A DNA stretch of 64,000 nt from Archangium sp. (GTDB taxonomy: Bacteria > Myxococcota > Myxococcia > Myxococcales > Myxococcaceae), in the NCBI GenBank assembly GCA_030695565.1, contig JAUYRZ010000123.1, positions 62,001-126,000 on the forward strand, in the 5' to 3' direction. Each line of letters opens with the position of its first letter. Position 1 is the first letter of the stretch. Shown one piece after another: positions 1-64,000 of this stretch. A model generated the notes under the pieces. That model was not told the origin of the DNA. It saw only the letters and a list, made by a program, of their open reading frames with translations, and did not search any database. Both the position numbers and the translations under genes were made by a program.

Positions 1-660
1 CTTCTCGAGCGCGCCGAGCAGACCCTCACGGCCCTTGGCCGAGGTCATCATCGAGCGCCAACCCGGCTTGACCAACGACGCGCCCTCGAGCTTGCCGAGC
101 ACGAACAGGTTGCCTTCGACCGGCACGTACTTCTCGGTGGCCTTGAAGCCCGTGGTCCAGCCCTTGTCAGAGCCGATCACCGGCACGTCGTAGGAGTACT
201 CGCCGAACTGAATGTTCGAGCTGCCCGAGTGACCGTTGAGCTCCTTCTTGAAGCCGTCCTTCATGTTGTCGAAGTCAGCGCCCTTGCTGACGTCGATGTT
301 GAAGGGGCCCGAGCCGTCGTCGAGGCCGAACACAGCGCCGCCCTTGATGGTGTCGAGCGTCTCGGTGCCCTTGACCGTCTTGGTGCCGTCCTGGGTGGTC
401 TCGGTCTTCTCGTACAGGCGCTCGATCTTCAGCTCGTACGCGAGGCAAGGCTGCTTGCTGGCGGGCGAGAGGAGCGTGACGGCCGGCGGGATGACCTTGC
501 CTTCGGTCGACATGGCGCCCTTGGGGTCTTCCGACACCGGGTTCTTCGCCAGCTCGCCCGTCTTCTTGAAGGGAGCGGCGAGCACGCGCTTGGCGGCCAT
601 CATGTTGTACAGACCAAAGCCCAGGACAGCCAGGCCGACGATCAGAAGGAAAAAGCCCAT
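1..660 (-). CDS. GIDE/BAM-like membrane protein, 3' end outside window
   Basis: The reading frame starts at the ATG at 660 and runs off the left edge with no stop, so only about 220 residues are visible. They begin with a hydrophobic segment (residues 2-20), then a PCLAYE motif, a GAVFGLDDGSG strand and a VPVEGNLFVLG stretch. This is the same order as in the gene at 5083-6774, of which this is a close paralogue with nearly residue-for-residue agreement. The layout (one N-terminal membrane segment, a beta-rich domain, then a segment before a second membrane helix) resembles the GIDE/BAM module of MULAN-type proteins, but no RING finger is seen. The function is unknown. The two copies flank menB and the KaiC/kinase pair, suggesting a dispersed duplication. 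Confidence 0.75.
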   Translation of the reverse strand, partial: MGFFLLIVGLAVLGFGLYNMMAAKRVLAAPFKKTGELAKNPVSEDPKGAMSTEGKVIPPAVTLLSPASKQPCLAYELKIERLYEKTETTQDGTKTVKGTETLDTIKGGAVFGLDDGSGPFNIDVSKGADFDNMKDGFKKELNGHSGSSNIQFGEYSYDVPVIGSDKGWTTGFKATEKYVPVEGNLFVLGKLEGASLVKPGWRSMMTSAKGREGLLGALEK

Positions 661-836
661 TCGATTCACTCCAATGTGAGGCCGCGCGTGGCGGCGGAAG
701 GTGCTGCGATTCGGGCTGTCGTTGTTCCCACCCGGCGCGGACATTACCCATCGCCCCCCGTCAGAGTGAAAAGCGCGTTGGAAAAAGATTCGCGCTCAGA
801 AATCCACAGGTTTGGGGGTGTCAAACACCCCGTAAT

Positions 837-1733
837 TCAATAGCTCCAGGGCACCTTCGAGAAATCCCGCTTCCGTTTGCCAACGAAGGCATCGCGGCCT
901 TCCCGGGCTTCGTCGGTGCCGTAAGCGAGGCGGGTGGCTTCACCGGCGAACAGCTGCTGGCCCACCAGGCCGTCGTCGGGGAGATTCATCCCGTACTTGA
1001 GCATCTTGATGGCGGTGGGGCTCTTGGAGTTGATCTCCGCCGCCCAGTCGAGCGCGAAGTCTTCCAGCTGCGCGTGTGGCACCACCGCGTTGACCATGCC
1101 CATGGCCATGGCCTGATCAGCGCTGTGGTTGCGGCCCACGAAGAAGATTTCGCGCGCGCGTTTCTGGCCCACCTGGCGGGCGAGCAGCGCCGAGCCATAG
1201 CCCGAGTCGAAGCTCGCCACGTCGGCATCGGTCTGTTTGAAGACCGCGTGTTCTTTGCTGGCGATGGTCATGTCGCAGACCACGTGCAGTGAATGACCAC
1301 CACCGACGGCCCAGCCCGGCACCACGGCGATGACCGCCTTGGGCATGAAGCGAATCTGCCGCTGCACCTCCAGGATGTGCAGGCGGCCCAGCCCGGCGGG
1401 GTCGAGGTCTTTGTCTTCGGGCGTGTACTGGTAGCCGTCTTTGCCGCGAATGCGTTGATCGCCGCCGGAGCAGAAGGCCCAGCCGCCGTCTTTGGGTGAA
1501 GGCCCGTTGCCGGTGAGCAGCACCACGCCCACGTCGGTCATGAAGCGGGTGGCTTCGAAGGCCTTGAACAGCTCGTCGACGGTGCGCGGGCGGAAGGCGT
1601 TGCGCACTTCGGGCCGGTTGAAGGCGATGCGCACGGTGCCTTGATCGACCGCGCGGTGAAAGGTGAGATCTTTGAAGTTGAAACCTTCGACGGGGCGCCA
1701 GCGGGCCGGGTTGAAAATCGCGGAGACGGTCAT
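837..1733 (-). CDS. menB: 1,4-dihydroxy-2-naphthoyl-CoA synthase MenB
   Basis: This crotonase-fold enzyme closes the second ring of menaquinone, converting o-succinylbenzoyl-CoA to 1,4-dihydroxy-2-naphthoyl-CoA in the cytoplasm. MenB-specific stretches are visible: FCSGGDQRIRGKDGYQY, RQIRFMPKAVIAVVPGWAVGG, FKQTDADVASFDSGYGSA and a C-terminal FAGEATRLAYGTDEA. The frame is open further upstream to 1919, but that would overlap the preceding kinase gene. The ATG at 1733 gives 298 residues, normal for the long MenB form, and lies just after a purine-rich GAGAG. It sits 121 nt downstream of the histidine kinase on the same strand, and no other men genes are in the window. Naphthoyl-CoA synthase is much more likely than a generic enoyl-CoA hydratase. 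Confidence 0.93.
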   Translation of the reverse strand: MTVSAIFNPARWRPVEGFNFKDLTFHRAVDQGTVRIAFNRPEVRNAFRPRTVDELFKAFEATRFMTDVGVVLLTGNGPSPKDGGWAFCSGGDQRIRGKDGYQYTPEDKDLDPAGLGRLHILEVQRQIRFMPKAVIAVVPGWAVGGGHSLHVVCDMTIASKEHAVFKQTDADVASFDSGYGSALLARQVGQKRAREIFFVGRNHSADQAMAMGMVNAVVPHAQLEDFALDWAAEINSKSPTAIKMLKYGMNLPDDGLVGQQLFAGEATRLAYGTDEAREGRDAFVGKRKRDFSKVPWSY

Positions 1734-1854
1734 GAACCGCTCTCTATCTCTGGTCGCTTCGCCTCGGCGCATCTTCCGCTTCGCTGCAGCTGCGCACGCC
1801 CAGCGTTCCGCTGAACCGGCTTCGCTCAGGTTTTTCCGTTCGTTTCGCCTCTCC

Positions 1855-3438
1855 TCAGCCGGTCTTGCGCCGGTGCTCGTGCCAGAGCTCGGCGAGCGTG
1901 GTGGCCAGCTGTTCGCCATCGATGGGCTTGGCGAGGTGGGCGTCGAAACCCGAGTGGAGCGCGGCGCGACGATCGCTCGAGTTGGCCAGCGCGGTGAGCG
2001 CCACCGCCGGCACCAGCTTGCCCGAAGCCCTCAGCATCCTGAGGAACGAGTAGCCGTCTTCACCGGGCATGGCGATGTCGCTGACGATCAGATCAGGCAC
2101 GTCGAGGGCGACCGCCTCGCGGGCCTCCTTCACGGTGGCGCTGGTGATCACCTGTGCGCCGAAGCGCTCCAGGGTGACGGCGATCATCTCGCGCGTGTCT
2201 CGTTGATCCTCGACCACCAGTACGCGCACCCCCCGCAGCGCCTCGGGGTCGACGTGAGGGGCTGCGACGCCCAGCTCGACGCTCACCGGTGATCGCGGGT
2301 CGGGCAACTCGATCGCCACGGTGGCGCCCTTGCCGGGCCCGTCACTGTGCGCGCTCACCGTGCCGCCATGCAGCTCGGCCAGGTGCCGCACGATGGCCAG
2401 CCCCAGGCCCAGGCCACCCTGCCGCCGGGTGGAGCTGCCGTCTTCCTGGCGGAACCGATCGAACACGTAGGGCAGGAAGCCGGGGTCGATGCCGTCGCCG
2501 GTGTCGCGCACCGTGATGCGGTGATGGTCGTTCTTCGCGGTGACCTCGACCTCGACCCGGCCCCCCGGGGGCGTGAACTTGATGGCGTTGCTCACCAGGT
2601 TCCAGACGATCTGCTGCACCCGGGCCGCGTCGCCCACCATCGGCACGCTCTGGTCGAGCCCGATGGTCAGCAAGGTGACGCCCTTGGCCTGGGCGGCGGG
2701 CCGCATCGACTCGACCCCCAGGGAGATCACCGCGCACAGCTCGAAGGGCTTGACCTCGAGGCGCAGGCTGCCGGCGATCACCCGGGAGACGTCGAGCAGG
2801 TCTTCCACCAGCTGGGCCTGCGCGCGGGCGTTGCGCTCGATGGTCTTGTAGGCGGTCAGCGCGCTCTCCCCGGTCATCCGGCCGCCCACCAGCAGCTGCA
2901 CCCAGCCGAGGATGGCGGTCAGCGGCGTCCGCAGCTCGTGCGAGACGGTGGCCAGAAATTGATCCTTCGCGCGATCGGAGGCGCGCAGCTGGGCCTCCTG
3001 GCGCTGCAGCCGCTCGAGCACGTCGCGCGCTTCGTACTGGCGGGCCCGGGCGCGTTGGGCGGCGCGCATCTGGGAGATCAAGGTGGCGATGCGCACCGGC
3101 CGATCGATCAACGTCACGTTGCCGATCTCGCGCAGCCAGGCCTCGAGGCGGTGATCTTCGCGGGCACTGCCGCTGGTGAACACCAGCACCGGGAAGTCCG
3201 ACCAGGGCGGTTGGCGGTGCAACCCGTGGAGCAGGGCGGGCACGGACTCCGGGGTGAGCGCCTCTTCGGTCACCAGCGCGGCCGCGGCGCCGCGAGCCAT
3301 CTCCGCGATCATCGCCTGCATGGAGGCACACCGGTGGGCGGTGATTCCCGCCTCGCCGAGCAAGCGCACCGACAATTCTCCATCTCGTCCCGTAGGGGCG
3401 AGCACCAGCACGCGGTGATCGGTCTGGTCGGCGTTCAT
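1855..3438 (-). CDS. Hybrid histidine kinase with degenerate N-terminal receiver and C-terminal receiver
   Basis: The protein has 527 residues. Residues 8-125 look like a receiver fold, but the usual phospho-aspartate position reads ALVTEEA, so the domain is probably not phosphorylated. A short coiled segment leads to HisKA with SHELRTPLTAILGW (His167), an N box (NLVSNAIKFT) and G boxes (DTGDGID, GLGLGLAIV). The C-terminal receiver (about 400-520) is complete, with VVEDQ, SDIAMPG, TALA and AKPI. No membrane segment is present, so it is cytoplasmic. Its ATG lies one base from the stop of the upstream KaiC-like gene, which implies co-translation and suggests the ATPase is its partner. The signal sensed is unknown. 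Confidence 0.9.
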   Translation of the reverse strand: MNADQTDHRVLVLAPTGRDGELSVRLLGEAGITAHRCASMQAMIAEMARGAAAALVTEEALTPESVPALLHGLHRQPPWSDFPVLVFTSGSAREDHRLEAWLREIGNVTLIDRPVRIATLISQMRAAQRARARQYEARDVLERLQRQEAQLRASDRAKDQFLATVSHELRTPLTAILGWVQLLVGGRMTGESALTAYKTIERNARAQAQLVEDLLDVSRVIAGSLRLEVKPFELCAVISLGVESMRPAAQAKGVTLLTIGLDQSVPMVGDAARVQQIVWNLVSNAIKFTPPGGRVEVEVTAKNDHHRITVRDTGDGIDPGFLPYVFDRFRQEDGSSTRRQGGLGLGLAIVRHLAELHGGTVSAHSDGPGKGATVAIELPDPRSPVSVELGVAAPHVDPEALRGVRVLVVEDQRDTREMIAVTLERFGAQVITSATVKEAREAVALDVPDLIVSDIAMPGEDGYSFLRMLRASGKLVPAVALTALANSSDRRAALHSGFDAHLAKPIDGEQLATTLAELWHEHRRKTG

Positions 3439-3439
3439 G

Positions 3440-4909
3440 TCATTGAGGGTGCGAAGCGGACGGCTGCGAGGACTTCGGCACGCCCGTCAGGATGCCGTGG
3501 AGGTTGCGCAGCGCGGGCCCGAGGCGAACGCCGTCTTGGGTCAGCTGGAGCTCCCGAATCGTCTGTTCGTGCGGGCCGGTGCGTTTCTTGGTCACCGAGA
3601 TCGCCCGGTGCAGCGCGCTGTCCGCCTCGTAGAGGCGCATCAGGATCACCGTGTCGGCCACGTAGGTGACGTCGACCGGGGTCTGCATGGTGCCCACCAG
3701 GCCGTGCTGGGTGACCACCAACAGGGTCGCGACGCCCTTCTGCGCCAGGTAGGTGAGGAGCTCGTGGAGCTGGATGAGCAGGAACCGCTCCTCGGGCATC
3801 GCGTTCAGGTAGCCGTTGAGGCTGTCGATGATCACCACCTTCGCGCCTGCGTCGACCGCGTCACGAATGGCGTGCGCAAACTCACCGGGCGACAGCTCGG
3901 CGGAGTCGACCTGCCGGAGCATCAGCATGCCGTTCTTCACGGCCTCTTCGAGGGGGTTGCCCATGCCGCCTGCGCGCGCCAGGAACGTGCTCACGTTCTC
4001 GTCGAAGGTGAACGCGGCCACCTTTTCGCCGCGCGCGATGACCGACTTGGCGAACTGGGTGGTGATGGACGACTTGCCGGTGCCGGCGGGCCCGATGATC
4101 ACGGTGCTGGTGCCGCGGTCGATGCCCCCTCCCAGCAGCTGGTCGAGCTCGGGCACGCCGCTGGTGATGGAGTCCCGCGCGAACTTCGAGCGGTGCTCCG
4201 CCGCCACCAGGCGGGGGAAGACCTTCATGCCGTTCTTCTCGATGATGTAGTCGTGGTTGCCGCTGCGAAAGTTCACCCCGCGCAGCTTCTGAACGCGAAT
4301 GCGCCTGCGCTCCGCCCCGTATTCAGGGGCCAGCTGCTGCAGGGTGATCACCCCGTGCACCAGGCTCTGCAGCTGGAGATCATTGGCTTCAGCGGTGCCG
4401 TCGTCGAGCAGCATCACGGTGCAGTTCCGGCCGACGAAGAACTGCTTGAGGCTCAGAATCTGCCGGCGGTACCGCAGCGCATCACCGGCCAGCAGGCGGA
4501 TCTCGGAGAGCGAATCGAGCACCACGCGCGACGGCTTGATCTCCTTCATCAGCGTCAGCATTTTCTGAATGGTCTCGTGCAGCTCGATCTCCGAGGGGTG
4601 GAAGAGCGTGTTCTGCGCCTCGTTGGCCATCGCCTCCTCGAGTGAAGAGAGCTCGAGCAGGTGCACGCCTTCGAGTGACCAGCCGTGTGATTGGGCCACG
4701 TCGCGCAGCTCTTCGGACGTCTCCGAGAGCGTCACGTAGAGCACCGTCTCGCCCCGATCGCGCCCCTCGAAGAGGAACTGCAGACCCAGCGTGGTCTTGC
4801 CCACCCCCGGTGAGCCCATCGTCAGGTACAGCCGATTCTTCGGCAACCCGCCGGTCAAGATGTCGTCGAGGCCAGGAACCCCCGTGGGGGCGATTGCCGT
4901 GGGTGTCAT
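3440..4909 (-). CDS. KaiC-like double RecA-domain ATPase
   Basis: Two KaiC/RecA-like ATPase domains lie in tandem. The first has Walker A GSPGVGKTT near residue 32-40 and VVLDSLSE as Walker B. The second has GPAGTGKSS near 270 and VVIIDSLNGY. This is the CI/CII layout of the KaiC superfamily at usual length (489 residues). A GTG at 4915 would add two residues, but the AGGGA ribosome site sits about 7 nt before the ATG at 4909, so that start is preferred. No kaiA or kaiB is present. KaiC homologues outside cyanobacteria often pair with histidine kinases, and here the stop codon is followed one base later by a hybrid kinase start. A signalling ATPase rather than a clock is the inference. Confidence 0.88.
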   Translation of the reverse strand: MTPTAIAPTGVPGLDDILTGGLPKNRLYLTMGSPGVGKTTLGLQFLFEGRDRGETVLYVTLSETSEELRDVAQSHGWSLEGVHLLELSSLEEAMANEAQNTLFHPSEIELHETIQKMLTLMKEIKPSRVVLDSLSEIRLLAGDALRYRRQILSLKQFFVGRNCTVMLLDDGTAEANDLQLQSLVHGVITLQQLAPEYGAERRRIRVQKLRGVNFRSGNHDYIIEKNGMKVFPRLVAAEHRSKFARDSITSGVPELDQLLGGGIDRGTSTVIIGPAGTGKSSITTQFAKSVIARGEKVAAFTFDENVSTFLARAGGMGNPLEEAVKNGMLMLRQVDSAELSPGEFAHAIRDAVDAGAKVVIIDSLNGYLNAMPEERFLLIQLHELLTYLAQKGVATLLVVTQHGLVGTMQTPVDVTYVADTVILMRLYEADSALHRAISVTKKRTGPHEQTIRELQLTQDGVRLGPALRNLHGILTGVPKSSQPSASHPQ

Positions 4910-5016
4910 GCGCACTTCCCTGAGGCTGATGATCTATTCGCCAAAGCGGGGCGTAGCTCGATTCTGACCATCCATTCGGTGGGCCATGCGCGGTGGGTGG
5001 AAACGGTGACTGCGGC

Positions 5017-5059
5017 CGGGAAAAGCAAAAGGCCCGGTGCTCCACAGAGCGCCGGGCCT
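5017..5059 (-). terminator. Intrinsic terminator after the GIDE-like gene
   Basis: A perfect inverted repeat, AGGCCCGG...CCGGGCCT with an inner GCTC/GAGC stem and a CACA loop, spans 5030-5059. On the minus strand it is followed by a T-rich tail (TTTTGCTTTT). It lies 24 nt after the stop codon at 5083 and should end the transcript from the sigma/caspase/GIDE unit. Confidence 0.8.
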
Positions 5060-5082
5060 CGTCATTTCTGCTGACGGTGCGG

Positions 5083-6774
5083 TCAGTCTTCGAGGTTCTT
5101 GTTGTTGCGGCTGGTGGTGACCGGCGCAGGCGCCGACGACTTCTTCACCACCGGCACCGGGGCGGGCTTGGCCACGGGCGCCACCGCGACGGCGGCCGGT
5201 TTGGGCGCAGGCTTCGCGATCATCGGCTTGGGAGCGGGGGCGGGCCGGGGCTGAACGGCCACCTTCACGGGAGCGGGCGCGGGCTTGGGGGCAGGGGCGG
5301 CCTTCGCCACCGGTGCCGGCCTGGCCGTGGTCTTCGGGTTCGACTCCCACTTCGCCAGCGCCTCGCCGACCTTCTCGTCGAACGAACCTTCGTAGACGAA
5401 CTCCTTCTCGGGGTCGGCGTTGAGCGCAGTGAAGCCGCTCACCAGCACCTCGGCGTTCATCGGCTTCGCCCTGGGGTGATCCTGATCCTTCGCCACGAAC
5501 GAGAGGGTGCAGTGCGACGCGTCGAGGCAGTCGAGCTTCTTGAAGTCGTAGTTGAACTGCCCCTCGCAGAACGTGTCGGGGCACAGCTCGTTCAGGTCGG
5601 CCACGCGGGTGGCGAGCTCTTCGGCGGTGAAGGCGCCCTTCTTCTCTTCTCCTTCAGCGGCGGCCACGGCGGGCGCGGCGTCAGGGGTGAGCGACTTGAT
5701 GGCGAGGTCGAACGAGAAGCCGCCCTTGACCATGTAGCCGTCGCCCGGCAGCACGGTCAGCTCGTAGGTGCCGGCCTTCACGTCGACGGTGGTGACCGCC
5801 TTCGTGCCCACGTTGCCCAGCTCGTTGGCGAGCTCCTCACCGGCAGCATCTTTCAAGATGAGCTGGGGCAGGAAGCTCACCTTCTTGGCCGGCGCGATGA
5901 CGCTCAGCTCGTACTCACCGGGCTTGGTGACGGTCCACGTGTACTTCTCGCCGCTGACGCTCGAGACGGTGTCGCTGCACTGCGGGCGCGCGTCGGTGAG
6001 CTTCGACTCGCAGTACGCCGAGACCGCGTTCGGGTCGGCTTCGGGCGCGAAGATCATCGCGGGAATGGAGAGCACCGCCGCGACGCCGCCGCCGATGAAG
6101 CTGAACTTCTTCTTCTTCTGAATCGAGCCGAGCAACCCTTCGCGGCCCTTGGCCGAGGTCATCATCGAGCGCCAACCCGGCTTGACCAACGAGGCGCCCT
6201 CGAGCTTGCCGAGCACGAACAGGCTGCCTTCGACGGGCACGAACTTTTCGGTGGCCTTGAAGCCGGTGGTCCAGCCCTTGTCGCCGCCGATGACCGGCAC
6301 GTCGTACGTCAGCTCGCCGAAGTTGAGGTGCGAGGAGCCCGAGTGGCCGTTGAGCTCCTTCTTGAGCCCGTCTTTGAAGTTGTCGAAGTCGGCGCCCTTG
6401 CTGACGTCGATCTTCACGATGCCCGAGCCGTCATCGAGGCCGAAGACCGCGCCGCCCTTGAGGGTGGTGAGCGTCTCGCTGCCCTTGACGGTCTTGGTGC
6501 CATCCTGGGTGGTCTCGGTCTTCTCGTAGAGGCGCTCGATCTTCACCTCGTAGGCGAGGCAGGGCTGCTTGGTGCAGGGCGAGAGCAGCTCCTGCTCGGG
6601 GGGCACCACCTTGCCTTCAGTCGACATCGCGCCTTTGGGGTCGGGCGAGCTGGGGTTCTTGGCGATCTCGCCGGTCTTCTTGAAAGGCGCCGCCAGGATG
6701 CGTTTGCCCTTGAGGTGGTTCCACAGGCCAAAGCCCAGCACCGCGAGACCGACGATCAGCAACAAGGCACCCAT
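5083..6774 (-). CDS. GIDE/BAM-like two-helix membrane protein with Pro/Ala-rich tail
   Basis: The protein has 563 residues. The ATG at 6774 follows an ideal AGGAGC ribosome site, and the longer frame to 6807 lacks one. Residues 3-20 form a membrane segment. Residues about 65-235 carry PCLAYEVKIERLYE, GAVFGLDDGSG and FVPVEGSLFVLG motifs in the order of GIDE/BAM domains (known from MULAN E3 ligases and bacterial relatives). A second hydrophobic helix follows near 240-260. The remainder has Cys pairs, a jelly-roll-like beta region and, after about 490, a Pro/Ala/Lys-rich tail. No RING finger is visible. A close paralogue lies at the left edge. It is downstream of the caspase locus on the same strand, 73 nt after the preceding stop, and is closed by a terminator. 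The GIDE assignment rests on pattern alone; the function is unknown. Confidence 0.8.
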   Translation of the reverse strand: MGALLLIVGLAVLGFGLWNHLKGKRILAAPFKKTGEIAKNPSSPDPKGAMSTEGKVVPPEQELLSPCTKQPCLAYEVKIERLYEKTETTQDGTKTVKGSETLTTLKGGAVFGLDDGSGIVKIDVSKGADFDNFKDGLKKELNGHSGSSHLNFGELTYDVPVIGGDKGWTTGFKATEKFVPVEGSLFVLGKLEGASLVKPGWRSMMTSAKGREGLLGSIQKKKKFSFIGGGVAAVLSIPAMIFAPEADPNAVSAYCESKLTDARPQCSDTVSSVSGEKYTWTVTKPGEYELSVIAPAKKVSFLPQLILKDAAGEELANELGNVGTKAVTTVDVKAGTYELTVLPGDGYMVKGGFSFDLAIKSLTPDAAPAVAAAEGEEKKGAFTAEELATRVADLNELCPDTFCEGQFNYDFKKLDCLDASHCTLSFVAKDQDHPRAKPMNAEVLVSGFTALNADPEKEFVYEGSFDEKVGEALAKWESNPKTTARPAPVAKAAPAPKPAPAPVKVAVQPRPAPAPKPMIAKPAPKPAAVAVAPVAKPAPVPVVKKSSAPAPVTTSRNNKNLED

Positions 6775-6847
6775 TTGAAGCTCCTGGAAACGACGAGGTG
6801 GCTTCAAGACCCACAGGGCCGATCAACTGTGAAACTTTTCTCCGCAG

Positions 6848-8431
6848 CTACGGCGCGCTGAGGACTTCCTTGACGCGCTCGAGAGACTCTTTGGCCAGCG
6901 TCCCCAGGAGCGCGTCGCGCTTCTTGAGCATCGGAGCCACGTTGCACCGCTTGGCCGCGCGCGTCTCGAACACGGCGGTGAGCGACTGCACTTTCTTGAT
7001 GGTGCCGTCTTTGTTGTACGTGGCGAGGCCCAGACCTGCGCCCGTGCCCGAGGCGGCCATTTCTTTCGCAACGCACGCCTTGACCGGCTCACGCGCCTTC
7101 AACAACGCGAGCACCCGCTTGTCCTGGCTCTTCTCGAATTCCCCAATGTCTCCATCGAAGCTGATCGTCGCGACACTCATGCCCGCTGAATCGAAGGTGG
7201 GCGCGCTGGGCAACACCACCTTGTTCGGCGCCTGGGTGGTGAACCAATCATCAGCCGGGCTCTTCTTGCGGCTCTCGTAATATTCGTCGCGCTCCTCCGA
7301 AAACGTCGGCTCGACGACGTCGCCGTTGACGCGAAGCACCTTCCGGTCGTTGAGCAGCAGCACGGGCTCACCTGGTGCGAGCGGCGCGTATTTCTCGCCA
7401 CCACGCTCCCCGGTGACCGGGGTCTCGGCGCGGGCGAACACCACGAACACGCGCGGAAGTTTCGTGAAGGCCGCGACCGCGAAGTTCAGGCCGCCACCGT
7501 CATCGTCGTAGCCAAAGGCCGCGAGCGTGCGGCCCGAGGGCTTCGAGGCCTGCTCGGGCTTCGCGATGACCAGCTCTTCGATCGAGACCGCGGCGCCTTG
7601 CTTCGAGAGGGTGGCCACCACCGCGCCGGGGCTGCCGCGCAACCAGACGTCGTCTCCGTCGGCCAGGCTCACCGCGATGGCGCCTCTGGTGTCCCGCGGA
7701 ATGAGGTCGCACTGCTCGATGGAAGAGGCCCCCGCGCAATTGACGAACTCGAAGAGGGCATCCGGAACGTTGGGGCGGGCCGCCGTCAGCACGAAGTCGG
7801 TGAGAGGCGCGCCCTCGACCAACAAGCGGGCGCCTTCTTTGCCGAGCGTGAAGGCCGCCGAGCGGCGATTCTCGGTGCCGAACACCAGGGTCTGCGTCGG
7901 CAGGTTCTTGCCTCCGTCGAAGGCCTTCGACGCCAGGTTCGCAGAGGCGGCGCTGAGCTCTTCCTCCCGGCTGCACACCGGGTACGCGGGCTCGTCGGAG
8001 CGCAAGCGCGAGCAGAACTGACGCATCGACTGCTGCGCCTTCGCTGCCGTCGCGGCGTTCGGGTTGGCTTTGTACGCGGTGTAGTCCTCCTCCATCGCGA
8101 GCGCAGCTCTGGCGGCCGAAAGGCGCTTGTCGGCCCTGGTGAAGATCTCCAGTCGGGTGAGGTACGCCGCGCGCTGGTTCTCGCCCACGTCAGCGGGTAC
8201 CCAACCTGAACTGAGCCGGGTGAAGCGCGCTCGCGCCAACTCGACGTCAGCGGCGAGACTGTTGATGCGCTGGTTGAGGGCTGCGACGGTGAGGTCGTTT
8301 GGCGTCAGTGCTGACTGCTGTTGCGAGACCCTCCCGAGGCGGTCGACCGCGGCATCTTGTTCAGCGGGCTGCGCTGCGCGGGCGGAAGCAGCCAGAACCG
8401 ACATCACGATGACGCAGGGGAGAAGTCGCAC
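6848..8431 (-). CDS. Secreted protein of unknown function (caspase operon)
   Basis: About 527 residues with an N-terminal signal peptide (hydrophobic LLPCVIVMSVLAA then ASARAA). A helical, Ala/Arg-rich region (about 30-130) is followed by a beta-rich part, and several Cys are spread through it. The C-terminal 120 residues have a compact KACVAKEMAASGTG...RCNVAPM pattern. No family is recognised. Two GTG codons are adjacent (8434 and 8431). The AGGAG ribosome site is 5 nt from the second and only 2 nt from the first, so 8431 is chosen. The start is 8 nt after the stop of the caspase-like gene, so the two are co-transcribed and the product is likely exported alongside it. Confidence 0.75.
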   Translation of the reverse strand: MRLLPCVIVMSVLAASARAAQPAEQDAAVDRLGRVSQQQSALTPNDLTVAALNQRINSLAADVELARARFTRLSSGWVPADVGENQRAAYLTRLEIFTRADKRLSAARAALAMEEDYTAYKANPNAATAAKAQQSMRQFCSRLRSDEPAYPVCSREEELSAASANLASKAFDGGKNLPTQTLVFGTENRRSAAFTLGKEGARLLVEGAPLTDFVLTAARPNVPDALFEFVNCAGASSIEQCDLIPRDTRGAIAVSLADGDDVWLRGSPGAVVATLSKQGAAVSIEELVIAKPEQASKPSGRTLAAFGYDDDGGGLNFAVAAFTKLPRVFVVFARAETPVTGERGGEKYAPLAPGEPVLLLNDRKVLRVNGDVVEPTFSEERDEYYESRKKSPADDWFTTQAPNKVVLPSAPTFDSAGMSVATISFDGDIGEFEKSQDKRVLALLKAREPVKACVAKEMAASGTGAGLGLATYNKDGTIKKVQSLTAVFETRAAKRCNVAPMLKKRDALLGTLAKESLERVKEVLSAP

Positions 8432-8439
8432 CACGGCTC

Positions 8440-10041
8440 CTAGAAGAAGACCATCAACCCCGCGGACAACGAGGGGTAAACGAACCAGTTGAACCCGGAG
8501 TCCGACGCGGTCGCGCCGTAGTTGAGCCCGGTGAAGCTGAAGTCTCCGCTGGCGATCAACGCGACCGACGGCGCGATGCGCACCTTGAGCGTCATGCGCG
8601 GCGCGAAGGCGAACACCACGGTCATCGCGCGGGCCTCGTAGAGCTGCGCCAGCACGCCGGGGCCCAACTCCACGCCCAGGCCCAGCTGCACGCGCCAGAG
8701 GTCGACCGCGAGCCGGTAGCCCACCCGCAGCTGAGCGCCCGCTTCGTTGGCGGCTTCACCCCCGGGAGGATTGGCGTCGAAGCTCATCTCACCGAGCGCC
8801 AGCAGGTGCAGCGTGCCGGAGAACCTTCCCCCACTGAACGAAGCGAAGGTGGTGGTGAGCGGCTCGACGTCGGCGCGCAGCTGCCACTTGGGCCCCTGGG
8901 CCGTGCCCTGCGGCGCGAGAATGCGCCCGGTGCCGCCGAGGCTCACGCCCACGCCGGCTTCCGCGCGCGAACGGGGCGAATCCATGCGCTGCACCACCAG
9001 CGGGCCACCCTTGGCGGCGACCACCACCGACGAGTGAATCGGCGTCATCGCGCTCATCTGCACCACGTGGCGCATGCCGTCGGTGAGGGTGACGCGGCCG
9101 CCGTACCCCTGGCCGCCCTTGAACAGGCGCAGGCCGTAGTGGCCGGCCGACAACGCGACCTCGCGGGCGCCGCCCACCACTTCGACGATCACCTGATCGC
9201 GCGCGAGGTCGATCACCAGGCTTCGATCGGCCTCGGGCAGCACCAGCACCGACGAGGGTTTCAGGAGCGTCGCGAGCACCAGCTCACCCTGGCCCGAGAG
9301 CTTGAAGTCGTAGTTGGGGTGCTGCGCACCGACCGGCAACATCGCGGTCGACACCACCGTGCGGTCGTACGCGTACTTGTACGCCTCGGCGAGGGTCACC
9401 AGCTTGTCGCCCGACGCATCGGCCGCGCCGCGCATGCCCGAGATGAGGTTGTGGGTGAAGTAGCTGCCCATCACTTCACTCGACTCCAGCGACGCTTCGT
9501 CGGCCGCGCTCGAGGTGATGAAGGCCTCGCCCGTGGTCTGCAGCGTGTCGGCCAGGCGAATGGTGAAGGTGTCGGCCGGCTTGCCGCCTTTTTCGCGCAG
9601 GCCCGCGCCGCTGCGGCAGGCATCGACCACCACCAGGCGTACGTCGCCGCCGGTGCCCGAGAGCAGCGCCTTCAAGCGCGCGTAGGCGAGCTTCTGGTGG
9701 CCCAGCTCGATCGCCTCGCCGTCGGAGTGACCGGAGAAGTAAAAGAAGACCACCGTGCGCACGTCGGGCGACTTCTTGAAGAAGGCCACCCGGTCTCGCA
9801 CTTCGGTGATGGCGCGTTCGACCTGATCGACGCCCTGGCCCTGCAGCAACATCACGTCTTCAGCGAGGACGTCGCCCAGCTCGACCATCACGCGCGCCAT
9901 CTTGCCGGCGTCGCTCTCGGCGTAACGCAGGGGCGGCATCTCGCCGGTGCCCGCGTTGTTGCCCACCACGATGGCCAGGCGGCGGGTCTCGGCAGAAGCC
10001 ACCGCCGCGCACAGGAGAATGAGGAGAGCGAGCTTGTTCAC
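8440..10041 (-). CDS. Caspase-family (C14-like) protease with beta-barrel-like C-terminal domain
   Basis: The protein has 533 residues and begins with a signal peptide (LALLILLCAAVASA). A caspase-like peptidase domain (about 20-240) has the His/Cys dyad in YFSGHSDG (His105) and VVDACRSG (Cys142), each after a hydrophobic strand as in metacaspases and other bacterial caspase homologues. A linker of beta repeats follows. The last 180 residues alternate hydrophobic and polar residues and end in LMVFF, as in outer-membrane barrels with a terminal aromatic residue. This suggests a periplasmic protease tethered to the outer membrane. The GTG start is 7 nt from the anti-sigma stop. The catalytic call is firm; the barrel is inference. 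Confidence 0.85.
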   Translation of the reverse strand: MNKLALLILLCAAVASAETRRLAIVVGNNAGTGEMPPLRYAESDAGKMARVMVELGDVLAEDVMLLQGQGVDQVERAITEVRDRVAFFKKSPDVRTVVFFYFSGHSDGEAIELGHQKLAYARLKALLSGTGGDVRLVVVDACRSGAGLREKGGKPADTFTIRLADTLQTTGEAFITSSAADEASLESSEVMGSYFTHNLISGMRGAADASGDKLVTLAEAYKYAYDRTVVSTAMLPVGAQHPNYDFKLSGQGELVLATLLKPSSVLVLPEADRSLVIDLARDQVIVEVVGGAREVALSAGHYGLRLFKGGQGYGGRVTLTDGMRHVVQMSAMTPIHSSVVVAAKGGPLVVQRMDSPRSRAEAGVGVSLGGTGRILAPQGTAQGPKWQLRADVEPLTTTFASFSGGRFSGTLHLLALGEMSFDANPPGGEAANEAGAQLRVGYRLAVDLWRVQLGLGVELGPGVLAQLYEARAMTVVFAFAPRMTLKVRIAPSVALIASGDFSFTGLNYGATASDSGFNWFVYPSLSAGLMVFF

Positions 10042-10048
10042 GACAGCC

Positions 10049-10813
10049 TTACGGCGCCACCTTGACGAACTCGGTGGTGACGAAGCGCACGCCGGGCAGC
10101 TTGGGGTTCTTCGGGTCTGCCTTGAGCGCGGCTTCGACTTGCTCGGCCATCAGCGGCTCTTCCGAGAAGGCCGCCACCAGACGCTCTGCACCCAGCGTGG
10201 CGTCGAGCTCGACGGCGCCGGGCAGCTCGAGCTTCGACCTGGCCCCCGTCAGCGGCTGGCTCTGCTGCGCACCGAACGGGTGGTACACCGAGAAGAGGCC
10301 CGCACCATCGCGGCTGGCGACGATCAGGTATTTCGCGCCCGCCGGGTTCACCACGAAGCGGATCTTGTCTTTGGGCTGCAACGTCACACCCGACGACACG
10401 GGGAAAGCCCCGCCGGCCCCGCGCACCGCGAACACCTCGAGGGTCGGCTGAGCGCCCTTGATGCCCACGTAGACGTCGTCTTCGGTCTGCGTACCCGGGC
10501 CCATGGTGGCGACCACGGCAAACGCCGCAGCCACGCCGAGAATGGGCACCAGGAGCTGGAACTTGAAGCGGCCGAAGAACCCCTGGCGTTCGGCGGCCAC
10601 CCGGGCCTCGACCTTCGGCAGGGTGCGCGCGAAGACGAACTGCTCGAAGCGCTGCTTGTCGGCGTTGAGCTCTTGCCAGCGCACGCGGCAATCGTCACAG
10701 CCGTCGAGGTGCTGCTTGGCCTCGTTGGCCTCGGGGGGAGAGAGCGCGGCGAGCAGGAGGAGGTCGATCGCCTCACTCGACAGGTGGCCACGGGAGAGGA
10801 GCTGAGCGTTCAT
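10049..10813 (-). CDS. Zinc-binding anti-sigma factor with DUF4384-like C-terminal domain
   Basis: The protein has 254 residues. The N-terminus carries a ZAS-type HxxxCxxC motif (His35, Cys39, Cys42), typical of anti-sigma factors that bind group-IV sigma factors. A membrane helix follows near residues 88-108. The extracytoplasmic part (about 125-230) reads [21 protein letters not shown], then GLFSVYHP and a final [10 protein letters not shown]. This matches my memory of DUF4384 domains, which are often linked to caspase-like proteins. The start overlaps the sigma-factor stop (ATGA at 10810-10813). It probably holds the sigma factor at the membrane until an envelope signal is received. Confidence 0.87.
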
Positions 10814-11418
10814 GCGACACCGTCCCTGCTGACGAACTTTTTGCTTCGTTCGATGAACTCCTGCAGCCGGTTGATGACGGTGCGCCGGGAGATGCCCAGC
10901 GTGGTCGCCACCTGCTCCTGCTCCAGGCCATCCACGTAATAGAGCACCGCGACTTCCTGCAGCTTCTCGGGCGCGCGGCGGATGAGCTTCATCGCCGTCT
11001 CCCGATCGAGCAGGTCGACCTCGGGGCTCGTGTTGTCACCCTCGGGCATTTCGTCAGGGGCCGTCGGCTCAGCCTGCCGCGACCGATCGCGGATCTGGTT
11101 GAGGCAGTAGTTCGTGCTGATCCGATAGATCCAGGCCAACGCGGTGGCGTCGTCCGGGGCGCTCTCGATGTGTCGCAGTACGCGCACGAAAACCTCCTGA
11201 GTGGCGTCTTCCGCGAGGGCGTCGTCCTTCAACAGACGGCGACAGCGCGAGTAGATCGCCGTACCGAACTTCCGGTACAGGGTGGAAACCCGTTCGTGTT
11301 TGTGAACCCCGAGCTCCATCAGCGTGTGCAGCCTTTCTTGAGGCGTACCGTCCGCGAGCGACCTCCTACACCAGCCTACCTGTTCAGAACACCACCGTCG
11401 GGACACCGAAGGAGACAT
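10810..11418 (-). CDS. ECF-type RNA polymerase sigma factor
   Basis: Region 2 is seen in [34 protein letters not shown] and [19 protein letters not shown], split here as two stretches. Region 4 is seen in [19 protein letters not shown] and the helix-turn-helix [20 protein letters not shown]. Total 202 residues from the ATG at 11418. An ATG at 11319 gives a more usual ECF length (169 residues), and the first 33 residues look unlike conserved sigma sequence, so the start is uncertain. The gene overlaps the anti-sigma gene and heads the caspase/GIDE run. The 57-bp gap to divergent purF would have to hold its promoter. Confidence 0.9.
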
Positions 11419-11475
11419 CAGTTACACGACAGCCCTCTGGCGCTTCCCGCGCCCGTCCCTCGTTCGGAGCCTCTC

Positions 11476-12843
11476 ATGTGCGGTGTTTTCGGCATCTTCG
11501 GCCATGAGGAAGCGGCCCACCTCACGTACCTGGGGCTCCATGCCCTGCAGCATCGCGGTCAAGAATCGGCCGGCATTACGACCAGCGACGGGCTCAAGCT
11601 CAAGACCTACCGGGCGATGGGGCTGGTCGCCGATGTCTTTACCGAGCCCATTCTGAATGACCTGCCGGGCAAGTCGGCCATCGGTCACGTGCGGTACTCC
11701 ACGGCCGGCGGCAGCCATGTGCGCAACGCCCAGCCCTACCAGGTGAGCTTCGGCGGTGGTCAGCTGGCGGTGGCCCACAACGGCAACTTCGTGAACGCCG
11801 ATGATGCGCGCAAGGAGCTCGAAGAAGCGGGCGCCATCTTCCAGAGCGACTCCGATACCGAGAACGTCATCCACTACATCGCGCGCAGCCGCGCCGGGGT
11901 GTTCGAGGCCCGGGTGGTCGACGCACTGCGTCGGCTCGATGGCGCGTACTCGATGGTCTTCTTGACCGAGAAGAAGCTGGTGGCGGTGCGTGACCCCGCC
12001 GCGTTCCGCCCGCTGGTGCTCGGCCGGCTGAAGAACGCCTACGTCATCGCCAGCGAGACCACCGCGCTCGATTTGATCGAAGCCGAGCTGCTTCGCGAAA
12101 TCGAACCCGGCGAGCTGGTGGTGATCGACGAAGACGGCCTCAAGTCGAGCTTCCCCTTCGAGAAGCGCGAGCAGAAGCGCTGCGTGTTCGAGTACGTCTA
12201 CTTCGCGCGCCCCGACTCCAAGCTCTTTGGTGACTCGGTGTTCTCGGTGCGAAAGCGCCTGGGCCAGCAGCTCGCGCGGGAGCAGCCCGTGAACGCCGAT
12301 GTGGTCATCGCCGTGCCGGACAGCGGGGTGCCCGCGGCGATGGGCTACGCGCAAGAATCGGGGCTCCCCTACGACATCGGGCTCATTCGCAGTCACTACG
12401 TGGGCCGCACCTTCATCGAGCCGCAGCAGTCGATTCGTCACTTCGGGGTGAAGCTGAAGCTGGCGCCGGTGCGCAGCACGCTCGAGGGTAAGCGGGTGGT
12501 GGTGGTCGACGACTCCATCGTGCGCGGCACCACCTCGCGGAAGATCGTCAAGATGTTGCAGTCGGCCGGGGCCAAAGAAGTGCACCTGCGCATCTCCAGC
12601 CCGCCCACCGCGTGGCCGTGTTTCTACGGCATCGACACGCCCAGCCGGCAGGAGCTGATCGCCGCCTCGCACTCCACCGATGAGATCGCCCGCTACGTGA
12701 CCGCCGACTCGTTGGGCTACCTCACGCTCGAAGGCCTCATGCGCGCAGCGGGCGATGCGAGCGGCAAGACGTTCTGCTCGGCGTGCTTCAGCGGCAAGTA
12801 CCCCACGGGGCTGCCGGGCGTCTCTCCCTCGGGAAGAGGGTGA
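11476..12843 (+). CDS. purF: Amidophosphoribosyltransferase PurF
   Basis: This enzyme catalyses the first committed step of purine synthesis, turning PRPP and glutamine into phosphoribosylamine. The start is fixed by MCGVFGIFG: Cys2 becomes the N-terminal nucleophile of the glutaminase domain (about 1-235, with HNGNFVN and SDSDTE). The phosphoribosyltransferase domain follows, with [18 protein letters not shown] as PRPP loop and CFSGKYPTG at the end. 455 residues is normal for the family. The open frame extends far upstream, but any such start would bury the catalytic Cys. It is divergent from the sigma factor and convergent with the next kinase, with 6 bp between stop codons. Confidence 0.97.
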
Positions 12844-12849
12844 GGGTGC

Positions 12850-14079
12850 TCAGCTCGCTTCAGCCTCGCGAGGAATCGACAACGTAAACGTCGAACCTTC
12901 ACCGACCGTGCTCGCCACGGCGATCGTTCCACCCAGCCGGTGCACCACCATCGAACACACCGCCAACCCGAGCCCCGTGCCGACGCCGACGGGCTTGGTG
13001 GTGAAGAACGGCTCGAAGATCTGCCGCTGCAACGCTTCGGGAATGCCGGCCCCCGTATCTGACACCGCGAGCACCGCGTTCGGCCCCTCGGTGCGAGTGC
13101 TCAACGCAATCGAATGGCGCCCTGCGCCGGTGAGCGGCCGGGCCTCGACCGCCTGCATCGCGTTGACGACGAGGTTGAGCACCACCTGGTGCAGCTTCTG
13201 CCGTTGGGCGGCGTGAATGGGCGCGGGCTCCAGCGCCTTGACCACCTTCGCGCGTGAGCTCAGCTCGCGTTCGGTGAGCAACAGCGTCGAGCGCACCACG
13301 TCGGCCAGATCCACCGGCTCGAGTGACTCATCGTCGGTGCGGGAGAACGTCTTGAGCTCCTGCACGATGCGCCGCACCCGCTCGCCGCCTTGCGCGGTCT
13401 CGTCGATCAACGGCCCCACGTCGGCGAGGGTCGACTCGAGCTTGAGCTCTGCTTCTTTGGCCAGCCCCTCGGCCGGCGAACGATGCCACGCCGCGAGCAC
13501 TTCGCTCACGTCCTGAAAGTAGAGCCGCAGGCTGCTCAGGTTCGAGAGGATGAAGGAGAGCGGGTTGTTGATTTCATGCGCGACGCCCGCCGCGACCTGC
13601 CCGATGCCCGCGAGCTTCTCGGCGTGCGCGACCTGCGCCATCAACCGCTGTTCCCGGTCGGCGTTCGCCAGGCGGAGCAGGTTGCGCACCCGCAACGCCA
13701 GCACCCGCCGCGCGATCGGCTTGTGCAGGTACTCGTCACCACCCGCCTCGAGGCCGATGGTCTCCTTCAGCTCATCGGCGCGGTCGGCCGTGAGGAAGAT
13801 GATGGGCAACCGCTCGAAGCGGGGCTGCTTGCGGAGCCTTCGGCACACCTCGAGGCCATCTGCGCCGGGCATGTGCACGTCGAGAATCGCCAGGTCGATG
13901 TCACCGGCCTCGATGCGCGCGATGGCCGAGAGCCCGTCACCCGCGGTGGCCACCTCGTAGCCCTCCAGCGAAAGATAGGTGCTGAGCACCTTCAGGTTGT
14001 CAGGGTCGTCGTCGACGGCAAGCACCCGGGCACGCCGGGTCGACGCGGGGAAGGCGACGAAATCATGAGCTTCAGCCAC
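12850..14079 (-). CDS. Receiver-histidine kinase (REC-HisKA-HATPase)
   Basis: The protein has 409 residues. An N-terminal receiver (about 17-130) has AVDDDPDN, the phospho-acceptor in AILDVHMPGADG, a FLTAD Thr and a HKPI Lys. The kinase core follows with GVAHEINNPLSFILSNLSSL as H box, VVLNLVVNAMQA as N box, DTGAGIPE and GTGLGLAVC as G boxes. This architecture is a soluble kinase driven by an upstream phosphorelay rather than a membrane sensor. The HEINNPL form is common in deltaproteobacterial NtrB-like kinases. It is convergent with purF, and no cognate regulator is adjacent. Confidence 0.92.
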   Translation of the reverse strand: MAEAHDFVAFPASTRRARVLAVDDDPDNLKVLSTYLSLEGYEVATAGDGLSAIARIEAGDIDLAILDVHMPGADGLEVCRRLRKQPRFERLPIIFLTADRADELKETIGLEAGGDEYLHKPIARRVLALRVRNLLRLANADREQRLMAQVAHAEKLAGIGQVAAGVAHEINNPLSFILSNLSSLRLYFQDVSEVLAAWHRSPAEGLAKEAELKLESTLADVGPLIDETAQGGERVRRIVQELKTFSRTDDESLEPVDLADVVRSTLLLTERELSSRAKVVKALEPAPIHAAQRQKLHQVVLNLVVNAMQAVEARPLTGAGRHSIALSTRTEGPNAVLAVSDTGAGIPEALQRQIFEPFFTTKPVGVGTGLGLAVCSMVVHRLGGTIAVASTVGEGSTFTLSIPREAEAS

Positions 14080-14109
14080 TCGCCCCTCCTTCCCCGTACG
14101 GCCCGAACT

Positions 14110-14868
14110 TCAATTGAAGTTGGTAACCGACGCCTCACCCGTTTGGCGATCGATGATGGCCCACAAGCCGTGGTCACCCTGACCGGTCGTGGAGATGCTG
14201 AAGATCCACGCGTCGCGGTTGACTTCACCGGTGGGGATCTCTTCGTCGACGGGCACCAGCTCGATGGAGCCTGCCTTGAGCAGCGCCTTCACTTCGGCGG
14301 CGAGCTTCTTCGGGTCGTCGACGCCCGCGCCGTCAGGCCCGCCGAACTCGCGCACGAACCCCGGCAGCCCGGAGTCGGCATCGGTGGCCACGGCCTGCAG
14401 CGCCCTGGCGAGCGCGTCTTGGTAGCTGACGGCGCTGGGGCCGAACGCGCGGTCGTGCGCGGCGATGCGCGAGGCGGGCGTGGTGTCGCGCGAGGCGTAC
14501 GCACCCGCGGTGCTGACCTGCTCCGACTGGCGGTCGATGAAGTTGAGCACGTTGTCGCGCAGCGGCCGGGGCAGCTGCTTGACCTCGGTGGTGGAGATCG
14601 CCCCGTCGCGGTTCTTGTCCACCGCGTGCGCCCAGGCCTCCATCATCACCACGAACTCCCTGGCGACGTCGCTCACCCTGGCGCTCCCGCTGGGGAGCTT
14701 GAACTGCGAGGCCTCGAAGTTGTCCTGCAGATCCTTCGCGAGCCTTCGCGCTTCCGTCTTGGTGAGCAGCTTGTTGCCGTTGACGTCGGCTTGTTTGAGC
14801 TGCGCGTCGACGTAACGCTTCGAGGCGGCGACGAGATCTTCGATCTTCACCTTCGTGAGCCTGGGCAT
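14110..14868 (-). CDS. EF-hand calcium-binding protein
   Basis: The protein has 252 residues. Two EF-hand loops are seen: residues 28-39 (DVNGNKLLTKTE) and 84-95 (DKNRDGAISTTE), each with acidic or Asn ligands at 1, 3 and 5 and Glu at 12. No signal peptide is visible. The C-terminal half (from about 110) lacks recognisable motifs but ends in a beta-rich DAWIFSISTTGQGDHGLWAI segment. It lies 30 nt upstream of the receiver-kinase gene on the same strand, so they may share a transcript. The calcium-binding role follows from the motif; the biological role is unknown. Confidence 0.78.
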   Translation of the reverse strand: MPRLTKVKIEDLVAASKRYVDAQLKQADVNGNKLLTKTEARRLAKDLQDNFEASQFKLPSGSARVSDVAREFVVMMEAWAHAVDKNRDGAISTTEVKQLPRPLRDNVLNFIDRQSEQVSTAGAYASRDTTPASRIAAHDRAFGPSAVSYQDALARALQAVATDADSGLPGFVREFGGPDGAGVDDPKKLAAEVKALLKAGSIELVPVDEEIPTGEVNRDAWIFSISTTGQGDHGLWAIIDRQTGEASVTNFN

Positions 14869-14899
14869 GGCGCAAGGTACGCCCTCTGCCTCGCGGGTG

Positions 14900-15931
14900 T
14901 CACGCCAGGAACTCGATCAAGTCAGGTGTCAGCGGCGCCTCGAAACGAACACGCACACCGGTGGTGGGGTGGGGGAACTCGATCGACGCCGCGTGCAACG
15001 CCTGCCTCGGCAAACGCAAGCGCACCCACGCCTCGGGCTCGAGGTCGTGTTTGCTGAAGCGGTCGAAATAGCCCGGGTCGGGCCCGTACATCTTGTCACC
15101 CACCAACGCGTGCCCTGCGCGCTGCGCGTGAATGCGAATCTGGTGCTGTCTGCCGGTGAGGGGAAAACATCGCACCAGCGCGAAGTCGGCGCCGTCGCGC
15201 GAGAACCTTCGCTCCACCTCAAAGCGGGTGCGCGCGGGCTTGCCTTCTTTTTCGTCGATGCGCACCGCGATGCGAATGAGCGCGGTGCCTTCTGAGATGG
15301 GGGCGTCGACCTCGAACACGTCGTCGCGCGGGTGCCCTTCGACGATGGCCAGGTATTGTTTGGCCACCGCGCCGGTCATGAAGCTCTTCATCAACTTCTG
15401 ACAGGCGTGCAGGGTGCGCCCGCACACCACCAGCCCCGAGGTTTCGCGATCGAGGCGATGCGCGGGGTCGGCCCGAAAGCCCGGCCCGTACTTGAGCTTG
15501 AGCTGCTCGACGAGCGTGCCTGCGTGGTAGCGCGCGGTGGGGTGAATCGGCAGGCCGGCGGGCTTGTTGAGCACCAGCAACGCCTCGTCTCGAAAGAGCT
15601 CCAGCAGCGCCTCGGGCGGCGGCACGGTGGGCTCGGCCATCACGGTCTTGCGCAGCTCGAAGGTGAGCCCCGCCCACACCGAGGTGGAGGGCTTGAGGCG
15701 GCGTTCGAAGACCAGGTCGTTCTCGATGATCTCCTGCACCCGCGTGCGCGAGAGCCGGCGGATCTTTTCGCAGAGGTACTTGTCGAGCCGCCAGCCGGCG
15801 TAGTTGGGCTCCACGGTGTAGCGCACGAGCACGGTGCCCCCACCACCGGCCATCGCCGGGGGCCCGGCGTCGTCTTCGTCTTCGAGCGCTTGCACCGGGC
15901 CTGCTTTCGCATTTCGGCGGGCCCGCGTCAC
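14900..15931 (-). CDS. RluA-family pseudouridine synthase with S4 domain
   Basis: The protein has 343 residues. An acidic, poorly conserved N-terminus of about 30 residues precedes an S4-type RNA-binding domain (YAGWRLDKYLCEKIRRLSRT). The catalytic domain contains HRLDRETSG near residue 158, whose Asp is the nucleophile of RluA-type enzymes, and the later LTGRQHQIRIHAQ and GDKMYG motifs. It probably isomerises a uridine in rRNA; the exact site cannot be read from sequence. The start is a GTG at 15931. The ATG at residue 27 is an alternative and would lose only the acidic tail. A second family member lies at 36239. Confidence 0.92.
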   Translation of the reverse strand: MTRARRNAKAGPVQALEDEDDAGPPAMAGGGGTVLVRYTVEPNYAGWRLDKYLCEKIRRLSRTRVQEIIENDLVFERRLKPSTSVWAGLTFELRKTVMAEPTVPPPEALLELFRDEALLVLNKPAGLPIHPTARYHAGTLVEQLKLKYGPGFRADPAHRLDRETSGLVVCGRTLHACQKLMKSFMTGAVAKQYLAIVEGHPRDDVFEVDAPISEGTALIRIAVRIDEKEGKPARTRFEVERRFSRDGADFALVRCFPLTGRQHQIRIHAQRAGHALVGDKMYGPDPGYFDRFSKHDLEPEAWVRLRLPRQALHAASIEFPHPTTGVRVRFEAPLTPDLIEFLA

Positions 15932-15993
15932 CCTGACTGGAATGCACCCGCAGGCTCGACTGTCGCAGTCCGGCGGGTAAGGTGTGCCCCGTG

Positions 15994-17055
15994 ATGCTCT
16001 CCGTTCTCGTGGTGGCCGCGGCCGTCACTGCTGCCGGCCCGAAGATCGCCATCGTCGACGTCGACGCGCCCGATCTCATGATGGGGCTGGGTGCCCAGGT
16101 CACCCGGGCCATCGTCACCGAAGCGCAGGCGCAAAAGCTCGACGTGATGCTGCCCGACCAGGTGCGCGAGAAGATGGATGCGCGCCGCTACGAGACGCTC
16201 AAGAAGTGCGCAGGCAACGTGGCCTGCGCCGCTCAAGAGCTGGAGAGCCTGGGCGTCAAACGCGCCGTGCTGGGGAGGCTCACCCGCGACGAGCGCAACT
16301 ACATCCTCAAGCTGTGGCTGTTCGATGTCTCGGCGCTCACCGTCATCGCCGACGTCGATCGGTCGATCCTGATCGCCGCGCGCCGTTTTCAGAAAGACGT
16401 GGAGCAGGCCGTGCCGCCCTTGTTGCGGGGTGAACGGGAAGCGCGCGGCACCCTGGTGGTTCAGGCCAACCTCGCCGACGCGCAGGTCACCTTGAACGGT
16501 GAGTTCGCCGGCACGCCGCCACTCGAGCTGACGCTCAAGCCCGGCAAGTACGAGGTGAAGCTCGAGCGGAACAAGTACCTGCCCATCACCCGGCTGGTGG
16601 CCGTGGAGGCCAACCAGGAGACGAAGCTCGAGCTCAAACTGCTCCTCATTCCCGGCATGGTGCCCGACGAGCAGGTGGTGCCCGCGCTCACCAGGAAACC
16701 CGACGGCACCACCGCGCCCCCGGTGCAGCTCTCGGCGCTCACCTGGATCCTCGGGGCCACCACCCTCGCCACGGCAGGCACGGGGCTCGCTTTCGGTCTC
16801 ATCGCGCGCGGCCAGCAGCGCACCCTCACCGAAGGGTACGACGCCGAAAAAGACCTCTATCAAGGCACCCGGGCCGCGGCGCTCGAGCAGAACCGCAACG
16901 CGCTGGTGGCCAACGTGGCGTTCGGCGTGGCCGGCGCGGCGCTCATCGGCACCGTCATCTCGGGCATCGTCGACGGCACCCGCGCCCCGGCCGTGCAGAT
17001 CACCCCCACGGTGACCCCCAACGCGGCGGGCCTGACCCTCGGAGGCACCTTTTGA
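15994..17055 (+). CDS. Secreted PEGA-domain protein
   Basis: 353 residues from the ATG at 15994; in-frame GTGs at 15991 and 15982 are alternatives. A short signal sequence (LSVLVVAAAVTAAG) leads to an N-terminal domain beginning KIAIVDVDAPD, as in myxobacterial TolB-like or adventurous-motility-type modules that precede PEGA. A PEGA domain follows near residues 155-210 (GTLVVQANLADAQVTLNGEF, TLKPGKYEVKLER). Two hydrophobic helices lie further on (about 250-272 and 300-325). It is first in a four-gene overlapping operon and shares TGATG with the next gene. PEGA domains usually sit on surface proteins. The specific role is unknown. Confidence 0.78.
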   Translation: MLSVLVVAAAVTAAGPKIAIVDVDAPDLMMGLGAQVTRAIVTEAQAQKLDVMLPDQVREKMDARRYETLKKCAGNVACAAQELESLGVKRAVLGRLTRDERNYILKLWLFDVSALTVIADVDRSILIAARRFQKDVEQAVPPLLRGEREARGTLVVQANLADAQVTLNGEFAGTPPLELTLKPGKYEVKLERNKYLPITRLVAVEANQETKLELKLLLIPGMVPDEQVVPALTRKPDGTTAPPVQLSALTWILGATTLATAGTGLAFGLIARGQQRTLTEGYDAEKDLYQGTRAAALEQNRNALVANVAFGVAGAALIGTVISGIVDGTRAPAVQITPTVTPNAAGLTLGGTF

Positions 17056-17897
17056 TGCGCTCGCTGCTTTGCGCGACGTTGTTCGTGTTCGCCGGCTGCC
17101 AGCAGCTCAACCCCAACGTCGGGCGCTTCAGCTGCCAGACCGGCGCCGATTGTGGCGCGGGCTTCGAGTGCCGCCCCCAGTTCGCGGGTGGGGGTCGGTG
17201 TTTCAAGCTGGGCGACTGTGTGGAGGCCGAGCTCTGTGATGGCGCCGATCAGAACTGCGACGGGCGCATCGACGAGACGTTCCCCGAGCAGGGCCAGGCG
17301 TGCGTCACCGGGCTGCAGGGCGTGTGTGGCGCGGGCACGCAGATCTGCGTGGTCGGTACGTTGGCCTGCATGCAGACGGTGATGGCCAGCGCCGAGTCAT
17401 GCAACGGCCGCGACGACGACTGCGACGGCGCTGCCGACGAGACCTTCGACTTCACCTCCGACGAAGACAACTGCGGCGCCTGTGCCCAGCGCTGCGATGC
17501 GGGCACCAGCTGCTTGTCTGCTTCGTGTCAGGAGATCATCTGCGACGACGGCGCCGACAACGATCTCGACGGCGTGACGGACTGCCTCGACACCTCCTGT
17601 CTCGGGCAGGCCTGCTCCACGCCCATGCCGCCCCCGTGGCGGTGCGGCGCGCGTGACTTCGATGCAGGACCGATCGATGCCGGCGACGACGCGGGTGTGG
17701 ATGACGCGGGCACGCTCGACGCGGGAACGTCGGATGGTGGGCTGGTGCTCGGTTGTTACCCCCCTGAACAAGACTGCGCGAACGGCGCCGATGACGACGG
17801 TGATGGCGAGGCCGATTGTCTCGACATCGATTGTGCTGGCTTGACCTGCGCCAGCGGTACCACCTGCACCAACCGCAGTTGCCCGGGGCCCGGATGA
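17055..17897 (+). CDS. MopE-like Cys/Asp-rich lipoprotein
   Basis: The protein has 280 residues. The lipobox VFAGC gives a lipidated Cys15. The mature part carries repeats of the MopE/putative metal-binding type: LCDGADQNCDGRIDE and SCNGRDDDCDGAADE, followed by two looser CDDGADNDLDG and CANGADDDGDG units. All are spaced like calcium-binding DxDxDG loops with flanking Cys. A Gly/Asp/Ala-rich linker separates the last two. Such repeats are abundant in myxobacterial surface proteins. The start overlaps the upstream stop codon (TGATG), and its own stop overlaps the next start (ATGA), so translation is coupled through the operon. Confidence 0.8.
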   Translation: MRSLLCATLFVFAGCQQLNPNVGRFSCQTGADCGAGFECRPQFAGGGRCFKLGDCVEAELCDGADQNCDGRIDETFPEQGQACVTGLQGVCGAGTQICVVGTLACMQTVMASAESCNGRDDDCDGAADETFDFTSDEDNCGACAQRCDAGTSCLSASCQEIICDDGADNDLDGVTDCLDTSCLGQACSTPMPPPWRCGARDFDAGPIDAGDDAGVDDAGTLDAGTSDGGLVLGCYPPEQDCANGADDDGDGEADCLDIDCAGLTCASGTTCTNRSCPGPG

Positions 17898-19081
17898 AAC
17901 GAGTTCTTCTCGCGCAGATCCTGCTGTTCGCCTCCAGCGCGGCCGCTCAACGCGTGCCCTGGACGATCGAGACCACCAGCATCGCCACCAACCAGGCGGG
18001 CGACCCGGCCTTCATGTCCGTGCCCGGGGCCGAGTTCATCATCGGCACCGACACCGCCGCGCTGGGCGTCTACGTGTGGCGGCCGGGTGGGGCGCCGACG
18101 GTGGTGCCCACCGGCATCGCCACCTCCGCCGACGCGCGCGGCTCGGTGTTGGTGGTCGCGTCGTTGGCCAGCAACTCGTTGCGCGTCTTCCAGGCCTCCA
18201 GCGCAGGGCTCACCGAGTTCACCCCGCCACAGAACTTCAACGTGCCCTCGCCCCGGCACGTCGCGCTGGCGCGGCGCCTCGACGGAGGGTTCGAGGTGTC
18301 CGTCGACACGTCGAGCTCGGTGCTCGAGCAGTACGCGATGCGAATTGCGGATGGTGGCGTCGACTTCACCCTGCTGCGGACGATCAACGTGGTCCAGGCG
18401 CCCTCCGGCATCGCGGTCGACGATCGCTCGGGCCTCCTCTACGTGGCCCAACCCACCCTCGGCATCATGACCGTCGATTCCAGCGGCAACCGCGATTTCC
18501 TGGTGTCCATCGACGGCGGGCAGCTCGGGGCGGCGGTCGGTGGCATCGAACTCTTCCTGGCTGCCAATGGAACCGCGTTGGTGCTCTCGGCTGCCCCCAA
18601 CGAGGGTGAGCTCAAGGTGCATGCGATGGATGGCCAGTTTCTGGCCACCCTTCAGTTCGCGAACCCCGACGGTGGGCCCGCCACGCTGCGGCCGAACTCG
18701 TTCGACGTGTTCGAGCTGCCGACGCCCACGTTCCCCCGCGGCGTGCTGGTGGTGCAGGACGAGCTGATGGCGAACTACAAGCTCGTCGATCTCGACGCGG
18801 TCGCCGCGGTCTTTCCGCTGCCCGCGCCCTTCCTTCCGGGCGCCGGCACACCGGGACCGGTCGATGGAGGAAGTGGCTCCGATGCCGGGGTCACCGATGG
18901 TGGTTCAGGGACGGGCATTGGGGGTGGGGGAGGGATGGGCTCGCCGCGCCCGAATCCGACCGTCGACCCGATGACGCCTTCGTGCGGTTGCACCGGCGGG
19001 CCCTTCGCCCTGCTTCCTGCGCTCTTTCTTCTGTGGTGCATTCGCAGACCTCGCCGTGGCTTCGACCTGACTCGCCCATGA
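17894..19081 (+). CDS. Phytase-like beta-propeller with C-terminal sorting tail
   Basis: The protein has 395 residues. A signal peptide (LLAQILLFASSAAAQ) precedes a region that begins TSIATNQAGDPAFMSVPGAE and continues FIIGTDTAALGVYVW. That opening resembles beta-propeller phytases, which remove phosphates from inositol hexakisphosphate using calcium. Later repeats (SGIAVDDRSGLLYVAQ, GGIELFLAANGTALVLSA) fit propeller blades. A Gly/Ser/Asp linker is followed by SCGCTGG, a hydrophobic stretch and RRPRR. This Cys-helix-Arg layout is that of MYXO-CTERM anchors, which implies surface attachment. Stop and next start overlap (ATGA). The phytase assignment is plausible, but calcium ligands were not verified residue by residue. 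Confidence 0.72.
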   Translation: MKRVLLAQILLFASSAAAQRVPWTIETTSIATNQAGDPAFMSVPGAEFIIGTDTAALGVYVWRPGGAPTVVPTGIATSADARGSVLVVASLASNSLRVFQASSAGLTEFTPPQNFNVPSPRHVALARRLDGGFEVSVDTSSSVLEQYAMRIADGGVDFTLLRTINVVQAPSGIAVDDRSGLLYVAQPTLGIMTVDSSGNRDFLVSIDGGQLGAAVGGIELFLAANGTALVLSAAPNEGELKVHAMDGQFLATLQFANPDGGPATLRPNSFDVFELPTPTFPRGVLVVQDELMANYKLVDLDAVAAVFPLPAPFLPGAGTPGPVDGGSGSDAGVTDGGSGTGIGGGGGMGSPRPNPTVDPMTPSCGCTGGPFALLPALFLLWCIRRPRRGFDLTRP

Positions 19082-20925
19082 ACAAACCCTCTCTCGTCCT
19101 CTGTGCGCTGATCCTTTCCTGCCAGACCACCCGCGAGGCCGAGCACCCGGCGGTTGCCCTCAAGGCCGAGGCCTCGTTGCCCGCCACGCCGGCGGTCTCC
19201 AATCAGCCGCTGAAGATCACCATCGTCGGCACCAACGACGTGCACGGCTGGGTGATGGGCATGATGGAGCGTTTCCCCCGCGGTGAGATCCGCTACGGCG
19301 GGGTGGCCACCTTCGCCGCCTACGTGCAGGCGCTGCGACAGGAGAACCCCAACGGCGTGGTGCTGGTCGACGCCGGCGACATGTTCCAGGGCACCCTGGT
19401 GTCGAACCTCACCGAAGGCAGCGTGGTGATCGAGGCCTTCAACAAGCTCGGCTACGACGCGGCGACCATCGGCAACCACGAGTTCGACTACGGCCCGGTG
19501 GGCCCCATCTCGGCGGCCACGCAGCCCGCCATGGATCCCTTCGGGGCGCTCAAGGCGCGCATCGCCGAGGCCAAGTTTCCGCTGCTCTCCACCAACATCT
19601 ACGAGGCGAACAAGGAAGGCACGCGCCCTTCATGGCTGCCCAGCGACGGCACCATCATCATCGAGCGCCACGGCCTGAAGATCGGCGTGTTCGGCTTGAC
19701 CACGCCGCAGACGCCCACGGTCACGCTCCCCATCAACGTGCAGACCATCAAGTTCCGCCCCCTGGGCTCCGAGGCCCTGGCCGCCGCGACGCGCCTGCGG
19801 GAGAAGGGCGCCGACCTGGTGGTGGCCGTGGTGCATGCCGGTGGCCGCTGCGACGACTGCTCGAAGAAAGAAGACCTGAGCAGCTGCGACCTCGACGCCG
19901 GTGAAATCTTCGAGATGATGAAGGGCCTGCCCGAAGGCACGCTCGACGCGGTGGTGGCCGGTCACTCGCACCAGCAGATCGGTCACCTGGTCAACGGCAC
20001 GCCCGTGATGCAGAGCTGGGCGCTGGGCCGCTACTTCGGGATCATCGAGCTGGCCATCGACCCGAAGACGAAGAAGGTGATTCCGGGGCGCACGCAGATC
20101 AACTCGGGCATCGAGATCTGCGAGACCTGGGACATCGAGACCAAGAGCTGCGATCCCAAGAAGCTGCGCGCGCGCGCGGATCAGGTGACCCCGGCGTCGA
20201 CGAAGTTCCGCGGGCAGATCATCCGCCCTGATCAGACCGTGCTCCAGTCGATGCAGCCGGCCGAGCAGGCGATCACCGAGCTGCAGCAGAAGGCGCTGGG
20301 GCTCACCGTGCCCAAGGCGCTGGGCCGGGTGTACGAAGGAGAAAGCGAGCTGGGCAGCTTCCTCGCCGACTCCCTGCGCGCCATGTCGAAGACCGACATC
20401 GCCTTGATGAACCCGGGCGGCCTGCGCGCGGATCTGAAGGAGGGCCCGCTCACCTACGGCGCCGTCTACGAGGTGGTGCCCTTCGACAACGCGGTGGCCA
20501 TTCTCGAGCTCACCGGCGAGCAGCTCGATCGGCTGCTCACCGCGGCCTACGGCTCGAAGAAGGGCGTCTTCCAGGTCTCCGGTCTCGAGGTGAAGCTCAG
20601 CCGCTGCGTGGTGCCCGATCGCCTGCGCGGCTTCACGCTGTCCGGCGGCAAGAAGATCGACCCGACGAAGAAGTACAAGGTCGCGTTGCCCGACTTCCTC
20701 GCGCGCGGGGGTGACGGCCTGGCGCCGGTGCTCGCCACCATCGATCCGGCCCAGGTCGATCTCGCCGAGAACAAGGGCACCAACCTGCGCGACGATCTGA
20801 TCTCCTGGTGGCAGACGAAGAAGGAGACCTTCAAGCCGCCCAGGAGCGGCCGGGTCACCTTCGTCGACTCGGGCGAGACCTGCAGCACGGCCACCCGCAC
20901 CGATACCAGCGCCACCGTCCCGTAA
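19078..20925 (+). CDS. 5'-nucleotidase/UshA-family lipoprotein
   Basis: The protein has 615 residues. The N-terminus ends in a lipobox (ALILSC, Cys15). The metallophosphatase domain has all signature blocks: TNDVHG, DAGDMFQG, GNHEFDYG and VVAGHSH. A C-terminal nucleotidase domain (from about 410) has the substrate-binding MNPGGLRADL and EVVPFDNAVA motifs. The family hydrolyses nucleotides to nucleoside and phosphate, here probably at the cell surface. An extra Cys-rich insert (CDDCSKKEDLSSCDLD) lies between blocks. It is last in an overlapping four-gene operon with a phytase-like propeller, which fits organic phosphate scavenging. The upstream open frame is discounted because the ATG overlaps the preceding stop. 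Confidence 0.92.
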   Translation: MNKPSLVLCALILSCQTTREAEHPAVALKAEASLPATPAVSNQPLKITIVGTNDVHGWVMGMMERFPRGEIRYGGVATFAAYVQALRQENPNGVVLVDAGDMFQGTLVSNLTEGSVVIEAFNKLGYDAATIGNHEFDYGPVGPISAATQPAMDPFGALKARIAEAKFPLLSTNIYEANKEGTRPSWLPSDGTIIIERHGLKIGVFGLTTPQTPTVTLPINVQTIKFRPLGSEALAAATRLREKGADLVVAVVHAGGRCDDCSKKEDLSSCDLDAGEIFEMMKGLPEGTLDAVVAGHSHQQIGHLVNGTPVMQSWALGRYFGIIELAIDPKTKKVIPGRTQINSGIEICETWDIETKSCDPKKLRARADQVTPASTKFRGQIIRPDQTVLQSMQPAEQAITELQQKALGLTVPKALGRVYEGESELGSFLADSLRAMSKTDIALMNPGGLRADLKEGPLTYGAVYEVVPFDNAVAILELTGEQLDRLLTAAYGSKKGVFQVSGLEVKLSRCVVPDRLRGFTLSGGKKIDPTKKYKVALPDFLARGGDGLAPVLATIDPAQVDLAENKGTNLRDDLISWWQTKKETFKPPRSGRVTFVDSGETCSTATRTDTSATVP

Positions 20926-20950
20926 TCCTGGGTCGGGGAGTGGAGTGACC

Positions 20951-20968
20951 TCACATGACAATATGTGA
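20951..20968. promoter_or_regulatory. Operator-like palindrome TCACAT-N6-ATGTGA
   Basis: A perfect six-base inverted repeat with a six-base spacer lies in the 122-bp gap before the zinc-ribbon gene. Its size and symmetry fit a dimeric regulator site. No T-run follows, so it is not a terminator. The regulator is unknown. Confidence 0.3.
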
Positions 20969-21047
20969 CAGGGTACTTTTCAAACCCTCGACATCTGGTT
21001 AAGAAATCCATCTGGAGCCGATTTTCCGGGCTCGGAGGAGATTTCAG

Positions 21048-21449
21048 GTGCTCTACAAAGTCACGCCGCTGCTCACCCCGGTCGAGGCCAAGAAGCCGGC
21101 GACCGATCCCGACGCACCTCCCAAAGAAGCCCGGAAACGCCGCAAGTCGGCCGTTTTTGATGCCGAGGGCAACGAGGTGCTCATCACCATGATGTGCCTC
21201 AAGTGCCGGCAGATGAAGCCGCTGGGCATGTTCGGCCTTCGCAAGATGGCCGACGGCGCGATCCGCAACCAGCCCTGGTGCCGCACCTGCCGGTCGGGCG
21301 CGGGCGCCGTGAAGAAGAAGAATGAAGAGCTCGAGCAGGTGGTCGCCGAGGCGCCCGTGGTCGAAGTGGCGCCCGTCGTCGCTCCCGAGCCCGTGCGCCG
21401 TGAGCTCAGCCCGCTCGAAGAGCTGATGGCCGGCCCCTCGCTGGTCTGA
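21048..21449 (+). CDS. Small zinc-ribbon-like protein
   Basis: The protein has 133 residues. The GTG start follows GGAGGAG by about 7 nt. The basic N-terminal third (KEARKRRKS) precedes two Cys pairs, MCLKCRQ and WCRTCRS, about 26 residues apart, as in a treble-clef or zinc-ribbon module. The spacer reads MKPLGMFGLRKMADGAIRNQ, resembling HNH-adjacent zinc fingers. The C-terminal third is Glu/Val/Pro-rich and ends in SPLEELMAGPS. Nucleic acid or protein binding is inferred. An intrinsic terminator lies 28 nt downstream, so it is monocistronic. Confidence 0.75.
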   Translation: MLYKVTPLLTPVEAKKPATDPDAPPKEARKRRKSAVFDAEGNEVLITMMCLKCRQMKPLGMFGLRKMADGAIRNQPWCRTCRSGAGAVKKKNEELEQVVAEAPVVEVAPVVAPEPVRRELSPLEELMAGPSLV

Positions 21450-21476
21450 GGTTTCTTCAAAGGCTGCAGAAACACC

Positions 21477-21508
21477 GAAGCCCCGCCTCCGTGAGGAAGC
21501 GGGGCTTC
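21477..21508 (+). terminator. Strong hairpin terminator between zinc-ribbon gene and tRNA
   Basis: The 10-bp stem GAAGCCCCGC/GCGGGGCTTC, extended by TCC/GGA pairing, is followed on the plus strand by AGTATTTTC. It lies 28 nt after the zinc-ribbon stop. It may also stop transcription from the tRNA on the other strand. Confidence 0.8.
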
Positions 21509-21533
21509 AGTATTTTCAAAACCTGCTGCGTTG

Positions 21534-21606
<73 letters not shown>

Positions 21607-21741
21607 ATATGCAGGGCCCCGACGTCGCAGCGGGCGGGCGGCTGACTACGTGTTTCAGGGGCCACCTGTCAAGGACGAGAATTACGCCGTCTAGACATTT
21701 GACGCGGACAGACGCAGGTGCAAAAAACCTCAACCTTTCCG

Positions 21742-24153
21742 ATGCCTCCTGTGACGAAGACTTTGAGCCCGGCCGAGCTCGCAAAACTAGAGCATGCCTT
21801 CGCGACTGATCCTGGATCAGAGGCTTACAAGCCTCTGGCCGAGGCGTATCTCGGCATGGGCCGATTCATGGAGGCGATGGTCGTCTGTAAGAAGGGCGTC
21901 AAAGCCCATCCATCGCTGCCTGACCCCCGGGTGCTGCTGGCCCGCGTCTACGCGGAGCAGGGGAAAGACAAGAAGGCCCTCGAAGAGTTGACCGGCGCGC
22001 TTCAGGTCTCCCCGACCGACAAGGTCGCGCTGCGCATGATGGGCTCGTTGCAGATCAAGGGCGGCGACGCCGCGGTCGGCAAAGAGAACCTGCTCAAGGC
22101 GTGGTCCACCGACGGCGCTGATGCCGAGACGATCGAGCTGATGGAGAAGAACGGCGTTTCCGTTCCCAAGCCCGCTGCGCCTCCGCCGCCTCCTGCGCCG
22201 GTGGCCGCGCCGCCGGTGCTCGCGCCTGTCGCCAGCGTTCAGGCCGAACAGGCCTCCGTGGTGATCGGCGACGACGCCCCCGCGCCGCGCCCCCCGCCCT
22301 CGCAGAAAAAGGCGCCTCAGGTGCTGCAGCGGCCTGCCCAGCGTGCGGCGCCCCCGCCGCGCCGTTCGAACGCCGGTGAACGTTCTGACACCGGCGAGCT
22401 GAGCGGCGAGTTCAGCCAGGGCTTCGAGAGCTCCGAGCTGTCGAGCTCAGGCGGTCGCCGCCCCGGCAAGCGCAGCAATGGCCAGAAGGCCCTCTTCTTC
22501 CTGCTCCTGTTCGTGGTGCCGGTCAGCGGCGCGGCCTACTGGGGTTGGGGTCAGTACAAGGGCAAGTTGGTCCGCGAGGCGAACGCCGCCATCGGCGAGG
22601 CCACCAAGCTGGTGAAGGCCGACACCTTCAAGGGTTACGAAGAGGCGATCACCAAGGCGCAGTTCGCGCTCGACCTCGACGCCAACGACACCACCAACCG
22701 CAACGCGCGCGGCCTGCTGGCCTACGCGTACACGATTCGTTGGGGCGAACACCTGCATGAAGAGTCGAACCGCGAGAACGCCGAGAAGAACATTCAGGCC
22801 GGCCTCGCGCTGAAGGAGAACTCGGCCTACCTGCACGCCGCCGAGGCGATGTTCGACTTCTACAGCGGCAAGACGGCCGACGGCCTGACCGCCATCGAAG
22901 AGCGCATCAAGACGGCCGAGGCCGACAAGAAGAACGTCTCGATCTACTACCTGACGCGCGGCATCCTGCAGATGAACAACGGTGACCTCGAGGCGGCCAA
23001 GGAGTCGCTCGATCACGCGCAGGCCATCGCGAGCGACGATCCCCGCGTGTACATCTCGCTGGGCAACCTGCACCGCCGCCGCGGCAACGACGCCAGCGCG
23101 CTGTCTGCGTTCAACGTCGCGCTCGATCGCACCCGCAAGTCGCACCCCGAAGGGCTGCTCGGCACGGCGAACCTGATCCTCGATCAGTCTGAACCGCAGA
23201 AGGGCTACTGCCTGGCGGCCACCTACGTGAAGGCGCTCCAGGGCATGGCCGATACGGCCGCGCCTCGGCAGTTGGCCACCAATGCGTTCGTGCGCGCGCT
23301 GATGATCAGCCGCGTCTCGCGCGACATCCCGCTCTACAGCGACAAGGCGTTCCAGAAGGAACTCGAAGACTGCACCGGCGTGAAGCCCGACGCGGCCCAG
23401 GCGGCCAAAGACGTCGAGGCTGCTGAGAAGGATGGCCTCGCGCTCGACCGCAACAACCCCGAGCTGCTCCTCATTCGCGGCCGCCGGCTTGCGTACGAGA
23501 ACAAGCTCGACGACGCGGCCAAGCAGATTCAGCTCGCCATCGACCAGAACGCGAAGGCCTCGCACTTCCACGTGGAGCTCGCGAAGGTGCTGATGAAGAA
23601 GGAAGGCGGCGAAGCGGCCACCGAAGAGGCGCTCAAGAAGGCGCTCTCGCTGGTGCCTGGCAGCCCCAAGCTCCTCTCGATGCTCGGCCAGGTGCAGTAC
23701 CGCCAGAAGAAGATGGATGCGGCGCGCGACACTTTGGAGAAGGCGATCGCCGACACCAAGACCCGCAATCCTGAAGCGCGTTTCCTGCTCGGGAAGATCT
23801 ACCGCGACGAAAAGAAGGATCTCGGCAAGGCGGCAGAGCTGCTCAAGAAGGCGGGCGAGGAATACTTCGCTGATCCTCCGATGGCGTCGGTCGCTTACGA
23901 CGAGCTGGGCGCGACCTACGAGCTCAAGCAGGACAAGGACGGCGCCGACTCGGCGTACCAGCGCGCACTCAACGCTGACAAAGACAACGCCGCCGCCTAC
24001 TGCCACTACGCGCGTTTCCTCGGCAAAGACCCCAAGATGAAGGACAAGACGAAGACGCTCGCTTCTGAAGCGCTCCGCCTGGCCCCTCGTGATGGGTGTG
24101 CAGACGAGATGCGCAGCCTCGGCGGTACGGTCACCGCGCAGGGCGGCGGCTGA
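21742..24153 (+). CDS. TPR-repeat membrane protein
   Basis: About 803 residues from the ATG at 21742; a GTG at 21718 would add eight residues. Residues 1-140 contain tetratricopeptide-like helices (AEAYLGMGRFMEAMVVCKKG). A Pro/Ala-rich linker (about 140-235) follows, then one membrane helix (ALFFLLLFVVPVSGAAYWGW, near 250). The long second half contains many TPR units (YISLGNLHRRRGNDASALSAF and ARFLLGKIYRDEKKDLGKA are examples). The layout puts a small TPR domain in the cytoplasm and a large one in the periplasm, as in some envelope-assembly and motility scaffolds. No catalytic motif is seen, and I cannot name an orthologue. Confidence 0.82.
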   Translation: MPPVTKTLSPAELAKLEHAFATDPGSEAYKPLAEAYLGMGRFMEAMVVCKKGVKAHPSLPDPRVLLARVYAEQGKDKKALEELTGALQVSPTDKVALRMMGSLQIKGGDAAVGKENLLKAWSTDGADAETIELMEKNGVSVPKPAAPPPPPAPVAAPPVLAPVASVQAEQASVVIGDDAPAPRPPPSQKKAPQVLQRPAQRAAPPPRRSNAGERSDTGELSGEFSQGFESSELSSSGGRRPGKRSNGQKALFFLLLFVVPVSGAAYWGWGQYKGKLVREANAAIGEATKLVKADTFKGYEEAITKAQFALDLDANDTTNRNARGLLAYAYTIRWGEHLHEESNRENAEKNIQAGLALKENSAYLHAAEAMFDFYSGKTADGLTAIEERIKTAEADKKNVSIYYLTRGILQMNNGDLEAAKESLDHAQAIASDDPRVYISLGNLHRRRGNDASALSAFNVALDRTRKSHPEGLLGTANLILDQSEPQKGYCLAATYVKALQGMADTAAPRQLATNAFVRALMISRVSRDIPLYSDKAFQKELEDCTGVKPDAAQAAKDVEAAEKDGLALDRNNPELLLIRGRRLAYENKLDDAAKQIQLAIDQNAKASHFHVELAKVLMKKEGGEAATEEALKKALSLVPGSPKLLSMLGQVQYRQKKMDAARDTLEKAIADTKTRNPEARFLLGKIYRDEKKDLGKAAELLKKAGEEYFADPPMASVAYDELGATYELKQDKDGADSAYQRALNADKDNAAAYCHYARFLGKDPKMKDKTKTLASEALRLAPRDGCADEMRSLGGTVTAQGGG

Positions 24154-24213
24154 AGCCATCAGTTGGGCTGCTGCGCCCCGCTTGTGTGAGCTGACGAGCC
24201 GCGATACCTGTGA

Positions 24214-25119
24214 TTGGCCGTGAAGGTCGAACCGTTGAGCGCACCGATGGTTTCAACCACCCGCTCGCTGGGCGACGTGGTGGGCGATTACGTCGCGCTC
24301 ACCAAACCGCGCCTCTCGGGGCTGGTGCTCTTCACCGCGGCCGGCGGCATGTGGCTCTCGGACAAGTCCCTCGACTGGAAGACCTGGCTCTTCGCGATGC
24401 TGGGCACCGCGGGCACGGTCGGCTCGGCCAACACCATCAACTGCGTCATCGAGCGTGACTCAGACCGCTTCATGGCGCGCACCGCCAAGCGGCCGCTCCC
24501 CGGGCAGCGCATGGAGTCGAAACACGCGCTCGTGTTTGCCGTGGTGCTGGGGCTCATCTCGCTGCCGATGCTGGCGTTGGGCGTGAACGTTCTGACCGGC
24601 GTGCTGGGGCTCCTGGCGCTGGCCAGCTACGCGTTCGTGTACACGCCGATGAAGTCGCGCACGCGCTTCGCGATGCAGGTCGGGGCGTTCCCCGGAGCCT
24701 TGCCTCCGCTCATGGGCTGGACGGCCGCGACCGGGCGCATCGAGCTGCCGGGGCTGGTGCTCTTCGCGATCCTCTTCGTCTGGCAGCTGCCGCACTTCAT
24801 CGCCATCGCCCTGTTCCGCAAGAGTGAGTACCGGGCGGCGGGGTTGACCAGCTTGCCGCTGGAAAAGGGCGACGACACCGCGCGGCTGCATGCGGTCGGT
24901 TACGTGGCGGTGCTGCTGCCCATCTCTGTGGCGCCGTACTTCGTGGGCGTCGCCGGGTGGCTGTACCTGGTGGTGGCCGGGGTGCTGGGGGCTGTTTTTC
25001 TGACGGTGGCGATCCGCGGATGGCTGGGCAAGCGGGGTGATGTGTGGGCCCGCCAACTGTTCATGACCTCGTTGCTCTACCTCACGGGCCTTTTCGCGGC
25101 GCTGGGTCTGGGGAGCTGA
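24214..25119 (+). CDS. ctaB: Protoheme IX farnesyltransferase (haem O synthase)
   Basis: This inner-membrane UbiA-family prenyltransferase adds farnesyl to haem B, making haem O for terminal oxidases. The family motif with two Asp is present as NTINCVIERDSDRFMARTAKRP near residue 75-95 (given here in part), with ALTKPRLSGLVL before it and YTPMKSRT and FVWQLPHFIAIA later. Seven to nine hydrophobic helices fit the family, and 301 residues is typical. The start is uncertain: TTG at 24214, GTG at 24220 or ATG at 24247, with no clear ribosome site. The stop is followed by a perfect hairpin. No oxidase subunit genes are adjacent. Confidence 0.93.
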   Translation: MAVKVEPLSAPMVSTTRSLGDVVGDYVALTKPRLSGLVLFTAAGGMWLSDKSLDWKTWLFAMLGTAGTVGSANTINCVIERDSDRFMARTAKRPLPGQRMESKHALVFAVVLGLISLPMLALGVNVLTGVLGLLALASYAFVYTPMKSRTRFAMQVGAFPGALPPLMGWTAATGRIELPGLVLFAILFVWQLPHFIAIALFRKSEYRAAGLTSLPLEKGDDTARLHAVGYVAVLLPISVAPYFVGVAGWLYLVVAGVLGAVFLTVAIRGWLGKRGDVWARQLFMTSLLYLTGLFAALGLGS

Positions 25120-25121
25120 CA

Positions 25122-25144
25122 CCTGGGTCATGAAGTGACCCAGG
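25122..25144 (+). terminator. Hairpin after haem O synthase
   Basis: A perfect nine-base inverted repeat CCTGGGTCA/TGACCCAGG with a TGAAG loop starts 3 nt after the ctaB stop. It lacks a T-run, so it could be a weak or Rho-assisted terminator or a transcript-stabilising hairpin. Confidence 0.5.
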
Positions 25145-25218
25145 GTTGAGGTCGTTGACCCGGGGCTTGTCTCACTCACCCTGTCCGACTACATGAACGG
25201 CCTCGCAGGTGGGGGCCG

Positions 25219-25581
25219 GTGCCTGCGCGATCCGTGATGGTCACAACCTTCAAGAACATGGCGGAAAATGGCAGTTTGCCGAAGCGGAGGGCTGTGTCGT
25301 TGAACGACGTGCCACGGGTGCACGGTGACACAGCGTTGCAGAAGGTGGGAGGGCGATGGGTCGCCGCTACTCCGGACGACCAATTGCATAGCTTCGAGGG
25401 CGCCGACGGGGTGGTGTCGGAGGTGGGCGAGCGGATCGTCGAGTTGATCGACGGGAAACGCTCGGTGGAGCAGATCATCGCGACACTGCTGAACGAGTTC
25501 GACGTACCGCGCGAGGTGGCGGAGTCAGACACCTTGGGTTTCATTGGGTTGTTGGCCGACAAACACGTTCTGTCCCTCTGA
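25219..25581 (+). CDS. PqqD-like (RiPP recognition element family) protein
   Basis: The protein has 120 residues. The C-terminal 75 follow the PqqD pattern: a WVAATPDDQLHSFEGADGVVSEVGERI strand-helix part, here split, then IVELIDGKRSVEQIIATLLNEFDV and a closing helix with GFIGLLADKHVL. PqqD-like proteins bind leader peptides of ribosomally made, modified peptides. The GTG start at 25219 follows GGGGGCC; ATGs at 25237 and 25258 would shorten a non-conserved basic tail. The stop is 48 nt before the lipoprotein start used here. The same transcript ends in a Cys-rich peptide gene, the kind of partner expected. No radical SAM or other modifying enzyme is adjacent. Confidence 0.72.
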   Translation: MPARSVMVTTFKNMAENGSLPKRRAVSLNDVPRVHGDTALQKVGGRWVAATPDDQLHSFEGADGVVSEVGERIVELIDGKRSVEQIIATLLNEFDVPREVAESDTLGFIGLLADKHVLSL

Positions 25582-25629
25582 ATCTTCGGGGTGGCGCAGG
25601 GCACTACTGAGTTGGGAGCGGGTGCGCAC

Positions 25630-28600
25630 ATGGTCTCAGGCAACGTGATGCGGTGGGCGTGTGCGATTGCGGGCGTCGTGACGGTGGTCAGCGGCTGTGA
25701 CTGCCCGGGCCCCAACCCGCCCGTCAACTGCTCGGACACCACGATTACCTTCGAGACGCCGACGTCGGGGATGACCGTCGACTCGCCTTTTGAAGTGTCG
25801 ATCAACGTCAAGAACGCCGATGGCAGCGCGTTCCCCATCGACGGGGCGCAGCTGAAGGTCAGCGGCGGCGCGGCGATTGACGGCACCGTCAGCGGCAACC
25901 GAGCGACCTTCGCGGGCGTGCCGGGTTCAGCGGGCGCTCAGTCGCTGGTGGCGACCATCGCGTCAGGCACGTGCTCGAAGAGCTCGTCGGCGCAGACCAT
26001 CACCGTGCGTGACGCGTGCAGCACCGCGGCGGTGACTTCGGTGAGTTTCCCCCAGGATATGAACGGGCCCGGACTGGGCGTGCTCAACCGCGTCGAACTT
26101 CCGCCCGGCACCGCTCTGCAGGTTCAGGTCGACGCGACGTGCGTGAACGGTGTGCAGGTTCGCATCAAGCAGGGCAACGTCGAAGTGAGCCCGTTGACGG
26201 ACTTGACCAACGGCTCCGCGCTCATCGCGCTCGCTGGCATCCCCGCGAGTGATTCAGAACGGGTCGACCTCTTCGCTGAACTCGTTCGCGGTGGGATGGT
26301 CATCAATTCGATGGCGGGCAATCCGCAGGCGAGCGCCAGCATCCAGGTGAACCGCGCCCTACCTTCGTGTGCAGTCACTACCACCGGTTCCTTCGGTCCT
26401 TCTGACGACGCAGAACCCGCGGTCGCCGGCTTTCAGATGCGAATCACCGGCACGATGGACTCGACTTCGACCGGGACGCTCACGGTCACGGGCCAAACCC
26501 CGGTTGCGGTCGCCCCGATGATGGGCGTCGATGTTTCCGCAGACTTCACCTTGGCGAACTCCGGCGCGTACACCGCCACCCTCGTCTGCAACGACGCCTT
26601 CGGCAACAGCGTCACGGCCACCGGCATGTTCTCGTTGGACTTCGAGCCGCCCACCATCGCCATCGTCTCTCCGGCGACCGCAGACGGCGGGGCGACGATG
26701 GTCGTCACTCAGTCTCCCCTGCAGATTCAGGTAGCGACGAATGCTGAAGACGGCTCGTTCGCAGAGGTGTTGCGCGACAACGTTTCGGTCGGCGTCGGCA
26801 CCGTCATGGGCGGCATGGTCACGCTGCCCGTCTCCTTCGGCAATGACGGCACGTACACGATCACCGTGCGCGTGAGAGACGCTGCGGGCAATCAGTCCTC
26901 CGCCACCTTCACGGTGAACGTGACGCTCGACGGCTGCGGGGCCGCTTTCTCGCGCCCGATGACTTGCCCTGCGCTCCTCACGCCCTCCCAGTTGCAGGTC
27001 GGCAACTATTCTTTTCAGACCACCAGCAAGACGGTGTGCGTCAATCAGAGCGCCACGCTGTACCGTACGGACATTCTCGGCGACGGTGGAATGCTCGCCG
27101 AAGTTCTCGTCGGCAGCGCGACCGTGTCGGCCGGCGGCGTGACCAACTTCCCTGCGCTTCCGGTCGCGTCGGGTGATTACCGGTTCAGGGCCTCGGTTCA
27201 GAACCTGGCAGACGCCGGGACTAGCGAGGTCAATTGCCACGTGACCGTCGATCTCGATGGACCCGCGATTACCAACCCGATCGTGCCCGGTGCGGCCACC
27301 TTTGCGACGCTCAATGCAGCGCAAGACTCGCAGCCCGCTGTTCCTGGCGTGCAGCGGCCCCTCGTTTTCTCGGCGCGCATCCCCGTCGGCGGAAGCGTTG
27401 ATGTTTGTACGACGCTGGCGGTTGACCCGATGGGCATGCCGTACGCGGCGACCCCCGAGTGCGGGGCCGGTTGGTACCGGCTGCGTCAGGGCGTGACCAG
27501 CCCGGTGAGCGCCTTCACTTTTCCCGAAGGCACCTACTCTGTGAAGGTCGTTGTCGTCGGTGGCGGCGTCACTCCCGCGCCTTCGTCCGCGCCCATCTCG
27601 CTGTTGGTCGATGGCACGCGTCCGTGCGTGACTGCACTGAGCCGCACCCTTCCTCAAGATGCCAACGCCGATGGCCGGTTGAACATTGCTGAGCTTGCGG
27701 GCGGCTCACCTCAGCTGCGCTTCACCCTCGGTTGCGGCGACACTTCGCCTGCCACCCTCGCCGCGGCCGGCCCGGTCGTCGTCCGCGACGTGACCGGTGG
27801 TGTTGCAGGCGCTGTCCGTGCATCGACAGCAGCCTTCGCGACGGGCGCTTACACGGTCACCCTGACCGGCCCGTTCGTGAGCGAGCTCGATCTCGGGCTC
27901 TTCGTCGAGCTGACCGACATCGCCGGTAACAGGAACTTGATCGCGATGAGCAACGACCCCTCGTCGTTCACTTTCCGAGTCGATCCGGTCGCCCCGGTGT
28001 GCAACATCACGGCACCCTCTGCTGCCCTGCTGGGAATCGCGCAAGTGCCAGGGGGCAACCTCGACGTCCAGGTCTCCACCTCAGCGGATGTGGGAACGAA
28101 CGGAGTGAGCATTGCCTTCACAGGGCAAGCGGCGCGCGTCGTTTCGCCTTCGCTGGGTCAGGCGCAGTCGACCTACGCGTTGACGGGCGACAACAGCTAC
28201 ACCGTTGGGGCCTCGTGCACCGACCAGTCTGGCAACGCGACGAACGCCGCGCCTCGCACTACCCGCGTCGATCTCGTGGCGCCGACCTGCAACATCACGG
28301 CGCCAGCCAACATGGCCGTGTCGAGCACCAATGACGTGACGACCACGGTGGCGGTGACCGGTGTTGCCGATGGCGACGTCGTTCAAATCACGTCCACGGT
28401 GGCCGGCATCACGAACAGCCAGCTCACGGTGGCAGGCGCGACCGCGACGCGCACGGTTCGGTACTCCAACGGCGTTCAGACCGTGACGGCAGCCATCAGC
28501 GATGCCGCAGGCAACGTCTGTGTCGCCCCTGCAGGCGGCACGCTGCAGGTTCAGATCACCATCAACAGCACCTCCTGCAATCTCGACTTCGCGACAGGCG

Positions 28601-30990
28601 GGCCCGTGATCACCAACGCCAATGGCAGCTGGGTCAATCGGGCGAGCAACCCCGCGGGAACGTCTCCCTTCACCACCACCATCGGAGCGTTGACCTCTGA
28701 CTGCGGTGGGGGCCGCAACGTGTACCTCTACGCTGGCGCACCCTCGGCAACCCCCTCGGGTACGCCCCAGGTAACCAACGCGAGCGGTGCCGTGAGCTTC
28801 GCTGGCACGAGCTTGACCGATGGGCAGCAGTACACGGTCAGCATCGACAATGGGGCTGGCGTCTTGACGCACCGGAGCTTCATCGCCAGCTTCGCTGTGC
28901 CCAACATTCCGAGCATCGCGTTGCAGCGGTCTGCCGCGCAGGTCGTCAACATCCCCGTCGCTCTCAACGCTGCGCTCGTCTTCGGGGCCGCGTCGGGGAA
29001 TCGCCGGGTCGAGACCGCGACGGTGACTGACATGGTGTTCGGCGATCTCGAAGGCGCGGCCGATGCGCAGTTTCAGCTGACGCTGACGGGCATCGAGGGC
29101 GCGCGCGTCGGCACCTTGAATGCCGAACTCGATATTCTCGAAGGTGCCACCTCGTTGCTCGCGCAGCCAGTGCAGGTCACCTCAGCGGCGTTTACCCCGA
29201 CCTTGCCGCGCTTGCGGCTCGCGCACCGCGCGGATGAGACGACGACGACGCTCGTCATTCGCGTCACCTCGCCTGCCGGCAACGTCTTCGTGAGCACGCA
29301 CCCGGCTCAAGTTGACGTGATCGCGCCTGCAGCACCCAGCGTGGCTCAGAACCTGACTTCGAGCCGCCGGGCAACGGTGGGCCTGACGTGGATGCCGGTC
29401 TTCGACGATGACGTGACCAGCACCAGCGGCGGTCTGGTCGGTGGCACGCCTGCAGCGGGCTACGACCTGCGGTGGACGACGAGCTCGGTGCCTTTCAACA
29501 ACTCGATGGCAGCCGAGTCTGACTTCTTTGGCACGTCTGCCCGTACCGAAGAGCTGATTAGCTGGGATTCCGCAGCCATCTCCCGCTCGCTGACCGTTCC
29601 TTCCTTGAGCTCGTACTTCATCGTTGTTCGCGCGCGCGACGAGGTGGGGAACTACTCGGCGTTCACAGCGCCCACTCAGGTGCTCAACGCAGCCACCGAG
29701 ACGCAGCTTTCCGATGGTGTCGCCGGTTCTGCGTTCGGTGCCTCCGTCAATGCTTCGCGTGACCTCAGCGGTGACGGCGTCAACGACATCGTGGTGGCTG
29801 CTCCGACGACGTCTGCCACCGGTGTCGGCGCGGTGTACGTCTTCCGCGGCGGGGCGACGCTGACGAACCAGGCGACCTGCGGCACCGGTTGTCAGCAGAT
29901 CCTTCCGCCGGATGGTCAGGCCGGTCAGTTCGGCGCGGACATCTCGGTGGGCAATGTCGGCGAGACCGGCAACGACCTCATCGTTGCCCAGCCGCGCTGG
30001 AGCGCCAACCTCGGTCGGGTGTTCATCTTCTTCGGCGGCGCGGGCAACATCGATACGACCCAGTTCATCGAGATCCGTGGAACGGCCCAGAGCACGTTCT
30101 TTGGTTCATCGGCTCGCGTAATCCAAAGCATCGACGGCGACGCGCTCGACGAGCTCGCGATCTCGACGCCGACCTGGGACTTGACGAACGCGAACACGGC
30201 GCTTCGGAGCATCGGTCGCGTGTACATCTTCCGCGGTAGAACGCGTGCGGCGTGGCAGGCGCTTGGTGCGACGGTTCCTCTGACTGCCGCTGACTGGGTC
30301 ATCGATGGCCCCAACCCTCGCTACGGTACGGGCAACGCCTACGGCCAGAACCGCCGAGGGCTCGTTTCACTCGGTGACCTCGACGGGGACGGCCGTGGTG
30401 AGTTCTCCATTCCGGTCTCTCGTGAGCTCGCTTCGCGCTTCCAGATCTGGCGCGGCTCGACTGTTGCCGGGGCAGTCGCTCCGTTGCTCTCGTCGCAGGC
30501 GCTTCAAGATCTCAGCGACTCCCCTGGTACGGGCACAGGCCTGAACGGCTTTGGTGCTGTCGCAGTGGGAGGGCTGGACATCACCGGTGATGGAGGAGTC
30601 GACCTTCTCGTCTCGAACCCTCGGCTGGATCGCATCTACCTCTACCCCGGCCTCACTTCCTCCGGCGCTTCGGGGGCTCCAGTTCAGATCGTGGGTGTGA
30701 ATCGTGCAGGCGGCTCGCTGGCAGCCTGTGACTTCAGCGGAGACGGCTTTATCGACGTCATGGCTGGCGAGGCTGGCAGCATTCCGACGACCGCGTGGGC
30801 TCTCTTCTCCGTCGGCGGTGCCCTTCCTGGCTTCGGCGCGCCACAGGACCACTTCGCGTCGGCTGTCCGTGGCAATGGGGCGACCAGTTTCATGGGTGCA
30901 TCTGTCTCGTGCGCGGAAGTCTCCGGCGATACTCTTCCCGATTTTCTAGTTGGTGACTCCGCAGCAGGCATCGTGAGGATCCTGAGATGA
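25630..30990 (+). CDS. Giant Ig-like/FG-GAP repeat lipoprotein
   Basis: About 1786 residues. From the ATG at 25630 the signal segment ends in the lipobox VVSGC (Cys23); an in-frame GTG at 25591 is less likely. Residues 40-1230 hold roughly ten to twelve Ig-like beta domains with recurring YTVTLTG-, GSYTVTA- and DAAGN-type strands and paired Cys. A fibronectin-like segment near 1245-1350 follows. The C-terminal 430 residues contain FG-GAP/integrin-propeller repeats with calcium-loop cores DLSGDGVNDIVVAAP, DLDGDGRGEFSI, DITGDGGVDLLVS and DFSGDGFIDVMAG. It is probably a surface-exposed adhesin or binding scaffold. Its stop overlaps the start of the Cys-rich peptide gene (ATGA). Confidence 0.85.
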   Translation: MVSGNVMRWACAIAGVVTVVSGCDCPGPNPPVNCSDTTITFETPTSGMTVDSPFEVSINVKNADGSAFPIDGAQLKVSGGAAIDGTVSGNRATFAGVPGSAGAQSLVATIASGTCSKSSSAQTITVRDACSTAAVTSVSFPQDMNGPGLGVLNRVELPPGTALQVQVDATCVNGVQVRIKQGNVEVSPLTDLTNGSALIALAGIPASDSERVDLFAELVRGGMVINSMAGNPQASASIQVNRALPSCAVTTTGSFGPSDDAEPAVAGFQMRITGTMDSTSTGTLTVTGQTPVAVAPMMGVDVSADFTLANSGAYTATLVCNDAFGNSVTATGMFSLDFEPPTIAIVSPATADGGATMVVTQSPLQIQVATNAEDGSFAEVLRDNVSVGVGTVMGGMVTLPVSFGNDGTYTITVRVRDAAGNQSSATFTVNVTLDGCGAAFSRPMTCPALLTPSQLQVGNYSFQTTSKTVCVNQSATLYRTDILGDGGMLAEVLVGSATVSAGGVTNFPALPVASGDYRFRASVQNLADAGTSEVNCHVTVDLDGPAITNPIVPGAATFATLNAAQDSQPAVPGVQRPLVFSARIPVGGSVDVCTTLAVDPMGMPYAATPECGAGWYRLRQGVTSPVSAFTFPEGTYSVKVVVVGGGVTPAPSSAPISLLVDGTRPCVTALSRTLPQDANADGRLNIAELAGGSPQLRFTLGCGDTSPATLAAAGPVVVRDVTGGVAGAVRASTAAFATGAYTVTLTGPFVSELDLGLFVELTDIAGNRNLIAMSNDPSSFTFRVDPVAPVCNITAPSAALLGIAQVPGGNLDVQVSTSADVGTNGVSIAFTGQAARVVSPSLGQAQSTYALTGDNSYTVGASCTDQSGNATNAAPRTTRVDLVAPTCNITAPANMAVSSTNDVTTTVAVTGVADGDVVQITSTVAGITNSQLTVAGATATRTVRYSNGVQTVTAAISDAAGNVCVAPAGGTLQVQITINSTSCNLDFATGGPVITNANGSWVNRASNPAGTSPFTTTIGALTSDCGGGRNVYLYAGAPSATPSGTPQVTNASGAVSFAGTSLTDGQQYTVSIDNGAGVLTHRSFIASFAVPNIPSIALQRSAAQVVNIPVALNAALVFGAASGNRRVETATVTDMVFGDLEGAADAQFQLTLTGIEGARVGTLNAELDILEGATSLLAQPVQVTSAAFTPTLPRLRLAHRADETTTTLVIRVTSPAGNVFVSTHPAQVDVIAPAAPSVAQNLTSSRRATVGLTWMPVFDDDVTSTSGGLVGGTPAAGYDLRWTTSSVPFNNSMAAESDFFGTSARTEELISWDSAAISRSLTVPSLSSYFIVVRARDEVGNYSAFTAPTQVLNAATETQLSDGVAGSAFGASVNASRDLSGDGVNDIVVAAPTTSATGVGAVYVFRGGATLTNQATCGTGCQQILPPDGQAGQFGADISVGNVGETGNDLIVAQPRWSANLGRVFIFFGGAGNIDTTQFIEIRGTAQSTFFGSSARVIQSIDGDALDELAISTPTWDLTNANTALRSIGRVYIFRGRTRAAWQALGATVPLTAADWVIDGPNPRYGTGNAYGQNRRGLVSLGDLDGDGRGEFSIPVSRELASRFQIWRGSTVAGAVAPLLSSQALQDLSDSPGTGTGLNGFGAVAVGGLDITGDGGVDLLVSNPRLDRIYLYPGLTSSGASGAPVQIVGVNRAGGSLAACDFSGDGFIDVMAGEAGSIPTTAWALFSVGGALPGFGAPQDHFASAVRGNGATSFMGASVSCAEVSGDTLPDFLVGDSAAGIVRILR

Positions 30991-31160
30991 CGTCCAAAAA
31001 GCAGTACGCCTCCCCTCAAGTTCGACTGGTGCCTGGTACCACCGCGAGTGCTGTTCAGTTGCTGGCCTGCAGCGGCTTGAACGTGGCCGTCTGTCCTGAG
31101 GCGCCGGATTGTTGCGCGCCTTCAGCCAATCAGTGCGCAGACGAGTGCACTCCGTTTTGA
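30987..31160 (+). CDS. 57-residue Cys-rich peptide, candidate modified-peptide precursor
   Basis: The ATG overlaps the stop of the lipoprotein gene (ATGA), so translation is coupled. The N-terminal half, beginning MTSKKQYASPQVRLVPG, is basic and cysteine-free. Its Y7-x-x-P10-x-V12 resembles the YxxPxL recognition motif of lasso-type leader peptides bound by PqqD-like domains. The C-terminal half holds all six Cys (28, 36, 42, 43, 50, 54) among Pro, Asp and Ala and ends CTPF. No signal peptide is obvious. It may be a RiPP precursor or a small disulphide protein that partners the lipoprotein. I do not recognise a family. The convergent Uma2 gene ends 13 nt away. Confidence 0.7.
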   Translation: MTSKKQYASPQVRLVPGTTASAVQLLACSGLNVAVCPEAPDCCAPSANQCADECTPF

Positions 31161-31173
31161 CCTGAGCGGAGGT

Positions 31174-31710
31174 CTAGCTCGGCACTTTCCACAACTCGCC
31201 GAGCGGCATTTCGAGACCTAAGAAGGTGGCCGTCCTGAAGAGGACGTCGCCTTCCAACTGCTCTTCGAGCAGCAGCTCCTGGCCCTTCAGCACGTAGCGC
31301 TGCAGCGTTCGCTTCTCGGGATCGATGAGCCAGTACTCAGCGGTTCCGATCGAGGCGTAACCCGCAAGCTTCTCCACTGAATCGAATCGAGCGCTCGAGG
31401 GCGAGATGACCTCGACCGCGAGGTCGGGCCCGCCTTCGCTCAGCGCCTGCTCGGGGATCACCCGGCCGGGCTTGAAGTACTGCACGTCAGGCATGAAGGC
31501 CTGCTCGTCGCTGATGCGGATTTTGTAGCCCGAGCTCAGCACGTTGCCGCCCGCTCCCGCCCTTCTCCAGGCCGTCAAGAAGTAGGCGACCATCGTTACG
31601 ATGTGCTCATGCAAGTGCGTTGGAACGTCGGTCTCCATCAGCTGGCCGCCGACCAACTCGCGTCGGTCGTCATCCGGCAGCGCGACGAACTGGCTCCAGG
31701 TCACTTGCAT
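31174..31710 (-). CDS. Uma2-family (PD-(D/E)xK) putative nuclease, copy 1
   Basis: The protein has 178 residues. The Uma2/DUF820 core is visible: WSQFVALPDDDRRELVGGQL, HEHIVTMVAYFL, FMPDVQYFKPGRV, GGPDLAVEVISPSS and YASIGTAEYWLIDPEKRTL. The Asp, Glu and following polar residues fit the PD-(D/E)xK nuclease fold. The ATG at 31710 has a short GAGG just upstream. Copy 2 starts 800 bp away, agrees over most residues, and shares its promoter-proximal DNA, so the pair arose by tandem duplication. Uma2 genes are common, often multicopy, and their role is not well established. Confidence 0.88.
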   Translation of the reverse strand: MQVTWSQFVALPDDDRRELVGGQLMETDVPTHLHEHIVTMVAYFLTAWRRAGAGGNVLSSGYKIRISDEQAFMPDVQYFKPGRVIPEQALSEGGPDLAVEVISPSSARFDSVEKLAGYASIGTAEYWLIDPEKRTLQRYVLKGQELLLEEQLEGDVLFRTATFLGLEMPLGELWKVPS

Positions 31711-31734
31711 GGCCTCAGTCTAATAAGGGAGACA

Positions 31735-31770
31735 CGCGAAGGAGTTGGGCCCCCAGCCAGCTCCTTCGCG
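31735..31770. repeat. Long palindrome upstream of Uma2 copy 1
   Basis: CGCGAAGGAG at 31735-31744 pairs with CTCCTTCGCG at 31761-31770, with inner TGG/CCA pairing around a C-rich loop. The same element recurs at 32532-32571 in front of copy 2. It could be an operator, a transcript hairpin or a mobile repeat trace. Confidence 0.6.
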
Positions 31771-31838
31771 TCTACGACCATCGGGCCCGCCCCAAACCAA
31801 CCCCTTGTTTCCGCCCTCGCTAAATGAGACGGGCTGCT

Positions 31839-31920
31839 GGTCGAACTTCGCCGCGGTGGGCTGGTGCTGACGGCACTCCGCTTGTGTTCGTCGCGTTCGT
31901 CGGCCAGGCGCGCTCTGAGC
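31839..31920 (+). pseudogene. Decayed 5' fragment of the metallo-beta-lactamase-fold gene
   Basis: The stretch starting GGTCGAACTTCGCCGCGG is identical over 18 bases to codons 2-8 of the gene at 32749. It continues with a recognisable match through GGGCT.GTGCTG..GGCACTCCG and TCGC.TTCGTC....GCGC..TC.GA, with indels. No usable reading frame remains. It is the expected by-product of a tandem duplication that copied the divergent Uma2/MBL intergenic region. Confidence 0.6.
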
Positions 31921-31943
31921 CCGCCAACGCCGACGTTGGATCC

Positions 31944-32510
31944 TCAGTTCGGCACGTTCCACAACTCGGCGAGTGGCACTTCGAGACCTGAGAAGGTCGC
32001 CGGCCTGAAGAGGACCTCCCCTTCCAGCACCTCTTCCAGCATCAGCTGTCGGCCGTTCAACAGGTAGCGGTGCAGCGTTCGCTGCTCGGGGTCGATGAGC
32101 CAGTACTCCGCGGTGCCGATCGATGCGTAGCCTTCGAGCTTCTCGACCTGATCGTAGTGAACGCTCGACGGTGAGATGATCTCAACCGCCAAATCTGGAC
32201 CGCCCTCAATGAGCCCCTGCTTGGGCACCACTCGGCCCGACTTGAAGTACTGCACGTCGGGCATGAAGGCCTGATCGTCGCGGATGCGCACCTTGTATCC
32301 AGAAGCCAGCACGCGGCCGCCGCCTCCCGCCTTCCGCCAGAGCGTCAGGAAGTGGCTCAGCATAACCACGATGTGCTCATGCAAGTCGGTTGGCATTTCG
32401 AGCTCCTTCAGCCGCCCACCGATCAACTCGCGTCGATCGTCATCGGGCAGCGCGATGAAGTCGCTCCACGTGACCCCAGGCTGTGGAATCCTTTGCATGC
32501 CCGTCATCAT
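31944..32510 (-). CDS. Uma2-family (PD-(D/E)xK) putative nuclease, copy 2
   Basis: 188 residues from the ATG at 32510, chosen because GGGAGG lies 5 nt upstream; the frame stays open to 32555 without a ribosome site. The Uma2 core is the same as in copy 1: WSDFIALPDDDRRELIGGRL, FMPDVQYFKSGRV, GGPDLAVEIISPSS and YASIGTAEYWLIDPEQRTL. Divergence from copy 1 is scattered through the protein, so both copies appear intact. It is divergent from the metallo-beta-lactamase-fold gene at 32749, which is probably the ancestral arrangement. Confidence 0.88.
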   Translation of the reverse strand: MMTGMQRIPQPGVTWSDFIALPDDDRRELIGGRLKELEMPTDLHEHIVVMLSHFLTLWRKAGGGGRVLASGYKVRIRDDQAFMPDVQYFKSGRVVPKQGLIEGGPDLAVEIISPSSVHYDQVEKLEGYASIGTAEYWLIDPEQRTLHRYLLNGRQLMLEEVLEGEVLFRPATFSGLEVPLAELWNVPN

Positions 32511-32531
32511 AATCGCCTCCCTCAAAAGGGA

Positions 32532-32571
32532 GACGCGAAGGAGTTGGGCCCCCACCCAACTCCCTCGCGTC
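32532..32571. repeat. Long palindrome upstream of Uma2 copy 2
   Basis: GACGCGAAGGAGTTGGG (32532-32548) is followed after a CCCCCA spacer by CCCAACTCCCTCGCGTC (32555-32571), a 17-bp inverted repeat with one mismatch. It is the better-preserved copy of the element at 31735-31770. Confidence 0.65.
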
Positions 32572-32748
32572 TACGACCATCGGGCCCGCCCAAAACCAAC
32601 CCCTTGTTACCGCCCGACGTGAGGACTCATGAGCAGGGGGTGGGCCAGAGTTAAGTCCCCGAGACTGTGGGGTCGACCTGCCTGAGCGGGTCCTGCTTCT
32701 CGGACGGGCGTGGTCGCTCCATAGGCAGCTCTCGCGTATTGAGAAGGA

Positions 32749-33717
32749 ATGCCGGTCGAACTTCGCCGCGGAGGGCTCGTGCTGCAGGGCACTCCGTTGT
32801 GGTTCGACGCGCGCACCAAGTCCCCCGTCGCCTTCGTCAGTCACGCGCACTCCGATCACATCGCCCGGCATGAACGGGTGATCGCCACCCCCGAAACCCT
32901 CGCGCTGATGACCCACCGGCTGGGGCCGCTCGAGGCCACCACGCCCTTTCGCTACGGCGAGACGCTCGGGCACGAAGACCTGCACCTCGAGTGTTTCTCC
33001 GCCGGCCACGTGTTCGGCTCAGCGCAGATTCGCGTCACCCGGTCCGATGGGCATCGGCTCGTCTACACCGGTGATGTCTCGCTCGAGCCCGCGCTCACCG
33101 CACAGGCCGCTCCGGTGCTGAGCTGCGAGACGCTCATCATCGAGTCGACCTTCGGCCACCCGAAGTACCGCTTTCCTCCCCGCGCGCAGGTCTACGACGA
33201 GGTGGCCGACTGGGCGCGCCGGCAGCTGGCGCGTGGGGTGCGGCCCATTCTGCTCGCGTACTCCCTGGGCAAGTCGCAGGAGACCATTCGGCAGCTGGCG
33301 GTACGGGGGCTGAAGGTCTGTGCGCATCCCAAGATTCACGAGGTGGCGCAGATCTACGAACAGCTCGGCATGCCCGTCGGCGCCCGGCGTTTCGATGGCT
33401 CCTTCCTGGACGATGAGGTCGGGTTGTTCCCTCCCTTCCGACGGGGGGATTCACTGGCTCACGTGGGGCCTCGATCGTTGGCGGCGTTGACCGGCTGGGC
33501 GCTCGAGCCGTGGGGCGCGCGGCGCAGCGGGGCGGACGTCGCGTTTCCGGTTTCCGACCACGCCGACTTTCCTTCGCTGGTCGCCTACGCCCAGAAGAGT
33601 GGGGCCCGCGAGGTCATCACCGTTCATGGCTTTGCTGCGGAGTTGGCGGCTGAGTTGCGAGCGCTCGGCATGTTTGCTCGCGCGGTGACTGAGCAGGTTC
33701 AAATGGTGTTGTTGTAG
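32749..33717 (+). CDS. Metallo-beta-lactamase-fold exonuclease-like protein
   Basis: The protein has 322 residues. The metal site is seen as SHAHSDH (HxHxDH), then a later SAGHVFGSAQ His and YTGDVSLEP Asp. A beta-CASP-like region follows with AYSLGKSQETIRQL and a terminal FPVSDHADF and ITVHGF His. This is the pattern of mRNA 3'-end-processing-like nucleases and of the exonucleases found beside DNA ligases. A DNA or RNA hydrolase acting in the cytoplasm is inferred; no ligase gene is adjacent. The ATG follows AGAAGGA closely. A decayed copy of its first codons lies at 31839. Confidence 0.85.
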   Translation: MPVELRRGGLVLQGTPLWFDARTKSPVAFVSHAHSDHIARHERVIATPETLALMTHRLGPLEATTPFRYGETLGHEDLHLECFSAGHVFGSAQIRVTRSDGHRLVYTGDVSLEPALTAQAAPVLSCETLIIESTFGHPKYRFPPRAQVYDEVADWARRQLARGVRPILLAYSLGKSQETIRQLAVRGLKVCAHPKIHEVAQIYEQLGMPVGARRFDGSFLDDEVGLFPPFRRGDSLAHVGPRSLAALTGWALEPWGARRSGADVAFPVSDHADFPSLVAYAQKSGAREVITVHGFAAELAAELRALGMFARAVTEQVQMVLL

Positions 33718-33719
33718 TG

Positions 33720-33760
33720 ACCCCTCACCCCGACCCTCTCCCCGGAGGGGCGAGGGAGAC
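33720..33760. repeat. Dispersed CCCTCACCC-GACCCTCTCCCC hairpin repeat
   Basis: CCCCTCACCCCGACCCTCTCCCCGGAGGGGCGAGGGAGA lies directly after the stop of the metallo-beta-lactamase gene. Variants recur at 34876, 39787, 63138 and 63199. The CTCCCC/GGGGAG core can form a hairpin in RNA. Confidence 0.7.
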
Positions 33761-33764
33761 TGAT

Positions 33765-34142
33765 ATGAGGAAGACCGTGAAGGCCCTTCGACTCGTGCTG
33801 CTTGGGGAAGTGCACCCGGCTGTCGTCACCACCGTCGACTTCGATGACGCCGACGGGCTGCGGCTCGATGCCGACTTGATCGCAGCGGCCGGCTTCGTCG
33901 AGCACGAGAAGGTCGAGCTCTCCGATCTCTCCACCGGTACCCGGCTCTCGATTCAAGTGCGGCGCGGCAAGGCGGGCGAGGTCGGCGTGTGCGGCGCGGC
34001 CGCGCTCCTCATCAAGCCGGGAACGCGACTCACTCTCGCCAGCTTCGGCTGGATGAAAGAGAAGGCCGCCTCGAAGCACCAACCCTCCATCGTGCGCGTC
34101 GACGAGGAGAACCGGCCCGTGAAGAAGTCGAAGGCCGGCTGA
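33765..34142 (+). CDS. PanD-like (aspartate decarboxylase fold) protein lacking the pyruvoyl serine
   Basis: 125 residues from the ATG at 33765, preceded by GAGGGAG. It aligns with aspartate 1-decarboxylase over nearly its whole length: HPAVVTTVDF against HRVKVTHADL, AAAGFVEHEKVE, STGTRLSIQV (Arg54 kept), CGAAA and TLASFGWM. In that gapless alignment the self-cleaving Gly24-Ser25 reads Asp-Gly, Lys9 is Glu and Tyr58 is Gln. It should therefore not form the pyruvoyl cofactor or make beta-alanine. The stop overlaps the start of the HprK-like gene (TGATG), so the two are co-translated. A repurposed PanD fold is inferred. Confidence 0.7.
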   Translation: MRKTVKALRLVLLGEVHPAVVTTVDFDDADGLRLDADLIAAAGFVEHEKVELSDLSTGTRLSIQVRRGKAGEVGVCGAAALLIKPGTRLTLASFGWMKEKAASKHQPSIVRVDEENRPVKKSKAG

Positions 34143-34891
34143 TGGCGTTCGTCGAGCTCCTCTGCGCCGAGCAGGTGCTGCGCATCGACGCGTCCATCTG
34201 CGAGATGGCCACCGAGCGGGTGCACTGGAAACACTTCGTCGGCAGCGGTCCGCCTTCACTCACCGTTCGCCGCCACGCTTCGCTCGAAGGCACCACCATC
34301 GATGCGCCGCTGGGCCGCTGCACCTTCGTGCTCGAGGGCGACACGCTCGACGTCGCGGTGGAAGACGGCGTGTTTCGCGGGGAGCTGATTCTGCGGCTGG
34401 CCTGGTACCTGCTCGCCACCCGCCAGGGCGCCGTGCTCATTCATGCGTGCGCGCTGCGAGACGGCGACTCTGCCGTGGTGGCCGCGGGGAAGAGCGGCGA
34501 TGGCAAGTCGACCCTGTCGCGGCTCGGCGTCGGCGCGGGGCTGCAGCTGCTCACCGATGAAGTGGTGATGCTCTTTCCTGATGGGCGGGTGTGCGGCACT
34601 CCGTTTCGATCTGACTTCGAGAACGCGGGTCGCCCTGGCCTCGTGAAGGCGGCGTACTTTTTGGCCCTCGAAAAGGCCCAGACCGAAGAGTTGAAAGACT
34701 TGAGCGCGCTGGCAGCCACTCAGCTGGCCATGGCTCAGTGTTTCGACGTGGCAGAGGTCGCACTGCCTCGGCCCGAGGTGCGTCGACGTCTGCTTCAATT
34801 TCTTTCGAACGTGGAGCTGCGGACCCTCGCCTTTCGGAAGGATCCTGCAGCCGGGGACTTCGTGAGGGAATTGCTCGGCCCCTCACCCTGA
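34142..34891 (+). CDS. HprK-like P-loop kinase-related protein
   Basis: The protein has 249 residues. A Walker A loop, AAGKSGDGKSTL, lies near residue 117, followed by LLTDEVVMLF as Walker-B-like strand and GTPFRSDF. This is the layout of HPr kinase/phosphorylase relatives lacking the HPr-binding N-terminal domain. Such short HprK-like proteins are known from some RiPP loci, where they phosphorylate the peptide. Here the start overlaps the stop of the PanD-like gene. The open frame upstream to 33989 belongs to another frame of that gene and is discounted. The substrate is unknown. The stop codon is inside a dispersed repeat. Confidence 0.75.
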   Translation: MAFVELLCAEQVLRIDASICEMATERVHWKHFVGSGPPSLTVRRHASLEGTTIDAPLGRCTFVLEGDTLDVAVEDGVFRGELILRLAWYLLATRQGAVLIHACALRDGDSAVVAAGKSGDGKSTLSRLGVGAGLQLLTDEVVMLFPDGRVCGTPFRSDFENAGRPGLVKAAYFLALEKAQTEELKDLSALAATQLAMAQCFDVAEVALPRPEVRRRLLQFLSNVELRTLAFRKDPAAGDFVRELLGPSP

Positions 34892-34918
34892 CCCTCTCCC
34901 CGGAGGGGAGAGGGGACT
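34876..34918. repeat. Dispersed CCCTCACCC-GACCCTCTCCCC hairpin repeat
   Basis: CCCCTCACCCTGACCCTCTCCCCGGAGGGGAGAGGGGACT overlaps the last codons and stop of the HprK-like gene and ends 11 nt before the convergent pentapeptide-repeat gene. The CTCTCCCCGGAGGGGAGAG hairpin could stop transcription from both sides. Confidence 0.7.
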
Positions 34919-34928
34919 CCGTGATGAC

Positions 34929-36167
34929 TTACGGAGCCGGTGCGGCAGGCGCCACGGCCGGAGCCGGACCCGCCATCGCTTCCACGTGCGCGGTCGCTTC
35001 GGCCAGATAGGCCAGGCGGCGCATGCGGATCTCATCAGGCAACTCAGCGAACGCCTTGAACGCCTCGTTCAGCACCGGGCGATTCCCGTTGCTGGCGATG
35101 TGAGCGAGATCCTGGCTGGGCTCGGCCGAGTCGACCGCTTCTTCCCAGTTGTTGTCCGGCATGAAGCCCGCTTCCATCAGCGCGCTGAACAGCTGCACGG
35201 CCGCCAGCTTCATGCGCAGCTCACCGAGCATGTCGAGCGCCTCGGTCGAGGCCTTCAGCTCGTGCAGCGCACCCGTGATGCGGGGATCCACGTCGGCGGT
35301 GGCGTCTTCCACCTCGACCGCTTCACGCAGGTCGGCGTTCAGACCGTCGATGGCCGCTTCGCTGGTGATCACTTCTTCACCGACTTCGCGCAGGTACATG
35401 ACCGCGACGGCGGCATCACCACCACCCGTGGCGACCACGTCCTTCGCCTTGGCGACCATCTGCATGTCGGGCACCGGGCGGCGGCCCTCGAGGCGGGTCT
35501 TCACGGCCTCGCGGTACTGGTGCTCCAGGCTCGCGCCGGGCGGCATGCGCACGGGCAGGGGAGGCCGCAGGCCCGGCACGTCGAGCACCCACGGCGGCGG
35601 GTTGGCGATGTGTTTGAGCCCGCGGAACAACAGCGTGCCCGGCGCGTCACCGGGGCGGAACGGAGGCAGATCGCTCTCCGGCGCCGACGTGCCCAGCCCC
35701 ATCACCGCCGCGCGCTGTTCACGCGTGAAGCTGGTGACCCCGACCGCAGGGGGAGGAGGGGGGGGCGGCGCGTCTTCGCCATCGAGGCCGGTGACCCGAT
35801 CCATGTCGCAATCGTCGAACTCGAGCTGCTCGAGGCCGGTCGCGTTGGTGAAGTCGCACCGCAGCAGCTTGAGCTTCTCGAAGGTGGCGCCCTCCATGTT
35901 CGCCCCGCGGAAGTCGCAATCCTGCAGGCGGCCGCCGTGGAAGTAGGCCCCTGAGAGGTCAGCCTCCTTGAAGCTGACCTTCGACAGATCGCACTTTTCC
36001 CACTCGGTGCCGATCAACGTCAGCCCCGACAAATCGGCGTTGGCCGAAAACAGCTGGGGGAACGTGGCGCCCGTGTGATCCAGCGGAACCTTGTTGTCCT
36101 TGCGCAGCTGGTTCCACTGCTTGGACCCTGCCTTGAGCAACTCCTCGATGCTGACCTGCTTTCCCAT
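34929..36167 (-). CDS. Pentapeptide-repeat protein
   Basis: 412 residues from the ATG at 36167; the frame is open to 36206. Residues about 40-125 contain pentapeptide repeats with the A(D/N)LXX spacing (ANADLSGLTLIG, CDLSKVSFKEADLSGAYF, CDFRGANMEGATF), which fold as a right-handed quadrilateral helix. A poly-Pro hinge (about 140) leads to a helical C-terminal domain (about 230-400) with no known motif and an Ala/Pro tail. No signal peptide is present, so it is probably cytoplasmic. It is divergent from the pseudouridine synthase gene. The function is unknown. Confidence 0.8.
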   Translation of the reverse strand: MGKQVSIEELLKAGSKQWNQLRKDNKVPLDHTGATFPQLFSANADLSGLTLIGTEWEKCDLSKVSFKEADLSGAYFHGGRLQDCDFRGANMEGATFEKLKLLRCDFTNATGLEQLEFDDCDMDRVTGLDGEDAPPPPPPPAVGVTSFTREQRAAVMGLGTSAPESDLPPFRPGDAPGTLLFRGLKHIANPPPWVLDVPGLRPPLPVRMPPGASLEHQYREAVKTRLEGRRPVPDMQMVAKAKDVVATGGGDAAVAVMYLREVGEEVITSEAAIDGLNADLREAVEVEDATADVDPRITGALHELKASTEALDMLGELRMKLAAVQLFSALMEAGFMPDNNWEEAVDSAEPSQDLAHIASNGNRPVLNEAFKAFAELPDEIRMRRLAYLAEATAHVEAMAGPAPAVAPAAPAP

Positions 36168-36238
36168 GCGGCGCCTTCTAGCGGTTGGCCTCGGCACCTT
36201 CCACAACTGCGTTCCGCTGAGATACAGGCATCCTGGAG

Positions 36239-37216
36239 ATGCTCGAGTACAAGGTCAGCGAAGACCACATCGGGGTTCGCCTCGATAAGTTCCTCAAGAA
36301 GACGCTGGCCAGCGTGCCGTTCAGCCATCTGTTCAAGATGATCCGGGTCAAGAAGATCCGGGTGAACGGCAAGCGGGCCAAGCCCGAACAGGAGCTTGCC
36401 GCGGGGGACGTCATCACCGTGCGGGGCACGGACGAGCAGCTCCTCGGAGATCGGGAGCGAAAACCGCCCCCGCCCCCGGTCGTCGACCTGTCGGAGCTGG
36501 ACATTCTCTACGAGGACGACTGGATCCTGGCCCTCAACAAGCCCTCCGGCATGGCCGCCCATACCGGCAGCGGCATCACCGGGGGCACCGTGGTCGACGT
36601 GGTGCGCGCCTACCTGGGTAATAAAGCCGAGCGCAATGGCTTCTCCGCCAGCCCCGCCCACCGCCTCGATCGCGAGACTTCCGGGGTGATCATCGTCGCC
36701 AAACGGCGCCCCGCGATGGTGCATTTCACGGAGGTCTTCACCGAGCACAAGGCCAAGAAGCGCTACCTCGTGCTGGTCAAGGGCAAGCTGCAGAACCAGA
36801 GCGGCCTCATCGACCTGCCGCTCCAGGAGCACCAGCAGACCGCCGAATCACGCGATCGCCGGGGCATCAACATGCAAGAGGCCCGCACGCGCTACCAGGT
36901 GGTGTGTCAAACCAGCCACGCGTCGTACGTCCAGTGCACGATTGAAACTGGCCGGACCCACCAGATTCGGCGACATTTCGCCGCCATCGGCCACCCGGTT
37001 GCGGGGGACCCGAAGCATGGGGACTTTGCGTTCAACCGGGAGGCAAAGGCACAGTGGGGCCTGAAACGGCTCTTCCTGCACTCGACGCGGTTGGAGTTCC
37101 CGCACCCCGAGGACAATCGGAAGATGGTGATGGAAGCGAAGCTCCCGGAGGATCTCGTCGATGTGCTCAAACGTTCAGGCCTCGACCAGAAAGCACCTCC
37201 GCCGGGGGCCGCATGA
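36239..37216 (+). CDS. RluA-family pseudouridine synthase (RluC/D-like) with S4 domain
   Basis: The protein has 325 residues. The N-terminal S4 domain (VRLDKFLKKTLASVPFSHLF, VKKIRVNGKR) is followed by a catalytic domain with HRLDRETSG near residue 141 and ETGRTHQIRRHFA, GHPVAGDPKHG near the end. The S4 domain plus RTHQIRRH is the RluC/RluD pattern, suggesting 23S rRNA modification, but the target cannot be fixed. The start ATG is just after GGAG. Its stop codon overlaps the penicillin-binding protein start (ATGA), so the two are co-translated. Confidence 0.93.
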   Translation: MLEYKVSEDHIGVRLDKFLKKTLASVPFSHLFKMIRVKKIRVNGKRAKPEQELAAGDVITVRGTDEQLLGDRERKPPPPPVVDLSELDILYEDDWILALNKPSGMAAHTGSGITGGTVVDVVRAYLGNKAERNGFSASPAHRLDRETSGVIIVAKRRPAMVHFTEVFTEHKAKKRYLVLVKGKLQNQSGLIDLPLQEHQQTAESRDRRGINMQEARTRYQVVCQTSHASYVQCTIETGRTHQIRRHFAAIGHPVAGDPKHGDFAFNREAKAQWGLKRLFLHSTRLEFPHPEDNRKMVMEAKLPEDLVDVLKRSGLDQKAPPPGAA

Positions 37217-39783
37217 CTGAAGGGAAACTGCTGTTGGTCAACGTGCCTCAGAAACGATGGTGGAAGCGGCTGTTCAAGCTGGTCGGCTTCCTGGTGCTCA
37301 CGGGGGCGACGGCCGGGGTGATGGGCTACGGCTTCGTGACCTGGAAGTACTCCGATGGCCTGCCCGACATCCCCAAGGTCGACGCGTACCGGCCGCCCAT
37401 TCTCACCGAGGTGTACACGGTCGATGGCGTGCTCGCGGGCGAGTTCTACAACGAGCGCCGCAAGGTGGTGCCGTACGAGCGCATTCCCAAGCGCCTCGTG
37501 CAGGCTTTCATCGCCGCCGAAGACGCCGACTTCTTCGATCACTTCGGCATCGACATCGTGGGCACCGGCCGCGCCGTCTTCAAGACGGTCATCAAGAAGG
37601 TCACCGGCAAGGGCAAGGTGCAGGGCGGCTCGACCATCACCCAGCAGACCGCCAAGGCCGTGCTGATCAGCGCCGAGGGCTACAAGGAGTCCACCGCCAA
37701 GACCATCAAGCGCAAGGTTCGTGAAGCGCTGCTGGCCCGCCAGCTGGAGACCGAGCTGACCAAGGAAGAGATCCTCTATCTCTACCTGAACAACGTGTAC
37801 CTGGGTCACCACAGCTACGGCGTGCAGTCGGCCGCCGAGAACTATTACCGCAAAGACGTGAAAGACCTGACGCTGGCCGAGATGGCGCTGCTCGCCGGTC
37901 TCCCGCAGGCGCCCTCGAACTACTCGCCGTTCCGCGACGCCGAGAAGGCCCGCAAGCGCCGCCAGTACGTGCTCGGTCAGATGAAGGAGAAGGGGATGAT
38001 CTCCGCCGCCGAGTTCGACGAGGCGTCGGCGGCCGAGGTGAACGTCTACCCGGTGGAAGACATCTTTCATCAGTTCGCGCCGTACTTCACCGAAGAGACC
38101 CGCCGCGACGTGGTCGATCGCTACGGCAACAAGGTGCTGCTCAACGACGGCCTCAAGGTCTTCACCACCATGGACAGCGAGCGTCAGCGCGCCGCGCAAG
38201 AGGCCGTGTTGTGGGGCCTGCTCGCCGTGGACAAGCGCCAGGGCTACCGCGGGCCGGTGATGCAACTCGGCACCAAAGCCGAGCAGGACAAGTTCGTCGA
38301 GCGCGGCAAGAAGGTGCTGGCCGGCAAGTCGCTGGTGCCCGATCACCTCTACATCGGCCTGGTCACCGCGCTCGCGAAGGATCTCTCGAGCGCCGACATC
38401 GCCATCGGCGGGGTGAACGCCAAGCTGCCCGCGCTGGGCATGCGCTGGGCGCGTGAAGTGAACGGCGAGCGTTATTACCCCTCGGTGCTGATCAACAACG
38501 TCAAGCCGCTCAAGGTCGGCGACGTGTTGATCGTGCGCGCGGTCAAAGACAAGAAGGGCCTCACCGACGATCGCGAAGCGTGGAGCGACGGGCTGGCCGC
38601 CGACGTGCCCGAGGGTGTGCAGCTGGTTCGCCTGGAGCAGGAGCCCGAGCCGCAGGCCGCCATCGTGAGCATCGACCCGCACCGCCAGTACCTCTCGGCG
38701 ATGGTGGGTGGGTACGACTTCGACGCCAACGAGTTCAACCGCGTCTTCCAGGCGTGCCGCCAGCCGGGCTCGAGCTTCAAGCCGATCGTCTACGCAGGTG
38801 CGCTCGAGCTGATGGGGTGGACGGAGGGCACCGTGCTGGTCGACTCGCCCATCGTCTACGACGACCCGGAGAACCAGAACCGCTGGAAGCCGGCCAATTA
38901 CGACGAAGGCTTCAAGGGCGAGGTGCTGCTCAAGGAGGCGCTGGTCAACTCCATGAACATCCCCGCGGTGAAGACCTTCATCGAGCTCGCGCGCTTCTTG
39001 GGCAAGAAGAACGAGGTCATCGGCATCAAGGCCATCAACGACTTCGCGCACTCACTGGGCTTCTCCACCCCGCTCAACCCTGACTACTCGGCGGCGCTGG
39101 GCAGCTCGTGCGTGTACCCGATCGAACTGGCCAACGTGTACGCCACCATCAACCGGCTGGGCCTCAAGAAGCCGACGTACTTCGTGCGGAAGATCGAAGA
39201 CCGCTTCGGCCGCATGGTGGAGGACCACACCGCCTACGACGATCCCTGGGCCTCGCTGCAAGACCGCATGGCCGCCGGCTACGCGCGCAGCTTCGAGCCG
39301 GGTGAGCAGGTGATGTCACGTGAGACGGCGTACCTGGTGACCGACCTGATGCGCGGCGTGGTGCAGGGCGGTACGGGGGCGGCGGCAGGGCGGCTGGGCA
39401 AGCCCGCGGCGGGCAAGACCGGCACCACCAACGACAGCTTCGATGCGTGGTTCACCGCCTTCACCCGCGACCTGGTCACCTCGGCGTGGGTTGGTTACGA
39501 CATGAACGTGCATCCGCTCGGCAAATACGAGACGGGTGGGAGAGCCGCGCTGCCGATTTGGCTGTCGTACATGACCAAGGCCCTCGATGGCCGCAACCAG
39601 CCTGAGTTCTACCCGCCGGCGTCGCTCGATCTGATTCAGCGCCGCATCGACAAGAAGACGGGGCGGCTGGCCACGGGGTCGCGCAACTCGATGACGCTGT
39701 GGTTCAAGAAGGGCACGGAGCCCGAAGACAGCGAGCCTGGGAAGGGCGAGGCCGACGCGAACAGCTTCCTCCAGGTTCCGTAG
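37213..39783 (+). CDS. Class A penicillin-binding protein (PBP1A type)
   Basis: 856 residues from the ATG that overlaps the upstream stop. A membrane anchor (about 22-45) precedes a GT51 transglycosylase domain with EDADFFDHFGID, QGGSTITQQTAK and LLAGLPQAPSNYSP. An intervening OB-like region follows. The transpeptidase has QPGSSFKP (SxxK serine), SMN (SxN) and GKTGTTND (KTG). The protein polymerises and cross-links peptidoglycan on the periplasmic face. All catalytic motifs are intact and the length is normal for PBP1A. Its coupling to a pseudouridine synthase gene is unremarkable. Confidence 0.96.
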   Translation: MTEGKLLLVNVPQKRWWKRLFKLVGFLVLTGATAGVMGYGFVTWKYSDGLPDIPKVDAYRPPILTEVYTVDGVLAGEFYNERRKVVPYERIPKRLVQAFIAAEDADFFDHFGIDIVGTGRAVFKTVIKKVTGKGKVQGGSTITQQTAKAVLISAEGYKESTAKTIKRKVREALLARQLETELTKEEILYLYLNNVYLGHHSYGVQSAAENYYRKDVKDLTLAEMALLAGLPQAPSNYSPFRDAEKARKRRQYVLGQMKEKGMISAAEFDEASAAEVNVYPVEDIFHQFAPYFTEETRRDVVDRYGNKVLLNDGLKVFTTMDSERQRAAQEAVLWGLLAVDKRQGYRGPVMQLGTKAEQDKFVERGKKVLAGKSLVPDHLYIGLVTALAKDLSSADIAIGGVNAKLPALGMRWAREVNGERYYPSVLINNVKPLKVGDVLIVRAVKDKKGLTDDREAWSDGLAADVPEGVQLVRLEQEPEPQAAIVSIDPHRQYLSAMVGGYDFDANEFNRVFQACRQPGSSFKPIVYAGALELMGWTEGTVLVDSPIVYDDPENQNRWKPANYDEGFKGEVLLKEALVNSMNIPAVKTFIELARFLGKKNEVIGIKAINDFAHSLGFSTPLNPDYSAALGSSCVYPIELANVYATINRLGLKKPTYFVRKIEDRFGRMVEDHTAYDDPWASLQDRMAAGYARSFEPGEQVMSRETAYLVTDLMRGVVQGGTGAAAGRLGKPAAGKTGTTNDSFDAWFTAFTRDLVTSAWVGYDMNVHPLGKYETGGRAALPIWLSYMTKALDGRNQPEFYPPASLDLIQRRIDKKTGRLATGSRNSMTLWFKKGTEPEDSEPGKGEADANSFLQVP

Positions 39784-39786
39784 CCG

Positions 39787-39826
39787 CAGTCTCCCTCTCC
39801 CTTCGGGAGCGGGTTGGGGAGGGCCT
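39787..39826. repeat. Dispersed CCCTCTCCC-type hairpin repeat
   Basis: AGTCTCCCTCTCCCTTCGGGAGCGGGTTGGGGAGGG follows the penicillin-binding protein stop. It contains a CTCCC-TTCG-GGAG tetraloop hairpin and probably serves as the terminator of the rluA/PBP1A pair. Confidence 0.6.
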
Positions 39827-39880
39827 CGCCGAACGGTTCCCTCGACTGCTCTCGAGCGGAACGGTACGTGAGATCCCGCG

Positions 39881-41209
39881 ATGTCTGCCGCACCCAAGTC
39901 TTCTGAGCTCTACCAGTTGTGGAAGCTGGCGCTGCCGCTCGCACTCGCGCAGGCGGGCCAGGCGTTCATGGGCCTGGTGGACACCGCCGTGCTCGGCCGG
40001 CTCTCAGCGGCCGCGCAAGCGGGAGCGGGCTTAGGCAACTCGCTCACCTTCACCTGCAGCTTCTTCGGCATGGGCGTGATGATGGCGCTCGACCCGCTCG
40101 TCTCGCAGGCGGTGGGCGCAGGCGATCTCACGCGCGCGCGCGCGCACTACTGGCAAGGCGTGTGGCTGGCCCTGCTCACCAGCGTGGTGGTGATGGTGCC
40201 GGTGGCCCTCATTCCCTTCCTGCTCGAGCCTTTCGGCGTCGCGCCCACCGTCGCCGAGGGCGCGCGCGAGTACATGTGGTGGCGGTTGCCGGGCATCGCG
40301 GCCGTGATGCTCTTCGTGACGGCGCGCAGCTACCTCACGGGTGTCGGCAAGGTGGCGATCACCTTCTGGGCGATGGTGGTGGCGAACGTGGCCAACCTCG
40401 GCCTCGACGTCGCCCTGGTCTTCGGCTTCGGCCCGATTCCCGCCCTGGGGGTGATGGGCGCGGCGATCGCCACGGTGCTGTGCACCTGGTTGCAGTTCGG
40501 TGTCTTGTTGTTCGGCTTCGGCAAGACGCCCGAAGGCACCCAGCGGCGTTTCGATTCCGTCGAGGTGCTGCGCGCCGCCCGGCTCGGCGCCCCCATCGGC
40601 CTGCACTTCATCGCGGAGTCCGGCGTCTTCTCGCTCGCGGGCCTGCTCTCCGGGCGGTTGGGTGAGACCGCCGCGGCCGCCCACCAGGTCGCGCTCAACT
40701 GGGCCAGCATCACCTTCTGCGTGGCTTCCGGCATCGGCGCCGCGGCCGGCACGCGGGTGGGGTGGGCCATCGGTCGCGACGACACGCCCGCCGCGCGCCG
40801 GGCAGGGTTGACCGCCTTCGGCAGCGTGGTGGTGTTCATGGCGCTCGCTTCCCTGGTCTTCCTCGTCTTCCCCCACACCATGGCCGGCGCCATGTCGGCG
40901 GATCCCGGCGTGGTGAAGATGGTGATCGCGCTCTTCGTGGTGGTGGCGGTCTTTCAGATCTCCGACGGCGTACAGGCGGTCGGCGCGGGCGCGTTGCGCG
41001 GCACCGGCGACACCACGTTCACCTTCTGGGCGAACATGGTCGGCCACTGGTGCATCGGCCTGCCCGTGGCGTACCTGCTGGGCGTGCGCGGGAGCTACGG
41101 CGTGGTCGGCTTGTGGTGGGGGCTCTCGGCGGGGCTCACCGCGGTGGCCATCGCCTTGGTGATTCGGTTCAACCGCACCACGCGCGGCGCCATCGCCCGG
41201 CTGAGCTGA
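39881..41209 (+). CDS. MATE-family efflux transporter
   Basis: 442 residues with twelve hydrophobic helices in two similar halves, the usual size for multidrug and toxin extrusion proteins. The opening ALPLALAQAGQAFMGLVDTAVLGRL and the later DPLVSQAVGAGD are family hallmarks. The second half repeats the pattern with VALNWASITFCVASGIGAAAGTRVG (given in part) and AIGRDD. It exports small molecules with Na+ or H+ coupling in other bacteria; the substrate here is unknown. It is 97 nt downstream of PBP1A, across a hairpin repeat, so it probably has its own promoter. Confidence 0.93.
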   Translation: MSAAPKSSELYQLWKLALPLALAQAGQAFMGLVDTAVLGRLSAAAQAGAGLGNSLTFTCSFFGMGVMMALDPLVSQAVGAGDLTRARAHYWQGVWLALLTSVVVMVPVALIPFLLEPFGVAPTVAEGAREYMWWRLPGIAAVMLFVTARSYLTGVGKVAITFWAMVVANVANLGLDVALVFGFGPIPALGVMGAAIATVLCTWLQFGVLLFGFGKTPEGTQRRFDSVEVLRAARLGAPIGLHFIAESGVFSLAGLLSGRLGETAAAAHQVALNWASITFCVASGIGAAAGTRVGWAIGRDDTPAARRAGLTAFGSVVVFMALASLVFLVFPHTMAGAMSADPGVVKMVIALFVVVAVFQISDGVQAVGAGALRGTGDTTFTFWANMVGHWCIGLPVAYLLGVRGSYGVVGLWWGLSAGLTAVAIALVIRFNRTTRGAIARLS

Positions 41210-41232
41210 GCTTCACTTCTTGATGAGGGCCG

Positions 41233-41655
41233 TCACTTCGTGACGAACTCACCGCACGACACGTAGATGGTGAACTCGCGCGCGTCGTGAACGTTGATGA
41301 GCCAGTCACCTTCTTCGAAGTCGTCGAACTGCACCTTCTCGCTGGTGCCCCGCTTCAACAACCCGCGGGTGGTGCTCCCCACGCGGTCGGGTTTGTCGGC
41401 GAGCGGCTCGAGGTTCAGCAGGTCGGCGTAGATCTCGTCGACCTCACCGCAGTTGCCCCGGTGCAGGTGCATGCGCTGCACGCCTTCGAACTCGGGCGCG
41501 CTGGTCTCGACCACCACGTCGATCTCCTGGCCACGATCGATCAACACCGCAAAACCACTCTGGCCGGAGTTGTTGTCGGCGTTCATCGTGACGTTGAGTT
41601 CACGAGGCGCGCAGGCCGCCAGGACGAGAGTGCCGCAGAGCGCAGTCAGACGCAT
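41233..41655 (-). CDS. Small lipoprotein of unknown function
   Basis: 140 residues from the ATG at 41655, next to a GGGGGG run. The lipobox LAAC gives Cys15. The mature domain reads as beta strands, with VQRMHLHRGNCGE and EGDWLINVHDAREFTIYVSCGE, a little like copper/zinc SOD or CHRD-type sandwich domains. Two Cys may form a disulphide. No metal site can be confirmed. It is convergent with the MATE gene and 26 nt downstream of the methyltransferase gene, so it may be co-transcribed with it. Confidence 0.7.
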   Translation of the reverse strand: MRLTALCGTLVLAACAPRELNVTMNADNNSGQSGFAVLIDRGQEIDVVVETSAPEFEGVQRMHLHRGNCGEVDEIYADLLNLEPLADKPDRVGSTTRGLLKRGTSEKVQFDDFEEGDWLINVHDAREFTIYVSCGEFVTK

Positions 41656-41681
41656 GCCCCCCGTCTTACCCCTGTTGCCGC

Positions 41682-42467
41682 CTAGCGCCACGCTCTGGCG
41701 ATCGACGGGGTGTACCGGAGCGAGCTGCCCTCGAGCTGGGGAAGCCGTCGCAGCTCGGTGATGGCGTTCGCGATGAGCGGGAGCGCCTCGGCGCCCAGCG
41801 ACTCGTCGAGGCCTTCGAAGATCTCCGCGAACTCATCGACGAAGGCCTGGAAAAACCTCGGGTCGCTCGCGTCACCGACCAGCGGGCGGCGCTCGACCCT
41901 GAAGCGGGTGAAGCCGGCCGCGGTGAACTCCTTCTCGAGGTGTCGGCCCACGAAGGGGTCGCCGCCTCCTTTGACCTGCGCCTCATTGAGCCTCCGCATC
42001 ACCTCGGTGGCTGACGGACATGCGGGCGTGGCGTGGAAGGTGGCGTTGTCGACCTCGATGAAGTGGCACATGCCGCCCGGGCGGAGCACGCGGTGCACCT
42101 CTCTCAAGACGGGCACGGGGTCGGGCACGTGCTCCAGCAGCCAGCTGCAGTGCACCCGATCGAACGTGGCGTCGCGAAAAGGGAGCCGGATCGCGTTGCC
42201 CCGCAGCACGGGAAGCTCGGGGTGATTCTGGCGAGCGGCGGCGAGCTGGCCCGCGGCGAGGTCGACTCCCACGAGCTGAATTCCCGGGGCGGTGCGCAAC
42301 AACCGCGCGCCCATCGCACCGACGCCGGTGGCGAGATCCAGCACGCGCTGACCGGGCTTCAGGTCGACGCTGGAAAAGGTGAACGAGGCGGTGAAGTCAG
42401 CCTGCTTCTCGAGCCGCGCGACTTCACGAGCGTCAGTTCCCCCGTGGACGTACCCAGCCTGGCTCAT
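41682..42467 (-). CDS. SAM-dependent methyltransferase (class I, UbiE-like)
   Basis: 261 residues from the ATG at 42467. Motif I is VLDLATGVGAMG, motif II LVGVDLAAGQL, followed by FDRVHCSWLLEHVPDPVPVL and HRVLRPGGMCHFIEVD. This is the Rossmann methyltransferase order seen in UbiE and related small-molecule enzymes. No signal peptide or membrane helix is present. The frame stays open to 42752 without a better start. The neighbouring genes do not reveal a substrate. Confidence 0.87.
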   Translation of the reverse strand: MSQAGYVHGGTDAREVARLEKQADFTASFTFSSVDLKPGQRVLDLATGVGAMGARLLRTAPGIQLVGVDLAAGQLAAARQNHPELPVLRGNAIRLPFRDATFDRVHCSWLLEHVPDPVPVLREVHRVLRPGGMCHFIEVDNATFHATPACPSATEVMRRLNEAQVKGGGDPFVGRHLEKEFTAAGFTRFRVERRPLVGDASDPRFFQAFVDEFAEIFEGLDESLGAEALPLIANAITELRRLPQLEGSSLRYTPSIARAWR

Positions 42468-42550
42468 AGGTCCCGGTGGATAACGCCTCGGGGTCGCGGC
42501 GTGATGGAAAAAGCGGGGCCTCCGAACCGCAAGTGACCCCTCGACGGGCG

Positions 42551-43546
42551 CTACTTCCCCAGGGTCGCGGCGATCGCCTGCACCGCCGAAGGGCCGGCCC
42601 CGCTCGGAAAATGTTCGGTACGCGACCCCGCCAACACCTCCACGCAAGCGTGGACGGACTGCGCCAAACCGTCGAGGTCGTACCCACCCTCGAGCATCAA
42701 CACGAGCTTGCCGCCGCACACCTCTTCCGCCAGCGACTTCACCGCGCTGCACATCGCCGCGAACCCGCGCTCGGTGACGTTCATGCCGCCGAGTGGATCA
42801 GCCCGGTGCGGATCGAAGCCCGCCGAGACGAGAATCAGGTCAGGCCGGTACTGCTGCGCCTTCGGCAGAAACACCTCGTGAAACACTGCGCCGTAGTCGG
42901 CATCACCCTGGCCACCGGGCAACGCCACGTTCACGGTGAAGTTCTCCCCTTCACCCTCGCCGATCTCCGTGGGTGCCCCGCTGCCCGGATAAAACGGAAA
43001 CTGGTGGCTCGAGCAGAACAGCACGTCGCGCCGCGCATAGAACGCCGACTGCGTGCCGTTGCCGTGATGCACATCCCAATCGAGCACGAGCACGCGTCGC
43101 GCCCCGGCCGCCAGCGCGGCCTCGGCAGCCACCGCGACGTTGTTGAACAGGCAGAACCCCATCGCGTGTGAAGCGACCGCGTGGTGCCCGGGGGGCCGCA
43201 CCAACGCGAAGCCGTTGCCGGTCTCGCCCTTCATCACGTCGAGCACCAGCTGCGCTCCGGCGCCGGCGGCGAGCAGGGCGGCCTCGGTGCTGCCGGGGCT
43301 CATCGCCGTGTCGGGATCGAGCTGGGCTTCTTGCCCCGCCAACGACAACACCCGCTCCACGTGTTCAGCCGCGTGCACCCGCAGCAGCTCTTCACGCGTG
43401 GCCCGCCGGGGCGGGGCGCGGTGCACGCCCGCGATCGGCGCAGCCTGGAGCACCTGGTGAATCGCGCGCAATCGGCCCGGTGACTCGGGGTGCATCGGCC
43501 CTGCGAGGTGCTGCAGGTACGCCGGATCGGTCACCAGCCGCGTCAC
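42551..43546 (-). CDS. Histone deacetylase-family amidohydrolase
   Basis: The protein has 331 residues. The deacetylase core is complete: RPPGHHA, GFCLFNNVAVAA, VLVLDWDVHHGNGTQ (Asp/His zinc ligands and charge relay), SAGFDPHRADPLGG and LEGGYDLDGL with the catalytic-site Tyr. Bacterial members act on acetylated polyamines, short amides or proteins. The class II-like PHRADPLG loop is present. The GTG start overlaps the stop of the SIMPL-like gene (GTGA), so it is third in an operon with that gene and a tandem hydrolase. The substrate is unknown. Confidence 0.93.
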   Translation of the reverse strand: MTRLVTDPAYLQHLAGPMHPESPGRLRAIHQVLQAAPIAGVHRAPPRRATREELLRVHAAEHVERVLSLAGQEAQLDPDTAMSPGSTEAALLAAGAGAQLVLDVMKGETGNGFALVRPPGHHAVASHAMGFCLFNNVAVAAEAALAAGARRVLVLDWDVHHGNGTQSAFYARRDVLFCSSHQFPFYPGSGAPTEIGEGEGENFTVNVALPGGQGDADYGAVFHEVFLPKAQQYRPDLILVSAGFDPHRADPLGGMNVTERGFAAMCSAVKSLAEEVCGGKLVLMLEGGYDLDGLAQSVHACVEVLAGSRTEHFPSGAGPSAVQAIAATLGK

Positions 43547-44145
43547 TTGAAGGCGACCTCCGCCACGCCTTCGACCGACAGCGTGAGCTGCACTTCTTCG
43601 AGGCTCACCGAGCGTTGTTCGACGGGCCGGTCGAAACGCAGGTCCTTCAACGCCACGTGGGGGCCGAGGCTGCGGGCGCGCTCCTGCAGGCGGTTCACCA
43701 GCGCGGCGCGGCGAAGCTCGGGGTCTGCCACCACGAACACCGGAAGATCCGAGCGCACCAGCAGCGGGGGCTTCTGCTTCTTCCCCTCCAGCACCAGCGC
43801 GCGGAGCAGCCCGTCGACCTGGGCGAGCTTCTGCGCGCGCTCCCAGAACGGAGTCTCCGGGGCGAAGGGCACCGTGAGAGAAGCGTGCAGCTGCGAGACG
43901 AGCTCGGAGACCTTTCCCTCCGCGCTCGGGAGATCGAAGTCGGTGATGGTGAGCCGCGCACCCAGCGGAGGGAGCAGTTCCTCGAGCCGCGTCACCGAAC
44001 GTTTGAGCAGCGGCAGCGCGGCCGAGGCCGACTCGGTCTCCACGGAGACGGAGAGATGGAAGAGGGCCTGCTCCGGCCGCTCGCTGAGGCTGACCGAAGG
44101 AGTGGCCGTCTGTGCGCGGTGATCGCCGTAGGACTTGCTCATCAT
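43543..44145 (-). CDS. SIMPL (DUF541)-like domain protein
   Basis: About 200 residues from the ATG at 44145, with a second ATG in the next codon. It opens with beta strands alternating with helices (SVSLSERPEQALFHLSVSVE, then a helix with LLKRSVTRLEELLPPLGA). The layout resembles SIMPL/DUF541 domains, but no signal peptide is seen. Later parts hold VPFAPETPFWERAQKLAQVD and VALKDLRFDRP. The assignment is tentative. It lies 28 nt downstream of the tandem hydrolase stop and overlaps the deacetylase start. Confidence 0.6.
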   Translation of the reverse strand: MMSKSYGDHRAQTATPSVSLSERPEQALFHLSVSVETESASAALPLLKRSVTRLEELLPPLGARLTITDFDLPSAEGKVSELVSQLHASLTVPFAPETPFWERAQKLAQVDGLLRALVLEGKKQKPPLLVRSDLPVFVVADPELRRAALVNRLQERARSLGPHVALKDLRFDRPVEQRSVSLEEVQLTLSVEGVAEVAFK

Positions 44146-44173
44146 CTGCGCATGATGCCCGGTCTGGTCGACC

Positions 44174-46027
44174 TCAACTGCGGAAGATCTTCCAGCCCCC
44201 CGAGATGGTGCGCGTGACGGTGTCGATGGCGCCGCCCGTGGTGAAGATGTGGTTGGTGCCCTTGAGCCGCAGGTGCTCGTAGCTGCTCCTGGTGATGCCG
44301 TTGAGCGCGGTGCCGTTGATGCGATCGAAGAACACCTCGCGCAGCTTGCCATCGGCGGTGATCACCAGCACCGGCCGGTTGTCCTTGACCCAACGGCGCC
44401 AGGCGTCGGTCAACGGCAGGTTCGTCACCGAAGGCAGCTCGGAGCGGCTGAGCACGAAGTCGAGAATCGCCTTCTTCGGCAGCGGCACGTAGCGGGCATA
44501 GACGTTCTCGTCGGTGAGCAGCCGCATCCACCCCCAGTACGAGAAGAGCTTCGAGCGCAGCTTCTCTTCGTAAGGCAGGCGGGCGGTGAGCACGCGGTCG
44601 AGCAGCGGGGTCAGCGCGTTGTCTCTGGGCAACTGAGCGCGCATTCGCTCCCGGGTGCCTTGCCGTGGCGTGTCGGCGTCTTTCCTGGGCTCGGTGACGT
44701 ACATCTCGGGCTCGAGCAGCAGCAGCCCCTTGACCAGATCCTTCTGGGCGTCGGCGGTGAAGATGGCGTTGACCGCTCCGCCGCAGAGGCCCGCGATGAC
44801 CAGCCCGTTGAGGTCGTGGCGTTCACACAGCGCGCGCACCAGCTGGCTGGTGATGGTGGTGAAGGTGCCCGAGGTGACGATGGGGAAGAACTGCTGCGTG
44901 TGTGCGGGCAGGGGCCCTGGCGCGTCGCCCAGGCCGGGAAGGTCGTAGCGGAAGCAGGGCACGCCTTTGGCCGCGAGCGCTTCGCTGACTTGCGTGGCCA
45001 GACCGCCGTGGCCATCGCGCGGCACGTAGCCGAAGTTCACCCAGAGCAGGCCGACCTGGGTGGTGCGAGGGGCGCCGGTGTGCACGGTGCCGACGCAGCG
45101 GCCGGCCTCGAGATCGAGCACGTCGAGCGCGAGCCCTCGACCGTGTTCGGGCGGTCCGGGTGGCGTCTGGGCCACTGCGGCTTCGACCTGGGGAGAGATC
45201 GACCAGCCGTCGGTCCAGCGGTGCAGGCGCTCGAGAGTGCCGGTGAAGAGGGTCTCCAGGTCTGGCACGAGGTGCGGGCTCTGCAGCCAGAAGGCCGGCT
45301 TGGGAATGCGCACCGACGTGTAGAAGTCGCGGTTCGGCAGGGTCTCCACCGCGCGGCCATCGAGGTACACGACGAACCATTCGCCCGTGATGCGCCTGGG
45401 CGCTGCGAAGACGAACGCCTCAGCGCCCTGCCACAGGCCTTTCGACCAGGCGTAGCCTTCGGCTTCGACCAGCTGACCCGCCTCGAGCTCGCGAACGTAT
45501 TCTTCGCGTGTCTTTCGCTGTGCGCCGAACTCCATGTAGTCCGCCGCGAGCTTGCGCCGCAGCATGTCCATCAGCATCGGCTTGCCGCCCGCCGGTGGAT
45601 CCCACGCGATGAACGCGTCAGCCTCGCCCGCATCGAAGACCCGCTGGCCGAGCAACGCACCCAGGCGCAGGCCCAGCACCACGACGCGGCCGTGTCGTTG
45701 ACGCTTCGCGTGCGCGGTGACGGCGGTCAGATCTTCCTGCCAGCTCGTGAAGGTCTGCTGCCGGAAGTCGCCGGTGCTCTCGCCGACGCCGCGGTGGTCG
45801 AAGCGGTAGACGTCGTAGCCGTTGAGCGCCAGCTGGCGAGCCCACCGCACCCAGGTGAGGTAGCCGTGAGAACGCTCGAGCGTCATCGGGCCGGCCAGCA
45901 CCACCGTCGCGCGGCAGTGGGGCCCGGCGGCGGCGTGATGCACCACGCAAAGCAACTCATTCTGGTGCTGCAAATAGAAAGGGCGCTCTGTGCCGGGAAG
46001 CGCGTTGCCGGGGACCCAGGTCTTCAC
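44174..46027 (-). CDS. Tandem alpha/beta-hydrolase domain protein (exosortase-A-associated-like)
   Basis: The protein has 617 residues made of two alpha/beta-hydrolase-like halves. The N-half has GYDVYRFDHRGVGESTGDF and a nucleophile elbow that reads VLGLRLGA, with Arg in place of Ser. The C-half has FRYDLPGLGDAPG and elbow IAGLCGGA, with Cys. The paired-hydrolase design and the GLRLGA elbow recall the hydrolases of exosortase-A loci. The gene is divergent from an acyl ligase/ACP/asparagine synthase operon that also recalls those loci. It starts at a GTG with no clear ribosome site. Substrate and catalytic competence are uncertain. Confidence 0.75.
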   Translation of the reverse strand: MKTWVPGNALPGTERPFYLQHQNELLCVVHHAAAGPHCRATVVLAGPMTLERSHGYLTWVRWARQLALNGYDVYRFDHRGVGESTGDFRQQTFTSWQEDLTAVTAHAKRQRHGRVVVLGLRLGALLGQRVFDAGEADAFIAWDPPAGGKPMLMDMLRRKLAADYMEFGAQRKTREEYVRELEAGQLVEAEGYAWSKGLWQGAEAFVFAAPRRITGEWFVVYLDGRAVETLPNRDFYTSVRIPKPAFWLQSPHLVPDLETLFTGTLERLHRWTDGWSISPQVEAAVAQTPPGPPEHGRGLALDVLDLEAGRCVGTVHTGAPRTTQVGLLWVNFGYVPRDGHGGLATQVSEALAAKGVPCFRYDLPGLGDAPGPLPAHTQQFFPIVTSGTFTTITSQLVRALCERHDLNGLVIAGLCGGAVNAIFTADAQKDLVKGLLLLEPEMYVTEPRKDADTPRQGTRERMRAQLPRDNALTPLLDRVLTARLPYEEKLRSKLFSYWGWMRLLTDENVYARYVPLPKKAILDFVLSRSELPSVTNLPLTDAWRRWVKDNRPVLVITADGKLREVFFDRINGTALNGITRSSYEHLRLKGTNHIFTTGGAIDTVTRTISGGWKIFRS

Positions 46028-46161
46028 GCGGTCGATCTAACGGATGGACATGGCGACGTCATCAGGGCCCCCTCAAACCAGTACAGGTGAATCCTGATCA
46101 TTGGGGTCGCCAAATTCGCATGCTGCTTCGGCGCGCCCGATGGTGAGAGTCTGGTCAGACG

Positions 46162-47151
46162 ATGACGTTCTCTTCCAAAGTGCTCGAGCAGAACCGCGAC
46201 GTCGAAATGAACCGCATCTCTGAGTGGCTGAAGGCTCAGGTGATGGGCTCGCTCAAGAAGCGGGGCGTGGTGATCGGCCTCTCCGGCGGTATCGACAGCT
46301 CGGTCTGTGCTGCGCTCGCGGTCAAGGCGCTGGGCAAAGACCGCGTGCTCGGCCTCTTCATGCCCGAGAAACATTCGGCCGATGAATCGCTCGAGCTCGG
46401 CCAGTTGCTCGCCGACGCGCTGGGCATCGAAGCGGTGACCGAGAACATCGCCGCCGCGCTCGAAGGTGCGGGCTGCTACGCGCGCCAGGAGCAGGCCTGC
46501 CGAATGGTGTTCCCCGAGTACGGCCCGGGGTGGAAGTGCAAGATCACCCTGCCGTCGCTCCTCGAGTCGGAGCGGCTCAACGTCTTCCAGCTCACGGTGC
46601 AATCGCCGTCGGGCGAAATGAAGACCTCTCGCATGCCGCTGCAGGGCTACCTGCAGATCGTCGCCGCCACGAACTTCAAGCAGCGCGTGCGCAAGATGGT
46701 CGAGTACTACCATTCGGATCGCCTCAACTACGCCGTCATCGGCACGCCGAACCGGCTGGAGTACGACCAGGGCTTCTTCGTGAAGCAGGGCGACGGCGCG
46801 GCCGACCTCAAGCCCATCGCGCACCTGTACAAGACGCAGGTCTACGCGCTGGCCGAGACGCTGGGCGTGCCCGCAGAAATTCGCAGGCGGCCGCCCACGA
46901 CCGACACGTACTCGATGCCGCAGACGCAAGAAGAGTTCTACTTCGCGCTGCCCTACGACCGGATGGACTTGTGTCTGTACGCAGTCAATCACCAGGTGCC
47001 CGCTGAAGAGGTCGCCAGCGTGGTGGATCTCCAGCCCGCGCAGGTCGAGCGCGTGTTCAAAGACATCGCCGCCAAACGGAGGGCCACGCGCTACGGCCAC
47101 CTCCCGCCCATCTTGGTCGAGCCGATCTTCAACGAAACCATCTCGCTGTGA
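46162..47151 (+). CDS. NadE-like ATP-dependent amidotransferase
   Basis: The protein has 329 residues. The ATP-pyrophosphatase P loop SGGIDSSVC near residue 40 and the later GTPNRLEYDQGFFVKQGDG and LYKTQVYALAETLGVP follow ammonia-dependent NAD synthetase. It is about 50 residues longer than housekeeping NadE because of an insert (about 95-165) with three Cys and PEYGPGWKCKI. It leads an operon of acyl ligase, methyltransferase, acyl carrier protein and asparagine synthase, which suggests amide formation on a secondary or surface metabolite rather than NAD synthesis. Housekeeping NadE cannot be excluded. Confidence 0.82.
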   Translation: MTFSSKVLEQNRDVEMNRISEWLKAQVMGSLKKRGVVIGLSGGIDSSVCAALAVKALGKDRVLGLFMPEKHSADESLELGQLLADALGIEAVTENIAAALEGAGCYARQEQACRMVFPEYGPGWKCKITLPSLLESERLNVFQLTVQSPSGEMKTSRMPLQGYLQIVAATNFKQRVRKMVEYYHSDRLNYAVIGTPNRLEYDQGFFVKQGDGAADLKPIAHLYKTQVYALAETLGVPAEIRRRPPTTDTYSMPQTQEEFYFALPYDRMDLCLYAVNHQVPAEEVASVVDLQPAQVERVFKDIAAKRRATRYGHLPPILVEPIFNETISL

Positions 47152-47170
47152 CCTTCTCCCAGGAACTCCC

Positions 47171-48757
47171 GTGACGACCTTCGCATCTGCGCCTGCGCTG
47201 CATCTCGCTGCCACTCCGCTGCTGCACGACTTCCTGGAAAACGCGGCCCGCCGCCTGGGCAACAAGGTCGCCCTGGTGTGCAAGGGCGCTCGGTTCACCT
47301 GGGCCGAGCTCGACCAACAGGCCAACGCGTTGGCCCACTCGCTCGTTCGTCTCGGGGTGGAGCGCGGCGATCGGGTGGTCATCTTCGGCGACAACACGCT
47401 CGAGACCGTGGTGTCGTTCTGGGCGATTCTCAAAGCGAACGCGGTGGTCAGCGTGGTGAACCCGCTGACCAAGGCCGACAAGCTCGCCTACTACCTGAAC
47501 GACTGCCGGGCGAAGGTGCTGATCACCGACATGCACTTGAGCGCCGTCTTCAACGAGAGCGCCCCGCTGTCGCCGCACCTCACCCACGTCATCGTCAGCG
47601 GGCCGGTCGATGCCCAGCGCCTCCCCGCGGTGAAGAACGTGTCGACCTGGGTCGACGTGCTGGAGCGGGTGGGCCCCAACGTTCCCCCCGGCCGGCGCAA
47701 CCTCGACGTCGATCTCGCGGCCATCATCTACACCTCGGGCAGCACCGGAGATCCCAAGGGCGTGATGTTGACGCACCGGAACATGCTCACCGCGGCCACT
47801 TCGATCTCGACCTACCTCGAGCTGGTGGAAGACGACGTGGTGCTCGGGGTGCTGCCGCTCGCGTTCGACTACGGGCTGTACCAGCTGATCATGACCACCC
47901 GCCTGGGCGCACGGCTGGTGCTCGAGCGCAGCTTCGCCTTCCCCGCGCAGGTCTTGAAGGTGATGGCCGAAGAGAAGGTCACCGGCTTCCCCGGCGTGCC
48001 CACCCTCTTCGCGGTGCTCGCCGAGATGAAGAGCCTGAAGGACTTCGATCTCTCGTCGATCAAGTTCGTGACCAACACGGCGGCGGCGTTGCCGGTCAAA
48101 CACATCACCGTGCTGCGCGAGCTGTTCCCCACCGCGCGGATCTATTCGATGTATGGCTTGACCGAGTGCAAACGCTGCACGTACCTGCCGCCGGCCGATC
48201 TCGAGCGAAAGCCGACCAGCGTGGGCATCGCCATTCCCAACACCGAGCTGTGGCTGGTCGACCCCGGCGGCAACGAGGTCGGGCCCAACACCGTGGGCCA
48301 GCTGGTCATTCGCGGCGCGACGGTGATGAAGGGCTATTGGGAGAAGCCCGAGGCCACCGCCGAGAAGCTCAAGCCCGGGCCGGTGCCCGGTGAGCAGGTG
48401 CTCTACACCGGCGACCTCTGCCGGCTCGACGACGAGGGCTACCTCTATTTCGTCGGCCGCATGGACGACATCATCAAGTCGCGCGGCGAGAAGGTCGCTC
48501 CCAAAGAAGTCGAGACGGCGTTGATGAACATCGCCGGGGTGAAGGAAGCGGCGGTCATCGGCGTGGCTGACGAGATCCTCGGCCAGGCGGTGAAGGCCTT
48601 CGTGGTGCTGGAGCAGGGCGTCTCGTTCACCGAAAAAGACCTCACCCGCGAATGTCAGAAGCGCCTGGAGAACTTCATGGTGCCGAAGTTCATCGAGGTC
48701 CTCTCCGAGTTGCCGAAGACCACCACGGGGAAGATCAAAAAGACGGGGCTGTCTTGA
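47171..48757 (+). CDS. AMP-forming acyl-CoA/acyl-ACP ligase
   Basis: The protein has 528 residues. It is a member of the ANL superfamily: IIYTSGSTGDPKGVMLTH is the phosphate loop, YGLTECKRCTYLPP the acyl pocket motif, YTGDLCRLDDEGYLYFVGR the hinge Asp region and KTTTGKIKKTG the catalytic Lys. The start is a GTG with AGGAA upstream. It activates a carboxylic acid as adenylate and passes it to CoA or, given the carrier-protein gene nearby, to that protein. The opening LLHDFLENAARRLG resembles the exosortase-A-associated ligases. Its stop overlaps the TTG start of the methyltransferase gene. Confidence 0.9.
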   Translation: MTTFASAPALHLAATPLLHDFLENAARRLGNKVALVCKGARFTWAELDQQANALAHSLVRLGVERGDRVVIFGDNTLETVVSFWAILKANAVVSVVNPLTKADKLAYYLNDCRAKVLITDMHLSAVFNESAPLSPHLTHVIVSGPVDAQRLPAVKNVSTWVDVLERVGPNVPPGRRNLDVDLAAIIYTSGSTGDPKGVMLTHRNMLTAATSISTYLELVEDDVVLGVLPLAFDYGLYQLIMTTRLGARLVLERSFAFPAQVLKVMAEEKVTGFPGVPTLFAVLAEMKSLKDFDLSSIKFVTNTAAALPVKHITVLRELFPTARIYSMYGLTECKRCTYLPPADLERKPTSVGIAIPNTELWLVDPGGNEVGPNTVGQLVIRGATVMKGYWEKPEATAEKLKPGPVPGEQVLYTGDLCRLDDEGYLYFVGRMDDIIKSRGEKVAPKEVETALMNIAGVKEAAVIGVADEILGQAVKAFVVLEQGVSFTEKDLTRECQKRLENFMVPKFIEVLSELPKTTTGKIKKTGLS

Positions 48758-49437
48758 GCGACGCCCAGCCCGACGTTCGCGCGGTGTTCGAGCGCGGTAC
48801 CCACCCGTTCATGGGCCTCGAGCTGCTGGTGGCCCCGGGCGCGCTCATTCCACGCGCGGAGACCGAGCTGCTCGGAGGCGAGGCCGTGCGGCTTCTTCAA
48901 GCGCTCGGTCACGCAGCGTCGGTCATCGACGTCTGCTGCGGCTCGGGGAACCTGGGCTGCGCGGCGGCGGTGCGCGTGCCGAGCGCGACGGTGTACTCGA
49001 CGGATCTGACGCCCAGCTGTGCCGAGCTCGCGCGCAAGAACGTGGCGCACCTCGGGCTGACCGGCCGGGTGCACGTCTTTCAGGGGGATCTCTTCGAGGC
49101 CCTCAAGCCTTCGTTGCCCGCAGGCGGCGTCGACATGATCATCTGTAACCCGCCCTACATCTCGACCGGCAAGCTCGAGAGCGATCGCGCCGCGCTGCTC
49201 GAGCACGAGCCTCGGGAGGCCTTCGAAGGCGGGCCGTATGGGCTCGCCATTCATCAGCGCGTCATCAAAGAAGCCCTCGCGCTGCTCAAGCCGGGCGGTC
49301 ACCTGCTCTTCGAGTTTGGCCTGGGCCAGGAACGGCAGATGAAGGCGCTGTTCGATCGCTCCAGGGCCTACCAGGGCATTCGTTTCATCACCAACGCCAC
49401 CGGGATCGCCCGCGTGGTCGTCGCCGTCAAGCCGTAG
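48754..49437 (+). CDS. PrmC/HemK-like methyltransferase lacking the N-terminal domain
   Basis: 227 residues from the TTG at 48754, which overlaps the ligase stop (TTGA). The SAM motif DVCCGSGNLGCA and the amide-methylating NPPY motif (near residue 131, CNPPYISTGK) are intact, as are the LIPRAETE and EPREAFEGGPYGL stretches that typify PrmC/HemK. The helical N-terminal domain that docks release factors is absent, so the substrate is probably not a release factor. In context it may methylate the carrier-bound or final product. Confidence 0.82.
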   Translation: MSDAQPDVRAVFERGTHPFMGLELLVAPGALIPRAETELLGGEAVRLLQALGHAASVIDVCCGSGNLGCAAAVRVPSATVYSTDLTPSCAELARKNVAHLGLTGRVHVFQGDLFEALKPSLPAGGVDMIICNPPYISTGKLESDRAALLEHEPREAFEGGPYGLAIHQRVIKEALALLKPGGHLLFEFGLGQERQMKALFDRSRAYQGIRFITNATGIARVVVAVKP

Positions 49438-49460
49438 CCACCAAGCAGGGGGGGAGCACC

Positions 49461-49706
49461 GTGGAAACCAGGGAACAGGTTCGTCAATTCATCATCTCCA
49501 ACTTCTACGTCTCAGATCCGGCCGCGCTGGCCGACCACGCCTCGTTGCTCGACGCGGGCGTCGTCGACTCGACCGGCGTGCTGGAGATCATCACGTTCAT
49601 CGAGAGCACCTTCAGCGTCAGCGTGGAGGATCAGGAGATGCTTCCGGAGAACCTCGACGCCGTGTCGAACATCGTGAAGTTCGTGCACAAGAAGACCGGG
49701 AAGTGA
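49461..49706 (+). CDS. Acyl carrier protein
   Basis: 81 residues from the GTG at 49461, after a GGGGGGAG ribosome site. The phosphopantetheine site is DAGVVDSTGVLEI, where the Ser following VVD accepts the arm. The acidic four-helix pattern (REQVRQFIISNF, ITFIESTF, EDQEM) is normal for stand-alone carrier proteins. It lies between the methyltransferase and asparagine synthase genes with only 3 nt to the latter. Dedicated to this operon rather than to fatty acid synthesis is the inference. Confidence 0.9.
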   Translation: METREQVRQFIISNFYVSDPAALADHASLLDAGVVDSTGVLEIITFIESTFSVSVEDQEMLPENLDAVSNIVKFVHKKTGK

Positions 49707-49709
49707 CCC

Positions 49710-51695
49710 GTGTGCGGAATCGCGGGCATCGTCAGTCTGGGTGAAAGGGGCGCTCCCCCTTCACGTGAGCTGCTCACGCGCATGGCGGGGGCGATGGAGC
49801 ACCGCGGCCCCGACGAGTTCGGCGTCTATCGCGACGCGCGCGCGGGTCTGGCGCACAGCCGGTTGTCGATCATCGACCTCTCGACCGGGCAGCAGCCGCT
49901 CTCCAACGAAGACGGCACGTTGTGGATCTCGTTCAACGGAGAGATCTTCAACTACGTCGAGCTGCGCGCCGAGCTGGAGCAGCTCGGGCATCGGTTTCGC
50001 ACGAGGAGCGACACCGAAGTCATCGTGCACGCGTGGGAAGCGTGGGGCGAGGCGGCCTTCGAGAAGATGAATGGCCAGTGGGCGGTGGCCTTGTGGGATT
50101 CGAAGTCGCAGACCCTGGTGCTGTGCCGCGATCGGGTCGGCGTGCGGCCGTTGTATTACGCAGAACACGAGGGCCAGCTGCTCTTCGCCAGCGAGGTGAA
50201 GGCGCTCTTCGCGGGCGCCCCGTCTTTTCCCCGCGAGCTCGACCCCATCGGTCTCGACGAGACCTTCACCTTCTGGACGGTGGTGCCGCCGCAGACGGTC
50301 TTCAAGGGCATCACCGAGCTCGAGCCCGGCCACGCCCGGGTCTGGCGGCGCGGCGCCTTCGTGCACGACGTCGCGTATTGGAAGCCCATCTATCCCGAAG
50401 GCGCGACCCATCGTTTTTCGGGCTCGTTGCAAGACGCCACCGAGGCGCTTTCGTTCGCGCTCGAAGAGGCCACCCGGCTCCGCATGGTGCGGGCTGACGT
50501 GCCGGTGGGCAGCTATCTGTCGGGCGGCCTCGACAGCTCGGTCGTGGCGGCGCTCGCCCAGCGGGCCAAGCCTTCTGGCTTTCGCACCTTCTCGCTGCGC
50601 TTCGCCGACGCCGAATACGACGAGACGCCGTATCAGCGGGCGATGGTCGAGCGGCTCGGCACCGAGCACTCGGAGGTGCTGGTCAGCCGCAAGCAGATCG
50701 CCGACGTCTTTCCTTCCGTGGTGCGCTTCACCGAACGGCCGATTCTGCGCACCGCGCCGGCGCCGCTGTTTCTGCTCTCGAAGCTGGTGCGCGACAGCGG
50801 CATCAAGGTGGTGCTGACCGGAGAAGGGGCCGACGAGATGTTCGCCGGCTACGACTCGTTCCGCGAGGCGAAGGTGCGGCGCTTCTGGGCCACCAGCCCG
50901 AAGTCGTCGTGGCGGCCGCGGTTGCTCGAGCGGCTCTACCCCTGGCTGCTGCGTTCTCCCGTTTCACAGCAGGCGATGACGCGGCAGTTCTTCGGGCGTG
51001 GCCTCGAGAACGCGCGCAACCCGGGCTTCGGCCACGAGCCTCGCTGGAGCGGCGCTTCGGCCCTCAAGCGCCTCTTCAGCCCCGCCCTCCACGACGCGCT
51101 CCAGGGGCACGACTCGATCGGTCGGCTGCTCTCGAACCTGCCGGCCGAGTTCCCCCGGTGGACTTACCTCGCGCAGGATCAGTACCTCGAGGTGCGCACG
51201 CTGCTCTCGGGCTACCTGATGTCGAGCCAGGGCGACCGGATGCTGATGGGCAACAGCGTGGAAGGCCGCTTTCCTTTCCTCGATCGCAACGTCATCGCGC
51301 TGGCCAACTCGTTGCCGGCCTCGTTCAAGCTCAAGGTGCTCGACGAGAAGCACGTGCTCAAGCGCGTCTCGAAAGACCTGGTCACGCCTGCGATTCTTTC
51401 GCGGGCCAAGCAGCCGTACCGCGCGCCCGATGCGCTCTCGTTCATCGGCGCCGATCGCCCCGGCTGGGTCGATGAGCTGATGAGTGCGCAGGCTCTGAAG
51501 GCTTCGGGGCTGTTCGACCCGCGCGCGGTGGGCGCGTTGTGGAACAAGTGCCTGGCGCGGAAAGACGGCCAGTTCTCCAACGCCGACAACATGGCGGTGG
51601 TGGGCATTTTGTCGTCGCAGCTGGTGCATCAGCAGTTGGTGCGCGCGGCGCCGTCGACGAAGGTGCCGGTGATCAAGACGTTCATCGAAAAGTGA
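49710..51695 (+). CDS. Asparagine synthase (glutamine-hydrolysing) family amidotransferase
   Basis: 661 residues. The GTG start gives MCGIAGIV with the catalytic Cys2 of the glutaminase domain (HRGPDEFG and FNGEIFNY follow). The synthase domain has the PP-loop SGGLDSSVVAA near residue 270 and EGADEMFAGY. At this length and with the operon partners it resembles the amidotransferases of exosortase-A and capsule loci more than primary AsnB. It probably transfers an amine to a carrier-bound or free acid. A lasso cyclase is less likely because no leader protease gene is near. Confidence 0.92.
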   Translation: MCGIAGIVSLGERGAPPSRELLTRMAGAMEHRGPDEFGVYRDARAGLAHSRLSIIDLSTGQQPLSNEDGTLWISFNGEIFNYVELRAELEQLGHRFRTRSDTEVIVHAWEAWGEAAFEKMNGQWAVALWDSKSQTLVLCRDRVGVRPLYYAEHEGQLLFASEVKALFAGAPSFPRELDPIGLDETFTFWTVVPPQTVFKGITELEPGHARVWRRGAFVHDVAYWKPIYPEGATHRFSGSLQDATEALSFALEEATRLRMVRADVPVGSYLSGGLDSSVVAALAQRAKPSGFRTFSLRFADAEYDETPYQRAMVERLGTEHSEVLVSRKQIADVFPSVVRFTERPILRTAPAPLFLLSKLVRDSGIKVVLTGEGADEMFAGYDSFREAKVRRFWATSPKSSWRPRLLERLYPWLLRSPVSQQAMTRQFFGRGLENARNPGFGHEPRWSGASALKRLFSPALHDALQGHDSIGRLLSNLPAEFPRWTYLAQDQYLEVRTLLSGYLMSSQGDRMLMGNSVEGRFPFLDRNVIALANSLPASFKLKVLDEKHVLKRVSKDLVTPAILSRAKQPYRAPDALSFIGADRPGWVDELMSAQALKASGLFDPRAVGALWNKCLARKDGQFSNADNMAVVGILSSQLVHQQLVRAAPSTKVPVIKTFIEK

Positions 51696-51722
51696 AGCGG
51701 ACGAAGTGCTCGCCGCTGCTGA

Positions 51723-52634
51723 CTACTTGAGTCGCTGCGCCGCGATCCATGCGGTGACGACTGCTTCGTCGACGGAGGTGTGCTGCGAGCCTGTGCTGTT
51801 CGCCTCGACGTAGCCGCTGGCGTGCTTCTTACCGGTCGCGGTCTCCGCGCAGTCCGCCGGGCTGACGAAGCGCTTGCCTGAGAGCCTTTTCCCGGTGCGA
51901 CGATCGAAGATCGACAGCGCCTTGACCTCTCGTTCGAGCAGCACCTGGAAGCGGGCTCCGTTGAACCCCGCGTACGTGCACGACACGGGGTCTTCGGGCT
52001 CAGCGAGCGTGTCTTGAATCACGACCCAGTCGATGTCCCTGAGCTGCTTTCCGGGCCCGAAGTACTTCGTGGCACCTGCGGGGTAGACCACCGTTCGACG
52101 CCCCGCCGCGTGAGGGGCCGTGTCACTGGCCCCGAATCGAAGCCCCTTCGAGTCGTCGACCATGAAGCTCACCGAAAACCACGTCGAGAGTTCGTGTCGT
52201 GGCGTGACCACCGACACCACCTCGCGGCCCGGTATGGTGATCGTCACGGCGATGTCGGGACCCCACTTCTCGTCTTCACCACCTTCGATCACTGCGATCG
52301 GCTTCGTTGCCAGTGGCGCAAGGTCGAGCGGAAGGAGAAGGCGCACCAGGTTCTTTTCGGTTCCGTCGATGCTCACGGTCTTGCCCCCCGCTTCGATCGT
52401 CGAGCCTTTCGGCAGCTCAATCGCGTCGAGCTCGTACTCCGCCGCGGACAACGAAAAGAGCACAGCCATCCCGGTTCCGGGAAAGCCCAGTCTTTCGCCA
52501 TCGAGCACGGGCGGCGTCATCACCACCGGTTGACCAGCGTCGACAGTGAGCGTGGCGACCCGCGCCGCCTCGGGCTGTGGTGATCGGCAACTGGCGAGAG
52601 CGAACACCACGAGACACGCGGGCCGGAAAACCAT
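51723..52634 (-). CDS. Lipoprotein of unknown function
   Basis: 303 residues. The lipobox FALASC gives Cys16. The mature protein alternates beta strands (VLFSLSAAEYELDAIELPKG, DIAVTITIPGREVVSVVTP) with a C-terminal part containing FDRRTGKRLSGKRF, the kind of phrase found in repeated beta-propeller or sandwich domains. Two Cys in the latter half (VSCTYAGF and SPADCAET) may pair. No family is recognised. It is convergent with the asparagine synthase gene, 27 nt between stops. The next 283 bp upstream hold no convincing gene. Confidence 0.72.
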   Translation of the reverse strand: MVFRPACLVVFALASCRSPQPEAARVATLTVDAGQPVVMTPPVLDGERLGFPGTGMAVLFSLSAAEYELDAIELPKGSTIEAGGKTVSIDGTEKNLVRLLLPLDLAPLATKPIAVIEGGEDEKWGPDIAVTITIPGREVVSVVTPRHELSTWFSVSFMVDDSKGLRFGASDTAPHAAGRRTVVYPAGATKYFGPGKQLRDIDWVVIQDTLAEPEDPVSCTYAGFNGARFQVLLEREVKALSIFDRRTGKRLSGKRFVSPADCAETATGKKHASGYVEANSTGSQHTSVDEAVVTAWIAAQRLK

Positions 52635-52917
52635 GCCCCGCGCGTAGCATGGCAGCGCCGGTCAATGCGACGGAGGCACCAGCTGCTTGAGCGATCGCAA
52701 TCCTCTGATGACGTTCGGCCTGGCGCGGCGTGGACCACGAGTTGCGTCGACGCCCCACCAGCGCTGCTCCTTAACCTCGAGGTTGGGCCGTCGGTTTGCG
52801 GCGGACTCATCGAAGAGCACGCTCGGGGAGCGCGAGCGCGACTATGCGTTTTTGCAGGTCAGCCTGCTCGCGCACTGCTCGGCGGCGCACGACCCTCGAG
52901 CAAGTCGGCGTCGCTGA

Positions 52918-54980
52918 CTATTCGTAGGTCGGCTCGAAGAGGTACCCCACGCGCAACATCACCTCGCGGCCCAGCGCGGGCAGCGGCGCGTGCCCACCGG
53001 TGTAGGGCTGTACGAAGCCGTAGTTGGTGCCGAACAGGTTGTAGACGCCGAGGCTCATGTTCAGGCCCTTCACCGGCACGTCGTCGATGCGCACCGCAAA
53101 GTTCGCCAGCACCTGCGTGGGAATCGAGGTGGTGGTGTCGTTGCCCATGTCATCGAGGGGCCCCAGGGCCACCCTGGGCCCGAACACCAGCACCGTCGGC
53201 GCCAACGAGAGCCACTTCACCGGCTTGACCGAAGCGGTCACCATCGCGCGGTGGTTGGGCGCGGCGAGGAACATGTCGGTGCGACCGGGCGCCTGGTAGT
53301 TCGGTACGTCGACGGCGAGGGTGGGCACGTAGAGGCTGTAGTTGGCGTTCACGTAGCCCCACTTGCCTCGAATGCGGAAGGCGACCTCTGCGCCCGTGGT
53401 GCCCTGGCGACCGAGGTTCAGGTAGCCCTCGGCACCTGTCGCGGGGTCGCTGGTGTAGGCGATGGGGGCATCGATGCCGATGTTGAAGACGTTGGCCGAG
53501 ATGCGCGCACGCTTGGTGAGGTCGACGCTGCCCTCGAACTCGAAGACGGTGGTGCGCTCGGCGCACAGCGGCTGGCACTGCGGCGTGGTGCTGGTACCGA
53601 GGTTCAGGTTCTCGATGCCGGGCCAGCGAAAGGCGAGCGAGAAGAGGCCCTTCAAGTTGACCGGGCCGAAGCTGCGAAAGATGACCGCGCGCGGCACGAG
53701 CGCTCCACCGACGGCGCTGTTGTTGTCGTAGCGAGCGCCCGCGGCGACGTTGACGATGGGGTTCTCGCTGAAGAGCTCGACGAAGCCACCGAAGGTCCGG
53801 TAGTCGATGGCGTTGGCGCCCGCGAAGCTGGTCTGCAGGCCGACGTCCGCCGGGCCGTTGAGCTGTGCGTTGTCGAACATCGCGTCGCCGCCCAGGGTGA
53901 TTTGCAGCTCGTCGATGGGCGCCCAGCGACCAATCAACCGCGCCCGCAGCCGGCGCGCCGTCTTGTCGTAATACGACTCGCTCTCCTGGTTCTGGTCGGT
54001 CCACGGGCGCTGAAAGGTGACGTTGATGCGGGGGATGATCTCGATGCGCTCGGTGGGGTGGAACTTGCCGATGAGCTCGCCGTGGTACGACTCGAAGTTC
54101 GCGGTCAGCGGCGCCGTCGTCGCGGTGCCGAACCCCGAGCTCGTGGTGGTGCCGTAGCGGTGAAACAAGAAGCTCGCCTGAATGTCGCGGTAGCCCACGC
54201 CGGCCTGCACCACCGCCGGGTCGAGCGCCGAGTTGCCTGCCAGCGAGACCGACGTGCCTTCGAGGTCGACGTAGGTGCCGCTGCTGCGCTGCCCCTGCCC
54301 GAGGCTGCCCGAGACGAAGGCCGAGAGCCCGGGCACCGACTCGAAGACGTAGCGACCCGACAGCACTCCGCCACGCCGCGCGTACGAATTGCCGAAGTTC
54401 GGGCCTGAGGTGAACTGCCCATACGAGCCTGAGACGAGCACGTCGGTGCCGCCCTGCACGCCGCGGGTGACGACGTTGATGACCGCGAGCTCGGCGTTGC
54501 CGCCGTAGATGACCGAGCCCGGGCCACGCACCACCTCGACGCGCTCGATCAACTCGACCGGGAACTCGTTGCCCAACTGCAGCGTCGAGTACAGCAGCTC
54601 GTTCATCTCTTTGCCGTCGACCATCAGCAGAATCTTGCCTTCGTAGCCCCACAGGCCCCGAAAGCCCGGGCCCACCACGCCCTGCGTATCGACCCCCAGA
54701 AATATGCCCGGCACCAGCTGGAGCACGTCCACCAGGTCACGCGCGCCGGACTCTTGATCTCTTGCGACGAGACCACGGTCACCACGGCCGGTGAGTCTTT
54801 GAGCTTGGTGACCGCGAACGACGCCACCTGGCTGGTGGCGCTCGAGTCTTCTTCTTCTTCTTCGACACCGCCATCGAGTTCAGCCTCGAGCTCGCCAGGG
54901 ACAGCGGCCTCGGCCTCTGCGGCGAAGGCAGCAGACGAGACGAACAACAGGGCAAGGCAGGGCAGTGCGGTCGACGACAC
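52918..54980 (-). CDS. TonB-dependent outer-membrane receptor, frameshifted
   Basis: Two frames encode one receptor. The first (54980 to the shift near 54750) gives a signal peptide (LPCLALLFVSSAAFAA), an acidic linker and the start of the plug, SPAVVTVVSSQEIKS. The second (from the shift to 52918) continues with SGARDLVDVLQLVPG, LLMVDGKEMNELL and VEVVRGPGSVIYGGNAELAVIN, then a barrel ending RVGYLFEPTYE. One base is missing at about 54750 where AAGAGTCCGGC would be expected to be AAGAGCTCCGGC or similar. This is either a real inactivating deletion or a sequencing error. The substrate is unknown. It follows the kinase/PEGA genes on the same strand. Confidence 0.88.
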
Positions 54981-55013
54981 GAGAGCTCCTTGGAAGATGA
55001 TGGGCGGTCGTTT

Positions 55014-56090
55014 TCAGCGAACGACGCGAACCGCTTTGATTTGACCTGCCTCGACGAGGGCGGTCGTGCTGCGCTTGACGACGCCGTTGACGCGAACCTC
55101 GATCTTCACCGGGCCCGGCTTCATGTCTTCGACCGTCACCGGCGCGAAGCCCACGGGCCGACCGTTGAGCCACACTTCGCCGTAGAGCCCCGGAGCGCTG
55201 ATGGCGAGCCCGGTCTTCGCGCTGCTGGGCGCCGGCTCGGGCTCAGGCCTCTCGACGGGGGCGGGCACGCGCACAGCCGGGGTCTCGGTCGGCTTCACGG
55301 CAGGCTTCGGCTCGAGGCGCGCGACCTCGACCGCCCTGGGGTCGGCCCGCGGTGCTTCTTTCGGGGCCGTCTCGACCGAGAGGTCCTTGAGCACCGTCGC
55401 GACGTTGCCTTCGGTGATGTCGACGGTGGTGTCGTAGATCTTTCGATCTCCATCGAAGAGGGCGATGCGGTGCGAGCCCACCTTCACCGGCGCACGCATC
55501 GGCGTGAGGTCCATCGGCGTTCCATCGATCTGCACCAACAGCCCTCGCGGCGTGGTGCTGACCAACAACATGCCGCTGCCAGTGACGATGGGCGCGGGCG
55601 CTTCGGTCGGTCGCACCTCGGGGGCGCGCTCGACCGCGGCGACGCGAGGTGCGGTCGCCGTCGAGCGTGCGGTCGGCCGCGAAGGAGCCGCCCTGGCAGG
55701 CGCCACGGGCTTGACCGGCGCGTCGACCTTGAGCTCTTCGGTCTTGCGCGCCGCCAGGCGGGCGCGCAGGTCTTCGGTGATCTTCAGCAGCTCTTCGACC
55801 TTCGCCGCTGCGCCGATGAGCGCCTGTGCTTCGGTGAAGTTGATGAGCGCCTTGTCGTAGTCACCCGCTTCGAGGGCGGCGACCCCGGCCACGCGACGCG
55901 CACGCGCCAACTGCTCGCGCTCGAGCGACGCGTTCTCGACCAGCGGCGCGACGGGCACCACGACCGCAGCCGGCGCGGGCGCCTGTGCTGCAGCCTGCGC
56001 AGCCCGGCCCTTCAGGAAGAGGGCAAACCCAATGAGGTTGACGATGACGACCGCGCCCACGATGGCGACGACGAGCTGCTTCTGGTTCAT
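55014..56090 (-). CDS. Membrane-anchored PEGA-like protein
   Basis: 358 residues. One N-terminal membrane helix (about 8-28) is followed by a short helical, TPR-like part (ALEAGDYDKALINFTEAQAL), then Ala/Pro-rich linkers. Two PEGA-like beta units follow: GMLLVSTTPRGLLVQIDGTP with VKVGSHRIALFDGDRKI, and LYGEVWLNGRPVGFAPVTVE. The topology puts the PEGA units outside the inner membrane. It lies 15 nt downstream of the Ser/Thr kinase and 33 nt upstream of the TonB receptor, so the three probably form an operon. Confidence 0.8.
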   Translation of the reverse strand: MNQKQLVVAIVGAVVIVNLIGFALFLKGRAAQAAAQAPAPAAVVVPVAPLVENASLEREQLARARRVAGVAALEAGDYDKALINFTEAQALIGAAAKVEELLKITEDLRARLAARKTEELKVDAPVKPVAPARAAPSRPTARSTATAPRVAAVERAPEVRPTEAPAPIVTGSGMLLVSTTPRGLLVQIDGTPMDLTPMRAPVKVGSHRIALFDGDRKIYDTTVDITEGNVATVLKDLSVETAPKEAPRADPRAVEVARLEPKPAVKPTETPAVRVPAPVERPEPEPAPSSAKTGLAISAPGLYGEVWLNGRPVGFAPVTVEDMKPGPVKIEVRVNGVVKRSTTALVEAGQIKAVRVVR

Positions 56091-56105
56091 GAGTTCGAGA
56101 GCCGG

Positions 56106-57485
56106 CTACGAGAGGAGGTACCAGAACAGCGCAGACCCGAGCACCAACGTCGCGCCCAACGTCAACAGCAGCGCAGGCGAGAGCGAGGCGCTCACAGGGG
56201 CTTGAACGTCGATGGTGATGCCATCAGACAGAGACGGCAGGTCGTCCTCCTGGGCTGGCGCCAGGGCCACCCCTTCGGAAGCCCCGCTGCCGGGCGTGAG
56301 GTTGACGCCTGGCTGCGAGCCATCTCGGGGAAAGAGCGTGTTGACCACGCTGGCGAGGTGGCGACCGCCCGACGTCCACGGTTGGCTGGCGCGGAACTGC
56401 TCGAGCGCCACGGCGAAGTCATGGGCCGTGCGGTAGCGCTGGGCCGGGTCGCGGTTGAGCGCCGTCATCAAGATGCGCTCGAGCTGCGCGGGAAAGTTGG
56501 GCACCAGCGCAGAGGGCGGCGTCACCTGCGCCAGCATCACCGCGTTGACGGTCGCAGGCAGCGATTCACCGCGGAACAACCGACGCCCCACCGAGACTTC
56601 GTAGAGGACGATGCCGAGCGAGAAGACGTCTGAGCGACCATCGAGCGGCCGACTCGAGACCTGCTCGGGCGACATGTACGACCACTTGCCCTTCACCACG
56701 CCGGCCACGGTGTTCTGACCGCTCATCGCGCTCTTGACCACCCCGAAGTCGGTCAACTTCACCGCGCCCTCGCGCGAGACGAGAATGTTCTCGGGTGAGA
56801 CGTCACGGTGCACGATGTCGAGCGGCAGCCCCTCGGGAGTGGTGAAGGTGTGCGCGTAGCTCAGCGCGTGCGCCATGCCGATGCCCACCTCGACCGCGAC
56901 GCGGGGCCCGAGCGGTTGGTTGACCTTGCGGGCGGTGCGCATGATTCGGTCGAGCGAAGCGCCCGACACGTATTCCATCGAGAGGAAGAACTCGTCGTTC
57001 TCGCGTGAGAACTCGTAGACCTGCACGATGTTCTGATGGCTCATCATCGCGGCGATGCGGGCCTCGTTGATGAACATCTTCGAGAAGTTCGGGTCGCGCG
57101 CGTATTCGGGAAGAATCTTCTTCACCACGCACTGCTTCTGAAAGCCCTCGGGGCCGTCGATGGACGCCAGAAATACCTGCGCCATGCCGCCGGCGCCGAG
57201 GTCCCTCACCACGCGGTATTTTCCGAAGAGCTGGTTCTCTCTCAGCACCCCAGCCGAGAGCTGGGCGGCGGCTGGCGAAGGAAATGACGACTGCGGCAGA
57301 TCAGCGCCGAGCAGACGGCTCTCGTCGATGGGCGACTCTCCGTCGGCGTGCGGGGGCGTGACCTTCGCTGGCGCGGCGACGTCATCGGGTGAAGTGACTC
57401 TCGCCGTCTCGGGCTCGGTCGAAGACCTCGCCGCGTGCTCACCGCCTGATTCAGAGTGCATGTCGGCCCTTTGCTGCACTGACAT
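56106..57485 (-). CDS. Eukaryote-like Ser/Thr protein kinase with C-terminal membrane helix
   Basis: 459 residues. A disordered N-terminus of about 80 residues precedes the kinase domain (about 88-355). The Gly loop is LGAGGMAQVFLA, the Lys is in CVVKKI, the catalytic loop HRDVSPENILV and the metal motif DFGVVK. The activation end KGKWSYMSPEQ is typical of myxobacterial Pkn proteins. A C-terminal hydrophobic helix (about 438-458) anchors it with the kinase inside the cell. All catalytic residues are present. It heads a three-gene unit with a PEGA protein and a TonB receptor. Confidence 0.93.
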   Translation of the reverse strand: MSVQQRADMHSESGGEHAARSSTEPETARVTSPDDVAAPAKVTPPHADGESPIDESRLLGADLPQSSFPSPAAAQLSAGVLRENQLFGKYRVVRDLGAGGMAQVFLASIDGPEGFQKQCVVKKILPEYARDPNFSKMFINEARIAAMMSHQNIVQVYEFSRENDEFFLSMEYVSGASLDRIMRTARKVNQPLGPRVAVEVGIGMAHALSYAHTFTTPEGLPLDIVHRDVSPENILVSREGAVKLTDFGVVKSAMSGQNTVAGVVKGKWSYMSPEQVSSRPLDGRSDVFSLGIVLYEVSVGRRLFRGESLPATVNAVMLAQVTPPSALVPNFPAQLERILMTALNRDPAQRYRTAHDFAVALEQFRASQPWTSGGRHLASVVNTLFPRDGSQPGVNLTPGSGASEGVALAPAQEDDLPSLSDGITIDVQAPVSASLSPALLLTLGATLVLGSALFWYLLS

Positions 57486-57677
57486 CTGTAGATCGGTTTA
57501 CGGCGTAGCTTGCTTTTGCATTGCCTTCGAGATGTTTTCGGAGGCGATCGCTCAGAGGCCTCCTCTCACACGATGCGCCTCGCGTGCATGGTCGGGTTGC
57601 AAAACGAAACGAGCAGGTGACAGGGGTCGCCGACCACCCATCCGGGCGCCGAAGAAACCTCATTTCCTCGATTCGAT

Positions 57678-58754
57678 TTATTTCTGCTCAGCGCCGGGCG
57701 GCGTCGTGGGCAGCGTCACCCTGAACAGCGCCCCGCCGGTGGGTGCCGCGTGGGCCGACGCGTCGCCGCCGTGGGCTCGGGCTGCGTGCTGCACGAAGGT
57801 GAGCCCCAGCCCGCGGTTGTTCCCGCGAGTGTGACTGGTACCGGGCACGACCTGCGCGTACTTCTCGAAGATGCGCTCCCGTTCCTCGGGGGGAATGCCC
57901 GGCCCGTCGTCGGCGACCTCGAGCACCACCTGCGAACCCTCGTCGCGCACCGACACCTTCACCAGATGGGCTTTGCGCATGGCGTTGTCGATCAGGTTCT
58001 CGAACACCCTCAGTACGAGATCGGGGTCCAGCAAGGCCAGCACCGGCTCTGCGGGCAGCTCGAGCACCAGTTTCACTTCGCGCGCGCGGGCGACCGCTCG
58101 TGCCAACCCGACCGCTTGGGTCGCCTTCACACACAGGTCGACAGGTGCGACCGAGACGGGGAAGGAATTGGTCTCGAGCCGCGAGCTGTCCATCAAGTTG
58201 GTCAGCATCGAGTGCATCTGCCGGGCCGCCTCCAGGCTATCCCCGACCGCCTCTTTCGCGTCGGCGTCGTCTCGCACCACCGAAGAGAGATAGCTCAGGT
58301 TCGAGGTCATCACCGACAGCGGGCTCTTCATGTCGTGAACGATCATTTGCCCGAGCGTCTCGCGCATCACGGACACCGAGCGCTCGTGCGACACGTCGCG
58401 GATCACCAGCAGCCCATACGGGCGCGCGTCGGCCTCGAACGAGCTGAGCTGCACGTGCACCTCGCGCGGCGTCGCCAGGAACGGAAATGGAAAGGAGATC
58501 TCTGCTTCGGCCGAGAGCGGGCCTTTCCCGATGCGCTCGCGGAACTGTCCTGCCAGGTGCGGCACGTCCATGCAGTAGCCGTGCACTCTGAAGAAATCGG
58601 TCCCCAGAACGGACTCGCGGCGGCGTCCCGTAAGCAGCTCTTCGACCCGGTTGTAGACGACGGCTCGACCCGCGGCGTCGAGCACGATCACTCCAATTGG
58701 CAGGCTGTCGACCAGCCGCGAGAACAATGAGAGCTGTGCGTCAGGCTCGTCCAC
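57678..58754 (-). CDS. Photoactive yellow protein (PYP)-domain histidine kinase
   Basis: 358 residues, GTG start after GGAAG. The N-terminal PAS domain (about 10-120) aligns without gaps to PYP at a constant offset of 8: Tyr34, Glu38, Thr42, Arg44 and Cys61 match PYP Tyr42, Glu46, Thr50, Arg52 and the chromophore-bearing Cys69. Further matches are GxIxLD, the YN pair, TGR, VLGTDFF and the CxDxP turn. PYP binds p-coumaric acid through that Cys and senses blue light. The kinase core follows: HDMKSPLSVM (phospho-His), ENLIDNAM, DDGPGIPPEE and GLGLTFVQ. No membrane helix is present. No regulator or chromophore-making gene is adjacent. The kinase call is firm; the light-sensing call is strong inference. 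Confidence 0.85.
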   Translation of the reverse strand: MDEPDAQLSLFSRLVDSLPIGVIVLDAAGRAVVYNRVEELLTGRRRESVLGTDFFRVHGYCMDVPHLAGQFRERIGKGPLSAEAEISFPFPFLATPREVHVQLSSFEADARPYGLLVIRDVSHERSVSVMRETLGQMIVHDMKSPLSVMTSNLSYLSSVVRDDADAKEAVGDSLEAARQMHSMLTNLMDSSRLETNSFPVSVAPVDLCVKATQAVGLARAVARAREVKLVLELPAEPVLALLDPDLVLRVFENLIDNAMRKAHLVKVSVRDEGSQVVLEVADDGPGIPPEERERIFEKYAQVVPGTSHTRGNNRGLGLTFVQHAARAHGGDASAHAAPTGGALFRVTLPTTPPGAEQK

Positions 58755-58942
58755 GAGCTTCCCCCCCCCAGCGCGAAGTCGCCTACCGATTCAGAAGTCG
58801 TCATCCGAACTCAACCGAACCGAGCCCGTCAAGCCTCATGGCACCGTCGGCGGGCGCTGACTTTGAGACGCGAAGGTCTCGGTGGCTCATGACGTGGCGA
58901 CGCTCAACGGCGGCGGCCTCACCCTGGGCGCAGTGGGGCGCT

Positions 58943-59758
58943 TCAGCGAACGATGCGCCGGTAGCGCGCTTCGATGAACGTCATCACCCCGTAGGCCACG
59001 GTGCCCGCGGCGACCAGGCCCAGCAGCAGGTCTCCGTGCCACTGGGTGCCGATCACCTTGAGCGCCTGGCCCATGTCCTTCACCTCGCGTGCGCTCACGT
59101 TTCGCGCGGCGCGAATGAGGAACCAGCCGACGATCCAGAAGGTGACCCCGCGCGCGCTGAAGCCGAAGCGGCCGATCACCCCGACCCAGCCCTTCATCGA
59201 CGGGCTCATCGCGGCCATGTCGAGGTCCTTCTCGAAGCTCATCGACCAGGCCCGGTAGAACTGCTCGAAGCCCACCCCGATGACGATCGCCCCTGCGATG
59301 GCCACGGCATAGACGCCCAGCGGCTCGATGAGCGCGCGGGCCACCCACGAACGCACCGAGCTGCCGGGCACGGTGATGGCCACGCCCGCGGCGGTGGCCG
59401 CCAGGCCGAGGTGGAGAAAGCCGCTGATGAGGAAACCCAGCCGGGTGGCCAACGCCGGGAGCCCACGGCCCTTGCGATCGAGATCCTGAATCGCCTGCAC
59501 CACGCGCCAGACGGCGAAGGCGACCAGCCCCAGTGCCAACACGACGAGGAGCGGTTTGCCCGCCTGGAGCCGGCCCACTTCAGCGACCGCGCCTCGGGGA
59601 TCGGTGGTGCTGCCGCCCGAGCCCATCGCGGCCAACACGGCGAGCACGCCCACCATCACGTAGAGCGCCCCGCGCGAGACGAGGCCCACGCGCGCGATGG
59701 GTTCGATGAGCGGGCGGCGTTTCATCGTGCTCTCACGGTTCTTCAGGAGCGTGGTCAT
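58943..59758 (-). CDS. DUF1206-like integral membrane protein
   Basis: About 271 residues from the ATG at 59758; an ATG at 59725 is an alternative. Six hydrophobic helices come in three similar pairs, each opening with an R.G..SRG(A/V) phrase: RVGLVSRGALYVMVG, TRLGFLISGFLHLGL and GRFGFSARGVTFWIVG. This triplicated pattern is that of the DUF1206 family, whose function is unknown. The residues between pairs (FRAWS-, EKDLDMAAMS) are polar. It is divergent from the gene at 59860. Confidence 0.82.
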   Translation of the reverse strand: MTTLLKNRESTMKRRPLIEPIARVGLVSRGALYVMVGVLAVLAAMGSGGSTTDPRGAVAEVGRLQAGKPLLVVLALGLVAFAVWRVVQAIQDLDRKGRGLPALATRLGFLISGFLHLGLAATAAGVAITVPGSSVRSWVARALIEPLGVYAVAIAGAIVIGVGFEQFYRAWSMSFEKDLDMAAMSPSMKGWVGVIGRFGFSARGVTFWIVGWFLIRAARNVSAREVKDMGQALKVIGTQWHGDLLLGLVAAGTVAYGVMTFIEARYRRIVR

Positions 59759-59859
59759 GGCGAGTCTCTTTTCACAAGCTCGGCGGGTGCTCGCTCGCGC
59801 GACATTTGCGGGGCCACGCACGCATCGAATGCGCCTGCGCAAAAGGCTATGACGCGCGC

Positions 59860-60876
59860 ATGTCCGTCGGCAGCTCCGTGTTTCTGAAACGTTCTGCGAT
59901 GCCCACGTCCGCGCGGTGGGCCGCGGCCATTCGTGAAGCGGGCTTTCCGCTGAAGCTCGATGAACGCTTCGACGTGCTCACTTTCGATGGCTTTCTGCCC
60001 TGCGAGTACCAGGGCGTGGCTGCGGGCTTCGAGTACACCTTTCGTGCGGCCGACACTTCGGCGCTTTCCGCCGCTGATCGAGAGCGCGTGGGCGACCGCG
60101 ACGTGGAGATCGTTTTCACCACGCACAGCGGCATGCGCAATCTCGTGTCCGCGATCATCGCGGGGGGCGTGCTCGCTCAGCTCTCCGATGGCGTGCACTG
60201 GGACCACGAGGCTGGCGTGATCAGCGGCGGGCCCGAAGCGCTCGAGTTCGCACGAGGACAGGTGGTCGATCTGGGCCCCGAGCTGGAGAACGCGGGCGGA
60301 GACTTCAGGCCCGCCGACCTCTCGACCGCCCAGGCCGTCGACGTGAGCCTCGAGGCCACCGTCGTGTTCCGCGGCGGCTCGTTGTTGACGCTCGAAACAC
60401 ACGAGCCCGCGCCCCGCCGATTCGACCTGAGCCTGGTGACCGAAGAGCTGCCGAAGGCCGACCAGGTGCGCATCGTGAGTCTCTGGCACTGCTCTGGCCG
60501 CCCCGCAGTGGTGCGGCGCTTCTCGATCAAAGCCTCCGGGTTCTTCAAGAAGACCCAGGTGCTCACGTTCGATGCGTGGGGCCGCCTGCAGCTCGAACCG
60601 GGTCAGGTCGACCTCAAGAAGTGGATCGCGAAGCTGGGCCAGGTGGAGGCGGCCACCAAGATGCTCCTCGCAGGAGGCGTGGCGTCGGTGCCCTTGCTGC
60701 TCGAGGCGGCGGGAGACTCGAAACTTCCGCTCGCGACCCGCCAACTCGCGGTGGGCGTGCTGGGCGCGTTGGGCCCCGTCGCCGTATCGGCAGTGCCGCA
60801 GCTGCAGAAGCTCGCGAGCAACGCGGAGCTCGCCGGCTTCGTGGCTCGCTCGTTGAGTCAGATCAACAAGCACTGA
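59860..60876 (+). CDS. Conserved-looking protein of unknown function with HEAT-like tail
   Basis: About 338 residues from the ATG at 59860; the frame opens slightly earlier. The first half is a mixed alpha/beta region (AREAGFPL-type helix, DVEIVFTTHSGMRNLVSAII) ending near 145 with a polar LGPELENAGGDF. A second part (to about 245) reads SLWHCSGRPAVVRRFSIKASGFF. The last 85 residues are helical, Ala/Leu-rich pairs (VASVPLLLEAAGD, LAVGVLGALGPVAVSAVPQL) like HEAT repeats. No signal peptide or catalytic motif is recognised, and I cannot assign a family. Confidence 0.65.
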   Translation: MSVGSSVFLKRSAMPTSARWAAAIREAGFPLKLDERFDVLTFDGFLPCEYQGVAAGFEYTFRAADTSALSAADRERVGDRDVEIVFTTHSGMRNLVSAIIAGGVLAQLSDGVHWDHEAGVISGGPEALEFARGQVVDLGPELENAGGDFRPADLSTAQAVDVSLEATVVFRGGSLLTLETHEPAPRRFDLSLVTEELPKADQVRIVSLWHCSGRPAVVRRFSIKASGFFKKTQVLTFDAWGRLQLEPGQVDLKKWIAKLGQVEAATKMLLAGGVASVPLLLEAAGDSKLPLATRQLAVGVLGALGPVAVSAVPQLQKLASNAELAGFVARSLSQINKH

Positions 60877-60890
60877 CCTTCACGCGCCAG

Positions 60891-60998
60891 GTGCCGGTGC
60901 CTTCTGGCGTGCAGGCGAAAAAAGGCTCGACCAACGATGCCGATCGGCTGCGGAAGTACCTGGGCCGGTTCGGGCTGACCTTCGACGAACTGGTCTGA
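60891..60998 (+). CDS. Possible small ORF, 35 residues
   Basis: A GTG-started frame reads [18 protein letters not shown], then [17 protein letters not shown] to a TGA at 60998. The end looks like a helix-turn of a real protein, and it lies in the 138-bp gap between two plus-strand genes. It may be a small protein or the relic of a longer one. Confidence 0.3.
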
Positions 60999-61014
60999 CG
61001 GCACGCGTTTCTTG

Positions 61015-63129
61015 ATGCGATCCCCCCGCGCTGCCACAGTGCCCGGTCTCGTGGCTGCACGCTCCCAAAGACCCGGATTGACTGGCGCCATCATCATCGT
61101 GCTGCTGGTCGCCTTGTGCGTGCTGGTCGCGGTGCTCTTCGTGGTCGTGCCCAGCCAGGCAGACACCTATCTGACCGACACGCTCTGGGAGCGCGGCAAG
61201 GCCGTCGCCAAGGAGATCGAACGGAAGGTGCCCATCGTCGCCCGCGACGGCCTCGACACCGAAGCCTCCGCCGAGGTGAACAACATCGTCGGTGGTGAAC
61301 GCGCGATTCGAAACGTCTGGGTGCTGGCGTGTTCGGGCCAATGCCTGCCGGAAGACGTGATGGCCCAGAGCGCCGATACCGCGCTGCACACCACGCAGAC
61401 CGTGCTCAAGCAGTTCAACGAGCAGGAGCAGCACGTGCAGATTCAGCTCGAGTCGGGCGAGCTGCTGGTCGCAGACCCCGTGCAGCTCAAGGGTGGCCTC
61501 AAGGGCTTCGTGCTGGTCTCGCTCGATCGGGCGCGCATCGACGAGGGCCTGGCCAGCCTGCGCAAGACGCTGCTCATCGCGTTGATCGTCAGCGTGCTCA
61601 TCTTCATGGCGCTGGTCGGCGTGCTCTCCCGGCTGCTGATCATCGCCCCGCTGGCCACCATGCGCGCGATGGCCATGCGGCTGGCGGAGGCCGATCTCTC
61701 CGGCCGCGTCGAAGGGGCGCCCACGCGCGAGCTCGACGAGCTGGCCGAGTCGCTCAACAGCATCGGCCAGGGCCTGCGCGACACCCTGGGCCGGGTGCGC
61801 GGCGTGGCCGAGAGCGTGGCGCAGGTGATCGACCAGATCTCCCGCAGCGCGTCGACCACCACCAGCGGCGCCTCGACCGTGCTCACGCGCGTGGAAGAGA
61901 CCTCGAGCGCGATGGTGGAGATGCTCAGTAGCCTCAAGGGCATCGCTGAGAACGTCGAAGTGCTCTACCAGTCGGCGGAAGAGTCGAGCTCCAGCATCAT
62001 GGAGATGTCGACCACCAACGACGAGGTGGCGGCCAACGTGCAGAAGATGGCGGCGTCGGTGGAAGAGACGACCTCGGCCATCGAGCAGACCACGTACTCC
62101 ATCAAGGAGGTCGCGCGGAACGTCGAGGACCTGCTCAAGAACACCGAGACCACCTCGTCCTCCATTCGCGAGATGGACATCGCCATCGGCCAGGTCGAGA
62201 CCAACGCGTACGAGACGGCGCGGCTCTCGGAGCAGGTGTCGAAAGACGCCGAGACCGGCATGGAGTCGATCCAGAAGACGATCGTCGGCATCGACCGCAT
62301 CAAGGAGTCCAGCAAGACGGCCTCGAGCGTGATCGAGCAGCTGGGCCGGCGCATCGGTGAGATCGGCAACATCGTCGACGTGATCGACGACGTGGCGGAG
62401 CAGACCAACCTGCTCGCGCTCAACGCCGCCATCATCGCCGCGCAGGCCGGTGATCACGGCAAGGGCTTCGCGGTGGTCGCCGATGAGATCAAGGATCTCT
62501 CGGAGCGCACCGCGGCCTCGACCAAGGAGATCGCCGAGCTCATCCGCGCGGTGCAGTCGGAGTCACGCAACGCAGCGACCGCCATGAACACCGGCGTGCG
62601 CTCGGTCGAAGAAGGCGTGGTGCTCGGCCGGGAAGCCGAAGGCGCGCTGCGCAAGATTCAGGAGTCCGCCAAGAACTCCACCCAGATGGTCAAGGCCATC
62701 GCGCGCGCGACGGTCGAACAGGCGCGGGGCAGCAAAGACGTCACCGCCGCCGTCGAGCGGGTGCGCGACACCATCGAGCAGATCAACAAGGCGACCAACG
62801 AGCAGGCGCGCGGCTCGGAGCAGGTGATGAAGGTGGCCGAGCAGATGAAGCTGCTCACCCAGCACGTGAAGCGCTCGGTGGAAGAGCAGAGCCACGGCGG
62901 CAAGCAGATCAGCCGCAGCATCGAGAACATCAACGAGATGGTGACGCACCTGAACCGCGCGCAGAAGGAACAGACGCGCGGTACCGAGCAGGTGCTCAAG
63001 GCGATCGAGACGATCCGCGCGGTGGCCGATCAGCAGAACCGGTCGGTCATTCAGCTCGAAGAAGCGATCGAGACGCTGCGCAATCAGGCCGACGTGCTCA
63101 GAGGCGAAGTCCGCCGCTTCCGCGTGTAA
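61015..63129 (+). CDS. Methyl-accepting chemotaxis protein
   Basis: 704 residues from the ATG at 61015. The first helix (about 25-46) and a second (about 185-207) bracket a periplasmic sensor domain of about 140 residues with a Cys pair (LACSGQC). A HAMP segment follows ([20 protein letters not shown], in part). The cytoplasmic domain is one very long coiled coil of heptads, and its tip is [20 protein letters not shown], the receptor-kinase contact that defines MCPs. The coil is longer than in many receptors and rich in Glu/Gln methylation-like pairs. No che genes are adjacent, so it signals to a remote cluster. Confidence 0.95.
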
Positions 63130-63137
63130 CCGGTGTG

Positions 63138-63255
63138 CTCCCTCTCCTCGCGAAGCGGGGAGAGGGTCGGGGTGAGGGGCCACAGTGGCAACCAAGTCAG
63201 CCCCTCACCCGGCCTCCGGTCGACCTCTCCCCGCGTCGCAGGGAGAGGTTTCTCC
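63138..63255. repeat. Pair of inverted CCCTCACCC-type repeats
   Basis: GGGAGAGGGTCGGGGTGAGGGGC (63156-63180 region) faces GCCCCTCACCCGGCC (63199 onward) across a 20-bp spacer, so the two repeats form one large hairpin. The outer parts are smaller CTCTCC/GGAGAG hairpins. The element lies between convergent genes and includes the stop codon of the gene at 63205. Confidence 0.7.
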
Positions 63256-64000
63256 CAGCCGCTCCAGGACCCACTGATTGCCGCCGAGCGCGAACACCCG
63301 GCTGACATGCCCTTGGACGCCCGCATTCCATCGAGCAAGAGCAGCAACACTCGCCGCTGAATCACCCTGAGCCCGCGCGATACAAGCGACCAACAGCTCG
63401 CAGTACCACTCGGTCGACTGGTTGGCCTTCACCTCGCTCAGACAGGCCTGGGCGAACACCGCATCGCCCTCCAGCGCCGACAGGCACCCGACCTGATTGA
63501 ACACGTCGGTGCGCAGCCACTCCGGAGACTCTTCGTCGAGCCGCTCGGTCATCGACCTGAGCCGGGGCCGCGCCACGTCGACCTGCCCCGCATCGAGGCA
63601 CGCAAGGCACCAGCCCAGCTCGATCGCCTCCACTTCCCCCGACTCCGGCAGCAACGGCTGCACCGCCCGCCAATCGAGCACCTCGTTGACCCGCTTGCCC
63701 TGCGTGATGCCCTGCAGCGCGGCCGCGTTGAACCAATGCGCGAGCACCGCCCGCGGCTGAATCATCTGCTCGAGATCCGTGCCGCTCTCCGGCCGGCGAG
63801 GCAACAAAGCCCCTGGCATCAGCGCGGTCACCAGCGTGAACACGCCCATCACCAGGAAGATCCCCAGCGGGCTGGCCAACGACTCCGCCCCGCGGGCCCG
63901 CCACCACCCGAACGCACCGAGCGTGACCACCAGGGTCATCAACGGCCCCGCCATCGCCACCACCCGCAGCCGCGGAGCCAACCGCACCGCGCCGCGCGGG
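63205..64000 (-). CDS. Membrane protein fragment, possibly the C-terminal part of an M50-type site-2 protease
   Basis: The frame is open to the right edge with no required start inside; a GTG at 63987 would give 260 residues, but it is probably the 3' part of a longer gene. Two hydrophobic helices are seen (RVVAMAGPLMTLVVTLGAFG and LGIFLVMGVFTLVTALMPG). The first resembles the AGPLxNL helix of M50 proteases, and LMPGALLP..PESGTDLEQM resembles their third motif NLLP..TDG. The HExxH helix would lie outside the window. The soluble C-terminus (about 110-260) has six Cys and a TPR-like look. The last codons are formed by a dispersed repeat. Confidence 0.5.
   Translation of the reverse strand, partial: PRGAVRLAPRLRVVAMAGPLMTLVVTLGAFGWWRARGAESLASPLGIFLVMGVFTLVTALMPGALLPRRPESGTDLEQMIQPRAVLAHWFNAAALQGITQGKRVNEVLDWRAVQPLLPESGEVEAIELGWCLACLDAGQVDVARPRLRSMTERLDEESPEWLRTDVFNQVGCLSALEGDAVFAQACLSEVKANQSTEWYCELLVACIARAQGDSAASVAALARWNAGVQGHVSRVFALGGNQWVLERLGETSPCDAGRGRPEAG

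Follow-up and report, generated by a model that had tools for sequence, protein, structure and literature searches.

The closest described systems to the locus analysed here are the linear polyphosphorylated peptides (LPP; LppA/K/B/S/D/N). According to Popov et al. (2026, PMC13381572), an RRE presents the leader of these peptides to a signal-peptidase-like protease, an HprK-like kinase phosphorylates Ser3 of the core, and LPP as well as paeninodins are stated to be restricted to Bacillota. Their text contains none of the terms "myxo", "lipoprotein" and "FG-GAP", and searches of an open-access library gave no description of the system reported below. Here, we analysed a stretch of 64,000 nucleotides from Archangium sp. 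(the window) together with the genome to which it belongs and its relatives. The locus is best read as an LPP-like RiPP system of Myxococcota that is dedicated to giant surface β-propeller proteins. Its features in the window are the following.

25219-25581, + strand: stand-alone PqqD-like protein (RiPP recognition element), the sole PF05402 match in this genome
25591-30990, + strand: 1799-residue lipoprotein-like protein with bacterial Ig-like and FG-GAP repeats (domain matches; lipobox VVSGC read from the sequence)
30987-31160, + strand: peptide gene, 57 residues, precursor-like; ATGA overlap with the lipoprotein stop; homologues in the same place in relatives
30996-31022, + strand: predicted leader motif KKQYASPQV, Lys4 to Val12 (translation; residue counts in 41 peptides)
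31059-31160, + strand: variable C-terminal half with six Cys, the predicted core (translation; comparison of 41 peptides)
31174-31710, − strand: Uma2-family gene separating peptide and kinase, probably inserted later (annotation)
31944-32555, − strand: second Uma2-family gene (annotation)
32749-33717, + strand: ligase-associated exonuclease-like (MBL) gene (annotation); similar ORFs adjoin the locus in relatives (by eye)
33717-34142, + strand: PanD-like aspartate decarboxylase gene overlapping the kinase start (TGATG), probably a bystander (annotation)
34142-34891, + strand: kinase of 249 residues with predicted HprK/PEPCK fold; P-loop GKSGDGKST, LTDE and GTPFRSD (genome search, predicted fold)

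The peptide gene translates to MTSKKQYASPQVRLVPGTTASAVQLLACSGLNVAVCPEAPDCCAPSANQCADECTPF, with Lys4-Lys5, Tyr7, Pro10 and Val12 near the N terminus, Cys at positions 28, 36, 42, 43, 50 and 54, and CTPF at the C terminus. Retranslation agrees exactly with the frame of the original prediction, which had 57 residues, six Cys and a YxxPxV start. Its start codon, ATG at 30987, runs into the stop codon of the lipoprotein ORF (TGA, 30988-30990). Such start/stop overlaps are a usual sign of translational coupling, and we read coupling of peptide and lipoprotein from this one. Among 41 collected peptides, for which [YW]xxP itself was the selection criterion, the aromatic residue is Tyr in 36 and Trp in 5. 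Around the motif, Lys or Arg is found at −3 in 40 peptides and at −2 in 39, Val, Leu or Ile at +5 in 39, and Ser or Thr at +7 in 36, where the window peptide instead has Leu14. As judged from these sequences, the N-terminal half is the conserved, recognisable part of the peptide and the C-terminal half is the variable part.

Domain identities at the locus are established. The PqqD-like protein, which is encoded downstream of a heme o synthase gene, scores 47.4 bits against PF05402 (gathering cut-off 23.4), and PqqD-like matches are present in 49 of the 99 genomes searched, own genome included. With a profile of 27 PqqD-like proteins, the matches were TbiB1 (5v1u; E 5e-10), PbaB1 (9x90; E 6e-6) and LppB (9x8z; E 6e-5), so that the lasso RRE TbiB1 (5v1u/5v1v) is the nearest solved relative by profile. 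One helix of the family carries Asp104, which is kept in 90% or more of the sequences, and an invariant Phe108. Both align with the D and F of TbiB1 in the profile alignment, and their four-residue spacing is that of D70 and F74 of LppB, which contact the leader Tyr and Pro (PMC13381572). The proposal in the original prediction that the N-terminal half is a leader seen by the PqqD-like neighbour is thus supported by the conserved [YW]xxPx[VLI] segment and by the closeness of this neighbour to a lasso RRE.

The kinase gene lies 3 kb from the peptide gene, past the two Uma2 genes, the exonuclease gene and panD. The Uma2 genes are similar to each other, stand in tandem and are not there in the ORF-listed relatives with a compact operon. 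Given the TGATG overlap, the kinase may now be expressed together with panD. The AF2 model of the kinase (pLDDT 93) matches PEPCK (2e-8) and HprK/P (2e-4) in Foldseek and superposes on PEPCK with VIA Z 13.4 and rmsd 4.5 over 228, and the kinase is therefore predicted to have a PEPCK/HprK fold. Its best NCBIfam match is HprK_rel_A (TIGR04352) at 34 bits against a curated cut-off of 200; thus, it falls outside the HprK-related kinase A family, and no family assignment tells what class of substrate it uses. In a sample of 97 genomes from the class, 65 have kinase matches of E 1e-10 or better, other kinase loci included. A PqqD-like gene and the kinase gene lie within 10 kb on one contig in 27 of the 33 genomes having both (G050 via a weaker PqqD match).

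The protease gene is not in the window and is found at 7830-8249 of contig C30 of the same genome; in many relatives it is adjacent to the locus. The AF2 model of the protease (pLDDT 88) superposes on E. coli signal peptidase I (VIA Z 9.7, rmsd 1.9 over 89) and on LexA (VIA Z 11.2, rmsd 2.3 over 84), and we assign the protein, on the strength of the model, to the LexA/signal-peptidase fold. For kinase and protease alike, the fold is a predicted one because PDB profile searches with the two families gave no clear sequence relatives. Ser26, His65 and Asp83 of the protease are invariant (10/10 sequences); the corresponding residues of LppS are given as S29, H68 and D93 in PMC13381572. On C30, the signal-peptidase-like gene is convergent with a gene for a second peptide, which has a WxxPxV motif and stands behind a 1010-residue β-propeller protein; G004 and G005 share this arrangement. 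The C30 paralogue scored E 0.77 in a single-sequence search and was recognised only on reading its locus. With the protease beside the WxxP peptide, both peptides of the window genome are probably handled by a single recognition element, a single kinase and a single protease. A 733-residue protein with a MopE-type metal-binding motif is encoded at 5632-7833 of G000 contig C30 (L025), and its gene overlaps the protease start by four bases. The original prediction mentioned neither the window kinase nor the protease on C30 nor the second peptide.

The three proteins also co-occur. Among 36 genomes of the genus and family, a strong kinase match is present in 21 of the 24 with PqqD versus 0 of the 12 without, and a strong protease match in 23 of 24 versus 2 of 12 (relatedness ignored in both comparisons). 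Of the 36 PqqD-bearing genomes in a set of 60, 3 lack a kinase match at E 1e-3 and 11, none of them in the family, lack a protease match at this threshold; weak protease matches are nonetheless found in some loci of the protease-less genomes. In relatives, the operon continues behind the peptide with a P-loop protein that is weakly HprK-related, followed by an S24/S26-like protein that is GNAT-fused in some. In many relatives, the protease domain continues into a long C-terminal extension (L110, 8222-9190; L104, 8558-9532; L099, 8395-9375); in L110 and L104, this extension matches GNAT acetyltransferase. The protease gene of L110 is followed by one for an EamA-type transporter, and similar ORFs are found in other loci.

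We consider it likely that the 57-residue product is a RiPP-type precursor that is bound by the RRE, phosphorylated by the kinase, trimmed by the protease and partnered with the giant lipoprotein. In this scheme, the KKxYxxPxV segment would be bound by the PqqD-like protein of the same operon, as suggested by the conserved pairing of the two and by solved RRE-leader complexes. The bound peptide would then be passed to the HprK-like kinase and, by analogy with LppK, phosphorylated on Ser or Thr in or just before the core. By eye, many of the 41 peptides have a Ser or Thr after an LLxC or LFxP block; in the window peptide, Ser29 (after LLAC) is a candidate site. By analogy with LppS, the leader would be removed by the signal-peptidase-like Ser/His/Asp protease. 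Finally, the mature peptide would be exported, and the coupling of the two genes suggests that it would go with the giant surface lipoprotein.

Several lines of evidence relate the myxobacterial loci to LPP systems. First, a discrete RRE is encoded together with the precursor. Second, an HprK-like kinase is part of the cluster, in the window as in most genomes that have both it and PqqD. Third, a signal-peptidase-I-like protease with invariant Ser, His and Asp is encoded in the window genome, although outside the cluster on another contig; it adjoins the locus in many relatives. Fourth, the precursors in both have a YxxPxV leader and a variable C terminus. Altogether, three of the five LPP protein genes are common to the myxobacterial loci, of which one is unlinked in the window genome. 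The loci differ from LPP in belonging to Myxococcota rather than Bacillota, in the coupling of the peptide to a giant Ig/FG-GAP or β-propeller protein, in the GNAT fusion of the protease in some relatives and in the dispersal of parts in some genomes. Of the extended LPP leader YxxPxVLxHQxIxFETxxS, only YxxPxV is common to the myxobacterial peptides, and HQxIxFET is absent. No NTP transferase is linked to the locus, the PF14907 matches of the own genome being 62 kb from PqqD on its contig and on another contig. Each of the 36 genomes searched has NTP_transf_5 (PF14907), whether it bears PqqD or not, and the matches lie far from the loci where checked; being universal in this set, the family is uninformative as a candidate missing component. 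No MsbA-like exporter was detected in the window and 42 loci among ORFs of at least 350 residues with Walker A and [LVI]SGGQ, a search that misses divergent signatures. With neither a linked NTP transferase, nor such an exporter, nor the extended leader, we do not file these loci as LPP members. By analogy, they nevertheless probably work like LPP systems.

Whether the enzymes act on the peptide is the point at which one alternative departs. The kinase, the protease and the recognition element could act on the lipoprotein or another client, and the peptide could be a coupled assembly factor that binds PqqD. The conservation behind the giant gene bears on this. A locus was testable if its PqqD-like gene was followed by a giant ORF of full length (36 of 43 loci); the other seven (L088, L090, L091, L095, L100, L117 and L123), in which the giant ORF is missing or off the contig, were excluded before the count. 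A peptide was scored as a short ORF with [KR]x0-3[YWF]xxP that begins between −75 and +120 nt relative to the stop of the giant ORF, and the ends of the remaining ORFs of these loci served as controls. In this scripted count, a [YW]xxP-type peptide stands behind the giant ORF in 34 of 36 testable loci versus 12 of 114 control ORF ends, and one of the 12 positives, in L206, is the true peptide of that locus. Thus, the peptide behind the giant gene is no chance. By eye, a peptide is visible in the two scripted misses (L125 and L206) and also in the excluded L100. L108 (G030 C20), admitted on a match of E 0.001, was dropped, as it holds no PqqD, kinase or protease. The original prediction was to be given up if the frame were not kept behind the same lipoprotein in relatives; it is kept in these 34 of 36 loci.

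Synteny is likewise established. The order PqqD, lipoprotein, peptide, kinase, protease recurs in many relatives, and named carriers of the locus include Archangium lansinium MIWBW, Archangium violaceum Cb vi76 and Myxococcaceae MAGs. Other families of the same order retain PqqD, giant protein, peptide and kinase, and some add a weak protease match. A second layout is seen in L223 (G027, 3668-9035), with protease, a weak PqqD match, a 1035-residue β-propeller-like protein, the peptide RAYEAPAILWEQPF... and kinase; most of the g23 and g26 genomes in the class-wide sample also show a kinase match about as strong as that of L223. That giant protein and peptide stay together across loci, and that the second peptide type likewise follows a β-propeller protein, would fit an assembly factor. 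However, the segment conserved in the peptide coincides exactly with the RRE-binding motif, and its C-terminal half varies like a core. We therefore regard a mere assembly factor as unlikely and prefer a modified precursor.

A second alternative is a disulfide-rich, knottin-like protein, secreted or periplasmic, for which the PqqD-like protein would be a chaperone and no enzymatic modification would take place. The six Cys of the window peptide do stand in the order C-C-CC-C-C, and six Cys are found in most peptides from the window genus and the nearest genera. Across all 41 peptides, however, the number of Cys after the motif varies from 0 to 8 at the same leader type and gene order, and L124 and L207, order-level relatives in other families, have none. 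This variation lowers the knottin reading, and the co-occurring kinase and protease as well as the peptides themselves, in which no signal peptide was seen on reading, speak against it; we consider it improbable. By the same variation, the six cysteines characterise a lineage and are not the defining modification. The original prediction had named the Cys-rich half as the core. The C-terminal half is indeed the variable half, whereas its richness in Cys does not hold across the family.

The suggestion of the original prediction that the peptide is a lasso-peptide precursor fares less well. A [YW]xxPx[L/V/I] leader and a discrete, TbiB1-like RRE are both present, and the loci share with phosphorylated, paeninodin-like lasso peptides a discrete RRE, a [YW]xxP leader and an HprK-like kinase. 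By contrast, no B2-like protease is linked to the locus, a signal-peptidase-like protease being present in the genome instead, and the cores are of other make-up; TbiB1 is named a lasso protein but its partner enzymes differ from those of the myxobacterial locus. PF13471 (lasso B2-like) is over the cut-off in 4 of 36 genomes, and in the own genome the sole match is on another contig, C125, just above the cut-off (30.3 versus 26 bits). With the B2-like protease unlinked, lasso-type biosynthesis is unsupported, and we reject the lasso reading as very improbable.

Looked at singly, the peptide gene is inconspicuous. It has zero family matches in Pfam or NCBIfam and no tblastn match in plasmids, and single-sequence searches gave noise outside its own locus (46 of 60 genomes had matches at E of 1 or less, nearly all in unrelated frames). 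Its codon-position G+C is nearly flat (33, 34 and 37 of 58), so composition alone would have left it unidentified. In four close g16 loci, the gene has 4-7 synonymous versus 1-4 non-synonymous differences (pN/pS 0.05-0.32 over six pairs), and one g8 pair has 2 versus 3 (pN/pS 0.48). A spurious open frame, which the flat composition and the very short ORF would allow, is refuted with near certainty by position, motif and frame kept across about 40 genomes and by the low pN/pS in close relatives, and the gene is established as real.

We tentatively suggest, as one possibility, that the product is not released but, once phosphorylated and trimmed, serves giant surface β-propeller proteins across Myxococcota as their own partner, be it a ligand, a prosthetic group or a tether. 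If this is so, the combination of RRE, kinase and protease thought to be confined to LPP clusters of Bacillota would also exist in Myxococcota, adding one more phylum for RiPPs that combine an RRE, an HprK-like kinase and a signal-peptidase-like protease. Such a RiPP would moreover be tied to a defined surface protein, a link of which our searches of an open-access library gave no description. The analysis also provides about 40 precursor sequences, which gene callers may skip. Were the partner reading true, the role of phosphorylated linear RiPPs could be put to a direct test in bacteria that are amenable to genetics.

Follow-up and report, generated by a model that had tools for sequence, protein, structure and literature searches.

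A divergent photoactive yellow protein-type sensor domain fused to a histidine kinase in the myxobacterium Archangium sp.

The N-terminal domain of a 358-residue histidine kinase of Archangium sp. is a divergent PAS domain of the photoactive yellow protein (PYP) family, as sequence comparison, trees and predicted fold together show. The gene lies in the window, by which we mean the whole 64,000-nucleotide stretch of DNA that was analysed. We consider that the protein is probably a soluble, blue-light-responsive sensor histidine kinase, in which the strand preceding the chromophore-binding cysteine departs from the PYP consensus.

Domain architecture

Pfam divides the product of the open reading frame into a PAS domain (residues 11-120), HisKA and HATPase_c, all above their cut-offs (Table 1). 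The phosphoacceptor histidine and the N, G1, F and G2 motifs of HisKA sensor histidine kinases are all present, and these motifs together with the codon-position GC content (0.71/0.44/0.84, the GC3 of 0.84 being a coding profile) show the frame to be a genuine coding gene with an intact kinase. A G-rich/AAG stretch is found immediately 5' of the GTG start. Hydrophobicity, averaged over 19 residues, peaks at only 1.49, in the PAS core, so that the kinase is predicted to be soluble and to lack a membrane segment. Asp120 of the PAS domain and His140 are separated by 20 residues, a spacing that is identical in two related proteins, L088 and L090 (see below).

The earlier note on this DNA had proposed that a sensor of the PYP family is joined straight to a possibly soluble kinase in a myxobacterium-like genome, and this reading is borne out. 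With only PAS, HisKA and HATPase_c in its 358 residues, the protein has no phytochrome module and falls outside the PYP-phytochrome fusions Ppr and Ppd; an N-terminal PYP followed by HisKA/HATPase_c is instead the arrangement of the minimal PYP-kinases (PMC12826048).

Table 1. Positions in the window of the kinase gene, its domains and pocket codons, and nearby genes
Feature	Position	Strand	Basis or remark
PYP-type sensor histidine kinase	57678..58754	(-)	358 aa, GTG start
PYP-family PAS domain, residues 11-121	58392..58724	(-)	Pfam, phmmer, alignment, trees, predicted fold
Signalling helix (predicted), residues 122-138, joint from PAS to HisKA	58341..58391	(-)	
HisKA dimerisation/phosphoacceptor domain, residues 132-195, His140 in HDMKSPL (at 140)	58170..58361	(-)	Pfam and motif
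HATPase_c, residues 243-351, with N (ENLIDNA, 252), G1 (DDGPGIP, 282), F (FEKY, 296) and G2 (GLGL, 315)	57702..58028	(-)	Pfam and motifs
Tyr34 codon, PYP Tyr42, chromophore hydrogen bond	58653..58655	(-)	Alignment
Glu38 codon, PYP Glu46, proton donor	58641..58643	(-)	Alignment
His58-Gly59-Tyr60 in place of near-invariant PYP Val66-Ala67-Pro68	58575..58583	(-)	Alignment; consensus in PMC12826048
Cys61 codon, PYP Cys69, thioester to p-coumaric acid	58572..58574	(-)	Alignment
DUF1206 membrane protein, upstream	58943..59758	(-)	188-bp gap to the kinase; no sign of a link
Methyl-accepting chemotaxis protein (HAMP and MCPsignal)	61078..63129	(+)	2.3 kb from the kinase

Identity of the sensor domain

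In a phmmer search of the PDB, every PYP entry (best E 4.6e-13) outranks the first non-PYP match (E 0.3), and residues 13-102 of the kinase align without gaps to PYP residues 21-110. The constant offset of 8 claimed for the domain therefore holds for this core; beyond about residue 103 the claim fails, since a small insertion is required (the AF2 model pairs residues 13-121 with PYP 21-125). Cys61 is aligned with Cys69 by both phmmer and MAFFT, which makes the domain a PYP homologue with Cys69 in the sense of PMC9664959, and Tyr34 and Glu38 provide the Tyr42 (or Phe) and Glu46 (or Gln) that characterise the family. The phmmer alignment likewise pairs Thr42 and Arg44 with Thr50 and Arg52, as had been proposed. 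As evidence for PYP, however, these last two residues are weak and not family-diagnostic, since PMC12826048 gives Ala50 and Leu52 as the consensus and Ala50 is also found in L088, the closest relative.

The suggested PYP profile search (TIGR02373) also detects the domain, making it the genome's third PYP (E 8.7e-16), but at 60.7 bits, which is below the cut-off of 143.05 bits and places it outside the classical-PYP equivalog. The score is also lower than that of almost every other PYP of the order (about 64-115 bits). No PYP among 145 genomes of the order attains this cut-off, and PMC9664959 puts the share of known PYPs that the model captures at about 20%.

Fifty-four further PAS domains encoded in this genome served as a control: none carries at least two of Y/F42, E/Q46 and C69 (43 have none of them and 11 have one). 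Three trees, in which PYPs outside the Leptospira/Salinibacter clade B are compared with other PAS domains, group the window domain within PYP and apart from the other PAS domains (100/98*, 98/99* and 99/98*). The predicted fold agrees: the AF2 model of the PAS domain, built from a four-sequence alignment (pLDDT 85), finds PYP or PYP-derived structures as its top 37 PDB entries in VIA-align (Z 13.8-16.0), ahead of the best other PAS domain (13.3).

Chromophore pocket

The nine-residue PYP pocket (I31, Y42, E46, F62, V66, A67, P68, C69, F96) is a consensus and not invariant (PMC12826048). Six of the nine residues match in the window domain (I31, Y42, E46, F62, C69 and F96), and the other three are replaced (V66H, A67G, P68Y), so that the sensor domain had been overstated as complete. 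Among the 36 other PYPs of the order, Cys69 is preceded by V-A-P in 28 and by I-A-P in eight, and H-x-Y occurs in none. Within the PYP-kinases, H-G-Y of the window kinase and H-A-Y of L088 contrast with an unaltered V-A-P in L089 and L090, which suggests, most simply, that the change arose inside the PYP-kinase lineage. The His-x-Tyr-Cys proteins make up a new sub-lineage with an unusual pocket variant, and their strand offers a naturally occurring way to learn what PYP can lose from its pocket. Speculatively, the His58-Gly59-Tyr60 strand may tune colour or recovery rate.

The same substitutions could alternatively mark a PYP-family kinase that has abandoned light sensing and responds to another small ligand, or to a redox signal via Cys61. 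The replacement of three of nine pocket residues, the alteration of the same strand in L088 and the lack of a dedicated p-coumaric acid ligase (see below) are in line with this, and neofunctionalisation of PYP domains has been proposed (PMC9664959). We nevertheless regard such a loss as rather unlikely, because Cys69, Glu46 and Tyr42, which are held to be essential, are all retained in both the window kinase and L088 at 65% identity, and because a canonical PYP adjoins the L088 kinase. Moreover, the redox role proposed for some methylobacterial Ppr proteins concerns cases in which Cys69 itself is lost (PMC9664959). Overall, light sensing by the window kinase appears likely.

Relatives among Myxococcota

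A search of 84,980 species genomes yielded three related PYP-kinases, all in other Myxococcota genomes: L088, L089 and L090, with 65%, 43% and 39% identity to the window kinase (38-66% in the PAS region). Cys69 and Glu46 are present in all four proteins; at position 42, where Tyr or Phe occurs throughout, L089 has Phe and the other three have Tyr. L090 and genome G010 of the search within the order are one record; the PYP-kinase there (L090:5965-7031) has a frame break within the kinase part, which is either genuine or due to faulty assembly.

The four PYP-kinases form one clade in two trees (96/92* and 99/99*), which was not recovered in the tree with a smaller outgroup. They are basal in two trees and the base is unresolved in the third (98/99*), while the 99/98* tree has long outgroup branches; for these reasons we make no claim on the root of the PYP tree. 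Myxococcota have been proposed as the origin of PYP (PMC9664959), a proposal on which the window lineage bears. It is conceivable that the Myxococcota PYP-kinases are early-branching and still show PYP as it arose, as the sensor of a PAS-histidine kinase before single-domain PYPs split off, and that the His-x-Tyr-Cys strand supports a photocycle unlike any described; we hold this to be decidedly doubtful.

The kinase of L088 is intact by family match. In L089 (L089:2273-3367 (+)), the phosphoacceptor His is replaced and the ATP-site motifs are lost, so that its PYP domain, with Cys69 and Glu46 retained, probably sits on a dead kinase. This relative, PYP triad (Phe42) included, could indicate a light sensor that acts chiefly by contacting or modulating a second kinase or some other partner instead of by its own phosphorylation, and the window gene is indeed adjoined by no regulator. 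For the window kinase, which has all catalytic motifs, as does L088 by family match, such an output is very improbable.

Gene neighbourhoods and chromophore supply

The window kinase is flanked by the DUF1206 membrane protein and by a putative Ser/Thr kinase gene; no response regulator, lyase, ligase or other p-coumaric acid gene is adjacent, and no neighbourhood conserved with the relatives was seen. Elsewhere in the window, a KaiC/RecA-type ATPase-like frame (3440-4909) was noticed by eye beside a possible signalling protein (1855-3438; together 1855-4909 (-)).

A linkage of PYP to kinases is evident in the relatives. Directly upstream of the L088 kinase, and in the same orientation, lies a canonical PYP gene (L088:5121-5810 (+); Tyr42, Glu46, VAPC), with 187 bp between its end and the kinase Met at 5998. 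In G129, a genome that shares its family with the window genome, a PYP gene and the beginning of a PAS-kinase gene overlap by 4 bp on contig C677 (L175: clade C-like PYP 7753-8142, PAS-kinase 6590-7756, both (-)). Together with the fusions, these cases show that PYP and histidine kinases are linked by fusion and neighbourhood in this group. The canonical PYP gene upstream of L088 is new, as is the relative with a degenerate kinase (L089). Two further observations concern these loci: a V4R-like frame, recognised by eye, lies at L088 4265-4633 on the strand opposite to the canonical PYP gene, and the G129 contig with the overlap also holds another receiver-kinase, the closest kinase-domain match.

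By TIGR02373 the genome holds two PYP domains besides that of the window kinase: a single-domain PYP with Phe42, Glu46 and Cys69 (contig C55, L092:8274-8687 (-)) and a PYP-V4R fusion with Tyr42, Glu46 and Cys69 (contig C123, L093:7878-8927 (+)). A PF00221 search finds two lyases: HutH, whose selectivity loop is SHAAG, and an aromatic lyase on contig C17 that has YHGVG there. At the end of contig C38 lies an AMP-ligase that carries an ApeI-like dehydratase domain. The earlier statement that the window contains no ammonia-lyase or ligase is right in that none lies beside the gene, but says little with both enzymes present elsewhere in the genome. The two loci (L095:8345-10916 and L094:120-7344) resemble an aryl-polyene cluster apparently split between the ends of C38 and C17. 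Since lyase and ligase genes are about 3 kb apart in relatives (e.g., G058 and G059) and co-occur in 44 genomes, they probably form one cluster here, broken by the contig end. The recommended genome search found a lyase other than HutH and an AMP-ligase, neither of which is a proven tyrosine ammonia-lyase (TAL) or p-coumaroyl-CoA ligase (pCL). The nearest named models of the lyase, bagremycin/ferroverdin TAL and HutH, both score below cut-off, and no match over the cut-off of TIGR02372 (dedicated pCL) occurs in the 145 genomes. Neither the lyase (18 of 35 PYP genomes, p 0.11) nor the ligase (13 of 35, p 0.53) co-occurs significantly with PYP, and a literature search on aryl-polyene lyases gave no useful result.

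Proposed mode of action

Judging by residue identity and conservation in the relatives, p-coumaric acid would be bound to Cys61 through a thioester, with Tyr34 and Glu38 forming hydrogen bonds to it. By analogy with the biochemistry of PYP and PAS-kinases, light would isomerise the chromophore, Glu38 would protonate it and the PAS core would rearrange. The change may then be relayed through the helix that starts at residue 122, reach His140 and shift the balance of kinase and phosphatase activity, the phosphate passing to an unlinked response regulator.

In favour of such a light-sensing kinase we count the PDB ranking, the TIGR02373 match, the trees, the triad control, the fold, the relatives, the intact motifs and the adjacency of PYP and kinase in L088 and G129. 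Against it we count H/G/Y at 66-68, the 60.7 bits, the lack of a pCL over cut-off, a lyase and ligase that do not track PYP, the lack of an adjacent regulator or p-coumaric acid gene and the loss of kinase output in L089. An ordinary PAS-kinase resembling PYP by chance, to which the generic PAS label of Pfam, the generic kinases among the best NCBIfam models and the unattained TIGR02373 cut-off could point, is scarcely credible and was rejected on the in-genome control (0/54) and the trees, the PDB ranking and relatives speaking against it as well and Pfam assigning PYPs to generic PAS or PAS_4 regardless (PMC9664959).

Comparison with known systems

Sensor and kinase are combined here in a single soluble protein of 358 residues, roughly the minimum with which signalling from PYP to a kinase could be examined in vitro. 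To our knowledge, the single-domain PYPs, which are the great majority, have no known partner, and PYP signalling is for this reason an old open question. The host is a non-photosynthetic myxobacterium that encodes a PYP-family sensor kinase.

Ppr of Rhodospirillum centenum (PDB 1mzu) likewise bears a PYP at the N-terminus of a histidine kinase, and its PYP fold matches that predicted for the window domain (Z 15.6), but Ppr has a phytochrome module and V-A-P-C, and the window kinase has neither. With the single-domain PYP of Halorhodospira halophila (P16113), the window domain has in common Tyr42, Glu46, Thr50, Arg52, Cys69 and the ungapped core; it differs in its fusion to a kinase, in V66H, A67G, P68Y and W119Y, and in having no linked TAL or pCL genes. 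LOV-histidine kinases such as YF1 (PDB 4gcz) offer a functional parallel, with a blue-light PAS domain, a signalling helix and HisKA/HATPase; LOV, however, binds flavin and is a separate PAS family, of which we do not claim the window kinase to be a member.

The closest counterparts are the minimal PYP-HisKA-HATPase proteins, compared here by their described architecture, an N-terminal PYP followed by the kinase domains without a phytochrome. Fifteen have already been reported (PMC12826048), and our literature search found no report of a characterised one. In the window kinase, whose lineage may be among the 15, Cys69 is preceded by the H-G-Y strand. As these 15 proteins and a myxococcal origin of PYP (PMC9664959) are already published, the window kinase is an additional member of a known group, with a notable variant of the chromophore pocket.
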